Of a DNA stretch of 46,368 nt, positions 1 to 46,368 are shown one piece after another. The stretch is from Methylophaga sp. (lineage in GTDB: Bacteria; Pseudomonadota; Gammaproteobacteria; Nitrosococcales; Methylophagaceae): assembly GCA_002696735.1 (NCBI GenBank), contig NZSL01000012.1, forward strand, positions 210,875 to 257,242, given 5' to 3'. Position 1 is the stretch's first letter; each line of letters starts with the position of its first letter. Both the position numbers and the translations under genes were made by a program. A model generated the notes under the pieces. That model was given only the letters and a program-made list of their open reading frames with translations, was not told where the DNA came from and did not search any database.

Positions 1-578
1 AGATTCTCCGGGGTTAATGATTGTGTCCAGTTATTCAGCCGGGCTACTGGTGTCGAGATACTCCGCATCAATAGCCAGGTGATCAGCATTAGCGTCAAGG
101 CAATTAATGCACTGACGCCTAATAATAAACGCATGCTATCGGCCATATTACGACCTACCAGGCTGGATACATTCTCCCGGGAGAGGGTTCTGCTGATATA
201 AACCGACTGGTTTTCCAAATCGACTTTGAGGGCAAAATAGACTTTGTCCGGGCGTTCAAACCAGTGAGAATCATCTCGCTTGATTAATTCACCACTGCGC
301 GTTGGGGGATCAGTAAACACCTGTCGAATGTCTGCAGGTTGTGCCTCCCATCGTCTGGATAACTGACTACCGCGAAAATTAACCAGTTCATTTTCCGCCA
401 GGGGTTTGTTACTGGCAAGATAGGTCAGCGCAGCGTTTTCCATCCCGCCTGTCACAATATTATCCATGCCACGAATAAAAAAATGGGCGCTTAATAATGA
501 ATAACCGAGCACAATGGTGCCGCCAAATAATAAAAAACTTAAGGTTATTAGTCGTTTAAGACTTATTTTAGCTTTCAT
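1..578 (-). CDS. Sensor histidine kinase, N-terminal part (runs off the left edge)
   Basis: The reading frame is open from an ATG at 576-578 down to base 1, giving the first 192 residues of an inner-membrane two-component sensor. A first membrane helix lies at about residues 9-30. A periplasmic stretch of about 115 residues follows, then a second helix at about 149-171. The start of a HAMP linker (MRSISTPVARLNNW) comes next. The histidine-containing dimerisation and ATPase domains would lie outside the window, so kinase activity is inferred from architecture and position. The start overlaps the last 11 bases of the response regulator gene upstream, which indicates translational coupling and a cognate pair. 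The likely role is sensing an envelope or toxic-compound signal and controlling the efflux genes of the same operon. The ligand cannot be read from the sequence. Confidence 0.85.
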   Translation of the reverse strand, partial: MKAKISLKRLITLSFLLFGGTIVLGYSLLSAHFFIRGMDNIVTGGMENAALTYLASNKPLAENELVNFRGSQLSRRWEAQPADIRQVFTDPPTRSGELIKRDDSHWFERPDKVYFALKVDLENQSVYISRTLSRENVSSLVGRNMADSMRLLLGVSALIALTLMLITWLLMRSISTPVARLNNWTQSLTPEN

Positions 579-1245
579 TATCAGCCCTGATGGCAATGCC
601 AATACCCGGGATAGTCTGAAGTAATCCTGTATCAAAGCCTCCATCAATCGTTTTACGTAAATGATGCAGATGCACTTTCAGACTGTCACTGTCCGGCACT
701 TCCTCACCCCATATTGCTATCTCCAGTCGTTGCCGGCTGACCACATTGGGTGATTCCCGTAGCAGCAACTCCAGAATTCGCCAGCCGATAGGGGATAGAT
801 GCAGGTTGATATCGGCTCTGCTGAGTTGGCGTTGCTGTAAATTCATTTGCAGATCGCCACAACGCAATAATTGTGTCTGACCACTTCGTCTGCGTGATAA
901 TGCCTGAATACGCATTACCAGCTCTTTTAGTTCAAACGGTTTAACCAGATAATCGTCGGTACCGGCGGCAAAACCTGCCTGTTTATCAATAAGCTGATCG
1001 CGGGCAGTGAGCATTAAAACGGGGATATCTGAACCTTCACTACGCAGACGCTCACACACTGTCAAACCATCAATACGTGGCAGATTCAGATCCAGCAACA
1101 GCACATCATAATAATTCTGTTGTAATAAATTCAGACCTGCAGCGCCATTACTGGCATGATCGCAGCTGATGGCCTCCAGTTGCAGATAATCCATCACGGT
1201 TTGCGCCAGATCGAGATCATCTTCAATAAGTAATACACTAATCAT
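568..1245 (-). CDS. OmpR/PhoB-type response regulator
   Basis: This 225-residue protein has a full receiver domain: an acidic pocket at E8-D9-D10, phospho-acceptor D52 in LLLDLNLP, T80 and K102 in LVKPF. A C-terminal winged helix of the OmpR type follows at about residues 125-222, with RRQLEIAIWG-like and HLHHLRKTID segments. It should bind DNA as a phosphorylated dimer. Its ATG overlaps the stop of the RND pump gene by 4 bases (ATGA), and its 3' end overlaps the kinase start by 11 bases. It is therefore the fourth gene of the efflux operon and most likely regulates that operon. It resembles the QseB/PmrA branch in general layout, but the signal and targets are not shown by the sequence. Confidence 0.92.
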   Translation of the reverse strand: MISVLLIEDDLDLAQTVMDYLQLEAISCDHASNGAAGLNLLQQNYYDVLLLDLNLPRIDGLTVCERLRSEGSDIPVLMLTARDQLIDKQAGFAAGTDDYLVKPFELKELVMRIQALSRRRSGQTQLLRCGDLQMNLQQRQLSRADINLHLSPIGWRILELLLRESPNVVSRQRLEIAIWGEEVPDSDSLKVHLHHLRKTIDGGFDTGLLQTIPGIGIAIRADNES

Positions 1246-4200
1246 GATGCCGGTCCTTGTTCTGTTGCGGGTAATACCACTTTGCTACCACGATGAAAAT
1301 ATTGCGCCACATCATGCTGAATCATCAATAACAACGGAATCAATATCAAGGTAATCACGGTGGCGAACATAATGCCATAGGCCAATGATACCGCCGCTGG
1401 AATAAGGAACTGTGCCTGCCTGGACGTTTCGCCTAGCAATGGCATCAGTCCGGCAAAGGTGGTGAAAGAGGTCAGTAATACCGCTCTCAAACGATCTCTG
1501 GCCGATAACATAATGGCCTGACGTATATCAGTATATTCCTGTTTTAAATCATTAAATCTTGAGACCAATAACAGACTGTCATTCACCACAACACCACTCA
1601 GAGCGATAATACCGTTGAGCGATAATATTCCCAATGACAGATCATTCATCCAGTGCCCGAGTAATGCGCCGACAATACCAAACGGTATAGCGGTCATGAT
1701 TAACAGCGGTTGAATATAGGATTTCAACGGTATTGCCAGCAGCATATAAATGCCCAGCATGGCCAGTAAAAACAGATTTAACATTGAAGATTGTGTTTCT
1801 TCCTGTTCAGCCGCTTCACCGGCAAAATAGATGGTCAGACCTGGATATTTGGCTTCCAGCTGGGGCACAACATCCCGTTTTAACTGAGCAACAAATTCGG
1901 TGATGGAGAGTAAATCCTTATCTACATCAGCGGATAGATAGATGGCTCGCTTAGCATCAATCCGGGTAATGCTGTCACGGGTAAAGCCATAACTGACATC
2001 AGCCACACTGGATAACGGAATAACCGTGCCATCCTCCAGTCTTACTCTGGATTTCAACACATCAGCGGGGTTTTGTCGGTCTGCTTCCGGGTAACGGACT
2101 TTGACTTCAATTTCATCGCTGTTTCGCTGGTAACGCTGCACGACCTGTCCGCTAAAGCCCTGCAGGATCTGTCTGGCAAGTTCATCGGTACTGAGACCCA
2201 ATGCACGGCCCTGCTGATTGAGTTTAAGTTGTAACTGAGGTTGACCGGGTTGCAGATTATCTTCCAAACCAATAATACCCGGCATTGGTTCCAGTAATTT
2301 ATACAATTCTGCGCCTGCCAGCGTCAGAACATCATCATCGTTGGAACGTAACTCCACCCGCAATGCATCATCTGCCTGGCGGCCACTCTGGATCCGTAAA
2401 CTGCGTACAGCTTCCGGCATTCCAACCCGCTTTTCCCATTCTCTGCGAAACTCAACCAAATCATAAGGTGAATTTTCGGCCAACTCTACCGTGACGCCAC
2501 CACTGTGATCCGCCTGGGATATCAGTTGCAGATTGGCTATACCGGTAGTGTTTGCATCCTTATCAGCTTGCAGAGCCTTATCGGTTTCATAGGCTGTGCG
2601 TTCCATCATCAGCAGGGTTTCGTGGGTGCGACCAAAGCTGACATCTTTATGCATGGCAATGCTGGCCCGTACTGTATCGCCCGGAATGGATGGAAAGAAA
2701 CTCATTCGGATATTGCCATTAAACGGCATTGAAAACACGATGATAAATATCATCATGAAGACCATTATTACGCCATAGCGAAACTGCAAACCAAACTCAA
2801 TGGCCGGTTGATAGATTTTTTCAGCAAACCACTGTAGACCGCCATCAGCCGCTTGCTGAACTTTTCGCCATCCAGTGGCCAGTATGTTTTGTGAAGGTTT
2901 TTTATGAGTGTTTAAATGCGCCAGATGCGCGGGTAGAATTAATTTCGACTCAACCAACGACATCAGCAGGGCAATGGCAACTACCGCTGCAAACTGCGAA
3001 TAGAGTTCGCCGAGCCGACCTTCAATTTGTGATAATGCAAAAAAAGCCACTACCGTGGTAAATACGCCAAACATTGTGGGCACGGCAACTCTCATCGTAC
3101 CTTTAATGGTATTACGTAACGTGTCACCTTCCCGGGATCGAACGCTATAAATACTTTCACCGACCACCACCGCATCATCGACAATAATGCCCAGAGCCAT
3201 CAAAAAGCCGAAAGTGGTAAAGGAGTTGAGCGATAAACCGGCATAAGAGTCGCCCATAAAAAATAAGGTGCCGAGAAATACAAATGGCAGTCCCATTGCT
3301 ACCCAGAAGGCGACAGTCAGGTTTAAAAATACTGCAAGCAACACAAACACCAGCACGATGCCGGTCAGTGCATTTTTAATCAATAAACTCAGACGATCCA
3401 TAATGCTGGTACTTCGGTCATACCAGGTGGCCAGTTCAACCTGAGCCGGCAGTTTATTACTGTTTTGCCAGACTTCCACCACATCATAGGCGTCGGCTAC
3501 AGAGTCGGCGATATCATCCAGTCCGGTGGTTACAACCTGAACCCCGATACTTTCTTTAGCCTGAAACCTAGACAATATGGAGGTATCATCATCAAAGCTA
3601 TCAAGAATATCGGCTACATCACCTAGCAGGATTTGCTGTCCGTTATCGCCGGTCAGTAACGGGATTTTGGCAAAATCCTCCTTTAAATACGCCTGTTCGG
3701 AAGCATTAAGCTGCAGATAAATACTTTCATTGCGTAATACCGCTGTCAGTGGCGTGGACGAATTAGTGTTGATCGCATTTTCAACATCCGTTAATGACAG
3801 GCCATAGGATTGCAAACGGCCATCATCAATTTCAATCATCATCATCGGATCCAGCCAACCGGAAATGGTCACCCGGTTGATGGTTGACTTATTAAGCAAA
3901 TCGGCCTTAAGAGACTCGGCAAGTTGCTGCAGGGTATGGCGATCAGTATCACCGTAGAGTTGCAGCCAGATAGCATGTTCTTCACGTTCAGCTTTGCTGA
4001 TAACAGGATTTTTAGCCTCTGTCGGAAAGGTCGATATGGCATCCACCTGCGCTTTTACATCACGCATCAGGATGTCGAGATCATAACCACTCTGCATTTC
4101 CACCGTGACGGTGACCCCACTGCGAGTCGACTCACTGGTAATGGTTTTAATCCCGATGATGCCTTCCAGCTGCTCTTCAATTTTGATTGCCAGACCTTCC

Positions 4201-4400
4201 TCGGACAGTTTCGCCGAACCGCTGTCGTAGGAAATAGAAATAGTCAGGCTGTCCGGTTCGCTGCTGGGAAAAGCCTCCTTACGCAGATCACCCACCGACA
4301 TTAAGCCGAGGATAATCACCACTAACATTAATAAATTGGCGGCGACCGGATTGGTGGCAAACCAGCCGATAATACCGCTACGGCCGATGAGCTTACTCAT
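1242..4400 (-). CDS. RND efflux pump permease (HAE1/AcrB-like)
   Basis: This 1052-residue inner-membrane protein has the normal length of an RND permease. It shows the internal duplication of the family: a first membrane helix at about 13-33, a large periplasmic loop, a bundle of helices at about 340-490, then a second copy. The proton-relay motif GIIVDDAVVVGES lies near residue 405. A matching GIIALSGVVVNDSLLL segment is in the second half, near 940. It should form a trimer that exports small molecules using the proton gradient. It partners with the membrane-fusion protein (overlap of 8 bases) and outer-membrane factor encoded just upstream. The motif pattern fits drug-type rather than heavy-metal-type pumps, but the substrate is not determinable here. 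Confidence 0.93.
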   Translation of the reverse strand: MSKLIGRSGIIGWFATNPVAANLLMLVVIILGLMSVGDLRKEAFPSSEPDSLTISISYDSGSAKLSEEGLAIKIEEQLEGIIGIKTITSESTRSGVTVTVEMQSGYDLDILMRDVKAQVDAISTFPTEAKNPVISKAEREEHAIWLQLYGDTDRHTLQQLAESLKADLLNKSTINRVTISGWLDPMMMIEIDDGRLQSYGLSLTDVENAINTNSSTPLTAVLRNESIYLQLNASEQAYLKEDFAKIPLLTGDNGQQILLGDVADILDSFDDDTSILSRFQAKESIGVQVVTTGLDDIADSVADAYDVVEVWQNSNKLPAQVELATWYDRSTSIMDRLSLLIKNALTGIVLVFVLLAVFLNLTVAFWVAMGLPFVFLGTLFFMGDSYAGLSLNSFTTFGFLMALGIIVDDAVVVGESIYSVRSREGDTLRNTIKGTMRVAVPTMFGVFTTVVAFFALSQIEGRLGELYSQFAAVVAIALLMSLVESKLILPAHLAHLNTHKKPSQNILATGWRKVQQAADGGLQWFAEKIYQPAIEFGLQFRYGVIMVFMMIFIIVFSMPFNGNIRMSFFPSIPGDTVRASIAMHKDVSFGRTHETLLMMERTAYETDKALQADKDANTTGIANLQLISQADHSGGVTVELAENSPYDLVEFRREWEKRVGMPEAVRSLRIQSGRQADDALRVELRSNDDDVLTLAGAELYKLLEPMPGIIGLEDNLQPGQPQLQLKLNQQGRALGLSTDELARQILQGFSGQVVQRYQRNSDEIEVKVRYPEADRQNPADVLKSRVRLEDGTVIPLSSVADVSYGFTRDSITRIDAKRAIYLSADVDKDLLSITEFVAQLKRDVVPQLEAKYPGLTIYFAGEAAEQEETQSSMLNLFLLAMLGIYMLLAIPLKSYIQPLLIMTAIPFGIVGALLGHWMNDLSLGILSLNGIIALSGVVVNDSLLLVSRFNDLKQEYTDIRQAIMLSARDRLRAVLLTSFTTFAGLMPLLGETSRQAQFLIPAAVSLAYGIMFATVITLILIPLLLMIQHDVAQYFHRGSKVVLPATEQGPAS

Positions 4401-5562
4401 TATTTACTATCTCAATCGGGGCCACGGCCATGCCTTCTACATAACTGCTGATAGGCTGTAACAAAATCTGTTGGGGAAAATCAGCCAGTTGTTGCGGTGG
4501 GCGTATATAAATGTAGTTTTCATCACTGAAAACAGGCGAGGTGGGGAATTTTGCAAGAATATTGTCGGCCGTTACGTACCATATCTCGCCCCGTTGACTA
4601 AGACTGGTCGTTGGGACCTGCCATAGATTATCCATCTGACGTCCTGCCAGACTGACTTCAACAAATACCCCCGGATAAAGAGCAGGTTGCTGATCCAACG
4701 GTTTATCTACCCCGACAATCAACGAACGTTGTCGAGTAGTACCATCCAGATGTTGTTCAATCCGCAGAACTTTTCCCTGCCAGGTAGCTGCACCTTCAAC
4801 CGCCTGCAGAGTCACCGGCCAATCACCTGTGGTTAAAGTACTGGCATCCGGCAGACTCTGCCATTCACGATCCGACAGCGAGACTTTTACTTCAACCCAG
4901 TCAGTGCTGTAGAGGGATGCCACCTGGGTTCCGGTTTGCAGATAACTGCCAGGTGAGACATCGCGGCTGATCACTAATGCATCAAACGGGGCTTTGATCA
5001 GGCTTTGCTGTATGTCTTTTTCAGCGCTGGTTAATAATGCTTCAGCATTGGCAACACTTGCCGCTGCACTGGCTAATTGAGGAATACGTAATACCAGTTC
5101 CGAATCAGGATCTCCTTCCAAACCGGAAGCCAGCCATTCTGCCTTTGCTTGCAAGCCTTGCCGTTCTTCCTGTAGATAAGCGAGCCGTGCTTCCGCCAGT
5201 TGTTGTTTGGCTGCGGCCACCGCTGCACGGTAATCACTGTTTTCCAGACGCAGCATCTGTTCGCCTTTTTTCAGGCGGTAGCCGGTTTCAAACTGTGGCG
5301 ATATCTGTTCGACTTGTCCGGCAACCTGCGTGGTCAGATTTATTGTGTAATGGGGTTCTGTGGCACCAAAGGCACTGACACGTGATCGATGCGTAGCCGG
5401 CTCAACCGTTTTTACAGAGACTTCAGGTCGTATTTCTGGGACTTCACGGACAGGTAACGAACGGTTGGCAAAACGATCAATTTGATATTGACTCAGAAAA
5501 TAAACACCAACTAATACAAGCAGTGCACCCAGAAACACCAGCCATTGAACAAATTTGGTCAT
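4393..5562 (-). CDS. Efflux membrane-fusion protein (HlyD/AcrA family)
   Basis: This 389-residue periplasmic adaptor links an RND pump to an outer-membrane channel. An N-terminal membrane anchor at about residues 7-25 (no lipobox seen) is followed by the first half of a lipoyl/barrel-sandwich fold. An alpha-hairpin rich in Ala, Gln and Glu lies at about 105-185. The second lipoyl half (IKAPFDALVISRDVSPGSYL) and beta-barrel domains complete the family layout. The gene overlaps the outer-membrane factor by 4 bases and the RND pump by 8 bases, so the three are expected to be made together and to form one tripartite exporter. The start at 5562 is supported by the ATGA overlap. Assignment to the family is firm; substrate is unknown. 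Confidence 0.92.
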   Translation of the reverse strand: MTKFVQWLVFLGALLVLVGVYFLSQYQIDRFANRSLPVREVPEIRPEVSVKTVEPATHRSRVSAFGATEPHYTINLTTQVAGQVEQISPQFETGYRLKKGEQMLRLENSDYRAAVAAAKQQLAEARLAYLQEERQGLQAKAEWLASGLEGDPDSELVLRIPQLASAAASVANAEALLTSAEKDIQQSLIKAPFDALVISRDVSPGSYLQTGTQVASLYSTDWVEVKVSLSDREWQSLPDASTLTTGDWPVTLQAVEGAATWQGKVLRIEQHLDGTTRQRSLIVGVDKPLDQQPALYPGVFVEVSLAGRQMDNLWQVPTTSLSQRGEIWYVTADNILAKFPTSPVFSDENYIYIRPPQQLADFPQQILLQPISSYVEGMAVAPIEIVNNE

Positions 5563-6929
5563 GCTCTAACCTCCAGCCCCAAAGCCAGTCCCAGTGAGAT
5601 ACGATTTAATAAACGCTGGTAAATCAGATCATCAAGTTGTGCCTGCAAGTCATAGGTCTGCTGCTGCACGGTTAACAGATCCAGAATAGTAAATAAGCCA
5701 CTACGATAATTAGCCTGATACTGTTGCAGATTATTTTCCGCACTCGCCAAAGCGGTTTCGATATGTTGCTGGCGTTTAAGCAAGGCCTGTTCCTGACTTA
5801 AAGCCTGCTCAATTTCTGTTACTGCATTGAGCAAAGTGTCACGATATTGCTGATAGGCAATTGCTGTATCCAATTCGCTAATTTCTGCCTCAGCACGTAA
5901 CTGTCCGCCCTGATATAACGGTGCGGTTAACTGGCCCAGTAAACTCCATACCGGGGCAGTAAATAAACTGGCGCGTGGAGAGCTGCCAACATCTTCTAAC
6001 ACTGCCTGCAGATTCAGACTGGGTAACAAGTCTTTATAGGCAACCTCGGTCCTGGCACTGGCCGCTTGAATGGCCGCATAGGCCGCTAACAGATCCGGCC
6101 GACGATTCAATGATTGTTGGGGCAGATCAATTTCCGGAATGACTACTTCGGGATAATTAATGGGTAGAGTAAACTGTGGATTATCTACCTGCCCAATCAA
6201 GGTTTTCAGCTGAATAGATTGCTGGCGATAGTTTTCAGTTAAGCTCTCCACACTGGCTGAAGAGGTGGCGACCGCGCTACGAGCAAGATCCAGGTCTTCA
6301 AGCGTGCCCAGCCCTTGGCGGTAACGTTGCAAAATAAAGCTTTCGGTTTGCTGCAGACTGTCATTGCGTTGCTGTTCAATATTAATCGCTCGTTGCTGGG
6401 CAATCAGTGTTAGCCAGACCTGCATGACTTCAGCAGCCAGCGTGTCACGTGCTGACTGATAAAGCAGGTTTTGTTCGGTGATATCAAGCTCTGCAGCACG
6501 TTCATTATCGGCCAGTTTTCCCCATAAATCAGCTTGCCAGCTGACACTGAGATCGGCACCAAAACTGGCATCAGTACCACTACTGTTGAGTGCTGAAAAT
6601 CCGCTGCTGATAATTGGGCGCTTTTCGGCTGAAGCCTGAGTCAGTTGTGATTGACGGATCTGTAAGGTGAGCAAGGTTTGTTGCAGACTGGGATTGGATT
6701 TCATTGCTGTTTGCAATAATCCGTCAAACATATCGGTATCGATCAAATCATTCAGATAAGCGACGTCGGTTTGTTGCGGAAAATTCTGCCATTGTTCAAC
6801 GCGTTGCTGCTCTGCAGATATTAACGCTGCATAATCCGGTTGCTCTGGAGTGATACTGCATGCAGTAAGCATCAGTAATGGCAGAAAAACCAGTTTTTTT
6901 AAATAATGTTGTCGGCTGTTAACGTTCAC
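5559..6929 (-). CDS. Outer-membrane efflux lipoprotein (TolC/NodT family)
   Basis: This 456-residue outer-membrane channel is the first gene of the efflux operon. A lipoprotein signal peptide ends in LMLTAC, with the predicted lipid-modified Cys at residue 24. Two similar halves rich in Gln, Leu and Ala form the long alpha-helical barrel typical of the OEP family, with an ALAYAAIQAASAR-like region around 285-300. The start is GTG at 6927-6929; a GGGAG lies 11 bases upstream and no better in-frame start is available. The 3' end overlaps the adaptor gene by 4 bases. The chain OMF, adaptor, pump, regulator and kinase on one strand suggests a self-regulated exporter. A 14-base inverted repeat and a TGTCA/TGACA dyad lie at its start and may be operator sites. 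Confidence 0.9.
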   Translation of the reverse strand: MNVNSRQHYLKKLVFLPLLMLTACSITPEQPDYAALISAEQQRVEQWQNFPQQTDVAYLNDLIDTDMFDGLLQTAMKSNPSLQQTLLTLQIRQSQLTQASAEKRPIISSGFSALNSSGTDASFGADLSVSWQADLWGKLADNERAAELDITEQNLLYQSARDTLAAEVMQVWLTLIAQQRAINIEQQRNDSLQQTESFILQRYRQGLGTLEDLDLARSAVATSSASVESLTENYRQQSIQLKTLIGQVDNPQFTLPINYPEVVIPEIDLPQQSLNRRPDLLAAYAAIQAASARTEVAYKDLLPSLNLQAVLEDVGSSPRASLFTAPVWSLLGQLTAPLYQGGQLRAEAEISELDTAIAYQQYRDTLLNAVTEIEQALSQEQALLKRQQHIETALASAENNLQQYQANYRSGLFTILDLLTVQQQTYDLQAQLDDLIYQRLLNRISLGLALGLEVRA

Positions 6930-7010
6930 CTGATAACGCGCTCCCTAGAGATGAGTGTCAATATGACAGTCAATCTAGTTGTTTGAGGGTTAATGCAACG
7001 TTAACAGCCG
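6913..7010. repeat. 14-base perfect inverted repeat bracketing the efflux-operon start
   Basis: The arm CGGCTGTTAACGTT at 6913-6926 is repeated in exact inverted form (AACGTTAACAGCCG) at 6997-7010, with 70 bases between. One arm covers codons 2-6 of the outer-membrane factor gene and the other covers the stop codon of the MFS gene upstream. A 14-base match at this distance is very unlikely by chance. It could form a long hairpin in the transcript or be a paired protein-binding site; which of these is not shown. Confidence 0.7.
6956..6968. promoter_or_regulatory. Dyad TGTCA-N3-TGACA, possible operator of the efflux operon
   Basis: The sequence TGTCAATATGACA is a 5-base dyad with a 3-base centre, lying 27-39 bases upstream of the GTG of the outer-membrane factor gene. 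On the minus strand it contains a TTGACA hexamer that could serve as a -35 element. Position and symmetry suggest a regulator site, possibly for the operon's own response regulator, although OmpR-type proteins more often bind direct repeats. No clear -10 could be paired with it. Confidence 0.35.
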
Positions 7011-8221
7011 TTTTTTATTTGCGGATTATTACGACAGCTACGCAAAATCAATGTTTTAAGAGTGAGTCCTGAAACTGCACAGCCGGTCATGACAGTAATC
7101 ATTGGCCAAAGACTGCCATCACCCAGGGAACTGACCAGTAAGCCACTGGCTGCACCCGATAAAAAACCAAACGAGCCCAGCACAGCAGTGGCGGTAGCAC
7201 TGCTGCGTGGAAAGAATTCCACAGTACTGGCGATGGCATTGGAGACGATAAGCGCCTGCGATCCAATAAATATCATGATGCCAAAAACTATCATGCTTAA
7301 TGACGGATCTGGACTGATCAGAATATACATGAGCATCAATACGCCGGTAATGACCTGGATAATTTGTCCAAGTCTTAACAGGCAGGGCGGATCGTAAAAA
7401 AGTAATAATCTGACGTTAATGCGATTGACTACAATCATCATCACCACATTAATGCCAAACAAGAACGGATAGACCGAAGCTGAAACACCAAAATAGACCA
7501 TATATACCGATGGTGAGGCGGTAATAAAACTAAATAGACCTCCATAGGTAAAACTTTGTGCTGCAAGATAGGCCAATGCTTTCCGGTGCGACAATACTTC
7601 GATATAGCGTCGTAACGCTGATGTCTTGTGGGTACTGATTTGTCGGGTTTCTGGCAAAAGGCGATGCAATAGCAGTCCGATGAGCAATGCATAGACAAAT
7701 AACACAATAAAAATAGAATGCCAGCCAGCGAGATAAAGACAAAGGGTGCCGATTAGCGGGGCAATCAATGGGGCAATCATCATAATAATGGCCATATGTG
7801 AGAGATAGCGTGCGCTGTCCCGACCACTGCTGATATCACGAATTACAGCCGAGGAGTTAACGATTGCCATACCACCACCAATGGCCTGAATGACTCGCCA
7901 TATCCATAATCCATAAAGGGTATGGCTGAGCACAATGCCCATGCTGGCAATGCAGAACAAGGTGAGACCAACAAAGATGACACGACGCCGACCAAAGTGA
8001 TCGGACAAAGGCCCGCCGGTCAACTGACCGACAGCAAAACCGGCCAGAAATAAACTCAGTGAAAGTTCAATATCGTGAATGCTGACAGCGAATTCAGATG
8101 CCATCAATGGCATTGCTGGCAGATAGGCATCAATTGCCAATGGGGCAATAGCCGTTAATCCGGCCAAAAGCAGAATAAGCTGAGCTACGTTATGTTTATC
8201 GGTGGAAAGATTTCTATCCAT
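7001..8221 (-). CDS. MFS multidrug exporter, Bcr/CflA family
   Basis: This 406-residue inner-membrane protein has about twelve hydrophobic helices. It carries the MFS motif A between helices 2 and 3 (GGPLSDHFGRRRVIF) and the Bcr/CflA-style start (LAGLTAIAPLAIDAYLPAMP). The next conserved stretch is SAVIRDISSGRDSARY. Proteins of this type are drug/proton antiporters (bicyclomycin, chloramphenicol, some peptides). The gene is on the same strand as the efflux operon, 71 bases upstream of it, and could be read through into it, though the two are not obviously coupled. The ATG at 8219-8221 gives a normal length; the ribosome-binding site in front is weak. Substrate is not known. Confidence 0.88.
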   Translation of the reverse strand: MDRNLSTDKHNVAQLILLLAGLTAIAPLAIDAYLPAMPLMASEFAVSIHDIELSLSLFLAGFAVGQLTGGPLSDHFGRRRVIFVGLTLFCIASMGIVLSHTLYGLWIWRVIQAIGGGMAIVNSSAVIRDISSGRDSARYLSHMAIIMMIAPLIAPLIGTLCLYLAGWHSIFIVLFVYALLIGLLLHRLLPETRQISTHKTSALRRYIEVLSHRKALAYLAAQSFTYGGLFSFITASPSVYMVYFGVSASVYPFLFGINVVMMIVVNRINVRLLLFYDPPCLLRLGQIIQVITGVLMLMYILISPDPSLSMIVFGIMIFIGSQALIVSNAIASTVEFFPRSSATATAVLGSFGFLSGAASGLLVSSLGDGSLWPMITVMTGCAVSGLTLKTLILRSCRNNPQIKNGC

Positions 8222-8278
8222 TTTTAATCAGTCAGCTTTCTCTGATGTAGCAACCGGGCGAATTAAGTCAATAATGAT

Positions 8279-9574
8279 TTAATCTTGTTTTTTTGGGGCG
8301 TCTCCCAAAGCTGGACTGACTGAAGGATCCTGCTGAGGCAATGGCTGTGGTCTAAGTTCACGCATATCAAAGCCACTAGGTTGCTGAAACACCCGTAAAC
8401 CAAATTCCGGCATAATTGCCAACAGATGGTCAAAAATATCTGATGCAATGCCTTCGTATTCAATCCAGTTGGTGGTATTGGTAAAACAGTAAATCTCTAA
8501 CGGCAGACCATTGGCCGTTGGTTCAAGTTGCCTGGACATCAATGTATAGTTCTGATGAATGCTGGGATGATTCTTCAGATAATTGGCGACATAAGCCCGG
8601 AAACTGCCAATATTGGTAATTCTTCGGGTATTAACGGGTTCTTTACCCCATTCCGCTAATTGTTGATTCCATTCATCAATATCTTTCTGTTTCTGCTTTA
8701 AATAGTCATTCATCAGGCTGAAACGGTGCAGTTTTTTGCGTTCATCCTCTGACAGAAAATGAATACTTTGCTGATCAATCAAAAGACTGCGTTTAATCCT
8801 GCGCCCACCAGCTTCCTGCATACCACGCCAGTTTTTAAACGGATCGGTCAGAAACCGTTTGGTGGGGATGACGCTGATGGTTTTATCCCAGTTCTGTACT
8901 TTAACGGTATGTAGCGCGATATCGATAACATCACCGTCAGCATTGAGCGGGGCCATTTCAATCCAGTCACCAACCCGGATCAAATCATTTGAACTGATTT
9001 GCACACTGGCAACCAGTGACAGCAATGTGTCCTGAAAGATCAACAGTAATACCGCGGCCATTGCACCCAAACCGGATAACAATATTAATGGCGAACGGTC
9101 AATCAGGGAGGCAATCATCAGAATCGCCGCAATCGCATAAATAGCGATTTTGAGTACCTGGATATAACCTTTAATCGGTTTCAAGTGTGCATCAGGGCGT
9201 TTGTTATACGCCTCATTGACAATGGTCAGTAAACTGCCAATACCAAGCGCAATGGTTAATACAATAAATGCTGTAGTGACATTCTGTACTACTGCCACGG
9301 CGACGGGCGAAATATTCGGAATGATGACGATCCCAGCGGAGAGGATAAGCGCCGGTACAATATTCGCCATGCGCCGGATAAAAGAGGAATCCGCTAGAGA
9401 AGAATAACGGCCTAACTCACTGTTTTTGAGAATGCGATAGACGCCGCGAACCAGAATACGCTTGACCAGCCAGTTAGCGACCCATGAGATCAGGATCAAC
9501 AAGCTCAGGCCAATCAACGTGTAGAGATGAGGGTAGTTCTCCAGCCATTCAGTTATAAGAGTGTAGCTTTCCAC
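8279..9574 (-). CDS. ybdG: Mechanosensitive channel of the MscS family, YbdG type
   Basis: This 431-residue inner-membrane channel resembles E. coli YbdG (MscM-type activity) along its whole length. N-terminal membrane helices cover about residues 15-190. The pore-lining and beta-domain region has LILLSGLGAMAAVLLLIFQDTLLSLVA split over two helices, then VGDWIEMAPLNADGDVIDI. The YbdG-specific cytoplasmic part contains FKNWRGMQEAGGRRIKR, a charged insertion (SEDERKKL...DEWN) and ITNIGSFRAYVANYL. It should open under membrane tension and release small solutes on osmotic downshock. The start is GTG at 9572-9574, with GGAG seven bases upstream. It stands alone, divergent from the sulP gene. Family is certain; the YbdG subgroup is recognised from remembered sequence. 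Confidence 0.87.
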   Translation of the reverse strand: MESYTLITEWLENYPHLYTLIGLSLLILISWVANWLVKRILVRGVYRILKNSELGRYSSLADSSFIRRMANIVPALILSAGIVIIPNISPVAVAVVQNVTTAFIVLTIALGIGSLLTIVNEAYNKRPDAHLKPIKGYIQVLKIAIYAIAAILMIASLIDRSPLILLSGLGAMAAVLLLIFQDTLLSLVASVQISSNDLIRVGDWIEMAPLNADGDVIDIALHTVKVQNWDKTISVIPTKRFLTDPFKNWRGMQEAGGRRIKRSLLIDQQSIHFLSEDERKKLHRFSLMNDYLKQKQKDIDEWNQQLAEWGKEPVNTRRITNIGSFRAYVANYLKNHPSIHQNYTLMSRQLEPTANGLPLEIYCFTNTTNWIEYEGIASDIFDHLLAIMPEFGLRVFQQPSGFDMRELRPQPLPQQDPSVSPALGDAPKKQD

Positions 9575-9678
9575 TTTGTGCTCCGCAGCTTTGCATCAGG
9601 GGCAGATTGTAGCATTCAAACGGCCCAGAAATCTGGGGCATAAGGCGTTGTTTAAGTTGGCAAGGTTTCCGTAAAGTT

Positions 9679-9706
9679 TTGAAGGTCCAGTAAATTACTG
9701 TATATT
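9679..9706 (+). promoter_or_regulatory. Predicted sigma-70 promoter of the sulP-usp operon
   Basis: TTGAAG at 9679-9684 and TATATT at 9701-9706 are separated by 16 bases and match the sigma-70 consensus at 4/6 and 5/6 positions. The transcript would start near 9713, leaving a leader of about 226 bases before the sulP start codon. The spacer contains a perfect palindrome (see next entry). The rest of the intergenic stretch 9575-9678, on the ybdG side, shows nothing I could recognise. Confidence 0.55.
9688..9700. promoter_or_regulatory. Palindrome CAGTAAATTACTG between -35 and -10 (possible operator)
   Basis: This is a 6-base dyad around a single central base, lying exactly in the spacer of the predicted sulP promoter and abutting the -10 hexamer. 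Such placement is typical for a repressor, or for MerR-type activators that act on spacers of altered length. The spacer here is 16 bases, so a MerR-type role is less favoured. The binding protein is unknown. Confidence 0.45.
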
Positions 9707-9712
9707 GGCGTG

Positions 9713-9938
9713 TTTTCCAAACAAGCCCAATTATTGACGTGAAGCGTAATCCACCCTAGCGTATTACTTCCCCCTGGACCTTTCTGGTCCGTGATGTTTA
9801 ACACATCGTCTCCGCCAAAAATGAGGTTGTGCAGGTCATAACCACAGTTTAATGAAAGCTGCCGAAATCATAATGTCACGCAGCTTGGCAATAATTTGTT
9901 ATCTGAAAAAAATCTTTTGAACGCAGGAAACTGAATTA
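9713..9938 (+). promoter_or_regulatory. Long leader with five consecutive hairpins upstream of sulP
   Basis: Five local stems can be drawn in the 226 bases before the sulP start. Stem 1 pairs 9741-9750 with 9763-9770 and has a 2-base bulge. Stem 2 pairs GGACC at 9776-9780 with GGTCC at 9786-9790. Stem 3 pairs GATGT at 9793-9797 with ACATC at 9803-9807. Stem 4 pairs GGTTGTG at 9825-9831 with CATAACC at 9837-9843 and includes one G-U pair. Stem 5 pairs AAGCTGC at 9856-9862 with GCAGCTT at 9880-9886. No terminator-like T-run ends any of them. The density suggests a cis-acting RNA or a small RNA; I could not match it to a known riboswitch class. Confidence 0.4.
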
Positions 9939-11429
9939 ATGTTGCAAAACCTTAAACGAGATTGGTTTTCCAATGTCCGTGCCGATTTGATCGCCGGTAT
10001 TGTTGTTGCTTTGGCGCTTATCCCTGAAGCCATCGCCTTTTCTATTATTGCTGGTGTTGATCCCAAAGTGGGTTTGTACGCTTCCTTTTGTATTGCAGTC
10101 ATTATTTCCATCGTGGGTGGACGTCCAGGAATGATCTCTGCTGCCACTGCGGCGATGGCGGTATTAATGGTGACATTGGTTAAAGAGCATGGTTTGGAAT
10201 ACCTGTTGGCAGCCACTTTGCTTACCGGGATTATCCAGATAGTAATGGGCTATTTAAAACTGGGAAATTTAATGCGGTTTGTTTCACGCTCAGTGGTGAC
10301 AGGCTTTGTTAATGCGCTGGCTATTTTGATTTTTATGGCGCAATTACCAGAGTTGACGAATGTTACCTGGCACGTTTATGTCATGACAGCTGCTGGGCTG
10401 GGCATTATTTATCTCTTTCCCTATATTCCTACAATTGGCCGTTTATTACCTTCTCCATTAGTCACTATTATCGTGCTGACTGTTGTTGCAGTTGTGTTTA
10501 ACATCGATATCCGCACGGTAGGTGATATGGGCGATTTACCCGATACTTTGCCTATTTTTCTATGGCCCGATGTACCATTAACTTTTGAAACACTGGCTAT
10601 TATTTTCCCTTATGCGATGGCCTTAGCTGTCGTTGGTTTATTGGAATCAATGATGACGGCCACCATTGTTGATGATTTAACCGATACCTCCAGTGATAAA
10701 AACCGAGAATGTAAAGGTCAGGGTGTTGCGAATATCGGTTCAGGGCTTTTGGGTGGTATGGCTGGCTGTGCGATGATTGGTCAGTCAATTATCAATATCA
10801 AGTCAGGTGGGCGAGGACGATTGTCAACGATGACCGCCGGTCTGTTTTTATTGTTTATGGTTTTGGTTCTGGACGATCTGCTGGTTCAGATTCCCATGGC
10901 TGCTTTGGTAGCGGTAATGATCATGGTTTCGATTGGTACCTTTTCATGGGCATCAATACGAGACCTGAAAAAACATCCGCTTTCAACCAATATCGTCATG
11001 GTGGTCACGGTAATGGTTGTTGTTGCAACACATAACCTGGCCATTGGGGTGTTTGTTGGTGTGTTACTGGCTGCCTTGTTTTTTGCCAACAAAGTTGCTC
11101 ACTTTATGGTGGTCAAAAGCGATCTCAGTGAACAGGATACTAAGCGACGCTATGAAATCAGAGGTCAGATCTTCTTTGCATCATCGGATAAATTTGCTGC
11201 GGCTTTTGATTTTAAAGAAGCACTGGATACCGTCGAGATTGATTTGAGCCATGCCCACTTTTGGGATATCACCGCTGTTTCTGCACTGGATAAGGTAGTG
11301 CTCAAATTCCGTCGTGAAGGTACTGAAGTGGAGCTGGTTGGCATGAATGAAGCCACCGCGACGATTGTCGACAGATTTGGTGTGCACGATAAGCCAGAAG
11401 AAGTCGAAAAAATACTCGCCGGTCACTAA
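9939..11429 (+). CDS. SulP-family anion transporter with STAS domain
   Basis: This 496-residue inner-membrane transporter belongs to the SulP (SLC26-like) family, whose members carry sulfate, bicarbonate, dicarboxylates or other anions. The family signature near the N-terminus is visible: [20 protein letters not shown], then [12 protein letters not shown]. About ten to twelve hydrophobic helices reach to residue 390 or so. A C-terminal STAS domain covers about 400-490 and contains [25 protein letters not shown] eight to ten bases upstream supports the ATG. The next gene, a universal stress protein, begins 20 bases downstream, so they form an operon. The linkage to a stress protein and a long structured leader suggests regulated uptake; bicarbonate (BicA/DauA-like) or sulfate are both possible substrates. 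Confidence 0.88.
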
Positions 11430-11449
11430 TAAGTAGAGGATTGAGAGAG

Positions 11450-12310
11450 ATGACAAAAATAATTGCCTGTATTGATGGCTCGATAACTTCGCCCTCAGTT
11501 TGTAAAGCGTCAGCCTGGGTGAGTGCTAAGTTGCAAGCACCATTGGATTTATTGCATGTTTTGGATAAGACCGAATATCCCAAACCTGAAAACAGTAAAA
11601 ATCTGTCTGGCAATATTGGGTTAGGCAGTCGGGAACATCTGCTTGAAGAATTAGTGAAGCTTGACGAGAAGCGTGGTCGGCTGGCTTTGGAGCATGGCAA
11701 AAATATTTTGCAGGATGCCAGAGCATTAGCTCAACAACATGGTGCAGTTGAAGTGACCACGCATCAACGTCACGGCGGTTTGATGGAAACCTTGTCTGAT
11801 CTGCAGGATGACACTCGGGTGCTGGTGTTAGGTCGTCAGGGCCAGGCTCATGAAAATGAAACACATAGTCTGGGCAGTCATCTGGAAAATGTTATCCGTG
11901 CATTGAATAAACCGATTCTGATTACCTTGCCTGAATTCAACACTCCACAACAGTTTATGATTGCTTATGATGGCAGTGAAACGGCTACCAAAGCATTGGA
12001 AAAGGTTGCTGAAAGTGACTTGCTAAAGGGGATGCCAGCACACATTGTTATGGTGGCTGAAGATGATAATAACCATCAAGCTCAATTAAATTCAGCTGTA
12101 CAGCGCCTGACTGGAGTTGGTTTTGATGTCACTGCAGCATTAATTCAAGGCGCAGTAGAACCCGCCTTGCATCAGTATCAACGTGATAATGATATTGATT
12201 TGTTGGTAATGGGTGCTTATGGGCATTCGCGTATTCGCCAGTTTCTGGTCGGCAGCAATACCACCAAGATGGTCAGGATGAGTGATATCCCAATTCTGTT
12301 GCTTCGTTAA
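11450..12310 (+). CDS. Universal stress protein with two UspA domains
   Basis: This cytoplasmic protein of 286 residues consists of two UspA folds in tandem, at about residues 1-155 and 160-286. The second has the canonical nucleotide-binding motif G-X2-G-X9-G-S (GAYGHSRIRQFLVGS). The first has a similar GRQG...GS with one extra residue in the spacer, so it may bind ATP less well. I chose the ATG at 11450, with AGAGGA ten bases upstream, over a TTG three codons earlier. The stop codon overlaps the start of the next gene (TAATG), implying coupled translation. Function is inferred from family: tolerance of starvation, oxidative or energy stress, here tied to the SulP transporter. Confidence 0.88.
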   Translation: MTKIIACIDGSITSPSVCKASAWVSAKLQAPLDLLHVLDKTEYPKPENSKNLSGNIGLGSREHLLEELVKLDEKRGRLALEHGKNILQDARALAQQHGAVEVTTHQRHGGLMETLSDLQDDTRVLVLGRQGQAHENETHSLGSHLENVIRALNKPILITLPEFNTPQQFMIAYDGSETATKALEKVAESDLLKGMPAHIVMVAEDDNNHQAQLNSAVQRLTGVGFDVTAALIQGAVEPALHQYQRDNDIDLLVMGAYGHSRIRQFLVGSNTTKMVRMSDIPILLLR

Positions 12311-12675
12311 TGGAAATGCTTTTCCTTAATCAAATGAATATTGTGCAGTTGGAAAATTATCGACAACGATTATTTTTACTCAAACAAGAAGTGGAACAAT
12401 CACTTACTGAAGATTCACATCAGGTGGCGGAGCTTGATCAGTCGCGAATTGGGCGTTTGTCACGTATGGATGAGTTGCAGGACCAACAGCTTGCCATTGA
12501 AGTCCAGTTCAGCCTTAAACGCAAACTGCAAGCCATAGAAGGTGCTTTAAACCGTATTAATAATGATGATTTTGGTGTTTGTTATCTTTGTGATGAAGCC
12601 ATTACAGACGCTAGATTGACTTTTGATCCCACTGTTACCCGCTGTCTGCAATGCGCGGATAAGAACTCCGATTAA
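12310..12675 (+). CDS. DksA/TraR-type zinc-finger protein
   Basis: This 121-residue cytoplasmic protein has an N-terminal helical part and a C-terminal four-cysteine zinc finger (C91-X2-C94-X17-C112-X2-C115), as in the DksA/TraR family. The helical hairpin is shorter than in DksA but keeps acidic and basic residues around ELDQSRIGRLSRMDELQ, the region corresponding to the coiled-coil tip. Members bind the RNA polymerase secondary channel and alter initiation, with or without ppGpp. The ATG overlaps the usp stop by one base; Met codons at 12316 and 12334 are alternative starts because no good ribosome-binding site precedes the first. The operon context (transporter, stress protein) suggests a stress-linked role. 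Activity on RNA polymerase is not proven by the sequence. Confidence 0.82.
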   Translation: MEMLFLNQMNIVQLENYRQRLFLLKQEVEQSLTEDSHQVAELDQSRIGRLSRMDELQDQQLAIEVQFSLKRKLQAIEGALNRINNDDFGVCYLCDEAITDARLTFDPTVTRCLQCADKNSD

Positions 12676-12753
12676 TATTCTGATTTTTAATTGTTTTGAG
12701 CCTACAATTCTTTTAGCAGTAGAGGGCTTCAATCTTTAGTTGGAGAATATTCT

Positions 12754-14811
12754 GTGGAAAGCACTTTTGAAGAACAACATCATCCAGCGATTATGATTGA
12801 AGGTATCCAGCCCTTCGGTTGTTTAATCCGTTTTGATGCTGATTTACAGAAAGTTTTCCAGGTCAGTGCAAATTTGCAGAATATATTGGGTGTTTCAATA
12901 GATGTAGCCCTGATGTCGTCACCAAGAGATATTCTGGGTGGCAAATTACAACACCGCTTGCAGCAGGCGCTCACTAAAAACTCACGTCTTTCCGCGGCAT
13001 TCACTATTAATCGTCAGGTAAATGGATCATATCAGCGATTTCATGTGATGGCTTACCGTTACGATGTATCCATCGTCGTGGAATTTGAGCCACTCTCCCG
13101 TTCCGGAGAACAGCGTTTATTGCCAATCGTTAATGAATGGTTGAGTCGCTTGGCACAGGTTCAGCAAATTGGTCAGTTACAACAAATGCTTGTGCAAAGT
13201 GTGCAGGCCGTTACGGGCTATGACCGCGTGTTGTTATGTCAGTTTGATTCGCACTGGCAACGCATTGCGATCGCGGAAGAGTGCCGTGACCCTGCCAGAA
13301 GTTTATTGAATTACCGGTTTCCTGCCAGTGATATTCCCAGCATAGTAAGAGATCGGTATGCAGTTAATCCATTGCGTCACGTACCCGATGTCAATGCCAA
13401 GGTCGTGCCATTGGTGCCGACTTCAGACTCAATCAATTTGCCAACACCGGATTTAACGGCTGGTGTACTCAGAGCATTATCCCCATTTCACTACCAGTAT
13501 CTGTGCGAGATAAATATCGGCGCTTCATTATCCATCGCGGTAACAGATGAACAACGGCTATGGGGCATTCTGACCTGTCATCATTTCGCTGCAAGTGATA
13601 TCTCGGCAGCGGAACGCGATGCTGCCTTTAATCTTGTGCAAATGGCATCTCAACGATTATTTTTATTGCAAGCCCGACAACAGGCCCAGTTTCTGGAGCA
13701 GGTCTTAAATAGCCGTGAACTGCTCTCAGCGGAACGTGACAAAGTTGTCCAGCCGACAACATTGCTCGATAAATATGGCAAAAACTGGATGGAGTTGTTT
13801 AATAGCAGTGGCATCGCTTTGTTATATCAGGAGCAAGTGCGGTGTGCCGGGGAAACTCTGGATAACTTTGAGCTGGACCTTGTCGGTAAATGGCTTACAG
13901 AAAATATCGGCCATAAGGCCTGCTGGGCGTGTGACCATCTGTCAAGGAGCCCATTGGATAGCCTGGTTAACCTACGAAAACGGGCAGGTCTATTGGCCGT
14001 GCCTTTACCAATAGAGCACAACCAATCCGGATGGCTTTTGTTGTTTCGTGACGCTGAGAAAATGCAATGCAGTTGGGTTGGGAAAAAACAGAGAATAGAA
14101 GCTGAGACATCGAATCCGTTGCATCGTGTCGAAGAGCGTGGTCATGAAATTTGGGTAGAAACCATTGAGAGTGAAGCTCAACGCTGGTCAGCAAATGAAC
14201 AGCATGCAGCGCAGGATTTGGCTGAAGATTTGGCAGTAGCGATTACGGTGCACCAAATCAACCGACTCAACAAAGAATTACAACGTGCTAATAAACAGCT
14301 TAAAGAGATTGCACATACGGATACGTTGACCCGAATCTGGAATCGCTATCGAATGGAATTGGCTATTGATGCCGAATTGGCCGCAGCCGAACGTTATGGA
14401 CACCCATGCTCGGTATTATTGTTTGATGTTGACCGCTTTAAATCGGTCAATGATACCTATGGTCATGATATGGGCGATCAGGTTTTAACCCGGCTTGCAG
14501 AGGAAGTGCAATCAAAACTGCGAGTCAGTGACCATTTAGGTCGCTGGGGCGGTGAAGAATTTATTGTCCTGGCATCGCATAACGCATTGGATGAAGCCAT
14601 GGCGCTGGCAGAACGTCTGCGTCAACATATTGAAATGGTTGAGTTCGAAACGGTCGGGAAAATTACCGTCAGTATCGGTGTCGCTCAAGCAATAACAGGC
14701 GATGAAAGTCGCAGGCGTTTGTTAGAAAGAGCCGATCAGGCTATGTATCGTGCCAAGCAATCAGGCCGTAATCGTGTTGAAGCGGCAAGTGCCGAATTGT
14801 CTACATCCTGA
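12754..14811 (+). CDS. Phytochrome-like PAS-GAF-PHY protein with GGDEF output, lacking canonical chromophore Cys
   Basis: This 685-residue cytoplasmic protein has the bacteriophytochrome layout. A PAS segment contains IEGIQPFG (about 15-22). The GAF domain has PASDIP at 190-195, SPFHYQYL with H246, and CHH at 275-277. A PHY region follows at about 330-505, then a linker helix. The GGDEF domain carries GGEEF at 599-603 and the inhibitory-site RVSD at 590-593. It should make cyclic di-GMP. The biliverdin-attachment Cys upstream of the PAS motif is absent, and the GAF Cys used by plant-type phytochromes is replaced by F245. C23 and C251 are the nearest cysteines. The PHY tongue keeps SWVG, but PRxSF is not recognisable. 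GTG is the only usable start and GGAG lies eight bases upstream. Light sensing is therefore uncertain. Confidence 0.85.
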   Translation: MESTFEEQHHPAIMIEGIQPFGCLIRFDADLQKVFQVSANLQNILGVSIDVALMSSPRDILGGKLQHRLQQALTKNSRLSAAFTINRQVNGSYQRFHVMAYRYDVSIVVEFEPLSRSGEQRLLPIVNEWLSRLAQVQQIGQLQQMLVQSVQAVTGYDRVLLCQFDSHWQRIAIAEECRDPARSLLNYRFPASDIPSIVRDRYAVNPLRHVPDVNAKVVPLVPTSDSINLPTPDLTAGVLRALSPFHYQYLCEINIGASLSIAVTDEQRLWGILTCHHFAASDISAAERDAAFNLVQMASQRLFLLQARQQAQFLEQVLNSRELLSAERDKVVQPTTLLDKYGKNWMELFNSSGIALLYQEQVRCAGETLDNFELDLVGKWLTENIGHKACWACDHLSRSPLDSLVNLRKRAGLLAVPLPIEHNQSGWLLLFRDAEKMQCSWVGKKQRIEAETSNPLHRVEERGHEIWVETIESEAQRWSANEQHAAQDLAEDLAVAITVHQINRLNKELQRANKQLKEIAHTDTLTRIWNRYRMELAIDAELAAAERYGHPCSVLLFDVDRFKSVNDTYGHDMGDQVLTRLAEEVQSKLRVSDHLGRWGGEEFIVLASHNALDEAMALAERLRQHIEMVEFETVGKITVSIGVAQAITGDESRRRLLERADQAMYRAKQSGRNRVEAASAELSTS

Positions 14812-14846
14812 TTTTCATCCAAAATACGCGGTTTATTGCGCGTGCT

Positions 14847-14862
14847 GCCAAGTTTGCTTGGC
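14847..14862 (+). terminator. Hairpin GCCAAG-TTTG-CTTGGC between the phytochrome gene and prfC
   Basis: A perfect 6-base stem with a 4-base loop lies 36 bases after the phytochrome stop. The tail (CTATCTAATTTT) has only a late T-run, so termination would be weak. It could also be a leader hairpin of prfC, whose start is 26 bases downstream. Confidence 0.35.
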
Positions 14863-14887
14863 CTATCTAATTTTAAACTGAGTCAAT

Positions 14888-16474
14888 ATGTCCGAAAGCC
14901 TGTTACAGAAACAAGTCTCAAAACGACGCACCTTTGCCATTATCTCGCATCCTGATGCCGGTAAAACCACCTTGACTGAAAAACTGTTGTTATTTGGGGG
15001 GGCTATTCAAATGGCTGGTAGCGTGAAATCACGCAAAACCGATAAGCATGCCACCTCGGACTGGATGGAAATGGAGAAGGAGCGGGGTATCTCAGTGACC
15101 TCTTCAGTGATGCAATTTCCCTATAAAGACCGCATTGTAAATCTGTTGGACACACCAGGCCATGCTGATTTTTCTGAGGATACCTATCGCACGCTGACAG
15201 CAGTAGATTCTGCATTGATGGTTATTGACAGTGCCAAAGGTGTCGAAGAACGTACCATTAAATTAATGGAAGTCTGCCGTCTACGCGATACGCCAATACT
15301 AACCTTTATCAACAAGTTGGATCGGGAAGGCCGTGATCCTTTGGATCTGCTTAGCGAAGTTGAAAATATTCTGAATATCCGCTGTGCACCAATTACCTGG
15401 CCAATTGGTATGGGAAAAGGCTTTAAAGGGATTTTTCATCTTTATAATGACAATATTCGCTTGTTCGAAGCGCATGGCAAAGATGCCGATGCAGGTGAAG
15501 TGATTCAAGGATTGGATAATCCGCGTCTGGATGAACTATTCGGCTCTATGGCTGAGGATTTAAGGGAAGAAATTGAACTGGTTCGCGGTGCCAGTGATCA
15601 ATTTAATCTTGATGACTTTTTGTCTGGACAAATGACCCCGGTGTTTTTTGGTTCAGCAATGAATAACTTTGGTGTCACCGAATTGATGGATGCCTATGTT
15701 GAATATGCGCCAGCACCACAACCAAGGGAAACAAAAACCCGTGACGTAGCCGCCGATGAAGATGTCTTCAGCGGCTTTGTATTTAAGATCCAGGCCAATA
15801 TGGATCCAAAGCATCGGGATCGCATTGCCTTTATGCGTGTCTGTAGCGGTCATTACACCAAAGGCATGAAACTCCGGCAGACGCGCATTGGCAAAGATGT
15901 GACTATCGCCAATGCAGTGACCTTTATGGCTGCTGAGCGGGAGCAGGCTGAAGAAGCGTGGCCGGGTGATATTCTCGGGTTACATAATCATGGCACCATC
16001 CAGATTGGCGATACCTTTACCCAGGGTGAAGATCTGCAATTCACCGGCATTCCTTACTTTGCTCCAGAATTATTCCGGCGCGTTCGTTTAAAAGATCCAT
16101 TAAAAAACAAAGCCTTGTTAAAAGGATTACAACAACTCAGTGAAGAGGGCGCCACCCAGTTATTTCGTCCATTGGATAACAATGACCTGATTCTCGGCGC
16201 GGTTGGTGTATTGCAATTTGATGTTGTCGTACACCGATTGAAAGGTGAGTATGGTGTTGAATGCGCATATGAACCGGTTCAGGTGCATACCGCACGCTGG
16301 GTGTATTGCGATGATGTGAAAAAGCTGGAGGAATTCAAGCGTAAAGCGTCGATGAATCTGGCTCTGGACGGAGCAGACAACCTCACCTATATTGCCCCGA
16401 CACGGGTCAATCTGGATCTGACAATGGAACGCTGGCCGGAAATTGAGTTTCGTTCTACCCGCGAACATCTCTGA
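14888..16474 (+). CDS. prfC: Peptide chain release factor 3
   Basis: This 528-residue cytoplasmic translational GTPase removes release factors RF1 and RF2 from the ribosome after termination. The GTP-binding motifs are all present near the N-terminus: the P-loop [13 protein letters not shown] (about 20-32), the switch regions with [19 protein letters not shown] (G3) and INKLDRE (G4). The class-specific EF-G/RF3 domains II and III follow, including [13 protein letters not shown] and [12 protein letters not shown], and the length matches E. coli RF3. The ATG start begins [19 protein letters not shown] as in relatives. The ribosome-binding site is weak. It appears to be a single-gene unit between the phytochrome gene and the fec cassette. 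Confidence 0.97.
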
Positions 16475-16492
16475 TTTAGTCGGCACGACAGT

Positions 16493-16522
16493 TTGCCTAT
16501 GTAATGTCTGTCATTATATGAT
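16493..16522 (+). promoter_or_regulatory. Predicted promoter of fecI
   Basis: TTGCCT at 16493-16498 and TATGAT at 16517-16522 are spaced by 18 bases and match sigma-70 hexamers at 4/6 and 5/6. The Fur box begins inside the -10, which would give iron repression by direct occlusion. Confidence 0.5.
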
Positions 16523-16538
16523 AATGATTCTCATTACT
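16520..16538. promoter_or_regulatory. Fur box upstream of fecI
   Basis: GATAATGATTCTCATTACT matches the 19-base Fur consensus (GATAATGATAATCATTATC) at 15 positions and ends 19 bases before the fecI start codon. It overlaps the predicted -10. This supports repression of the sigma factor, and through it the receptor, when iron is plentiful. Confidence 0.82.
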
Positions 16539-16557
16539 TTATACGGTCAAGTTTTCC

Positions 16558-17070
16558 ATGTCGGCTTCAGAGATAATCGATCAGCACTATATTGGCGAAT
16601 TATATAAAGATCATCACTCTTGGCTGCTGAGTTGGCTACGCAGAAAACTGGACTCTCCTGAATTTGCGGCGGATATTTCTCATGATGTGTTTGTTAAATT
16701 ACTGACTCGTGAAGAAAACAAACAGATCCATGAGCCGCGGGCCTTTCTGACAACTATCGCTCGCCGCAGTCTTGCCAATCATTGGCGTCACCAGCAAATT
16801 GAACAGGCTTACCTCGACGCTTTGCGGGCGTATCCAGAACCATTGCATCCTTCAGAAGAGGAGCGGGCTGTGATTATCGAAACGATAGTAGAGATAAATG
16901 CGCGTTTGGATGGATTGCCTGCCATAGTCAAACGGGCTTTTTTGTATTCCCAGCTTGATGGTATGCGTTACCAGCAGATTGCCGAGAAACTCAATATTTC
17001 CATTTCCACCGTTAAGCGTTATCTGATTCAGGCTGCCGCACAGTGTTATTTCGCTATTAATCTTCAATAA
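16558..17070 (+). CDS. fecI: ECF sigma factor, FecI type
   Basis: This 170-residue sigma factor has region 2 at about residues 10-85, with ELYKDHHSWLLSWLRRKL, then AADISHDVFVKLLTRE. Region 4 at about 115-165 includes LDGLPAIVKRAFLYSQLDGMRYQQIAEKLNISISTVKRYL split over the helix-turn-helix. This is the FecI/FpvI/PvdS-type arrangement for transcribing siderophore receptor genes. It is followed after three bases by fecR and then by a receptor with a signalling domain, so all three parts of a cell-surface signalling system are adjacent. A Fur box just upstream places it under iron control. The gene symbol is by family, not proof that ferric citrate is the ligand. Confidence 0.92.
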   Translation: MSASEIIDQHYIGELYKDHHSWLLSWLRRKLDSPEFAADISHDVFVKLLTREENKQIHEPRAFLTTIARRSLANHWRHQQIEQAYLDALRAYPEPLHPSEEERAVIIETIVEINARLDGLPAIVKRAFLYSQLDGMRYQQIAEKLNISISTVKRYLIQAAAQCYFAINLQ

Positions 17071-17073
17071 ACT

Positions 17074-18051
17074 ATGGCGGCACTGAAGATTAACGAAGAT
17101 ATTGCTGTACAAGCGGTGGAATGGTATTTCTCGCTCAAAGAAAGCCCACAGGATGCCGAGCTCCAACGAAGCTGGAAAGCATGGATCGATAGTGACCAAA
17201 CGCATTATCAAGCGTGGTTGAAAATCGAACAATTCAATCATGAATTGGGCTCATTGGCTAACCCAATTTCCAAAACGCTTACCCATAAAAGTGTGACGCT
17301 TGAGAACAAAAATCGTCGCCAATTGCTTCGATCCATCCTCGCCATCGCTTTTGTCGGTGCTGGTGGTGGGATCGCTTTACAACGTCATCAGTTATTTCCA
17401 GTTATGGCGGCTGACTACCGCACTGGTAAGGGCGAAACCAGGCAAATTACTCTCAACGACGGTACGCGAATTGAGCTCAATGCAGAGAGTGCTATTAACG
17501 TCAGTTTTTCCATAAATGAACGTAGCATTTATTTGTTAACCGGCGATGTATTGATAGAAACAGCTAGGGATGAGGCCACCAGGCCGTTGGTCGTTTATGC
17601 TGCATGGGCGCGTTTTCAACCACTTGGTACCCGGTTTTATATTCGCAGCCGTGAGCAAGACGGATTATTGGCTGTCTATGAGGGAGCCGTCAATTTATGG
17701 CAAACAGATCAATTGCGCTTTTCACCGTTACGCATAGAGTCAGGACAGAAACTGGTATTTGACCAGAATGGCTTAAGTGAATTGATGGCTGCGGAGAGTA
17801 GTGATCTGGCCTGGCAGCAAAATATACTGGTTGTTGATGCGATGTTCCTGAGTGACTTTGTAAAAGAGCTTGGTTATCACCACCATGGCTGGATTCATTG
17901 TGATAACTCGGTGAGCCAAATGCGGGTTTCGGGTACCTATCCGCTGGATGATATTGATCGTGTCCTTCGAGCGTTAACGACCTCACTGCCGATTGAACTG
18001 GTTTACCGAACCCGCTACTGGATAACATTGAAGGCAAAATCAAAAAATTAA
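17074..18051 (+). CDS. fecR: FecR-type anti-sigma regulator
   Basis: This 325-residue inner-membrane protein relays the signal from a loaded outer-membrane receptor to its sigma factor. The N-terminal cytoplasmic part (about 1-85) contains AVEWYFSLKESP and a tryptophan-rich stretch typical of FecR. A single membrane helix lies at about 89-107 (LLRSILAIAFVGAGGGIAL). The periplasmic FecR domain begins YRTGKGETRQITLNDGTRIELN. A C-terminal STN-like region ends the protein, with VSGTYPLDDIDRVLRALTTS. It starts three bases after the fecI stop and ends 78 bases before the receptor start, so it is part of the cassette. The cytoplasmic part both inhibits and activates FecI-type sigma factors in known systems. 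Ligand specificity resides in the receptor. Confidence 0.92.
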   Translation: MAALKINEDIAVQAVEWYFSLKESPQDAELQRSWKAWIDSDQTHYQAWLKIEQFNHELGSLANPISKTLTHKSVTLENKNRRQLLRSILAIAFVGAGGGIALQRHQLFPVMAADYRTGKGETRQITLNDGTRIELNAESAINVSFSINERSIYLLTGDVLIETARDEATRPLVVYAAWARFQPLGTRFYIRSREQDGLLAVYEGAVNLWQTDQLRFSPLRIESGQKLVFDQNGLSELMAAESSDLAWQQNILVVDAMFLSDFVKELGYHHHGWIHCDNSVSQMRVSGTYPLDDIDRVLRALTTSLPIELVYRTRYWITLKAKSKN

Positions 18052-18129
18052 TTTTTTGTGGTCCGTTTTTATTTCTCACGTGACAGTACAGATAGAGACT
18101 TGAATTGTTACTGGAGAACGAGAAATAAA

Positions 18130-20604
18130 ATGTTAAAAACTACCCTTCAAACACCGACGCTATTGAGCGCCGTGACCCTCGCAATACTCTTTAGTGGTGG
18201 CTTATTGTTCACCACAACCAATACAGTGCAAGCGGCTGAAATGTCGACCAAAGGCCTTCATGATCAAGTTAAGTTTGATATCAGCGCAGGCTCACTGTCT
18301 TCTGTTTTAAATCAATTTGGCCATCAAGCCGATATTTTATTGACCTACTCACCAGAACTGACTCAGGGACTGCAAAGTCAAGGACTCCGCGGGGAATATT
18401 CAGTAGAAGCAGGCTTAACACAGTTATTAAAACCCACCTCACTTACTGTTCAAAAACAAGCGGATAAGAGTTTCTTGATCACTGATACAGGTTCGACAAG
18501 TGCCTTATTGCCAGTGGTTACCGTAACGGGACAGCAGACAGTCATTTCGCCTTATGCACCATTAGCGGGATATGCAGCTGTCCGAAGTACCTCAGCCACC
18601 AAAGGCAGTGCCGATTTATTGGATACACCACAATCCGTTTCTGTTATTACCCAGCAGCAACTGCAGCTTCGTGGGGCATTAAATGTTCAGGATGCATTAC
18701 GTTACACGCCGAGCTTGAGTGTTCCTTACGGCTATGACACACGTTATGACTGGTTCAGTCTGCGCGGTTTTGATGCCAAATCACAAGTTTACCGAGATGG
18801 TTTATTGCAACCGACCAGTCTTTACGGTTTGCCACGGGCTGATAATTACACACTGGAACGGATCGAAGTGCTCCGTGGCCCTAGTTCAGTGCTTTATGGG
18901 CAGGCGCAGCCGGGTGGTCTGGTGAATCTGGTCAGTAAACGGCCGACCGAAGAAACACGACGTGAATTGCGAGTATCTGCGGGATCGGATGATTTTGCTG
19001 AATTAAGTGGTGATTTCAGCGGCGCGATTGATGAAGACGGCCAATTTTTATATCGCCTGATAGTCTTGGGCAATGAGGCCAACACAGAAGTCGATCAAAA
19101 TGAAACCAGGCGTAAATTGATCGCACCATCAATTACCTGGAATATAAGTGATGACACACAACTTACGCTGTTAGCATTGCAACAAAAAGATGATCAGATC
19201 TACAGTTTTAATCAACATCTCTCGCCTTATATTCTTGAAGCTTTCAACGCTATGGGGACAACTTACGATATTGATAACGGCTTTTTTATTGGTGATGATG
19301 ATTTCAACAAGTTCGAGCGTGATTATCAATCAGTGGGTTACGAGTTCTCCCATGTCATCAACGATAGTTGGGCATTTCGCCAAAACCTTCGCTATGACAA
19401 GGTGGATCTCAACTATCGCTATCTGTCACTACGCGGTGGTAATCCCCTTACCGCTGACTTACAGCGCAACGCAGCAATAGAGAATGAAAAACTGGATGCG
19501 CTTGCCATTGATAATCGTCTTGAAACGGTTTTTGACACAGGTGCTCTGGCTCACCAAATGATGATTGGTTTGGATTGGCGCTATAGCAATGCCGATGAAC
19601 AGCGCTACAGAAGTAATGCCCCGTCTATTAACTACCTGAGTCCTGACTATGATCAGGAGATCGCCTATCCGGCCTTGCTAAAAGATCGAGAGGTTTACAG
19701 TCGTCAGACTGGTGCCTATCTTCAGGATCAGATTGCCTATAACAAATGGCGTCTGATGGTGGGTGGGCGTTATGACTGGGTGAAAACGGATATTGATGTC
19801 AATTTTGACAGGGAAAATTCTGCTTCTGATGTTAGTCAGTCAGAAAAACAGTTTTCCGGTCGATTGGGTCTTGTCTACAAGTTTGATAATGGTATTGCGC
19901 CTTATATCAGTTATAGCGAAGCATTTAATGTTGTCAACGATACCGATGTTAACGGTAATTTGTTCGATCCCGAGCTCTCTGATCAATATGAGATTGGGGT
20001 TAAATTTCAACCTGAAGGCAGCGACAGCTTTATCAGTTTGGCTTTGTTTGAACTGACCAAAGAGAATTATGTGTTAAGTGAATATAACTCTGCCGGTGTA
20101 GCCACTCGCCGGCAAGTCGGTGAAGTTAAATCCAAAGGGGTAGAAATTGAAGCTGCAATGGCTTTATCAGATAGTTTCAGATTATCGGCAGCCTATAGTT
20201 ATATTAATGCTCGTATCACCAAATCACCTAATGCCTGGGAAGAAGACAGTCGAACCCCAATGCAACCTGACGAGACTGCCAGTGTCTGGCTGGACTATAC
20301 CCAACAAACCGGGATGTTTAAAAACTTGGGATTAGGTTTGGGGCTGCGTTATGTGGGTCAAAGCAGCTACTCGACGTTAAATAACAACACGATTGCTTTT
20401 GTAACCGGTGAGACCGTCGCTGAGCTGGACAGTGAAAGTTATACCGTTATGGATGCCAGCCTGCGTTATCAGATTCAAAATATTGGACTGGCATTACACG
20501 TCACAAATTTATTCGATAAAGAATACGATACGTCATGCACTGAACAACTATGTTATTTCGGTGAAGGGCGCCGTGTTATGCTAACGGGCAGTTACAACTG
20601 GTAA
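18130..20604 (+). CDS. TonB-dependent siderophore receptor with STN signalling domain
   Basis: This 824-residue outer-membrane receptor has a signal peptide ending at about residue 37 (VQAAE). A periplasmic STN signalling domain covers about 45-115 and starts FDISAGSLSSVLNQFG. A likely TonB box (VVTVTG) follows. The plug has DLLDTPQSVSVITQQQL and YRDGL...RIEVLRGPSSVLYGQAQPGGLVN split by a spacer. A 22-strand barrel ends in MLTGSYNW, and two Cys flank the last hairpin (SCTEQLC), as often seen in hydroxamate-siderophore receptors. I chose ATG 18130, with GGAG about 14 bases upstream, over a GTG 24 codons earlier because the signal peptide then begins normally. Together with FecI and FecR it should sense and import a ferric siderophore. 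The exact siderophore is unknown. Confidence 0.93.
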   Translation: MLKTTLQTPTLLSAVTLAILFSGGLLFTTTNTVQAAEMSTKGLHDQVKFDISAGSLSSVLNQFGHQADILLTYSPELTQGLQSQGLRGEYSVEAGLTQLLKPTSLTVQKQADKSFLITDTGSTSALLPVVTVTGQQTVISPYAPLAGYAAVRSTSATKGSADLLDTPQSVSVITQQQLQLRGALNVQDALRYTPSLSVPYGYDTRYDWFSLRGFDAKSQVYRDGLLQPTSLYGLPRADNYTLERIEVLRGPSSVLYGQAQPGGLVNLVSKRPTEETRRELRVSAGSDDFAELSGDFSGAIDEDGQFLYRLIVLGNEANTEVDQNETRRKLIAPSITWNISDDTQLTLLALQQKDDQIYSFNQHLSPYILEAFNAMGTTYDIDNGFFIGDDDFNKFERDYQSVGYEFSHVINDSWAFRQNLRYDKVDLNYRYLSLRGGNPLTADLQRNAAIENEKLDALAIDNRLETVFDTGALAHQMMIGLDWRYSNADEQRYRSNAPSINYLSPDYDQEIAYPALLKDREVYSRQTGAYLQDQIAYNKWRLMVGGRYDWVKTDIDVNFDRENSASDVSQSEKQFSGRLGLVYKFDNGIAPYISYSEAFNVVNDTDVNGNLFDPELSDQYEIGVKFQPEGSDSFISLALFELTKENYVLSEYNSAGVATRRQVGEVKSKGVEIEAAMALSDSFRLSAAYSYINARITKSPNAWEEDSRTPMQPDETASVWLDYTQQTGMFKNLGLGLGLRYVGQSSYSTLNNNTIAFVTGETVAELDSESYTVMDASLRYQIQNIGLALHVTNLFDKEYDTSCTEQLCYFGEGRRVMLTGSYNW

Positions 20605-20613
20605 TGGACATAT

Positions 20614-20642
20614 GAGGCTACATAGCTTCGGCTTGTAGCCTC
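20614..20642 (+). terminator. Hairpin terminator after the siderophore receptor
   Basis: A 9-base perfect stem (GAGGCTACA with TGTAGCCTC) continues, after a one-base bulge, into AGC-TTCG-GCT with a stable TTCG loop. It begins ten bases after the receptor stop. The T-rich tail is modest (TGATTTATATT), so efficiency is uncertain, but position and stem strength fit a transcription end. Confidence 0.65.
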
Positions 20643-20730
20643 TGATTTATATTGAAACTTTATTGACAGTCTTGCTAATTGGCGCCACTCTCAAGCAGAA
20701 TGAATTTTCCATTCGTTACCGGAGAGAGAG

Positions 20731-21180
20731 ATGAAAGTCAGACTCATTACCAAAAACAAAGGTAAGCCGGTTATCGGCCTGACACCAACCGATTCGCTGG
20801 ACAAAGCCGTTCATTTGATGATGGAACATCGTATTGGTTCATTAGTGGTGACGGATAACGGTGCGTTAGTGGGAATTTTGTCAGAGCGTGATTTGCTGAA
20901 TGTGTTGCACAAGAAGCACGCCATGTGGGAGCCGAAAACTGCCGCTGATGCCATGACACCCAATCCCTATACTTGTGATCCGGATAATACGCTTGAAGAA
21001 GTGATGAATATGATGGTCGAGCATAATATCCGTCATTTACCGGTAGTTTACAAAGGCAATCTTGAAGGCATGTTATCCATAACCGATATTGTGGAAGAGC
21101 TGCTGAAAAAAGCGAAGTTTGAAAATAAACTGTTAAAAAATTATATCCAGAACTGGCCGGACGCCGAACATGAAGATTAG
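20731..21180 (+). CDS. CBS-domain protein (two CBS motifs)
   Basis: This 149-residue cytoplasmic protein consists almost only of a pair of CBS motifs. The first, at about 15-65, includes SLDKAVHLMMEHRIGSLVV and GILSERDLLN. The second, at about 75-130, includes TLEEVMNMMVEHNIRHLPVV and GMLSITDIVEELL. Such stand-alone CBS pairs (Bateman modules) bind adenosine nucleotides and act as energy sensors on partner proteins, but no partner is visible here. GGAGAGAGAG directly in front of the ATG is a strong ribosome-binding site. A perfect TTGACA hexamer lies at 20663-20668, but I could not find a matching -10. It is a single gene between the fec cassette terminator and the DUF3579 gene on the opposite strand. 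Confidence 0.85.
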   Translation: MKVRLITKNKGKPVIGLTPTDSLDKAVHLMMEHRIGSLVVTDNGALVGILSERDLLNVLHKKHAMWEPKTAADAMTPNPYTCDPDNTLEEVMNMMVEHNIRHLPVVYKGNLEGMLSITDIVEELLKKAKFENKLLKNYIQNWPDAEHED

Positions 21181-21239
21181 AGCCTGTTTATCTTTCCATC
21201 GTCATCTCTGTTGAGACTAAAATAGCGCCAATCTTCAGC

Positions 21240-21527
21240 CTATGATTCGGGTAGCTTCGCCATTCTTTCAACTTGCAGCTGGTTATCGTCAGCAAATTCG
21301 ATGAGAAACTCGAACAACATGACATCTTCTTCTTCAAGCTGCGCATCAATTACTACACATTTTGTGCCTTCCAATGAGGCGAGTTTTACCCGTGGGTGAA
21401 AGATAATTCTTCTACCAGGACCATAACTGGCCACCGCACCACACAGTCGTTCAGCCCAGTCACTGGGGCGAAATTTACCGCCGTCTTTGGTGATGCCTTT
21501 AATGATCACTTTTTCCGTTGCAGTCAT
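21240..21527 (-). CDS. DUF3579 family protein
   Basis: This is a 95-residue protein without signal peptide or membrane helix. It matches the DUF3579 pattern as I recall it: an N-terminal VIIKGITKDGGKFRPSDWAERLCG, broken here into VIIKGITKDG and FRPSDWAERLCG, then a basic segment with RIIFHPRVK. KCVVIDAQLEEE and a C-terminal LFEFLIEFADDNQL follow. The family is widespread in beta- and gammaproteobacteria and has no established biochemical role. The gene is divergent from ileS, with 158 bases between the two start codons. It is convergent with the CBS gene on its other side, so it is probably transcribed alone. Confidence 0.75.
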   Translation of the reverse strand: MTATEKVIIKGITKDGGKFRPSDWAERLCGAVASYGPGRRIIFHPRVKLASLEGTKCVVIDAQLEEEDVMLFEFLIEFADDNQLQVERMAKLPES

Positions 21528-21643
21528 TGAATGTGGTGCTCTTAAATTAACAAAGGGGACAATGATTGGGCATTTTACTGTGTAACATCAGGCAAAGGCC
21601 AAACAAACTCTTTTCAGTGATTTAGGTCAGCGCGAAAAACCCG

Positions 21644-21649
21644 TATAAT
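21644..21649 (+). promoter_or_regulatory. TATAAT -10 element, predicted ileS operon promoter
   Basis: A perfect TATAAT lies 37 bases before the chosen ileS start. The best -35 at the right distance is TTTAGG (21621-21626, 17-base spacer), a weak 3/6 match, so activator help or another element may be needed. This is the only obvious promoter before the long ileS-to-cmk gene chain. Confidence 0.55.
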
Positions 21650-21685
21650 CGAGCGCTTTATTATTTGACGACAACGAGACGTTTT

Positions 21686-24487
21686 GTGGCCGACTACAAA
21701 CAGACTTTAAATCTTCCTGCGACTGACTTTCCAATGAAAGCTGGCTTGCCCAATCGTGAGCCAGTAATGTTAAAGCATTGGCAGGAGCAAGACCTTTATC
21801 AGCAGTTGCGACAAAAAAATCAAAATAAACCCAAATTCATTCTGCATGATGGACCTCCATATGCCAATGGTGAAATCCATATCGGCCATGCCGTTAATAA
21901 AATCCTCAAGGATATTATTCTTAAATCCAAAACCCTTAGTGGTTTTGATACTCCCTATGTTCCCGGCTGGGATTGCCATGGTCTGCCTATTGAATTAAAT
22001 GTCGAGAAAAAAGTTGGTAAGCCCGGTGTAAAAGTCAGTCCGGCAGAGTTCCGTCAGGCCTGTCGTGACTATGCGGCTAAACAGGTTGATGGGCAACGTG
22101 AAGATTTCAAACGACTGGGTGTACTGGCCGATTGGGATAATCCTTATCTGACCATGGATTTTCAGTTTGAGGCTGACATTATCCGCACATTGGGTGAAAT
22201 CATTGAAAACGGTCATTTACACAAGGGTGTGAAACCGGTTCACTGGTGTGTGGATTGTGGTTCAGCTTTGGCTGAAGCCGAAGTCGAATATGAGGATAAA
22301 ACGTCACCGGCCATTGATGTCCGTTTTCCTTTGGTCGATGTGGCTGCATTTGATAAAGCCTGTCCGAACAATGGCTCTGGCGCTGTCAGCATTGCTATCT
22401 GGACTACCACACCATGGACACTGCCTGCCAATCAGGCTGTTTGTTTACATCCTGAGTTAGATTATGTTGTGGTGCAATGTGATAACGAGCGTTTGGTGCT
22501 CGCTGAAGCGTTGTATGAAAAAGCGCTGGAACGTTATCAATTAACCGGTGAAGTGATTGCCCGGGTTAAAGGCGCAACGCTTGAAGGTTTACAGTTGCAA
22601 CACCCGTTTTATGATCGCAAGGTGCCAGTTATTCTGGGTGACCATGTCACGACTGATGCCGGTACCGGTGCGGTACATACTGCTCCCGGTCACGGTCAGG
22701 ATGATTATATTGTTGGTCTGAAATATAAGCTGGAAGTAGATAATCCAGTGGGGGGCAATGGTGTGTTTTTGCCTGATACCCCAGTGTTTGCCGGTGAGTC
22801 GGTATTTAAGGCCAATCCACAGGTTATTGAATTATTAAAAGAAAAATCGGCTTTGCTGTGCCATATCGATATCCGTCACAGCTATCCACATTGCTGGCGG
22901 CATAAAACGCCGATTATTTTTCGTGCCACACCTCAATGGTTTGTCAGCATGAATCAGAATGGTTTGCGCGATCAGGCCATGCAGGCGATTGCTACCACTA
23001 AATGGATGCCGGACTGGGGCCAGAAACGTATTGAAAATATGGTGTCAGGTCGTCCGGATTGGTGTATCTCTCGCCAACGTACCTGGGGTGTGCCTATTCC
23101 ATTATTTGTTCATAAGCAGAGTGGGGAATTACATCCCGATTCACAGGCTTTAATCGAAAAAGTTGCTTTGGCTGTTGAACAGGAGGGTATCGATGCCTGG
23201 TTTGATATGGATGCCAGCGATTTGATTGGTGCAGACGCAGAAAATTATTTCAAAGTCACCGATACGCTGGATGTCTGGTTTGATTCCGGAGTCTCACATG
23301 CCTGCGTGTTAACCCGGCGTGATGATTTACAACGCCCTGCGGATTTGTATCTTGAAGGCAGTGATCAACATCGTGGCTGGTTCCAATCATCATTACTGAC
23401 ATCAGTTGCTACTACTGGTAAAGCACCTTACAAAGCGGTGCTGACCCACGGGTTTACCGTGGATGCCGAAGGGAAGAAAATGTCCAAATCCGAGGGCAAT
23501 ACGGTTTCACCGCAAAAAGTAGTCAATAATCTTGGTGCCGATATTATCCGTCTCTGGGTAGCGGCGACGGATTACAGTGCTGAAATGACGGTATCGGATG
23601 AAATTCTGAAACGCACCGCGGACTCATATCGCCGTATTCGTAATACTGCACGGTATTTATTATCGAATCTGAATGATTTTGATCCTGCCGCCAATCTGGT
23701 CGCCACGGAGAAGTTATTACCACTGGATCGCTGGGTACTGGATCGTGCCTATCATCTGCAGCTGGAAATCCTGGCGGCTTATGAAAGCTATCAGTTCCAT
23801 CTGATTTATCAGAAAGTACATAACTTCTGTGCCAATGAGCTGGGCAGTGCCTATCTGGATATCACCAAAGATCGGCAGTATACGATGCCAGCTGACAGCC
23901 TTGGACGCCGTTCATCGCAAACAGCTATGTATCATATCCTCGAAGCGTTAAGCCGCTGGATTGCACCGATACTGAGTTTCACTGCGGATGAGCTTTGGGA
24001 GTTTATTCCGGGTCAACGTAATGCTTCGGTGTTATTGAATGACTGGTATCAATCTCTGGAACCGTTATCGCAAGATAGTGTTTTGTCGGTGGCTGATTGG
24101 CAACAGTTGTTTTCTGTACGTGAAGCCGTAGCAAAAGAATTGGAAAACAAACGAAATCACGGCGAAGTAAAAGGCGGTTTAACTGCTGACGTTAATCTGT
24201 ATGCAGAAGATAAGTTGCTGGATGTATTGAATAAAGTTGGCGATGAGTTGAAGTTCGTATTGATTACATCGTCGGCGAGGCGTTTTGCAATGGCAGATAA
24301 ACCGGGAACGGCTATTAATACCGGTTTGACGGGCCTGGCAGTCAATATTCAAGCTTCTGCAAATTCTCGCTGCGAACGTTGCTGGCACCAAACTGACGAT
24401 GTGGGCAGTCACGCTGACCACCCTGAATTATGTGGTCGCTGTGTTGAAAACGTAGATGGCGATGGCGAAACCCGCCGTTTTGCCTGA
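21686..24487 (+). CDS. ileS: Isoleucyl-tRNA synthetase
   Basis: This 933-residue cytoplasmic class I aminoacyl-tRNA synthetase charges tRNA-Ile. The HIGH motif lies in [15 protein letters not shown] (about 55-69) and KMSKS in [10 protein letters not shown] (about 597-602). An editing (CP1) domain has [10 protein letters not shown] and [14 protein letters not shown]-terminal zinc knuckle carries CERCW...CGRC. I chose GTG at 21686 because the following residues [10 protein letters not shown] align with the start of E. coli IleS (SDYKSTLNLP); a TTG seven codons earlier would add an atypical tail. Length is within the usual 930-940. lspA starts 10 bases after the stop, the common ileS-lspA pairing. 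No ribF precedes it, unlike many gammaproteobacteria. Confidence 0.97.
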
Positions 24488-24497
24488 GGCCAATATT

Positions 24498-24965
24498 ATG
24501 ATGAAGTGGTTATGGATTAGCGCCCTGGTTATTGTGCTGGATCAGCTGACCAAAGTTGTTATGGCAAACTGGCTGGAGCTTTATCAAACCGTTGCCGTGA
24601 TGCCGTATTTCAATTTCACTTTGGCACATAATAGTGGAGCGGCATTCAGTTTTCTGGCGGGGGCCGGTGGTTGGCAACGCTTTTTCTTTATTGGTCTGGC
24701 GATCTCCGTTTCAATAGTGTTAATGATTTGGTTATCACGTTTGAAAGCGCAGGCAAAAGTCGAAGCGATAGCAATTGCATTGATTATTGGCGGTGCTATC
24801 GGCAATGTTATTGATCGATTCATCTATGGCTATGTTATTGATTTTATAGATATCTATGTTGGAAGTTATCACTGGCCAGCCTTTAACATAGCCGATGCGG
24901 CTATTTGTATTGGCGCCGTATTGTTGATTGTGGATAGTTTCAAAAAACCAGCGGAGCAAAAATGA
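24498..24965 (+). CDS. lspA: Lipoprotein signal peptidase (signal peptidase II)
   Basis: This 155-residue inner-membrane aspartic protease cleaves the signal peptides of diacylglyceryl-modified prolipoproteins. Four hydrophobic helices are visible, with VLDQLTK near the start and HNSGAAFSFL in the second block. The two catalytic-aspartate regions are GGAIGNVIDRFIYGYVIDFI and FNIADAAICIG. I chose the ATG at 24498, which has GAGG eight bases upstream, although an in-frame ATG at 24456 inside ileS exists; the shorter form begins like other LspA proteins. The stop overlaps the start of the next gene by four bases (ATGA), so lspA is translationally coupled to the aminotransferase gene. This linkage to amino-acid genes is less usual than ileS-lspA-ispH. 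Confidence 0.95.
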   Translation: MMKWLWISALVIVLDQLTKVVMANWLELYQTVAVMPYFNFTLAHNSGAAFSFLAGAGGWQRFFFIGLAISVSIVLMIWLSRLKAQAKVEAIAIALIIGGAIGNVIDRFIYGYVIDFIDIYVGSYHWPAFNIADAAICIGAVLLIVDSFKKPAEQK

Positions 24966-26059
24966 ATCTGTGTGATTTAGCGGTAGAAAGCATTGCCGGT
25001 TTGCAGCCTTATGTACCGGGAAAACCCATTGAGGAATTACAACGTCAATATGGCGTAAGAGATGTCATCAAACTCGCCTCAAATGAGAGTCCGATTGGTC
25101 CATCACAAGCTGCACAAGCTGCAATTGCGTTGGCAACTCGCGATTTAACCCGTTATCCGGATGGTAATGGCTATGCATTAAAACTGGCTTTATCTGAAAA
25201 GTTTCAGATTGATGCCAACCAGATTACCTTAGGGAATGGTTCTAACGATGTGCTGGAGCTTATTGCTCGCTGTTTTGCTTCACCTGCGGATGAAGTCATA
25301 TTCTCCCAACACGCGTTTGCAGTATATCCATTGGTGACGCAGGCAATAGGTGCCACATTGGTGGAAGTGCCCGCCAAACAGTATGGACATGATTTAACAG
25401 CCATGCAGCGGGCCATCACTGAAAAAACCAAGCTGATTTTTATTGCCAATCCTAACAATCCCACCGGAACGCATATTCCGGCAACGGAAGTTCATACTTT
25501 TCTGCAGTCAGTTGCTGATAACGTGATAGTCGTATTGGATGAAGCCTATATTGAATATGGCGATGAAGAGGTAAACAGCATTGATTGGCTCAAACAGTTT
25601 CCTAACTTAATCATTTGCCGTACCTTTTCCAAGGCTTATGGTCTTGCGGGATTACGGGTGGGTTTTGCGCTATCAAGTCCAGAGATTGCTGATTTATTAA
25701 ATCGTCTGCGCCAGCCATTTAATGTCAATCATCTGGCGATGAGTGCTGCGATTGCCGCGTTGGGCGATGAAGATTATCTGCAACGTGCTAAACAGGTGAA
25801 TACCGAAGGGATGCAGCAATACATCGATGGCTTTGATGCGATGGGATTGAATTATATTCCCTCAAAAGCCAATTTTATCTGTGTTGATGTAAACACCAAT
25901 GCTGCTGATATTTATGAAAAGCTGCTGCAACAGGGCGTTATTGTCAGACCGGTTGCAGGCTATGGTCTGCCAAACCATTTACGCATCAGCATCGGCCTGG
26001 AGCATGAAAACCAGCGTTGTCTTGAAGCATTGGCAAACAGTTTGTCAGAGGCCAAATGA
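24962..26059 (+). CDS. hisC: Histidinol-phosphate/aromatic aminotransferase
   Basis: This 365-residue cytoplasmic PLP-dependent class II aminotransferase is of the HisC type. Visible motifs are SNESPIGPS (substrate loop), GNGSNDVLELI, NPNNPTG, LDEAYIEYG (PLP Asp and Tyr) and RTFSKAYGLAGLRVGF with the PLP-binding Lys; a C-terminal LRISIGLEHEN carries the conserved Arg. The family converts imidazole-acetol phosphate to histidinol phosphate, and many members also transaminate phenylpyruvate, hydroxyphenylpyruvate or prephenate. Here it overlaps tyrA by four bases and precedes aroA, and no his genes are nearby. A role in tyrosine and phenylalanine synthesis is therefore likely, as for the hisC2 gene next to tyrA-aroA in Pseudomonas. 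Confidence 0.93.
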   Translation: MNLCDLAVESIAGLQPYVPGKPIEELQRQYGVRDVIKLASNESPIGPSQAAQAAIALATRDLTRYPDGNGYALKLALSEKFQIDANQITLGNGSNDVLELIARCFASPADEVIFSQHAFAVYPLVTQAIGATLVEVPAKQYGHDLTAMQRAITEKTKLIFIANPNNPTGTHIPATEVHTFLQSVADNVIVVLDEAYIEYGDEEVNSIDWLKQFPNLIICRTFSKAYGLAGLRVGFALSSPEIADLLNRLRQPFNVNHLAMSAAIAALGDEDYLQRAKQVNTEGMQQYIDGFDAMGLNYIPSKANFICVDVNTNAADIYEKLLQQGVIVRPVAGYGLPNHLRISIGLEHENQRCLEALANSLSEAK

Positions 26060-26943
26060 TTAATCATCTGGCTATCATCGGCGTTGGACTGATTGGCGGT
26101 TCACTGGCTTTGGCATTAAAAAAAGCCGGATTGGTTGAACAGGTGACAGGTTTCTCTCGCTCTCAGGCCGCGCGTGAAGAAGCTTTGGCGTTAGGTATTA
26201 TCGATAAAGCAGCAGCGTCGCTGGCGGAGGCCGTAGCAGATGCCGATATGGTATTTGTGGCAGTACCAATGGGGGCGATGCAGGCAGTATTTGAACAAAT
26301 AGCACCGCATCTTAAACCGCAGACGATTGTGACTGATGGTGGCAGTGCCAAACAACAGGTTATTGATGCGGCTCGCCAGGCATTGGGGATTAAGTTTGAT
26401 CACTTTGTGCCAGGCCATCCGATTGCCGGTACTGAGAAAAGTGGCCCATCAGCTGCGTTTGCTGAGCTTTATCAACAGCATCGGGTCGTTTTAACCCCAG
26501 TGGCAGAAACCAATAAATCAGCTCTGGAACAAGTGCGTCAAATGTGGCAACAGGCCGGTGCAGATGTATTTGAAATGGAGGTTGAGCATCATGATGTGGT
26601 GCTGGCTGCTACCAGTCATTTACCGCATGTTTTGGCGTTTAATCTGGTCGGAATGTTAGCCCAGCGTGAAGATTGCGATGAAGTATTGCGATATGCCGCT
26701 GGTGGCTTTCGAGATTTTTCCCGGATCGCGTCAAGTGATGCAGTGATGTGGCGGGATATCTGCCTCGGCAACCGTAGTGCGATTCTAGAATTATTACAAC
26801 AATATCGTAGTGGTCTGGATAAGATTGAACAGGCGATTCGGCAAGATGATGGCGATTATCTTATTGATATATTCGGGCGAGCAAAACGGGCCAGAGATAC
26901 ACGTTTCGCCGATCCAGATCTGAAAGATAACAGCGAAGTGTAA
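26056..26943 (+). CDS. tyrA: Prephenate dehydrogenase
   Basis: This 295-residue cytoplasmic enzyme of tyrosine synthesis oxidatively decarboxylates prephenate (or dehydrogenates arogenate) with NAD(P). It has an N-terminal Rossmann motif IIGVGLIGGSLALALKKAG at about residues 7-25. The catalytic-site pattern GHPIAGTEKSGPSAA lies at about 120-134 and contains the conserved His. A helical C-terminal dimer domain has SHLPHVLAFNLV and AAGGFRDFSRIASSD. No chorismate mutase or ACT domain is fused, so this is the stand-alone form. The ATG overlaps the hisC stop by four bases, and aroA follows within about 20 bases. In some relatives tyrA and aroA are fused; here they are separate. Confidence 0.95.
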   Translation: MINHLAIIGVGLIGGSLALALKKAGLVEQVTGFSRSQAAREEALALGIIDKAAASLAEAVADADMVFVAVPMGAMQAVFEQIAPHLKPQTIVTDGGSAKQQVIDAARQALGIKFDHFVPGHPIAGTEKSGPSAAFAELYQQHRVVLTPVAETNKSALEQVRQMWQQAGADVFEMEVEHHDVVLAATSHLPHVLAFNLVGMLAQREDCDEVLRYAAGGFRDFSRIASSDAVMWRDICLGNRSAILELLQQYRSGLDKIEQAIRQDDGDYLIDIFGRAKRARDTRFADPDLKDNSEV

Positions 26944-26962
26944 AGTGGGAGTGAACAGTAGC

Positions 26963-28282
26963 GTGAGCGGGCAGCAGGATCGTAAATTTATAGTACAGGC
27001 TGGTGGTCAATTAACAGGCAGCTTCCGCGTGCCCGGAGATAAATCCATTTCACATCGTTCTATTATGCTGGGATCACTGGCAGAGGGTGTGACTGAAATC
27101 AGCGGTTTTCTGGAAGGTGAAGATGCACTGGCGACATTGGCCGCTTTTCGTGCCATGGGTGTCAAAATTGATGGTCCGACGGATGGCAAAGTCACCGTGC
27201 ATGGTGTCGGTATGCATGGACTGAAAGCCCCGGAAAATGATGTATATGTCGGTAACTCTGGCACGTCAATTCGCTTATTAAGTGGTTTACTGGCAGGGCA
27301 AAGTTTTGATGTGACGATGAGTGGTGATAAATCTTTATCAGGTCGTCCCATGCGTCGGGTAACCGACCCCTTAGCCCTGATGGGGGCAAATATCGATAGT
27401 GCTGATGGTAAACCGCCTCTGACTATTCATGGTGGCCATAAATTAAAGGCTATTGAATATGACTTGCCAATGGCCAGTGCTCAGGTTAAATCCTGTCTGT
27501 TACTTGCCGGCATGTATGCTGAAGGAACCACTAGCGTGACGGAACCTGCCCCAACTCGCGATCATACTGAACGCATGTTGCAAGGCATGGGATATCCAGT
27601 CGTGGTTCACGGTAACCGCATCAGTATTCAGGGTGGCGGAAAATTAACCGCAACCAGTATTGATGTGCCCGGCGATATTTCCTCGGCCACGTTCTTTATG
27701 GTGGGAGCCGCTATTGCACCGGGTTCGGATATTACTCTGCAACATGTAGGTATTAACCCTACGCGGACGGGTGTCATCAATATTTTGAAGCAAATGGGTG
27801 CGGATATAAGCTTGAGCAACGAAGCGGTAACCGGTGGTGAACCGGTGGCAGATATCCGGGTTCGCTATGCACCGTTGAGCGGAATTGAAATTCCTCAGGA
27901 TCAGGTGCCATTGGCGATTGATGAATTTCCGGCAATATTTATTGCCGCAGCCTGTGCAGAAGGCCGCACAGTATTGACGGGTGCTGAAGAATTACGGGTT
28001 AAAGAGAGTGATCGAATTCAGGTCATGGCTGATGGATTACAGGCACTAGGCATAGACGCTCAGCCAACGCCTGATGGCATGATTATAGAAGGTGGCATTA
28101 TTGGCAGTGGCGAAGTGGATGGACATGGTGATCACCGTATTGCGATGTCATTTGCTATGGCGGCATTACAGGCTGGCGGCGCCATACAGATTAATGACTG
28201 TGCCAATGTGGCCACCTCATTTCCAAATTTTGTCGAATTAGCGACTCACTGTGGTTTGCAGATTGATGCCTTCGATGTCTGA
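26963..28282 (+). CDS. aroA: 3-phosphoshikimate 1-carboxyvinyltransferase (EPSP synthase)
   Basis: This enzyme of about 440 residues joins phosphoenolpyruvate to shikimate-3-phosphate in the shikimate pathway, in the cytoplasm. Conserved blocks are visible in order: [85 protein letters not shown] and [24 protein letters not shown] with AQVKSC rather than QYLSS points to the class II-like group seen in Pseudomonas and Agrobacterium, which tends to be glyphosate tolerant; that trait is inference. The start is uncertain: GTG codons at 26945, 26951 and 26963 are in frame, and GGGAG at 26947-26951 best serves the last. The 3' end overlaps cmk by eight bases. Confidence 0.95.
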
Positions 28283-28937
28283 TATACCTGTATTAACAAT
28301 TGATGGTCCAAGCGGCTCCGGAAAGGGCACTTTGGCCCAGCGTATGGCAGAAAAGCTGGGTTGGCACTACCTGGATAGTGGGGCAATTTACCGTGTCCTG
28401 GCTCAAGCGGCAATAAAGCATCAAATTGATTTAACTGATGAAGCAGCGCTGGCATCCATAGCGGGTCAGCTGGATGTGCAATTTGTGTTAAAGGATGGAC
28501 AGTTGCAGGTTGTTCTCGAAGGCGAAGATGTTTCGTTACTGATTCGTTCTGAACAGGCCGGCAATGCCGCATCAAAAGTTGCCGCATTTCCGGCAGTTCG
28601 CTCAGCTTTATTACAAAGACAGCGTGATTTTTGCCAACCGCCAGGTTTAGTCACAGATGGCCGCGATATGGGTACGGTGGTGTTTCCAGATGCGCCATAC
28701 AAAGTCTTTCTCACAGCCAGTGCCAAGGTTCGGGCGGAGAGACGATATAAGCAGTTGAAAGAGAAAGGAATTGATAGTAACCTTTCCGATCTCGTAGCCG
28801 AAATATCAGAACGTGATGAACGGGATACGCAACGTGAAGTAGCGCCACTACGGCCTGCCGATGATGCCGTTATTCTCGATTCAACACAACTCGGTATCGA
28901 AGCTGTTTTAGAAAAAGTCAGTGCATTAATCGGCTGA
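28275..28937 (+). CDS. cmk: Cytidylate kinase
   Basis: This 220-residue cytoplasmic nucleoside monophosphate kinase converts CMP and dCMP to diphosphates with ATP. The P-loop is [16 protein letters not shown] at about residues 8-23. [13 protein letters not shown] and [21 protein letters not shown] follow, and the LID/CMP-binding arginines lie in [10 protein letters not shown] and [15 protein letters not shown] 28275 gives the standard [12 protein letters not shown] start and lies inside the end of aroA; earlier in-frame starts at 28251 and 28266 would add residues not usual in the family. cmk precedes rpsA, as in most gammaproteobacteria, but a terminator-like hairpin separates them here. Confidence 0.96.
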
Positions 28938-28950
28938 TTTATTAGGGTAC

Positions 28951-28978
28951 TTGTCTGGGTGTTCCAGGCAGGTTTTTT
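28951..28978 (+). terminator. Hairpin with T6 between cmk and rpsA (terminator or attenuator)
   Basis: CTGG-GTGTT-CCAG at 28955-28967 extends outward by TGT/GCA-type pairs to a stem of about seven, including one G-U. It is followed after two to three bases by six T residues (28973-28978). This has the form of an intrinsic terminator ending the ileS-to-cmk transcript. It may be partial, because rpsA in relatives is often read from promoters within or before cmk. Confidence 0.5.
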
Positions 28979-29046
28979 GTTAATTTCCTGCAATCGCAGG
29001 ACTAACGGGCGATTCTGTTATCTGAACAGGATCAAGGATATTTATA
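28979..29046 (+). promoter_or_regulatory. rpsA leader with further hairpins
   Basis: Two more stems precede rpsA: CCTGC-AATC-GCAGG at 28987-29000 and CTGTT-ATCTG-AACAG at 29015-29029. The ribosome-binding site AAGGA at 29034-29038 lies just after the last stem. With the preceding terminator-like stem this makes three hairpins in a row. Three stem-loops are also the known layout of the E. coli rpsA leader, to which protein S1 binds to control its own synthesis. The similarity is in layout only. Confidence 0.5.
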
Positions 29047-30720
29047 ATGAGCGAAAGCTTTGCTGATCTCTTTGAAGAGAGTCTAAACGCAACCCCAATG
29101 CAACCAGGCAAAATTGTTACCGGTACGGTAGTCAATGTTGGTCCTGATGTTGTTATGGTTAACGCAGGTCTGAAATCTGAAGGCGCTATCCCAGTTGCCG
29201 AGTTCATGAACGAAAAAGGTGAAATCACCGTTTCTGTTGGTGATTTGGTCGATGTTTCTCTGGAAACACTGGAAGATGGATTTGGTGCAACACAATTATC
29301 ACGTGAAAAAGCCAAAGCCGCTGAAGCATGGATTAGATTGGAACATGCATTTGAAGCCAATGAAACTGTTATCGGTATTATTTCCGGTAAGGTTAAAGGT
29401 GGTTTCACTGTAGATCTGGAAAACATCCGAGCGTTTCTGCCGGGTTCACTTGTTGATGTACGTCCTATCCGTGATACTTCACACCTCGAAGGCAAAGAGC
29501 TTGAGTTCAAACTGATTAAGCTGGATCGCCCACGTAACAATATCGTTGTTTCTCGTCGTGCCATTATGGAAGCTGAGAACAGCGTTGAACGCGAAGCCCT
29601 TCTGGAAACATTGGAAGAAGGCAAAGTTGTTAAAGGTATCGTTAAGAACCTGACTGATTACGGCGCGTTTGTTGACTTGGGTGGTATTGACGGTCTGTTG
29701 CATATCACTGATATGGCATGGAAACGTGTTAAACATCCTTCAGAAGTTGTCGCTATCGGTGACGAAATCGATGTACAGGTTCTGAAATTTGATAAAGAAC
29801 GTGAACGTGTATCGCTAGGCCTGAAACAGTTGGGCGACGATCCATGGAAAGATATCGCACGTCGTTATCCAAACAGCACCCGCATCCAGGGTAAAGTCAC
29901 TAACATTGCTGACTACGGTTGCTTTGTTGAAATCGAAGATGGCGTTGAAGGTTTGGTTCACATGTCTGAAATGGACTGGACCAACAAAAACGTTCACCCT
30001 TCTAAACTGGTTACTTTGGGTGATGAAGTTGAAGTTATGGTTCTGGATATTGACGCTGAACGACGTCGTATCTCACTGGGTATCAAACAGTGCCAGACTA
30101 ACCCTTGGGAAGAGTTCTCAATGACTCATAACAAAGGTGATAAAGTCAGCGGCGCTATCAAATCAATCACTGATTTCGGTATCTTCATTGGTCTGGATGG
30201 TGGCATTGACGGCCTGATCCACTTGTCAGACATCTCTTGGGAAGAAGAAAACGAAGAATTAATTCGTGACTTCAAAAAAGGCGATGAAGTGGAAGCGGTT
30301 GTATTGGCGATTGACCCTGAACGTGAACGGATTTCACTGGGTATCAAACAATTGCAGGACGATCCGTTCTCAGCTTATCTGTCTGAACACCCACGTGGCA
30401 CCGTTGTGACTGGTAAAGTCATTGCAGTTGATGCTAAAGGTGCAACGATTGAATTGGCTGAAGGTGTTGAAGGTTACGTTCGCGTAGCTGATATCGCACG
30501 TGAGCGTATCGAAGATGCCAGCAAAGTGCTGAATATCGGTGATGAAGTTGAAGCTAAATTTACAGGAATGTCTCGCAAGGATCGCACGCTGACTCTGTCA
30601 ATCAAAGCTAAGGATGATCAGGAAGAATCTGAAGCAGTGAAAGAGTACAGTAATGTTAGTTCCGGCAATACCACTTTAGGTGATTTGCTGAAAGAACAGA
30701 TGAATCAGAAAGACAGCTAA
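29047..30720 (+). CDS. rpsA: 30S ribosomal protein S1
   Basis: This 557-residue RNA-binding ribosomal protein has six S1 (OB-fold) repeats, the full gammaproteobacterial form. The repeats start at about residues 18, 103, 190, 275, 362 and 449. Repeats 3-5 show the typical [36 protein letters not shown] and [20 protein letters not shown]1 brings mRNA with weak or structured leaders to the 30S subunit. The gene's codon use looks biased toward highly expressed patterns compared with its neighbours. AAGGA eight bases before the ATG gives a clear start. Downstream is a strong terminator and then ihfB, the standard order cmk-rpsA-ihfB. Confidence 0.98.
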
Positions 30721-30733
30721 TCTGATCATTGGG

Positions 30734-30765
30734 TGAGCATCCGGTCAGGCCGGATGCTCATTTTC
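30734..30765 (+). terminator. Strong intrinsic terminator after rpsA
   Basis: An 11-base perfect stem (TGAGCATCCGG with CCGGATGCTCA) around a TCAGG loop is followed immediately by TTTTCTTGTT. It lies 14 bases after the rpsA stop and should end that transcript, so ihfB probably has its own promoter in the 70 bases that follow. Confidence 0.92.
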
Positions 30766-30832
30766 TTGTTATACAGCTGCCTTTTTATTTAAGGCATAAC
30801 CCAAAAGTCTACTGCCGGGAATCTAGGAAATT

Positions 30833-31123
30833 ATGACCAAGTCTGATTTGATAGAAATACTATCCGAAAAACAATCTCTATTGAATTACCGAGACGTTGA
30901 ACTAGCGGTGAAGTTAATTCTTGAACAGATGAGCGATTGTCTGTCACGTGGTGATCGTATTGAGATCAGAGGGTTTGGCAGTTTCACCTTGCATCATCGT
31001 CCACCAAGAGTAGGACGTAATCCAAAAAGCGGTGAATCCGTTAAACTTGATGAAAAATATGTACCACACTTTAAACCCGGAAAAGAATTACGCGATCGCG
31101 TTAATAATGCCGCTGGTTTTTAA
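30833..31123 (+). CDS. ihfB: Integration host factor subunit beta
   Basis: This 96-residue DNA-bending protein of the HU/IHF family forms a heterodimer with IhfA and acts as an architectural factor in transcription, recombination and replication. It begins [14 protein letters not shown], the usual IhfB start. The DNA-binding beta-arm is [20 protein letters not shown] with RNPKSGE, carrying the intercalating Pro. It ends with [19 protein letters not shown] lies eight to nine bases before the ATG. A small hairpin (TGCCTT with AAGGCA, 30778-30796) is in its leader. The next gene begins five bases after its stop, so the two are co-transcribed. Confidence 0.97.
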
Positions 31124-31128
31124 CAAAA

Positions 31129-31521
31129 ATGAAAATTAGTCAGGAAGCCGTTACTGACGCTCTTGTAATTAAAAGTTATGGCGACGGCTTTCTACTGATT
31201 CAAGCTCCAAATCAAATTCCACAACAAATAACACATGACTGTGTTTTATCTCCTGAAGGTGTATTCGATGCACTGGATCTCCAAACTCTCGCTGAACAGT
31301 CTAGCGATTCTCAAATTGAGATAATAAAATCCTTCAATGCTGACGTTGTCATTATGGTGAATAACGAAGGTATTACTCCCAATATATTACAAATTACTGG
31401 CAACCTGGCACAGTATGGGATCTCACTGGAAACCATGTCACTTGGCGCTGCTTGCCGTACCTATAACTTGCTGTTGAATGAAGGCAGAAAACCAATAGTA
31501 TTGATTTACTTTTACAATTAA
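31129..31521 (+). CDS. Mth938 (DUF498) domain protein
   Basis: This 130-residue protein has the Mth938-like fold, recognised from the C-terminal signature ETMSLGAACRTYNLLLNEGR and the preceding ADVVIMVNNEG core. The domain is found in all kingdoms, including the mitochondrial complex I assembly factor NDUFAF3. Its bacterial role is not established; no catalytic residues can be named. There is no signal peptide or membrane helix. It starts five bases after ihfB and is evidently in the same transcript. The base composition of this gene and its tail is more AT-rich than its neighbours. It is the last gene before the regulatory region of ccoN. Confidence 0.75.
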   Translation: MKISQEAVTDALVIKSYGDGFLLIQAPNQIPQQITHDCVLSPEGVFDALDLQTLAEQSSDSQIEIIKSFNADVVIMVNNEGITPNILQITGNLAQYGISLETMSLGAACRTYNLLLNEGRKPIVLIYFYN

Positions 31522-31872
31522 TGCGGATGACGACTAATGCACCGCAATTGAACAAGTAAATAACCATATTAAACATATGGATTAAATCATTGTTTTTACG
31601 TTACTTATTAGCTTCTGCTGAAATAGCTTTTTTGCTAATACTTGACCCCGTCAGATGAAGTCAGGAAAATTCTCCTATTTGGATAACTTCAAGCCAGTGA
31701 AAGTAGAAGCAAAACCAGCAAAATTGATCTGGATCACGGATTTGAAATCATCAACCTAGTTGTTTTGCGGTAAAATTCATTAGCTGGAACGTTAGGCAGA
31801 ATGAAATGGGGTTCTGTTTTCTTAATAAAGAAACAGTGAAAGAGTTTTCATGAAAGAGAAGGTGTGATCGCT
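31522..31872 (+). promoter_or_regulatory. Intergenic control region upstream of ccoN
   Basis: This AT-rich stretch has no gene. At its left end are two weak stem-loops that may end the ihfB transcript: CCATAT-TAAAC-ATATGG at 31564-31580, and TATTAGC/GCTAATA repeats around a T6 run near 31606-31642. An FNR/Anr-like site sits at 31724-31737 and a possible -10 (TAAAAT) at 31771-31776. That -10 would place the FNR site near -52 from the transcription start, not the usual -41.5, so the promoter assignment is tentative. A degenerate TTGAA-N3-ATCAA lies at 31742-31754. Confidence 0.5.
31724..31737. promoter_or_regulatory. FNR/Anr-type binding site upstream of ccoN
   Basis: TTGATCTGGATCAC matches the FNR consensus TTGAT-N4-ATCAA at 9 of 10 positions. 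It lies about 135 bases before the ccoN start. cbb3 oxidase genes are classically activated under low oxygen by FNR/Anr/FixK, so context and sequence agree. Confidence 0.8.
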
Positions 31873-33294
31873 ATGCAGGCGAAACAACAGTACAACTTTG
31901 AAGTGGTCAAATGGTTCGCCTATATGGCGTGTGTCTATTTGGTTGCTGGAACAGGTATGGGTGTATTTATTGCATCGCAGTTAGCCTGGCCAGATTTGAA
32001 TTTTGATAATCCGTATATCAGTTTTGGTCGACTACGCCCATTACATACCAATACGGTTATCTTTGCGTTTGGTGGTTCGACTTTGATGGCGACAGCATTT
32101 TATGTTGTTCAACGCACCTCTGGCGTCAGACTGTGGAGTGATAAATTGGCATGGTTCACCTTCTGGGGCTGGAACCTGATTATTCTCGGAGCCATCATTA
32201 CTCTGCCTTTAGGTCTGACTCAATCAAAAGAATATGCTGAACTGGAATGGCCGCTGGATATTTTAATTGCGGTGGTTTGGATTGCCTACATGTTCAATTT
32301 CATCATGACCTTATCGATCCGAAAGGTTTCGCATATCTATGTTGCCAACTGGTTCTTCCTGGCAATGATGATCATGATTACCTACCTCCATGTAGTCAAT
32401 AGTCTGTCTATTCCCGTCAGTATGTGGAAATCCTATTCCATTTTCTCCGGGGTTCAGGATGCGATGATTCAATGGTGGTGGGGTCATAACGCTGTTGGTT
32501 TCTTCCTGACTGCTGGTTTCCTAGGCATCATGTATTACTTCGTACCTAAACAGGCAAACCGTCCGGTTTACTCGTACCGCCTGTCAGTTATCCACTTCTG
32601 GGCGCTGGTATTCGGTTATGTCTGGTTGGGGGCTCACCATCTTCAATATACCGCTCTGCCAGATTGGACCGGTTCACTGGGTGCAGCCATTTCCCTTGCG
32701 ATGATTATTCCTTCATGGGGTGGTGCGTTAAACGGTATGTTTACCCTGAGCGGTGCGTGGGACAAATTACGTACAGACTATATTTTACGTTTCCTGATTG
32801 TCTCTTTGGCGTTCTATGCGATGTCAACTTTCGAAGGTCCGGTTATGGCTTCGAAAACCGTAAATGCGTTGTCACATTACACTGACTGGACTATCGGTCA
32901 CGTTCATTCAGGCGCACTTGGTTGGGTTGCAATGGTTTCTGTGGGTGCCTTGTACCATATGGTCGAACGTATGTGGGGTACAACCATGTATTCAGTCAAA
33001 CTGGTCAATCTGCATTTCTGGATGGCGACTATTGGTACCGCAATTTACATCACTGCAATGTGGGTGTCCGGTATCATGCAAGGCCTGATGTGGCGTGCAT
33101 ACGATGAATATGGCAATTTGGCCTACACCTTTGTTGAGTCTGTAGCACAAATGCATCCTTATTACGCGATGCGTGCAATTGGTGGACTGATTTTCTTCCT
33201 GGGTGCGGTCATCATGCTGTTTAACGTAACAGTGACTATTCGCCGCGCGATTGCAAAACCGTCCGCCGAAATGGCAACTGCAGCGAATATTTGA
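31873..33294 (+). CDS. ccoN: cbb3-type cytochrome c oxidase subunit I
   Basis: This 473-residue inner-membrane catalytic subunit of the high-affinity terminal oxidase reduces oxygen at a heme b3-CuB centre and pumps protons. About twelve helices are present. Heme and copper ligands are visible as [13 protein letters not shown] (low-spin heme His, about residue 58), [10 protein letters not shown] (CuB His), [13 protein letters not shown] (two CuB His) and [10 protein letters not shown] (two heme His). I chose the ATG at 31873, with AAGG ten bases upstream, over a GTG three codons earlier. It is the first gene of ccoNOQP, which should be induced at low oxygen through the FNR-like site. Donor electrons come from CcoO and CcoP. 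Confidence 0.97.
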
Positions 33295-33304
33295 GGGTAT
33301 CAGC

Positions 33305-33982
33305 ATGGCTAAAAAATCTAATAAACGCATTAGCTTTCAAGAGTGGGTTGAACAAAATGTGTGGGGGCTGGTGCTAGCGACGGCTTTGGTAGTGTCAGTC
33401 GGTGGTATTGTCGAGATCGTTCCATTGTTCTATTTGGATAATACTTTTGAGGATGATGTTTTTCCAGAATACGAAGAACTGCAGGGTGTACGTCCATACA
33501 CTGCACTTGAGCTAGCTGGACGTGACATTTATCAGCGGGAAGGTTGCTATCTGTGTCATTCACAAATGGTACGTCCATTCCGTGATGAAAAAGATCGTTA
33601 TGGTCATTATTCATTGGCTGTTGAGTCCAAATATGACCACCCATTTCAGTGGGGTTCCAAGCGTACCGGTCCTGATTTAGCGCGTGTTGGTGGTAAATAC
33701 TCTGATGCATGGCATATTCAGCATTTGCGTGACCCGCGTTCTGTTGTACCTGAATCCGTTATGCCTAGATATCCTTGGCTGGACAAATCCACCATCGATG
33801 GTGAAGGCATGGTTAAGCGACTCAAAGCAATGAAAGTCCTGGGGGTTCCTTACAGTGATGAAGAAATTCTGGGAGCAGCAGAATTCGTAGAAGGCAAAAC
33901 TGAAATGGATGCTCTGGTCGCTTATCTGCAAGTGCTTGGCACCATGATTCAATTTGAACCAGGAAGAGATTACCGTGAGTGA
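33305..33982 (+). CDS. ccoO: cbb3-type cytochrome c oxidase subunit II (mono-heme c)
   Basis: This 225-residue protein is anchored by one N-terminal helix (about residues 18-40), with the rest in the periplasm. It carries a single c-type heme at C81-Y-L-C84-H85, followed by SQMVRPF, the classic CcoO signature. It transfers electrons from CcoP or soluble cytochrome to CcoN. The ATG at 33305 follows GAGGG by about ten bases; an earlier in-frame start lies inside ccoN and is not supported. The stop overlaps the GTG of ccoQ by eight bases. The length is slightly above the 200-205 of many CcoO proteins but within the family range. Confidence 0.96.
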
Positions 33983-34184
33983 TTTTCTGTCTTATTTTAA
34001 GACAAACTGGTCTGCAATGACCGTAAGCGATTGGGTGGGTACCATTCTGACGGTTGTTATTTTCTTACTGATGTTTGGTATGTATTTCTGGGTGTTACGC
34101 CCTAAAAACAAAGAAAAACTTGAATCGCATCGTGACTTGCCACTGAGAGATGACGATATAAATTCGGAGAAAAATGATGGCTGA
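33975..34184 (+). CDS. ccoQ: cbb3-type oxidase small subunit (CcoQ)
   Basis: This 69-residue protein has one membrane helix at about residues 19-42 ([20 protein letters not shown]), then a charged cytoplasmic tail with RPKNKEK. This is the usual CcoQ form; it stabilises the assembled oxidase. I chose the GTG at 33975, which has AGGAAGAG in front and overlaps the ccoO stop, over a TTG seven codons earlier. The end overlaps ccoP by about eight to eleven bases. The family is recognised by position and layout as much as by sequence. Confidence 0.9.
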
Positions 34185-35112
34185 TAACAATAAAAACCCA
34201 AATGAATGTCCTGATACCGGACATGAATGGGATGGCATCAGAGAATTGACTAATCCACCGCCGCGTTGGTGGACAATAGCTTTATACCTGAGCGGTTTGT
34301 TAGTGCTGGTGTATTTTATTCTTTATCCTTCTCTGCCATTAGTGAATGGAAACACCGAAGGTATTCTGGGCTGGACGCAGATCAATGAATACAAGGATGA
34401 CATGGCAAAAATTCAGGAAAAACGTGCACCTTTTGAAGATCGTATTGCTGCAATGTCAGCAGAAGAAATTCTCGAAGATGATGAGCTGTTACGCTATGCA
34501 GTAGGTTCAAGCAAAGTGCTTTATGGTGACAATTGTGCCGCTTGTCATGGTGTGGGTGGATATCCTCAACCTGGTTCGGGATATCCTATCCTGGCTGATG
34601 ATGACTGGTTGTACGGTGGAACGGTAAACAAGATCATTGAAACCCTGGCCAAAGGTCGTCAAGGAATGATGCCAGCACATGCTGAGCTGTTAACCGAAGA
34701 AGAAGTGGATGGTCTGGTTGAATTCGTGTTGAGTAACTCGGCTGGTGAAGCCACCGAAGCGCAATGGAAACTTTACAACGAAAAAGGTTGTGTAGCATGC
34801 CATGGTGCAGATGCTAAAGGCATTCAGCAATTAGGCTCGGCTAACTTATCAGATAAAGTCTGGCGCTTTTCTGGGGAACCGGATGAAATTCGCCATACGA
34901 TTCTTCACGGCGTAAATGCTGCGAATGATCCAAAGACTCGTATTGCAGTAATGCCAGCCTGGAATGAAAAGCTTGCCGTACGTTTGGAAGCAGAAGAATA
35001 CGGTGATGATCCTGAAGAATATTATGAAGGTGATGAAACTCAACGGCTTTCAGAAACTGAAATCAAAAAACTGGCTGTTTATGTCCATCAACTCGGTGGT
35101 GGCGTAGAGTAG
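34177..35112 (+). CDS. ccoP: cbb3-type cytochrome c oxidase subunit III (di-heme c)
   Basis: This protein of about 311 residues is membrane anchored by an N-terminal helix (about residues 32-52, after PPPRWW) and carries two periplasmic cytochrome c domains. The heme sites are C120-A-A-C123-H124 and C205-V-A-C208-H209. The axial Met candidates lie in GMMPAH and VMPAWN. It accepts electrons from the cytochrome bc1 branch and hands them to CcoO. ATG codons at 34174 and 34177 are both possible; GGAGA ending at 34170 favours the second. A 39-residue membrane protein follows after 46 bases, then a strong terminator. Confidence 0.96.
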   Translation: MADNNKNPNECPDTGHEWDGIRELTNPPPRWWTIALYLSGLLVLVYFILYPSLPLVNGNTEGILGWTQINEYKDDMAKIQEKRAPFEDRIAAMSAEEILEDDELLRYAVGSSKVLYGDNCAACHGVGGYPQPGSGYPILADDDWLYGGTVNKIIETLAKGRQGMMPAHAELLTEEEVDGLVEFVLSNSAGEATEAQWKLYNEKGCVACHGADAKGIQQLGSANLSDKVWRFSGEPDEIRHTILHGVNAANDPKTRIAVMPAWNEKLAVRLEAEEYGDDPEEYYEGDETQRLSETEIKKLAVYVHQLGGGVE

Positions 35113-35158
35113 ACTCAAGCTAACGTAATTACGAGTCGATAGATTCAAGGAGATTGAT

Positions 35159-35278
35159 ATGGGTTTAGATGCTGTAGCGATTGGTGCGATTGTAAGTCTT
35201 GTATTGACAATTGTTGTGATTGGCGTGATTGCCTACAAGGTCGTTAAAAACATGGAAGACAGTTCCAACGATAATTGA
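35159..35278 (+). CDS. Small single-pass membrane protein after ccoP (candidate cbb3 subunit)
   Basis: A 39-residue ORF that gene callers may miss. The ATG is preceded by a near-ideal ribosome-binding site, AAGGAG, six bases upstream. Residues 5-26 form one hydrophobic helix (AVAIGAIVSLVLTIVVIGVI), followed by a short tail with KVVKN and an acidic end. It lies between ccoP and the terminator of ccoNOQP, so it is co-transcribed with the oxidase. Pseudomonas stutzeri cbb3 has a comparably sized helix subunit, CcoM, bound to CcoN and CcoP; this protein may be an equivalent, but I see no decisive sequence match. It could alternatively be an assembly helper. Existence is well supported; function is inference. 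Confidence 0.8.
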   Translation: MGLDAVAIGAIVSLVLTIVVIGVIAYKVVKNMEDSSNDN

Positions 35279-35292
35279 CAGAGCGACGAATC

Positions 35293-35321
35293 AAAAAAAG
35301 CCGATTTTGTCGGCTTTTTTT
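35293..35321 (+). terminator. Strong intrinsic terminator of the ccoNOQP operon
   Basis: AGCCGA-TTTTG-TCGGCT forms a GC-rich stem flanked by seven A on the left and seven T on the right, so it may act in both directions. It lies 14 bases after the stop of the small membrane protein, confirming that ORF as the last gene of the transcript. Confidence 0.93.
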
Positions 35322-35364
35322 GTACGTCAAAAGCTAAATTAGTAAATGCTTATATTATTTGGCG

Positions 35365-35373
35365 TGGTATAAT
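35365..35373 (+). promoter_or_regulatory. Extended -10 promoter of ccoG
   Basis: TGGTATAAT combines a perfect -10 hexamer (35368-35373) with the TG of an extended -10. No good -35 is visible at 16-18 bases upstream, which the extended form can tolerate. No FNR-like site was found next to it. The transcript would start about 25 bases before the GTG of ccoG. Confidence 0.6.
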
Positions 35374-35406
35374 TCCATCGGATAAGTTGCCTGTGAGGTA
35401 CAAACT

Positions 35407-36828
35407 GTGTCGGAACAACTGAAGTCAGCAGAGCTCAATATTAATGACATCTATGATGAGGTCTCTGACTGGCATGTTAATGCCGGTGGCACTAAGGTCG
35501 TAGCAAAGCGGATGTCTGGTCGTTTCAGACGCCTTAAATGGTTTGGTATGTCGGTCTGGTTAATTTTCTTTATTGGGCCTTACCTACGCTGGAACGGCCA
35601 ACAGGCAATTCTTTTCGATATCCCCAATCGTCAATTCAACTTTTTAGATATCACCATTTTCCCACAAGATATCTGGATGCTTTCCCTTACATTATTGTTC
35701 TTTGCCATATTGTTGGCGGCAGTAACCAGTATTGCGGGTCGGGTATTCTGTGGTTATTTCTGTTTTCAAACTGTCTGGACCGATGTTTTTACCTTTATCG
35801 AAACCCGTATTGAAGGTGATACACCTCAAAAAGCGATGAAGTTTAAAAACTCACCGAATACCATCAGCAAAGTCTCCCGCATTGTTCTGAAACATGCTTT
35901 ATGGTTGTCAATTGCCTTACTGACTGGCGTTACCTTTGCTGCCTGGTTTACCGATGCGTATCAACTCTGGTATGACTATTTTCATCTGCAGGCGTCATTA
36001 GCTGCCTGGATAGTCCTGGCTATGTTTACTATTGGAACATATATCTTTGCTGGATTTATGCGTGAGCAGGTCTGTTTCTGGCTATGCCCATATGCCCGTC
36101 TGCAAGGAGTTATGTATGATCAGGATACCGTGCTGCCAGCATATGATGCCGAACGTGGCGAACCCCGTGGTAAGCTTAAAAAAGGTGCTATGGACTCTAG
36201 TAAAGGCAGCTGTATCGATTGCAAGGTGTGTGTTGCAGTATGTCCTACCGGAATTGATATACGTAAGGGGCAACAAGAGGGATGTATCACCTGTGGTATG
36301 TGTATTGATGCCTGTGACAGTATTATGGACAAAACCAATCAGCCTCGTGGTCTGATTCGTTATGCGTCATACAAGGATTTACATCACAATGCTCAACCGG
36401 CCCCGTTATATAAACGTCCGAGAGTTATTATTTATTCATTTATATTGATGATGGCAATGTCTGGCGTTGGTTATGGATTTGCCACGCTCTCGTCGACAGA
36501 GTTTCAGGTTATTCACAATCGACAACCGGTATTTGTTCAGCTAAGTGATGGATCTATTCAGAACCGTTACACACTTAAAATGCTTAACAAAACCAATAAA
36601 ACCATGGAAGTTCAGTATGGCATCAGTGGTTTGGAAGGCGCCACTTTGCATGGTATTGACCACAGCGTTATTATTGAACCCGGTAAGGTTATTCCATTAC
36701 AGGCACTGGTTAGAGTGCCAGATGGAGAACTCAACACAGAACTTGAACACCTGACTTTTATTGCTAATGTCGTTTCCAACCCGGGTGTTTCTGTCCAGTA
36801 TGAAAGTGTCTTTATGGGGCCGAAATGA
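35407..36828 (+). CDS. ccoG: cbb3 oxidase assembly iron-sulfur protein (CcoG/RdxA/FixG)
   Basis: This 473-residue inner-membrane protein assists assembly of cbb3 oxidase, in known cases by reducing Cu(II) for delivery. Membrane helices are in the first 340 residues (about 50-70, 90-115, 155-180, 195-215, 335-355). Two [4Fe-4S] ferredoxin-type motifs lie near residues 269-302: CIDCKVCVAVCPTG and CITCGMCIDACD. A conserved CGYFCFQTVW precedes them. A periplasmic immunoglobulin-like FixG C-terminal domain ends the protein. The GTG start has GAGGT seven bases upstream. It heads ccoG-ccoH-ccoI-ccoS, and ccoH overlaps its stop by four bases. Confidence 0.95.
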   Translation: MSEQLKSAELNINDIYDEVSDWHVNAGGTKVVAKRMSGRFRRLKWFGMSVWLIFFIGPYLRWNGQQAILFDIPNRQFNFLDITIFPQDIWMLSLTLLFFAILLAAVTSIAGRVFCGYFCFQTVWTDVFTFIETRIEGDTPQKAMKFKNSPNTISKVSRIVLKHALWLSIALLTGVTFAAWFTDAYQLWYDYFHLQASLAAWIVLAMFTIGTYIFAGFMREQVCFWLCPYARLQGVMYDQDTVLPAYDAERGEPRGKLKKGAMDSSKGSCIDCKVCVAVCPTGIDIRKGQQEGCITCGMCIDACDSIMDKTNQPRGLIRYASYKDLHHNAQPAPLYKRPRVIIYSFILMMAMSGVGYGFATLSSTEFQVIHNRQPVFVQLSDGSIQNRYTLKMLNKTNKTMEVQYGISGLEGATLHGIDHSVIIEPGKVIPLQALVRVPDGELNTELEHLTFIANVVSNPGVSVQYESVFMGPK

Positions 36829-37331
36829 TGGCAATCTCACAAGAAAATAATCAAGCACTGAAAAATCCATGGGTCTTAGGTTTTCTCGCTTTTTTGTGCA
36901 CGTTTGTCACGATGAATATCATATTTATCTACCTGGCATTTAAGTCGCCACCAAATCTGGTCGTCGATAATTACTATGAGCGAGGCAAGGCTTACGCTGA
37001 GAAAGATATGCAGCTTGAACAGGAAAATAAGCTCGGCTGGAGCGGGGTTATTATGGTTCCGGCAAATAACCGGGTCAATCAGCGTCAGGCTTATGAAGTG
37101 CTGATCCAAGGAAAAAATTCTACAACTGTAGAATTGGATTCTGTCAGCTTATTCGCTTATCGCCCTTCAGATCAGCGTGAAGATTTTTCGGTTGAAATGA
37201 ATCCTATTGGTCTGGGACGTTATGGCGCGGATATTGAGTTTGGCTTGCCAGGTAACTGGGACATAATAGTTGAAGCCAAACGTGGAGATGATGAGTTTCT
37301 GATCACCCGCAGAATTTATATTGATCCTTAA
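36825..37331 (+). CDS. ccoH: cbb3 oxidase assembly protein CcoH (FixH family)
   Basis: This 168-residue protein has one N-terminal membrane helix (about residues 16-38, NPWVLGFLAFLCTFVTMNII) followed by a conserved DNYYERGKAYAE element. The beta-rich periplasmic part that follows is typical of FixH. The family is needed for stable cbb3 oxidase and interacts with the copper-delivery proteins. Two ATG codons (36825 and 36828) are possible; the first overlaps the ccoG stop as ATGA. The copper-ATPase gene ccoI follows after 25 bases. The length and order match other gammaproteobacterial ccoGHIS clusters. Confidence 0.9.
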   Translation: MMAISQENNQALKNPWVLGFLAFLCTFVTMNIIFIYLAFKSPPNLVVDNYYERGKAYAEKDMQLEQENKLGWSGVIMVPANNRVNQRQAYEVLIQGKNSTTVELDSVSLFAYRPSDQREDFSVEMNPIGLGRYGADIEFGLPGNWDIIVEAKRGDDEFLITRRIYIDP

Positions 37332-37356
37332 TTATTTAAAAGCAAGTTGATAGTTT

Positions 37357-39813
37357 TTGTCTGAATCTGCCGCGCAAACTAAAAAAAGCGAATGTTTTCA
37401 TTGTGGATTAATTGTCAAAAATCCCGGTGAATTTACTGCACAAATAAATTCCCTTCCACATGACTTTTGTTGTCATGGCTGCAAAATGGCATGCCAGACA
37501 ATCTACGCAGCGGGACTACAGGGTTTTTATAATAAAACGCCAGAAGGCGAATCACTTGCCCCCCCGCCTGAAACAGCTAATGATTTTCATGCCTATGATA
37601 TTGATGAAATTCAGGCAGATTATGTTGATGATCTAGGCGATAAACGCACCATTTACCTGTTAATCGAGGGGATACACTGTGCTGCCTGCGTTTGGTTAAT
37701 TGAACATGCACTGCATAAATTACCGGGTGTGTTGGAGGCAGATGTAAATTTGACAGCAAAACGCTGTCGAATTCGCTGGGATAATCGCGAAACTTCCTTA
37801 TCGATTTTAATGCAACATTTAGCCAAGCTTGGTTATGCAGCTGTTCCTTTCGACCCTGAAACCGCAGAGGGAGCACTGGCTAAACGACATCGTGGTCTTG
37901 TCTATCGAATGGCTTTTGCCGGTTTTGCCATGATGAACCTGATGTGGGTTTCCATCGCATTGTATTCCGGTGCAGCAGAAGACGAGTTCCGCAATCTGTT
38001 TCATTGGGTGGGCTTTTTTATTGCCACACCAACATTGCTTTATTCAGGTTATCCATTTTTTCGCAATTCAATAAGTGGATTACGCAGCCGTTATCTGACC
38101 ATGGATTTACCGATTGCTATCGGTGCTACTGCAACCTATATTTACTCAACGTATATCACCTTCACTGGATCGTTAGATGGCGAAGTCTTCTTTGATACGG
38201 TAGTGAATTTTATCTTTGTGATTCTTATTGGCCGATATTTGGAAGCGCTTTCCAAGCGGAACGCGCTATCCGCAACGCGGCGCATGCTGGAGTTACAACC
38301 GAAACTGGCAACCCTAATTGAAGCGGGTGTCCAGAAAACAGTGCCTATCCGTTCGGTAAAAGCAGGGGATTTGGTGCTGGTCCGACCCGGTGAGAATATA
38401 CCAGTCGATGGCATTGTGACCGAGGGTGAAAGTGCCGTCGATGAATCAATGTTGACTGGCGAATCACAACCGATTCGCAAACAACCTGACGATTCCGTAG
38501 TGGCCGGCAGTATTAATGGGGAAGGCGCTTTTGTTGTCAGAGCAAAACATGTGTTACGCCATACTGCTCTGGCAAAAATCATTGCGCTGATGGATGAGGC
38601 GCAAACCTCTAAAGCGCCTATTCAAACGCTGGCAGACAAAATCGTTCCCTGGTTTGTGGTAATTACCTTGACTCTTGCTACGTTGACCTTTATGTATTGG
38701 GTGGGAAGTGATTTTGAAAAAGCATTATTGGCTGCAGCCTCGGTATTAGTAGTGACCTGTCCCTGCGCTTTTGGCATGGCAACCCCAATGTCGATTGCGG
38801 TTGCCAGTGGTGTGGGGGCTAGCAATGGTATTTTGATCAAACAAGGTATTGCATTAGAGAAGTTATCCAGTGTGACTCATTATGTGTTTGATAAAACAGG
38901 CACATTGACTGAAGGTAAATTAAGGCTGGTTAAACGGTTCACCGCGGAAGGCATTTCCCCACAAACGGTCCTACAGATTGCGGCGTCAGCAGAGCAACAG
39001 TCCGAACACGGCATTGCAAAAACCATTATCTCAGCCGCTCACCAAGAGAATCTGCCTATATTGGAGATTTCCGGGTTTAATGCTTCTCCGGGAAGAGGGG
39101 TGGAAGCGGATATTGAGGGACAGAAAATTCTGGTAGGTACGGCGGAATGGATGACGCTGCATGATATAAAGCTAAATGGCGAATGGCAATCACAGGTCAA
39201 TCAGCTGGAACAACAAGGGATCAGCGGTGTATTTGTGGCGCGTGAACAAAAACTGATAGGCATTTTAGGCTTATTCGATACGTTACGAGATGACGCAAAA
39301 AACGTGATTGCTGATATGTTGGCGCAGGGGCTTAAAGTCACTGTATTAAGTGGTGATCGTCAACTGGTAGTGGATTCGGTTACCGCAGATTTAGGCAATA
39401 TCCAGCGGTTGGCCGAAGTATTGCCTGCTGAGAAACGGCAGGTGATTCAGAGATTACAGCAACAAGGCGATTTTGTTGCAATGGTGGGTGATGGCATTAA
39501 TGATTCACCCGCATTAATTCAGGCTGATGTGGGTATAGCTCTGGCTTCGGGGACCGATGTCTCTATTGAAAGTGCCGATATTATCCTATCGCATAATCAA
39601 CTGAGTCAGGTCGCTTTGGCAAGGCAGTTGGCTGCCCGGACATTACGCACCATTCGGCAGAATATTGTATTATCCATAAGTTATAACGTGATTATGGTCC
39701 CATTAGCTATGATGGCCTTAGTCAGTCCCTTACTGGCAGCAATCACGATGCCGATTAGTTCGTTACTTGTCATTGGTAATGCTGCCAGGATTAGTCGAAT
39801 AGTAAAGAGGTAG
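37357..39813 (+). CDS. ccoI: Copper-transporting P-type ATPase for cbb3 assembly (CcoI/FixI)
   Basis: This 818-residue inner-membrane P1B-ATPase exports copper to the periplasm for oxidase maturation. The N-terminus has a cysteine-rich metal-binding element (CFHCGL and FCCHGCKMACQ), then a heavy-metal domain with CAAC near residues 108-111. After the first helices come the actuator TGES (in LTGESQPIRK), the transmembrane CPC in VVTCPCAFGMATP (about 467-475), the phosphorylated Asp in DKTGTLTEG (about 512) and GDGINDSPAL near 710. The only usable start is TTG at 37357, just after an in-frame stop, and its ribosome-binding site is poor; expression may rely on coupling to ccoH. CcoI-type pumps serve assembly rather than resistance. 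Confidence 0.95.
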   Translation: MSESAAQTKKSECFHCGLIVKNPGEFTAQINSLPHDFCCHGCKMACQTIYAAGLQGFYNKTPEGESLAPPPETANDFHAYDIDEIQADYVDDLGDKRTIYLLIEGIHCAACVWLIEHALHKLPGVLEADVNLTAKRCRIRWDNRETSLSILMQHLAKLGYAAVPFDPETAEGALAKRHRGLVYRMAFAGFAMMNLMWVSIALYSGAAEDEFRNLFHWVGFFIATPTLLYSGYPFFRNSISGLRSRYLTMDLPIAIGATATYIYSTYITFTGSLDGEVFFDTVVNFIFVILIGRYLEALSKRNALSATRRMLELQPKLATLIEAGVQKTVPIRSVKAGDLVLVRPGENIPVDGIVTEGESAVDESMLTGESQPIRKQPDDSVVAGSINGEGAFVVRAKHVLRHTALAKIIALMDEAQTSKAPIQTLADKIVPWFVVITLTLATLTFMYWVGSDFEKALLAAASVLVVTCPCAFGMATPMSIAVASGVGASNGILIKQGIALEKLSSVTHYVFDKTGTLTEGKLRLVKRFTAEGISPQTVLQIAASAEQQSEHGIAKTIISAAHQENLPILEISGFNASPGRGVEADIEGQKILVGTAEWMTLHDIKLNGEWQSQVNQLEQQGISGVFVAREQKLIGILGLFDTLRDDAKNVIADMLAQGLKVTVLSGDRQLVVDSVTADLGNIQRLAEVLPAEKRQVIQRLQQQGDFVAMVGDGINDSPALIQADVGIALASGTDVSIESADIILSHNQLSQVALARQLAARTLRTIRQNIVLSISYNVIMVPLAMMALVSPLLAAITMPISSLLVIGNAARISRIVKR

Positions 39814-39816
39814 GCT

Positions 39817-40023
39817 ATGGAAGTCATTTATGGACTTTTACCCGGTATGTTATTGCTGGGCCTGGTGGGTGTTGCAGTGTTTTTCTGGGCTGTTCGAAGT
39901 GGTCAGTACGACGATATGGATGGCGCCGCTAACCGGGTATTGATGGATGATGATAACGATCCTGAAGAGCTCGAAGCGGACGAAGAACCACAAGTAAAGA
40001 ATGAAGCCCGCAAGGATGAATAG
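39817..40023 (+). CDS. ccoS: cbb3 oxidase maturation protein CcoS
   Basis: This 68-residue protein has one membrane helix at about residues 5-27 (PGMLLLGLVGVAVFFWAV), then RSGQYDDMDG, the CcoS signature, and a long acidic tail. CcoS is required for insertion of heme b and copper into CcoN in Rhodobacter. The ATG follows the ccoI stop by three bases and has AGAGG seven bases upstream. Its last 23 bases overlap the start of the binding-protein gene that follows, so the downstream pair is joined to the assembly operon. Confidence 0.92.
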   Translation: MEVIYGLLPGMLLLGLVGVAVFFWAVRSGQYDDMDGAANRVLMDDDNDPEELEADEEPQVKNEARKDE

Positions 40024-41179
40024 GCTTGTTATTCTGTGTTGCGTTGGCCTTTTGCTGACGAAAAACGTCCTGGCTGAAAATATACATGTTGGCATGAGTA
40101 GTGCTTTGACTGGTCCACTAGCTGAAATGGGATTGTCAATGCAAGCCGGAATAAACGCTTTTTTTTCCAAAGTAAATGATCAGGGAGGCATTCAGGGCAA
40201 TCGTATTGAACTATTGGCACTGGATGACTCCTACGAACCAGTTCTGGCAGCCTCTAATATGCGGCAGCTTATTACTGAGCATAATGTCGTGGCGGTACTG
40301 GGTAATGTTGGAACACCAACGGCAGTTGTCAGTGTTCCGATTGCGGAACAATCTCAGGTTGCTTTGGTCGGTGCATTTTCCGGCGGTGAAGTGCTAAGGC
40401 GAGATCCCCCTAGTCGTTATATCATTAATATTCGGCCGGGATATCGACAGGAAGTCGCAACGTTGATTTACGGTTTATTGAATGCGGGCATTCAAGCCGA
40501 TGAGATCGCTTTTTTTACGCAGCAGGATAGTTATGGCAATGCGGTATATCAGTCAGCTGCGCTGGCCTTGCAAGCCAAAGGGTTTTATCGGGCGGAGTAC
40601 CTGCCCCATGCCTATTATTCTCGCAATACAATGAATGTCGAAAGTGCTGTTGCGACGATTCTCAAAGCAAAAAAAACACCCAAAGTTATTCTGATGGCTG
40701 GCAGTTATGCCCCATCGGCCAAGTTTATAAAACTATTGCATGCAGATAAGCCGGACATGTGGTTTGTGAATGTGTCATTTGTCGGTAGCCATGTACTGGA
40801 GCAATCTCTTAAAGGGATTGATGCAAATGTTGTGGTCAGTCAGGTTGTGCCGGAAGTCGATGCGGATCTGCCGATCGTCAATGAATATCGGCAGGCTTTG
40901 GCGCAATATGATAAAAACTTGCAGCCCAATACGGTCTCTCTGGAAGGCTACATCGTGGCAAAAGTATTTTGCCAGGCATTAAAACGTATTGATGGTCCAG
41001 TAACACGACAGTCAGTTGTTGATGCTCTTTATGATCTGGAGGATTGGGATATTGGTCTGGAGACCCAGAGCAGTTTTGCCAGTAATACCTCTGCTGTAGG
41101 CAACAAAGTCTGGCTCAGCAAACTTGAAAACGGTTCGTTTAGATCCTTTGAATGGCGTGACTTTGAGTTACCACAGTAG
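40001..41179 (+). CDS. Periplasmic type I substrate-binding protein (branched-chain amino acid/amide type)
   Basis: This 392-residue exported protein has a signal peptide ending at about residue 25 (LTKNVLA). The mature part is a two-lobed Leu/Ile/Val-type binding fold with IHVGMSSALTGPLAEMG at its start and NDQGGIQGNRIELLALDD. EHNVVAVLGNVGTPTA forms part of the ligand cleft, and TVSLEGYIVAKVF lies near the C-terminus. No ABC permease or ATPase gene is nearby. Instead, a membrane GGDEF-EAL sensor follows 15-25 bases downstream, suggesting that the loaded protein docks to that sensor, by analogy with TorT and TorS. ATG codons at 40001 and 40016 are both possible; either overlaps ccoS. The ligand is unknown; amino acids, amides or short organic acids are typical. 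Confidence 0.85.
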   Translation: MKPARMNRLVILCCVGLLLTKNVLAENIHVGMSSALTGPLAEMGLSMQAGINAFFSKVNDQGGIQGNRIELLALDDSYEPVLAASNMRQLITEHNVVAVLGNVGTPTAVVSVPIAEQSQVALVGAFSGGEVLRRDPPSRYIINIRPGYRQEVATLIYGLLNAGIQADEIAFFTQQDSYGNAVYQSAALALQAKGFYRAEYLPHAYYSRNTMNVESAVATILKAKKTPKVILMAGSYAPSAKFIKLLHADKPDMWFVNVSFVGSHVLEQSLKGIDANVVVSQVVPEVDADLPIVNEYRQALAQYDKNLQPNTVSLEGYIVAKVFCQALKRIDGPVTRQSVVDALYDLEDWDIGLETQSSFASNTSAVGNKVWLSKLENGSFRSFEWRDFELPQ

Positions 41180-41203
41180 CTTCATCTACAGGATGTGAGC
41201 AAA

Positions 41204-44200
41204 ATGAACAGGGAAAATATGTTTAAAAACTGGAGCATCCGTGCACTGCTGCACTTCTGGGCAGTCATTACCGTATTGATGGTATTGCTAATGGCGGCAA
41301 TAGCCATGTTCAGCCATCATCATTACACCAAAAATCAACTCCAGCTTACCGAACAAGTGTTTCCGCTGGTAGATAATGCTCGACAAATTACGACCAGCGC
41401 GGCCGCCTTTATTACCAGGCAGAAGCAGATTATCAGTGCCCAAAATGCTGATGAACTTGCCAGTGTTGCTAAACGAGCGCCGCTTGAGGCTGAATTCGAA
41501 CAAACCTGGCAACGTTTACTGGTAAGTATGCAGGAGCTGGAAATTTCACCAGAGCTCACCACTGTTTTAACTGATTATTATCAACAGTTTCTCGAAACTG
41601 ATAGTCAGTTACTGCAGCAAATGCAGGTTCAGCACCAATTATCTGAACAGCTTGAACAACGTACCGAAAGTGTGTCCTTGCTGGGAGAAGAAATTCAGGA
41701 AATTGCCGAAGCGATTACCGGCAAAATTGATTTGACCCTGACCAGACAAATCCAGTCCTTACGTCCTCCTGCATTAGTTGAACAGTCTGATACAACTACG
41801 TTAATTGATAATTACAGTGCCGTAGAACGAAGCAGCTATTCTTTGATGCTGAATGTGTTGCGTATCAGTATGTTAAGTCAGAAAATTCGTGAAACACAAA
41901 ATCAGGATTTGCTGCTGAGTATCAGGGAAAACGATATTAGGGAACAAGAGGCGATGTTGCGTAATGCTATTTTGGTAATCAAGCAGCATCTACAAAATTA
42001 CCCTGATTTGATGCTACAGGCCGATAGATTACAACAACAGATTGATAGCTTTATTCACTTGGTAGTAGACAATGATAATTCGGTTTATCAATTGCGTATC
42101 CGACAAATAGAGGCATATGAACAATCCCAAATCGTGCAACAGCAGGGGTTGGATATATTGGAAATATTGATGCTGAATCTGAATAACCTTTCCGCCAGAG
42201 TAGGGGAGCAGGGGCTGGTCAGAACGCAGGCCTCAGCCGCACTGGCCAAGACAGCCAAATGGTGGATGATTATAAGTTGTTTGATTATTTCGTTAGGTAT
42301 TACCGGTTTTGTACTCACCATGACAGCACGTATTAATCAGCCGATGCAACGCTTACGTAAAGCGATGCATTCCTTGTCTGCTCAGAATTTTGATACCCGG
42401 ATGCCAACAGATAATGGTCAAAGTGAATTTAACTTACTTGCCAATGACTTTAATGTTTTTGCTGCGCAAACCCAGAGTCTGATTGAGACACTGGATGAGA
42501 CCAGACACTCACTGGAGGTGCGGGAAACACGGATTCGTGCCATTCTTAATGGTGTTCCGGAAGCTATTCTGGCGCTTCAGGCCGATGGAACAATCAGTTC
42601 CTGTAATCCGGCAGCAGAAAAAATATTAAAGGCCAGTGAAAGCCAATTGGCTGGCCAGAAAATATTGCAGTTCTTTGCACAAACGGAATCGATTCACTCG
42701 CTTGGTGATATTGAGCAGCTGCAAAAAGACAATCGTGAGTTTGAGGGTTTGAACTGGTTTGGTGAGTCATTTTCCATGTGGGTCTCGCTCAGTCCTTTAT
42801 CAGAGTTTGATGATGATATCTGGGTTTGCGTGATATCGGATATCAGCTCATGGAAAAGAACCAAACTGGCATTAGTCCAAACCAGTAATGAATTAAATGC
42901 CATTCTTGAAAATGCCATGGTAGGTATTGCTTTTATCAAGAATCGCCAGATTATTCGTGTAAATAATAAATTCGAACAATTGTTTCTGTTTTCCCGAGAG
43001 GATATTGAAGGCAAAAGCACTTTATGTCTGCATCCCAGCGAAGAAGCTTTTGAACGCTTTGGCGAACAGGCTTACAGCACATTGTCTGAAGCAGAAAACT
43101 TTGAAGCTCAAGTTGAAATGATCCGTGCTAATGGCGAGAAATTCTGGTGTGCAGTCGCCGGTCAGGTAATTGATCCGGTCAATCCAGCAGAGGGATCCAT
43201 CTGGCTGTATGAAGATGTGACTCATCAACGTCAGAATGAAGAGCGACTGACTAGATTAGCCAGCAGCGATATTCTGACTGGTTTACCTAACCGAGGTGTA
43301 TTTAAAGATCGCCTTGAACATGCCATACACAAAGCCAAACGACAAAATGGTCGACTTGCCGTGTTCTTTCTCGACTTGGATCATTTCAAACATATCAACG
43401 ATTCATTGGGCCATAAAGCCGGAGACATCTTGTTGTGCGAAGTGGCACGGCGCATCCGTTCCTGTGTCAGGGACAGCGATACGGTTGCGAGATTAGGTGG
43501 GGATGAATTTACCGTTATTCTGGAAGATATCACCTCAGCTCAGTATGTCGGCAGAGTGGCTGAAAAAATTCTCAGCACGACAGCTTTGCCATATATGTTG
43601 GATAACATTGAAGTGAATATCAGTCCGAGTATCGGGATAAGCTTATATCCTGCAGACGGACGCGATGTCGATATGCTGGTGCGTAATGCCGATGCAGCGA
43701 TGTACTACGCCAAGGGGAGTGGTCGTAATAATTTTCAGTTCTATTCCTCAGAAATGAATGCCCAGGCATCACAGCGACTGGCAATGGAAACCGGTTTGCG
43801 TCGTGCAGTTGAATTGCAGGAGTTTTATCTGCAGTTTCAACCGCAGATTGATCTGGAAACGGGCCGGGTGGCAGGTGCCGAGGTGTTATTACGTTGGCAT
43901 ACAGAGCAATGGGGAGATGTTTCACCAGCGATTTTTGTACCCGTGTTAGAAGATACCGGTCTGATAAGTACGGTAGGAGAATGGGTGTTAAGAAAAACCT
44001 GTGAAGCGTACATGGCAAACCAGCAATATTTGCCCGATGACTTTTTAATGGCAGTCAATCTTTCGGGCCGTCAATTTAAAGGCAATTTACTGGTCAACTT
44101 TATTCGCAATCTGCTGGAACAAACCGGAATGCCTGCCAAAAATCTGGAATTGGAGATTACCGAAAGTCTGTTAATGGAAAACACTGAGCAAGCTGTTCAG

Positions 44201-44560
44201 ACCTTACGAGAATTGAGTTTGCTTGGTATTACCCTGGCCATTGACGACTTTGGCACCGGCTATTCGTCGTTGTCATATTTGAAGCAGTTCCCGCTCAATG
44301 TGCTAAAGATCGACCGAACTTTCGTTCGCGATGTGACAGAAGACAGTGATGACGCGGCTATCGTAAATGCCATTCTGGCCATGTCGAACAGTCTGGCCTT
44401 GGAAGTTGTAGCTGAAGGCGTTGAGACTGCAGAGCAGCTGGCATTTTTACGTAAGAGTCAGTGCAAACGGGCACAAGGGTTTTATTTCAGCAAGGCCATC
44501 GACCTGAGCGACCTTATGGATTATATAAAACTAACTGATCAGGATGAGCGGGCCGTATAA
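41204..44560 (+). CDS. Membrane sensor with HAMP, two PAS, GGDEF and EAL domains
   Basis: This inner-membrane protein of about 1118 residues makes and/or degrades cyclic di-GMP. One helix lies at about 14-35. A mostly helical periplasmic sensor of about 315 residues follows, then a second helix at about 352-374 and a HAMP linker. Two PAS domains start at about 440 and 560. The GGDEF domain is intact (RLGGDEF near 765). The EAL domain has EVLLRW near 893 in place of EALLRW, and its metal-binding and catalytic motifs remain (NLSGRQF, ELEITES, DDFGTGYSS, EGVE). Both activities are therefore possible. Start codons at 41195 (GTG), 41204 and 41219 are candidates; AGGA ten bases before 41204 is acceptable. 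The periplasmic domain likely contacts the binding protein encoded just upstream. Confidence 0.9.
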   Translation: MNRENMFKNWSIRALLHFWAVITVLMVLLMAAIAMFSHHHYTKNQLQLTEQVFPLVDNARQITTSAAAFITRQKQIISAQNADELASVAKRAPLEAEFEQTWQRLLVSMQELEISPELTTVLTDYYQQFLETDSQLLQQMQVQHQLSEQLEQRTESVSLLGEEIQEIAEAITGKIDLTLTRQIQSLRPPALVEQSDTTTLIDNYSAVERSSYSLMLNVLRISMLSQKIRETQNQDLLLSIRENDIREQEAMLRNAILVIKQHLQNYPDLMLQADRLQQQIDSFIHLVVDNDNSVYQLRIRQIEAYEQSQIVQQQGLDILEILMLNLNNLSARVGEQGLVRTQASAALAKTAKWWMIISCLIISLGITGFVLTMTARINQPMQRLRKAMHSLSAQNFDTRMPTDNGQSEFNLLANDFNVFAAQTQSLIETLDETRHSLEVRETRIRAILNGVPEAILALQADGTISSCNPAAEKILKASESQLAGQKILQFFAQTESIHSLGDIEQLQKDNREFEGLNWFGESFSMWVSLSPLSEFDDDIWVCVISDISSWKRTKLALVQTSNELNAILENAMVGIAFIKNRQIIRVNNKFEQLFLFSREDIEGKSTLCLHPSEEAFERFGEQAYSTLSEAENFEAQVEMIRANGEKFWCAVAGQVIDPVNPAEGSIWLYEDVTHQRQNEERLTRLASSDILTGLPNRGVFKDRLEHAIHKAKRQNGRLAVFFLDLDHFKHINDSLGHKAGDILLCEVARRIRSCVRDSDTVARLGGDEFTVILEDITSAQYVGRVAEKILSTTALPYMLDNIEVNISPSIGISLYPADGRDVDMLVRNADAAMYYAKGSGRNNFQFYSSEMNAQASQRLAMETGLRRAVELQEFYLQFQPQIDLETGRVAGAEVLLRWHTEQWGDVSPAIFVPVLEDTGLISTVGEWVLRKTCEAYMANQQYLPDDFLMAVNLSGRQFKGNLLVNFIRNLLEQTGMPAKNLELEITESLLMENTEQAVQTLRELSLLGITLAIDDFGTGYSSLSYLKQFPLNVLKIDRTFVRDVTEDSDDAAIVNAILAMSNSLALEVVAEGVETAEQLAFLRKSQCKRAQGFYFSKAIDLSDLMDYIKLTDQDERAV

Positions 44561-45165
44561 GTCAACATTGGACGTTCTTCAGGGTGAAGTCGGATAGTGA
44601 GACCAATATTCGGGTAATGCCAGATTTGTGCCGGACTTTCTTCTGCTTCATTCTGAATTTGTTCGGGTTCTCCAAAACGCGTGTGTACCATTTCCTCATC
44701 GAGACGTACTGAAGGAATATAAGTAAGCACTATTGCCGGAGCAGCTAATAAAGCCTGCTTATCATCAAAAGCAGGATCATAGCGCCGAGCTCCACTGGGT
44801 TGGAGTTTTGCCGAAACCGCTCTTGCCGCCATCGCTTGTAATTTCTCTTCAGGAAGCTGAAGATTAAGGACAGTACGTGCTGAGAGTCCACCAAGATTAA
44901 TGGATTCAAAAAATACTTCAGCAGAAATATCGTCGTTTTCAGAAATAAAAAGAGCCGCTTCCCCGGCTTCACGCCATAACTGTTGAATTTCCCCGTAAGT
45001 AGTGGTGCCTAAGTGCACACCCATCACTTGAATTTGGTTATCAGGCATCACCGTCACTTCCCAAGGTTTGGGGGCGGTGGGTTGTGGAGAGGGGACCAGC
45101 ATTAATGCAGCAATCGCAATAATGACTAAAGTCGTACCAAGTAAAAATTTGAGCAATATACGCAT
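44539..45165 (-). CDS. Membrane-anchored protein of unknown function, linked to dtd
   Basis: This 208-residue protein begins with a hydrophobic segment (about residues 5-24, LKFLLGTTLVIIAIAALML) that may be a signal anchor, then a Pro-rich stretch. A periplasmic domain with VMGVHLGTTTYGEIQQLW and a C-terminal RFGEPEQI...IWHYPNIGLTI follows. I recognise no characterised family; a similar conserved hypothetical gene sits beside dtd and pip in Pseudomonas, as I recall. The gene follows dtd by 11 bases and is probably its co-transcribed partner. Its 3' end overlaps the 3' end of the convergent GGDEF-EAL gene by 22 bases, so the two transcripts must run into each other. Confidence 0.7.
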   Translation of the reverse strand: MRILLKFLLGTTLVIIAIAALMLVPSPQPTAPKPWEVTVMPDNQIQVMGVHLGTTTYGEIQQLWREAGEAALFISENDDISAEVFFESINLGGLSARTVLNLQLPEEKLQAMAARAVSAKLQPSGARRYDPAFDDKQALLAAPAIVLTYIPSVRLDEEMVHTRFGEPEQIQNEAEESPAQIWHYPNIGLTIRLHPEERPMLTYTARSS

Positions 45166-45176
45166 AAATATCCGAA

Positions 45177-45620
45177 TTAGTTAACTTGTAACCAGAAAGT
45201 GACTGGCCCGTCATTGGTCAGTGAAACCTGCATATCAGCAGCAAATTGTCCGGCTTCAACCGTGACAGTTTGCAGCCGTGCCTGTGCCAGCAGATAATCA
45301 AACAATTGTTTGCCCTGTTCGGGCGGTGCAGCAGGCGTGAAACTGGGGCGATTGCCTTTACGGGTATCAGCGGGCAAGGTAAATTGCGGTACCAGCAGTA
45401 AATCACCTTTTATATCGAGCAAGCTTAAATTCATTTTGTCGTCGGCATCGCTGAATACTCGATAGTTTAAAATGCGTTTTAACAATCTGTCAGCAACAGC
45501 TATCGTGTCGGTTTTTTCTATACCAATCAATACCAGCAAACCCTGGCCGATTTGAGCAATGGTTTGATTTTCATTGATAGTGACATCCGCCTGACTGACA
45601 CGTTGTAGCAATGCAATCAT
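45177..45620 (-). CDS. dtd: D-aminoacyl-tRNA deacylase
   Basis: This 147-residue cytoplasmic dimeric enzyme removes D-amino acids (and mischarged Gly) from tRNA, protecting translation. It begins [15 protein letters not shown] and has the two active-site signatures of DTD: the SQ-type loop, seen here as [19 protein letters not shown], and the C-terminal GP motif [11 protein letters not shown]. The length is typical (145-150). The ATG overlaps the stop of pip by four bases (ATGA), so pip and dtd are translated together, with the unknown membrane protein third. Confidence 0.95.
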
Positions 45621-46368
45621 TTTAGTTTCGATGCCAATTGATCTGTCGTTCTGACCAGCGCATCAATAATCGCAGGCTCGCTTGCTGCGTGTCCAGCCAA
45701 AGGCAACACTTCAAACTGTGCATTTGGCCAGCGTTGATAGACTTCCCACGATTGCTGCATTGGACACACCATGTCGTAGCGGCCATGAATAATGGTTGCC
45801 GGGAGATGATTAATTGATTCTATGCTTTCCAACAAGGGCTGGTCTGCCAGAAAACAATTATTCAACGCGTAATGCAATTGGATTCTGGAATGTGCCAGTG
45901 GCCCTGGCGATTGCTCAGCATCGGGTTGATAATGTTGATCGCGGAGCATCACAATGGTGGCTTCCCAGTTTTGTAATGTATTGGCAGCGATTTCCTGTTG
46001 AGAGACATCCGGATGGGTTAATTTCTGATAAAAATATGCCAATGGTGAATTTTGCTCACTTTCAGGTAAATCCTTCACCAGTTCATGCCAGGCTTCAGCA
46101 AACACTCTGGATGCGCCGCCTGCAGCATAAACCCAGTTAATATCCTGCTGTCTTCCAAGAAAAGTGCCGCGTAACACCATGTTTGAGACTTTTTGAGGAT
46201 GCTGTCGGGCATACGCTAACGCTAATGTGGCTCCCCATGATCCACCAAATAACATCCACTTATCAATATCGAGTAATTTGCGGATAGCTTCCATATCCGC
46301 TATCAGATAATCGGTGGTGTTATGTTCCAGTTCACCTGCTGGTAACGAACGTCCGCAACCACGCTGAT
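45617..46368 (-). CDS. pip: Proline iminopeptidase, C-terminal part (runs off the right edge)
   Basis: The frame is open to the right edge and gives about the last 250 residues of an alpha/beta-hydrolase that removes N-terminal proline. From the edge inward it reads QRGCGRS (after the oxyanion region), then the nucleophile elbow [13 protein letters not shown]. The acid residue is in HGRYDMVCP and the catalytic His in LAGHAASEP. The true start and the HGGPG motif lie outside the window; the Met at 46294 is internal. The stop overlaps dtd by four bases, the same arrangement as in Pseudomonas. The intact triad indicates an active enzyme. Confidence 0.93.

Follow-up and report, generated by a model that had tools for sequence, protein, structure and literature searches.

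A probable binding-protein co-receptor for a TorS-fold GGDEF-EAL sensor, encoded behind the cbb3 oxidase assembly genes of Methylophaga

Introduction

TorT, which acts with TorS in TMAO sensing in E. coli and Vibrio, is a soluble type I binding protein that we take to be a periplasmic binding protein (PBP) of the PF13407 type, and NspS, the partner of MbaA in polyamine sensing in Vibrio cholerae, belongs to a different, PotD-like PBP class. TorS, the partner of TorT, is described as a sensor made up entirely of helices, in two four-helix bundles stacked on each other (PMC8534201), and TorT has been reported bound to TorS in cells (PMC3795677). NspS binds polyamines, and MbaA is presented as a phosphodiesterase when unbound and a cyclase when bound by NspS (PMC8967002). 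For autoinducer-2, LuxP is given as the co-receptor of LuxQ, whose ectodomain is a double PDC (PMC8534201). Adjacent binding-protein and sensor-kinase genes need not encode interacting partners, as the AgtS/AruS case from P. aeruginosa illustrates (PMC11113362).

Here we analyze a PBP gene and a sensor gene that stand behind the cbb3 oxidase assembly genes in Methylophaga sp. (the window, the whole stretch of DNA analyzed, is 46,368 nucleotides long). The locus resembles TorT-TorS in placing a binding-protein gene beside the gene of a TorS-fold sensor, NspS-MbaA in the proposed control of a bifunctional membrane GGDEF-EAL enzyme by a periplasmic binding protein, and LuxP-LuxQ in the proposed use of a binding protein as ligand-binding co-receptor of a membrane sensor. 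It differs from TorT-TorS in its GGDEF-EAL output, TorS being a hybrid kinase, in its PF13458 rather than PF13407-type PBP, and in that a search of this genome for PF21689 (TorS_sensor_domain) gave nothing at E 0.001. Unlike NspS, the PBP is of the PF13458 type and closest to 4kv7, not PotD-like, and unlike the double PDC of LuxQ, the ectodomain is helical. The closest solved PBP relative, 4kv7 from Rhodopirellula baltica, carries the title 'possible leucine/isoleucine/valine-binding protein', which states no signaling role; a search of the open-access literature by entry code turned up no paper about it, and no paper among the matches listed in that literature treats this PBP-sensor pair.

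Results

The genes ccoG, ccoH, ccoI and ccoS are packed with overlaps or tiny gaps, ccoS overlaps the PBP gene by 8 or 23 bases depending on the PBP start (the alternative being ATG 40001), and the gene for a two-TM HAMP-PAS-PAS-GGDEF-EAL sensor, starting at GTG 41195 or ATG 41204, follows directly (Table 1). ORF coordinates and Pfam searches thus bear out the initial annotation on the layout of the locus. A terminator scan of positions 34900-45300 gave three sites, every one on the minus strand, and a promoter scan gave 13 sites, fewer than the 20.3 in shuffled sequence. Within a family sample of 57 Methylophaga-type genomes, the PBP gene is present in 25, each time directly after ccoS, and the sensor gene comes after ccoS whether or not the PBP gene is there. 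Measured from the ccoS stop, a conserved PBP Gly-Met codon lies at 67 bases in the window, at exactly 67 in 11 of 22 scored relatives and at 70-108 in the other 11, a count that leaves out two broken PBPs. Because the ccoS-PBP order recurs in 25/25 PBP-bearing family genomes with this conserved spacing, it is above chance, and since close spacing is kept across the family, the pair is likely co-expressed with the cbb3 assembly genes.

Table 1. Features of the locus, with positions in the window
Feature	Position	Strand	Basis or remark
FNR-box-like site TTGATCTGGATCAC, 140 bases before ccoN (oxidase, not assembly, operon)	31724..31737	+	1 mismatch
ccoG	35407..36828	+	ORF; Pfam FixG_C/Fer4_18
ccoH	36825..37331	+	ORF; Pfam FixH; 4-base overlap with ccoG
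ccoI, P-type ATPase	37357..39813	+	E1-E2_ATPase+HMA+ATPase-cat_bd; 25-base gap after ccoH
ccoS	39817..40023	+	FixS; TIGR00847 over cut-off; 3-base gap after ccoI
Type I periplasmic binding protein (PF13458), proposed ligand-binding co-receptor	40016..41179	+	ORF, Pfam
Sensor: TM1, ectodomain, TM2, HAMP, PAS, PAS, GGDEF, EAL	41195..44560	+	ORF, Pfam
Sensor ectodomain, residues 40-356, all-helical in model, TorS fold	41312..42262	+	Structure model, Foldseek
Gly176 codon, invariant residue, putative tip	41720..41722	+	Ectodomain alignments
Asn246 codon, invariant residue, putative tip	41930..41932	+	Ectodomain alignments
GGDEF domain with RxxD motif	43262..43732	+	Pfam; residue check
EAL domain (EVL variant), catalytic residues kept	43796..44494	+	Pfam; residue check

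The initial annotation had also raised the conservation of the pair at ccoS and a functional link between respiration and c-di-GMP. Conservation holds within the family, in every genome with the pair, but in none of the loci fetched outside it from our locus set, the best 80 of 183 PBP relatives. The functional link was not borne out. The cbb3 association was observed in this family only, which supplies 17 of these best 80 of 183 loci, and cco genes were not found in the fetched stretch of the other 63, some of them short contigs. Within the family, G033 has a sensor but neither a ccoS nor a ccoN match, and G024, G025 and G073 have ccoS and ccoN with no sensor at that place. An FNR-like site with 0-2 mismatches lies at -134 to -155 in 11/11 stretches with a ccoN start (13 were taken). 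The whole window holds 53 FNR-like sites with ≤2 mismatches versus 41 expected, so we used only this conserved ccoN site; none with ≤2 mismatches was found between ccoP and ccoG in the window. These observations favor an explanation in which the co-receptor function of the pair is real and its location behind ccoS is a historical accident on a housekeeping operon, unrelated to respiration. Weighing against accident, the sensor gene comes after ccoS, directly or via the PBP gene, in 45 of the 52 ccoS-bearing family genomes (24 that have the PBP and 21 that lack it), and gaps are small in most family genomes despite gene loss and breakage around the sensor. We give the accident an even chance, and because one genome (G033) keeps the sensor without cbb3, a coupling of the pair to respiration is something that we infer.

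Residues 40-356 of the sensor gave no Pfam match at E 0.01 in a whole-protein search. The structure model of this ectodomain is all-helical (pLDDT 88.3), and 6/6 Foldseek matches at E ≤1e-3 were to TorS, in four cases from a complex with TorT; the best, 3o1h_A, had an E-value of 7.3e-7 and TM-scores of 0.69 by target and 0.60 by query. As modeled, then, the ectodomain is of the TorS-type structural class. PF21689 did not match the window sensor at E 0.01 and was absent among the matches listed (25 of 44 families) for 48 ectodomains, and a profile-profile comparison of the ectodomain with five PF21689 sequences was weak (probability 44.6). The best sequence match to a PDB chain (E 0.0033, to a chemotaxis protein stretch) and the scattered weak matches to Pfam were judged not useful, so the link to TorS rests on fold. 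One PF21689 sequence (locus L240) lies directly after a PF13458 PBP found by the family profile at E 1.2e-78 and is a possible bridge. The GGDEF motif, RxxD site and EAL catalytic residues are kept in 40/40 family sensors that reach those columns, and by these residues the sensor is a predicted bifunctional GGDEF-EAL enzyme.

We compared family sensors by aligned ectodomain length rather than by TM1-TM2 distance (among long ectodomains, 324-349 where the PBP is present and 304-319 where it is absent), since the latter depends on the hydropathy cut-off. The ectodomain is 307-318 amino acids long and carries both Gly176 and Asn246 in all 20 scored sensors from PBP-bearing genomes, counting G031, in which the PBP itself is broken. 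In PBP-less genomes it is at most 292 amino acids long in 22/22, Gly176 is found in 0/22 and Asn246 in 1/22, and the ectodomain is almost wholly deleted in G017, G018 and G026 (8-26 amino acids). The GGDEF and EAL enzyme residues are retained in both groups. This 42-sensor table leaves out genomes without a sensor ORF and sensor ORFs of <690 amino acids (G020, G028, G030, G032, G068, G074 and G079).

To localize the difference, identity to the window clade was calculated by segment for 13 PBP-less sensors of the same genus and 16 sensors from PBP-bearing genomes of other genera, leaving out G004, G009, G010, G017 and G018, which are cut or lack the distal stretch. Residues 151-260 gave 12% for the PBP-less same-genus sensors versus 33% for the PBP-bearing sensors of other genera; the corresponding values were 32 versus 35% for residues 41-110, 28 versus 33% for 111-150, 15 versus 28% for 261-352, 50 versus 51% for HAMP-PAS and 72 versus 70% for GGDEF-EAL. 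As judged from these alignments, the sensor difference that goes with PBP loss is local and largest in residues 151-260. On a tree of the cytoplasmic domains, four changes are needed for PBP state and likewise four for the tip Gly, and independent pairs on well-supported branches agree in 3/3 cases (p 0.25; three pairs cannot reach significance). Tip and PBP might have been lost together only through relaxed selection on the whole ectodomain, starting from a sensor that took another input, in which case the tip would not be a docking site. Such a course fits the lower likeness of PBP-less sensors in segment 261-352 and, slightly, in 111-150, and most PBP-less sensors retain a shorter ectodomain and may thus respond to some signal directly. 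We nevertheless consider it improbable: conservation of residues 41-110 and of the cytoplasmic domains differs little between the two comparisons, whereas that of 151-260 drops to its low value, and both residues that are invariant across outputs and phyla lie within 151-260. Since PBP loss in relatives goes with loss of the sensor's tip, PBP and sensor are most likely one receptor.

The pairing extends beyond the family. A gene with the same type of ectodomain lies directly downstream of the PBP gene at 69 of the best 80 of 183 loci, and outside the family at 53 of 63 (already 40 of 63 with a profile of family sensors alone); the 11 loci lacking one there include L169 and L214, which end within ~300 bases. 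The outputs among the best 80 of 183 loci are chemoreceptor, histidine kinase and GGDEF/EAL. Output classes were assigned to 52 sensors outside the family, leaving out five with a cut or short C-terminal part; four of the 52 (L181, L202, L207 and the first one at L194) do not immediately follow the PBP gene. Both Gly176 and Asn246 are present in 70/70 ectodomains from the best 80 of 183 loci that reach those columns; 55 of the 70 come from outside the family. The 70 comprise 48 from the main alignment (47 of 49 near-full-length ectodomains plus the window) and 22 from added rows, 4/26 of which were too short; L188 and L222, near-copies of L185 and L219, were kept out of the main alignment and checked with the added rows.

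Across 229 genomes of the class, a strong PBP (>430 bits, a cut chosen after seeing the list) was found in nine, the ectodomain in seven and both in six (P 3e-9, ignoring kinship). The seventh ectodomain genome is the PBP-less G014, which matches positions 6-135 only. A strong PBP occurs without the ectodomain in three of the nine (G153, G266 and G249, where it lies at a contig end), and four further class genomes with a weaker PBP (211-322 bits) gave no ectodomain match at E 1e-8. Pairwise divergence of PBP and ectodomain correlates weakly in a mirror-tree comparison (Spearman 0.12, 31 loci). Co-loss, the 69/80 pairing and the TorS fold together strongly support the TorT-TorS-like co-receptor role that was first suggested for the PBP.

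The PBP matches Peripla_BP_6 (PF13458) at E 4.6e-46 in a Pfam search and begins with a signal peptide, judged by eye. Its match to 4kv7 has an E-value of 2.3e-86, with a TM-score of 0.94 to the PBP model, and by their entry titles its fold neighbors have amino acids, aromatic acids, urea and others as ligands. The permeases that partner PF13458 binding proteins belong to the BPD_transp_2 family. The locus had been described as having no ABC transporter genes, and tested for this family the description holds: no BPD_transp_2 gene lies in the operon, as it would for a branched-chain-type ABC importer, or near the pair. The genome's two BPD_transp_2 matches are both on another contig, beside a different PBP (at C10:67001). 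Homologues of these two permeases were found at one of the best 80 of 183 loci (L162, on the opposite strand); ABC ATPase homologues of a general kind occur at seven of the best 80 of 183. An ABC-transport role for the PBP was rejected on the permease evidence. That the PBP feeds an importer encoded elsewhere and precedes the sensor incidentally is very unlikely, for although many sequence and fold relatives carry a description as transporter binding proteins, the genome's own permeases adjoin another PBP, L162 is the sole exception among the best 80 of 183 loci, and PBP loss is accompanied by loss of the sensor tip.

Discussion

The best explanation of the whole, which we hold with high confidence, is that PBP and sensor form one two-part receptor that sets c-di-GMP. 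We propose that the soluble PBP would bind a small periplasmic ligand and dock on the membrane-distal tip of the TorS-type helical ectodomain, which the invariant stretch may form. Docking, or an open-closed change of the PBP, would then shift helices through TM2, HAMP and the two PAS domains and alter the balance between c-di-GMP synthesis by GGDEF and its breakdown by EAL. Docking and its place, the signal path and the sign of control are all proposed steps. Translation of PBP and sensor probably goes together with that of ccoGHIS; in this family their levels would then track those of the cbb3 assembly factors, and the tie to respiration may carry a benefit.

We also think there is a good chance that the pair belongs, in all of the following particulars together, to an undescribed and widespread receptor cassette. 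A dedicated PBP subfamily would dock by Gly176 and Asn246 on TorS-fold ectodomains with chemoreceptor, histidine kinase or GGDEF-EAL outputs, in Gammaproteobacteria, Magnetococcales, Desulfobacterales, Verrucomicrobia, Cloacimonadota and others (by record labels), and 4kv7 would be an orphan ligand-binding part. One family would have wired the cassette into cbb3 assembly, and repeated PBP loss would have left one-part or input-free enzymes.

According to a 2022 census, SBP_bac_3 was the one member of the PBP clan whose part in c-di-GMP networks had been studied (PMC8846402); the ways in which binding proteins feed into c-di-GMP are thus thinly charted. The relatives serve as natural deletion mutants that point to a putative docking site by residue, which makes the co-receptor model directly testable. 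The Gly and Asn signature could help to separate co-receptor from transporter binding proteins by way of the partner, and it suggests a likely role for 4kv7, a solved structure without a stated one. Within the family, the partner-less sensors would illustrate the decay of a two-part receptor into a one-part receptor.

The gene pair and its place in the family

ORF calls, with cco names assigned by eye, gave the plus-strand order ccoN-O-Q-P, ccoG-H-I-S, a type I periplasmic binding protein gene (PBP) and a large sensor gene, with convergent genes downstream. Domain scans upheld the identities of ccoG, ccoH, ccoI, ccoS, PBP and the sensor, confirming the gene order and the HAMP-PAS-PAS-GGDEF-EAL architecture described in the initial annotation. 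Finding a GGDEF-EAL gene is in itself nothing unusual in this genome, which has 62 GGDEF matches; one other match falls in the window, at contig positions 225185-225649. A Pfam search with the 317-residue sensor ectodomain (residues 40-356) gave no useful match.

Features of the window and their domain content
Feature	Position	Strand	Remarks
PBP	40016..41179	+	PF13458 (Peripla_BP_6), E 4.6e-46 (domain scan); signal peptide (by eye)
Sensor	41195..44560	+	Two predicted TM helices, HAMP, two PAS domains, GGDEF, EAL (TM prediction, domain scan)
208-aa ORF	44539-45165	-	No Pfam match; 22-base tail-to-tail overlap with the sensor gene end; same place in many relatives
Second GGDEF protein gene	12754-14811	+	

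Among 57 Methylophaga-type genomes (the family), 25 carried a PBP orthologue (called at E below 1e-20) and 52 carried ccoS (33/35 in one set and 19/22 in another). PBP lay directly 3' of ccoS in all 25 PBP-bearing genomes, the window included, and the sensor followed PBP in 24/24 genomes with contigs reaching that far, as expected if ccoS and the pair are conserved together in relatives. PBP is split across two contigs in G063. Both genes are broken in G020 and G032, where they stand beside open ccoG-H-I genes (loci L099 and L111), as if the pair decays together. In the 27 family genomes with ccoS and without PBP, the sensor immediately followed ccoS in 21, was a remnant or broken in three (G028, G030 and G068), and was not found at ccoS in three (G024, G025 and G073). 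Because the ccoS-sensor order outlasts the absence of PBP, the sensor is the stable neighbor of ccoS, and the variable member of the pair is PBP. In the G024 locus (L103), which has ccoH, ccoI and ccoS, the interval from ccoP to ccoH showed no ccoG.

The PBP Gly-Met codon lay 67 bases beyond the ccoS stop in the window and in 11 of 22 scored relatives, and 70-108 bases beyond it in the remaining 11, a spacing retained though these PBPs are mostly 45-50% identical to that of the window. This leaves little room for a promoter between ccoS and PBP. Since the spacing is kept, expression of PBP and the sensor is likely shared with ccoGHIS.

PBP and the predicted ectodomain tip are lost together

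An alignment of 42 family sensors, 20 from genomes with a PBP gene (broken in G031) and 22 from genomes without, resolved two classes that matched PBP presence and absence. All 20 sensors of the first class had ectodomains of 307-318 aa with both Gly176 and Asn246. Without PBP, the ectodomain measured 278-292 aa in 17 sensors, 178 aa in two (G009 and G010) and 8-26 aa in three (G017, G018 and G026); TM1 is almost directly joined to TM2 in these last three, and the two that were scanned (G017 and G026) had PAS, GGDEF and EAL domains in frame. Gly176 occurred in 0/22 PBP-less sensors and Asn246 in 1/22. This loss of the predicted membrane-distal part (the tip) with PBP supports the earlier proposal that PBP acts as a co-receptor of the sensor. 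The sole PBP-less Asn246 belongs to G064, sister of PBP-bearing G069 (SH-aLRT 100). Because its tip loop is gone while the remaining distal stretch is 54% identical to that of G069, G064 looks like a recent PBP loss. In G017, weak remnants of both PBP ends (E 4e-4 to 0.02) lie between ccoS and the sensor.

Judging from identities to the window clade, the divergence of PBP-less sensors is local. The GGDEF, RxxD and EAL residues were retained in 40/40 family sensors reaching those columns, indicating that the enzyme part survives while the input part changes.

Identity of window-clade sensors to two groups of family sensors
Region	13 PBP-less members of same genus	16 sensors of PBP-bearing genomes, other genera
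Residues 41-110	32%	35%
Residues 111-150	28%	33%
Residues 151-260 (distal)	12%	33%
Residues 261-352	15%	28%
HAMP-PAS	50%	51%
GGDEF-EAL	72%	70%

A tree of the cytoplasmic domains required at least four changes for PBP state and likewise for the tip Gly. On well-supported branches, PBP state and tip Gly agreed in 3/3 independent pairs, too few for a significance test. With regain barred, the tree as drawn (midpoint root) gives seven PBP losses.

Fold of the two proteins and relatives outside the family

The best matches to the predicted ectodomain model (pLDDT 88.3) were all TorS (6/6 at E up to 1e-3, four from TorS-TorT complexes), and the predicted PBP model (pLDDT 88.1) matched 4kv7 at a TM-score of 0.94. 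PF21689 gave no match to the ectodomain in profile searches of the window sensor and its own genome. Comparison with TorS and the position of residues 176 and 246 close to modeled helix turns lead us to infer that both sit at the predicted membrane-distal tip.

A PBP-alignment scan of named genomes returned 183 relatives, the best 80 of which were taken as loci; 17 were assigned to the family by their cco genes. The records of the other 63, many of them MAGs, were labeled Vibrio, Shewanella, Halomonas, Magnetococcales, Desulfobacterales, Verrucomicrobia, Cloacimonadota and others. Within these best 80 of 183, a first ectodomain profile, made solely from family sensors, matched directly downstream of PBP in 40/63 non-family loci. 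After three rounds of iteration, an ectodomain gene was found directly downstream in 53/63 non-family loci (69/80 overall) and anywhere in the locus in 72/80. The TM1-TM2 distance was 324-372 aa (median 346) in 48 non-family sensors, and 52 C-terminal parts yielded 28 MCPsignal, 17 HATPase_c, 11 HisKA, 4 GGDEF and 2 EAL matches. Position 176 was G and position 246 was N in all 48 ectodomains of the alignment (15 from the family), and both residues recurred in 22/22 further ectodomains reaching the columns, with four others too short. An association of PBP with ABC permeases instead of a sensor would speak against a co-receptor; homologues of the window genome's own permeases turned up in one of the 80 loci (L162), on the opposite strand. 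Over 31 of these loci, mean identity was 53% for PBP vs. 21% for the ectodomain; this much stronger conservation of PBP may reflect a single class of ligand and a small contact that stays fixed.

Of 229 genomes drawn evenly from the class, nine had a PBP match above 430 bits, counted as strong (13 at E 1e-60), seven had the ectodomain and six had both. The seventh ectodomain genome is a PBP-less member of the window's genus, its match limited to positions 6-135.

At L194, a tandem of two related binding proteins is accompanied by a third on the opposite strand and by two ectodomain-bearing kinases with HisKA, HATPase and receiver motifs. In G240 (L240 and L265), the family profile matched a PF13458 binding protein at E 1.2e-78, and the gene directly after it encodes a histidine kinase with the PF21689 TorS domain. 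This arrangement may bridge TorS proper and the PBP-ectodomain cassette.

Relation to the cbb3 oxidase

An FNR-like site was present 134-155 bases upstream of ccoN in 11/11 stretches with a ccoN start found (13 taken), and the cbb3 assembly operon may have a separate promoter. The link to the cbb3 oxidase drawn in the initial annotation is supported only in part: the invariable position of PBP 3' of ccoS in the family favors it, but cco genes were found in only 17 of the best 80 of 183 loci, all from the family, and G033 keeps the sensor with no ccoS or ccoN match in its genome. The G033 sensor (L112) still adjoins counterparts of the two window ORFs that were named dtd- and pip-like by eye. 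A functional tie of the pair to respiration is possible.

Proposed mechanism

By analogy with TorT-TorS (PMC8534201, PMC3795677) and with NspS-MbaA, in which unbound MbaA is described as a phosphodiesterase (PMC8967002), we propose that ligand-loaded PBP would dock on the ectodomain tip and that docking would shift the sensor enzyme between c-di-GMP synthesis and breakdown. Since PMC11113362 reports that no interaction of AgtS and AruS with neighboring binding proteins was found, adjacency alone is insufficient for such a claim; it is the co-loss evidence that carries the co-receptor case. The ectodomain resembles TorS in its modeled fold, whereas the predicted output of the window sensor is c-di-GMP. 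We found no description of such a receptor in searches of the open-access literature. The window pair is most likely a receptor of TorS fold that depends on PBP and acts on c-di-GMP; judging from its relatives, it is one of a widespread set of such receptors with different outputs.
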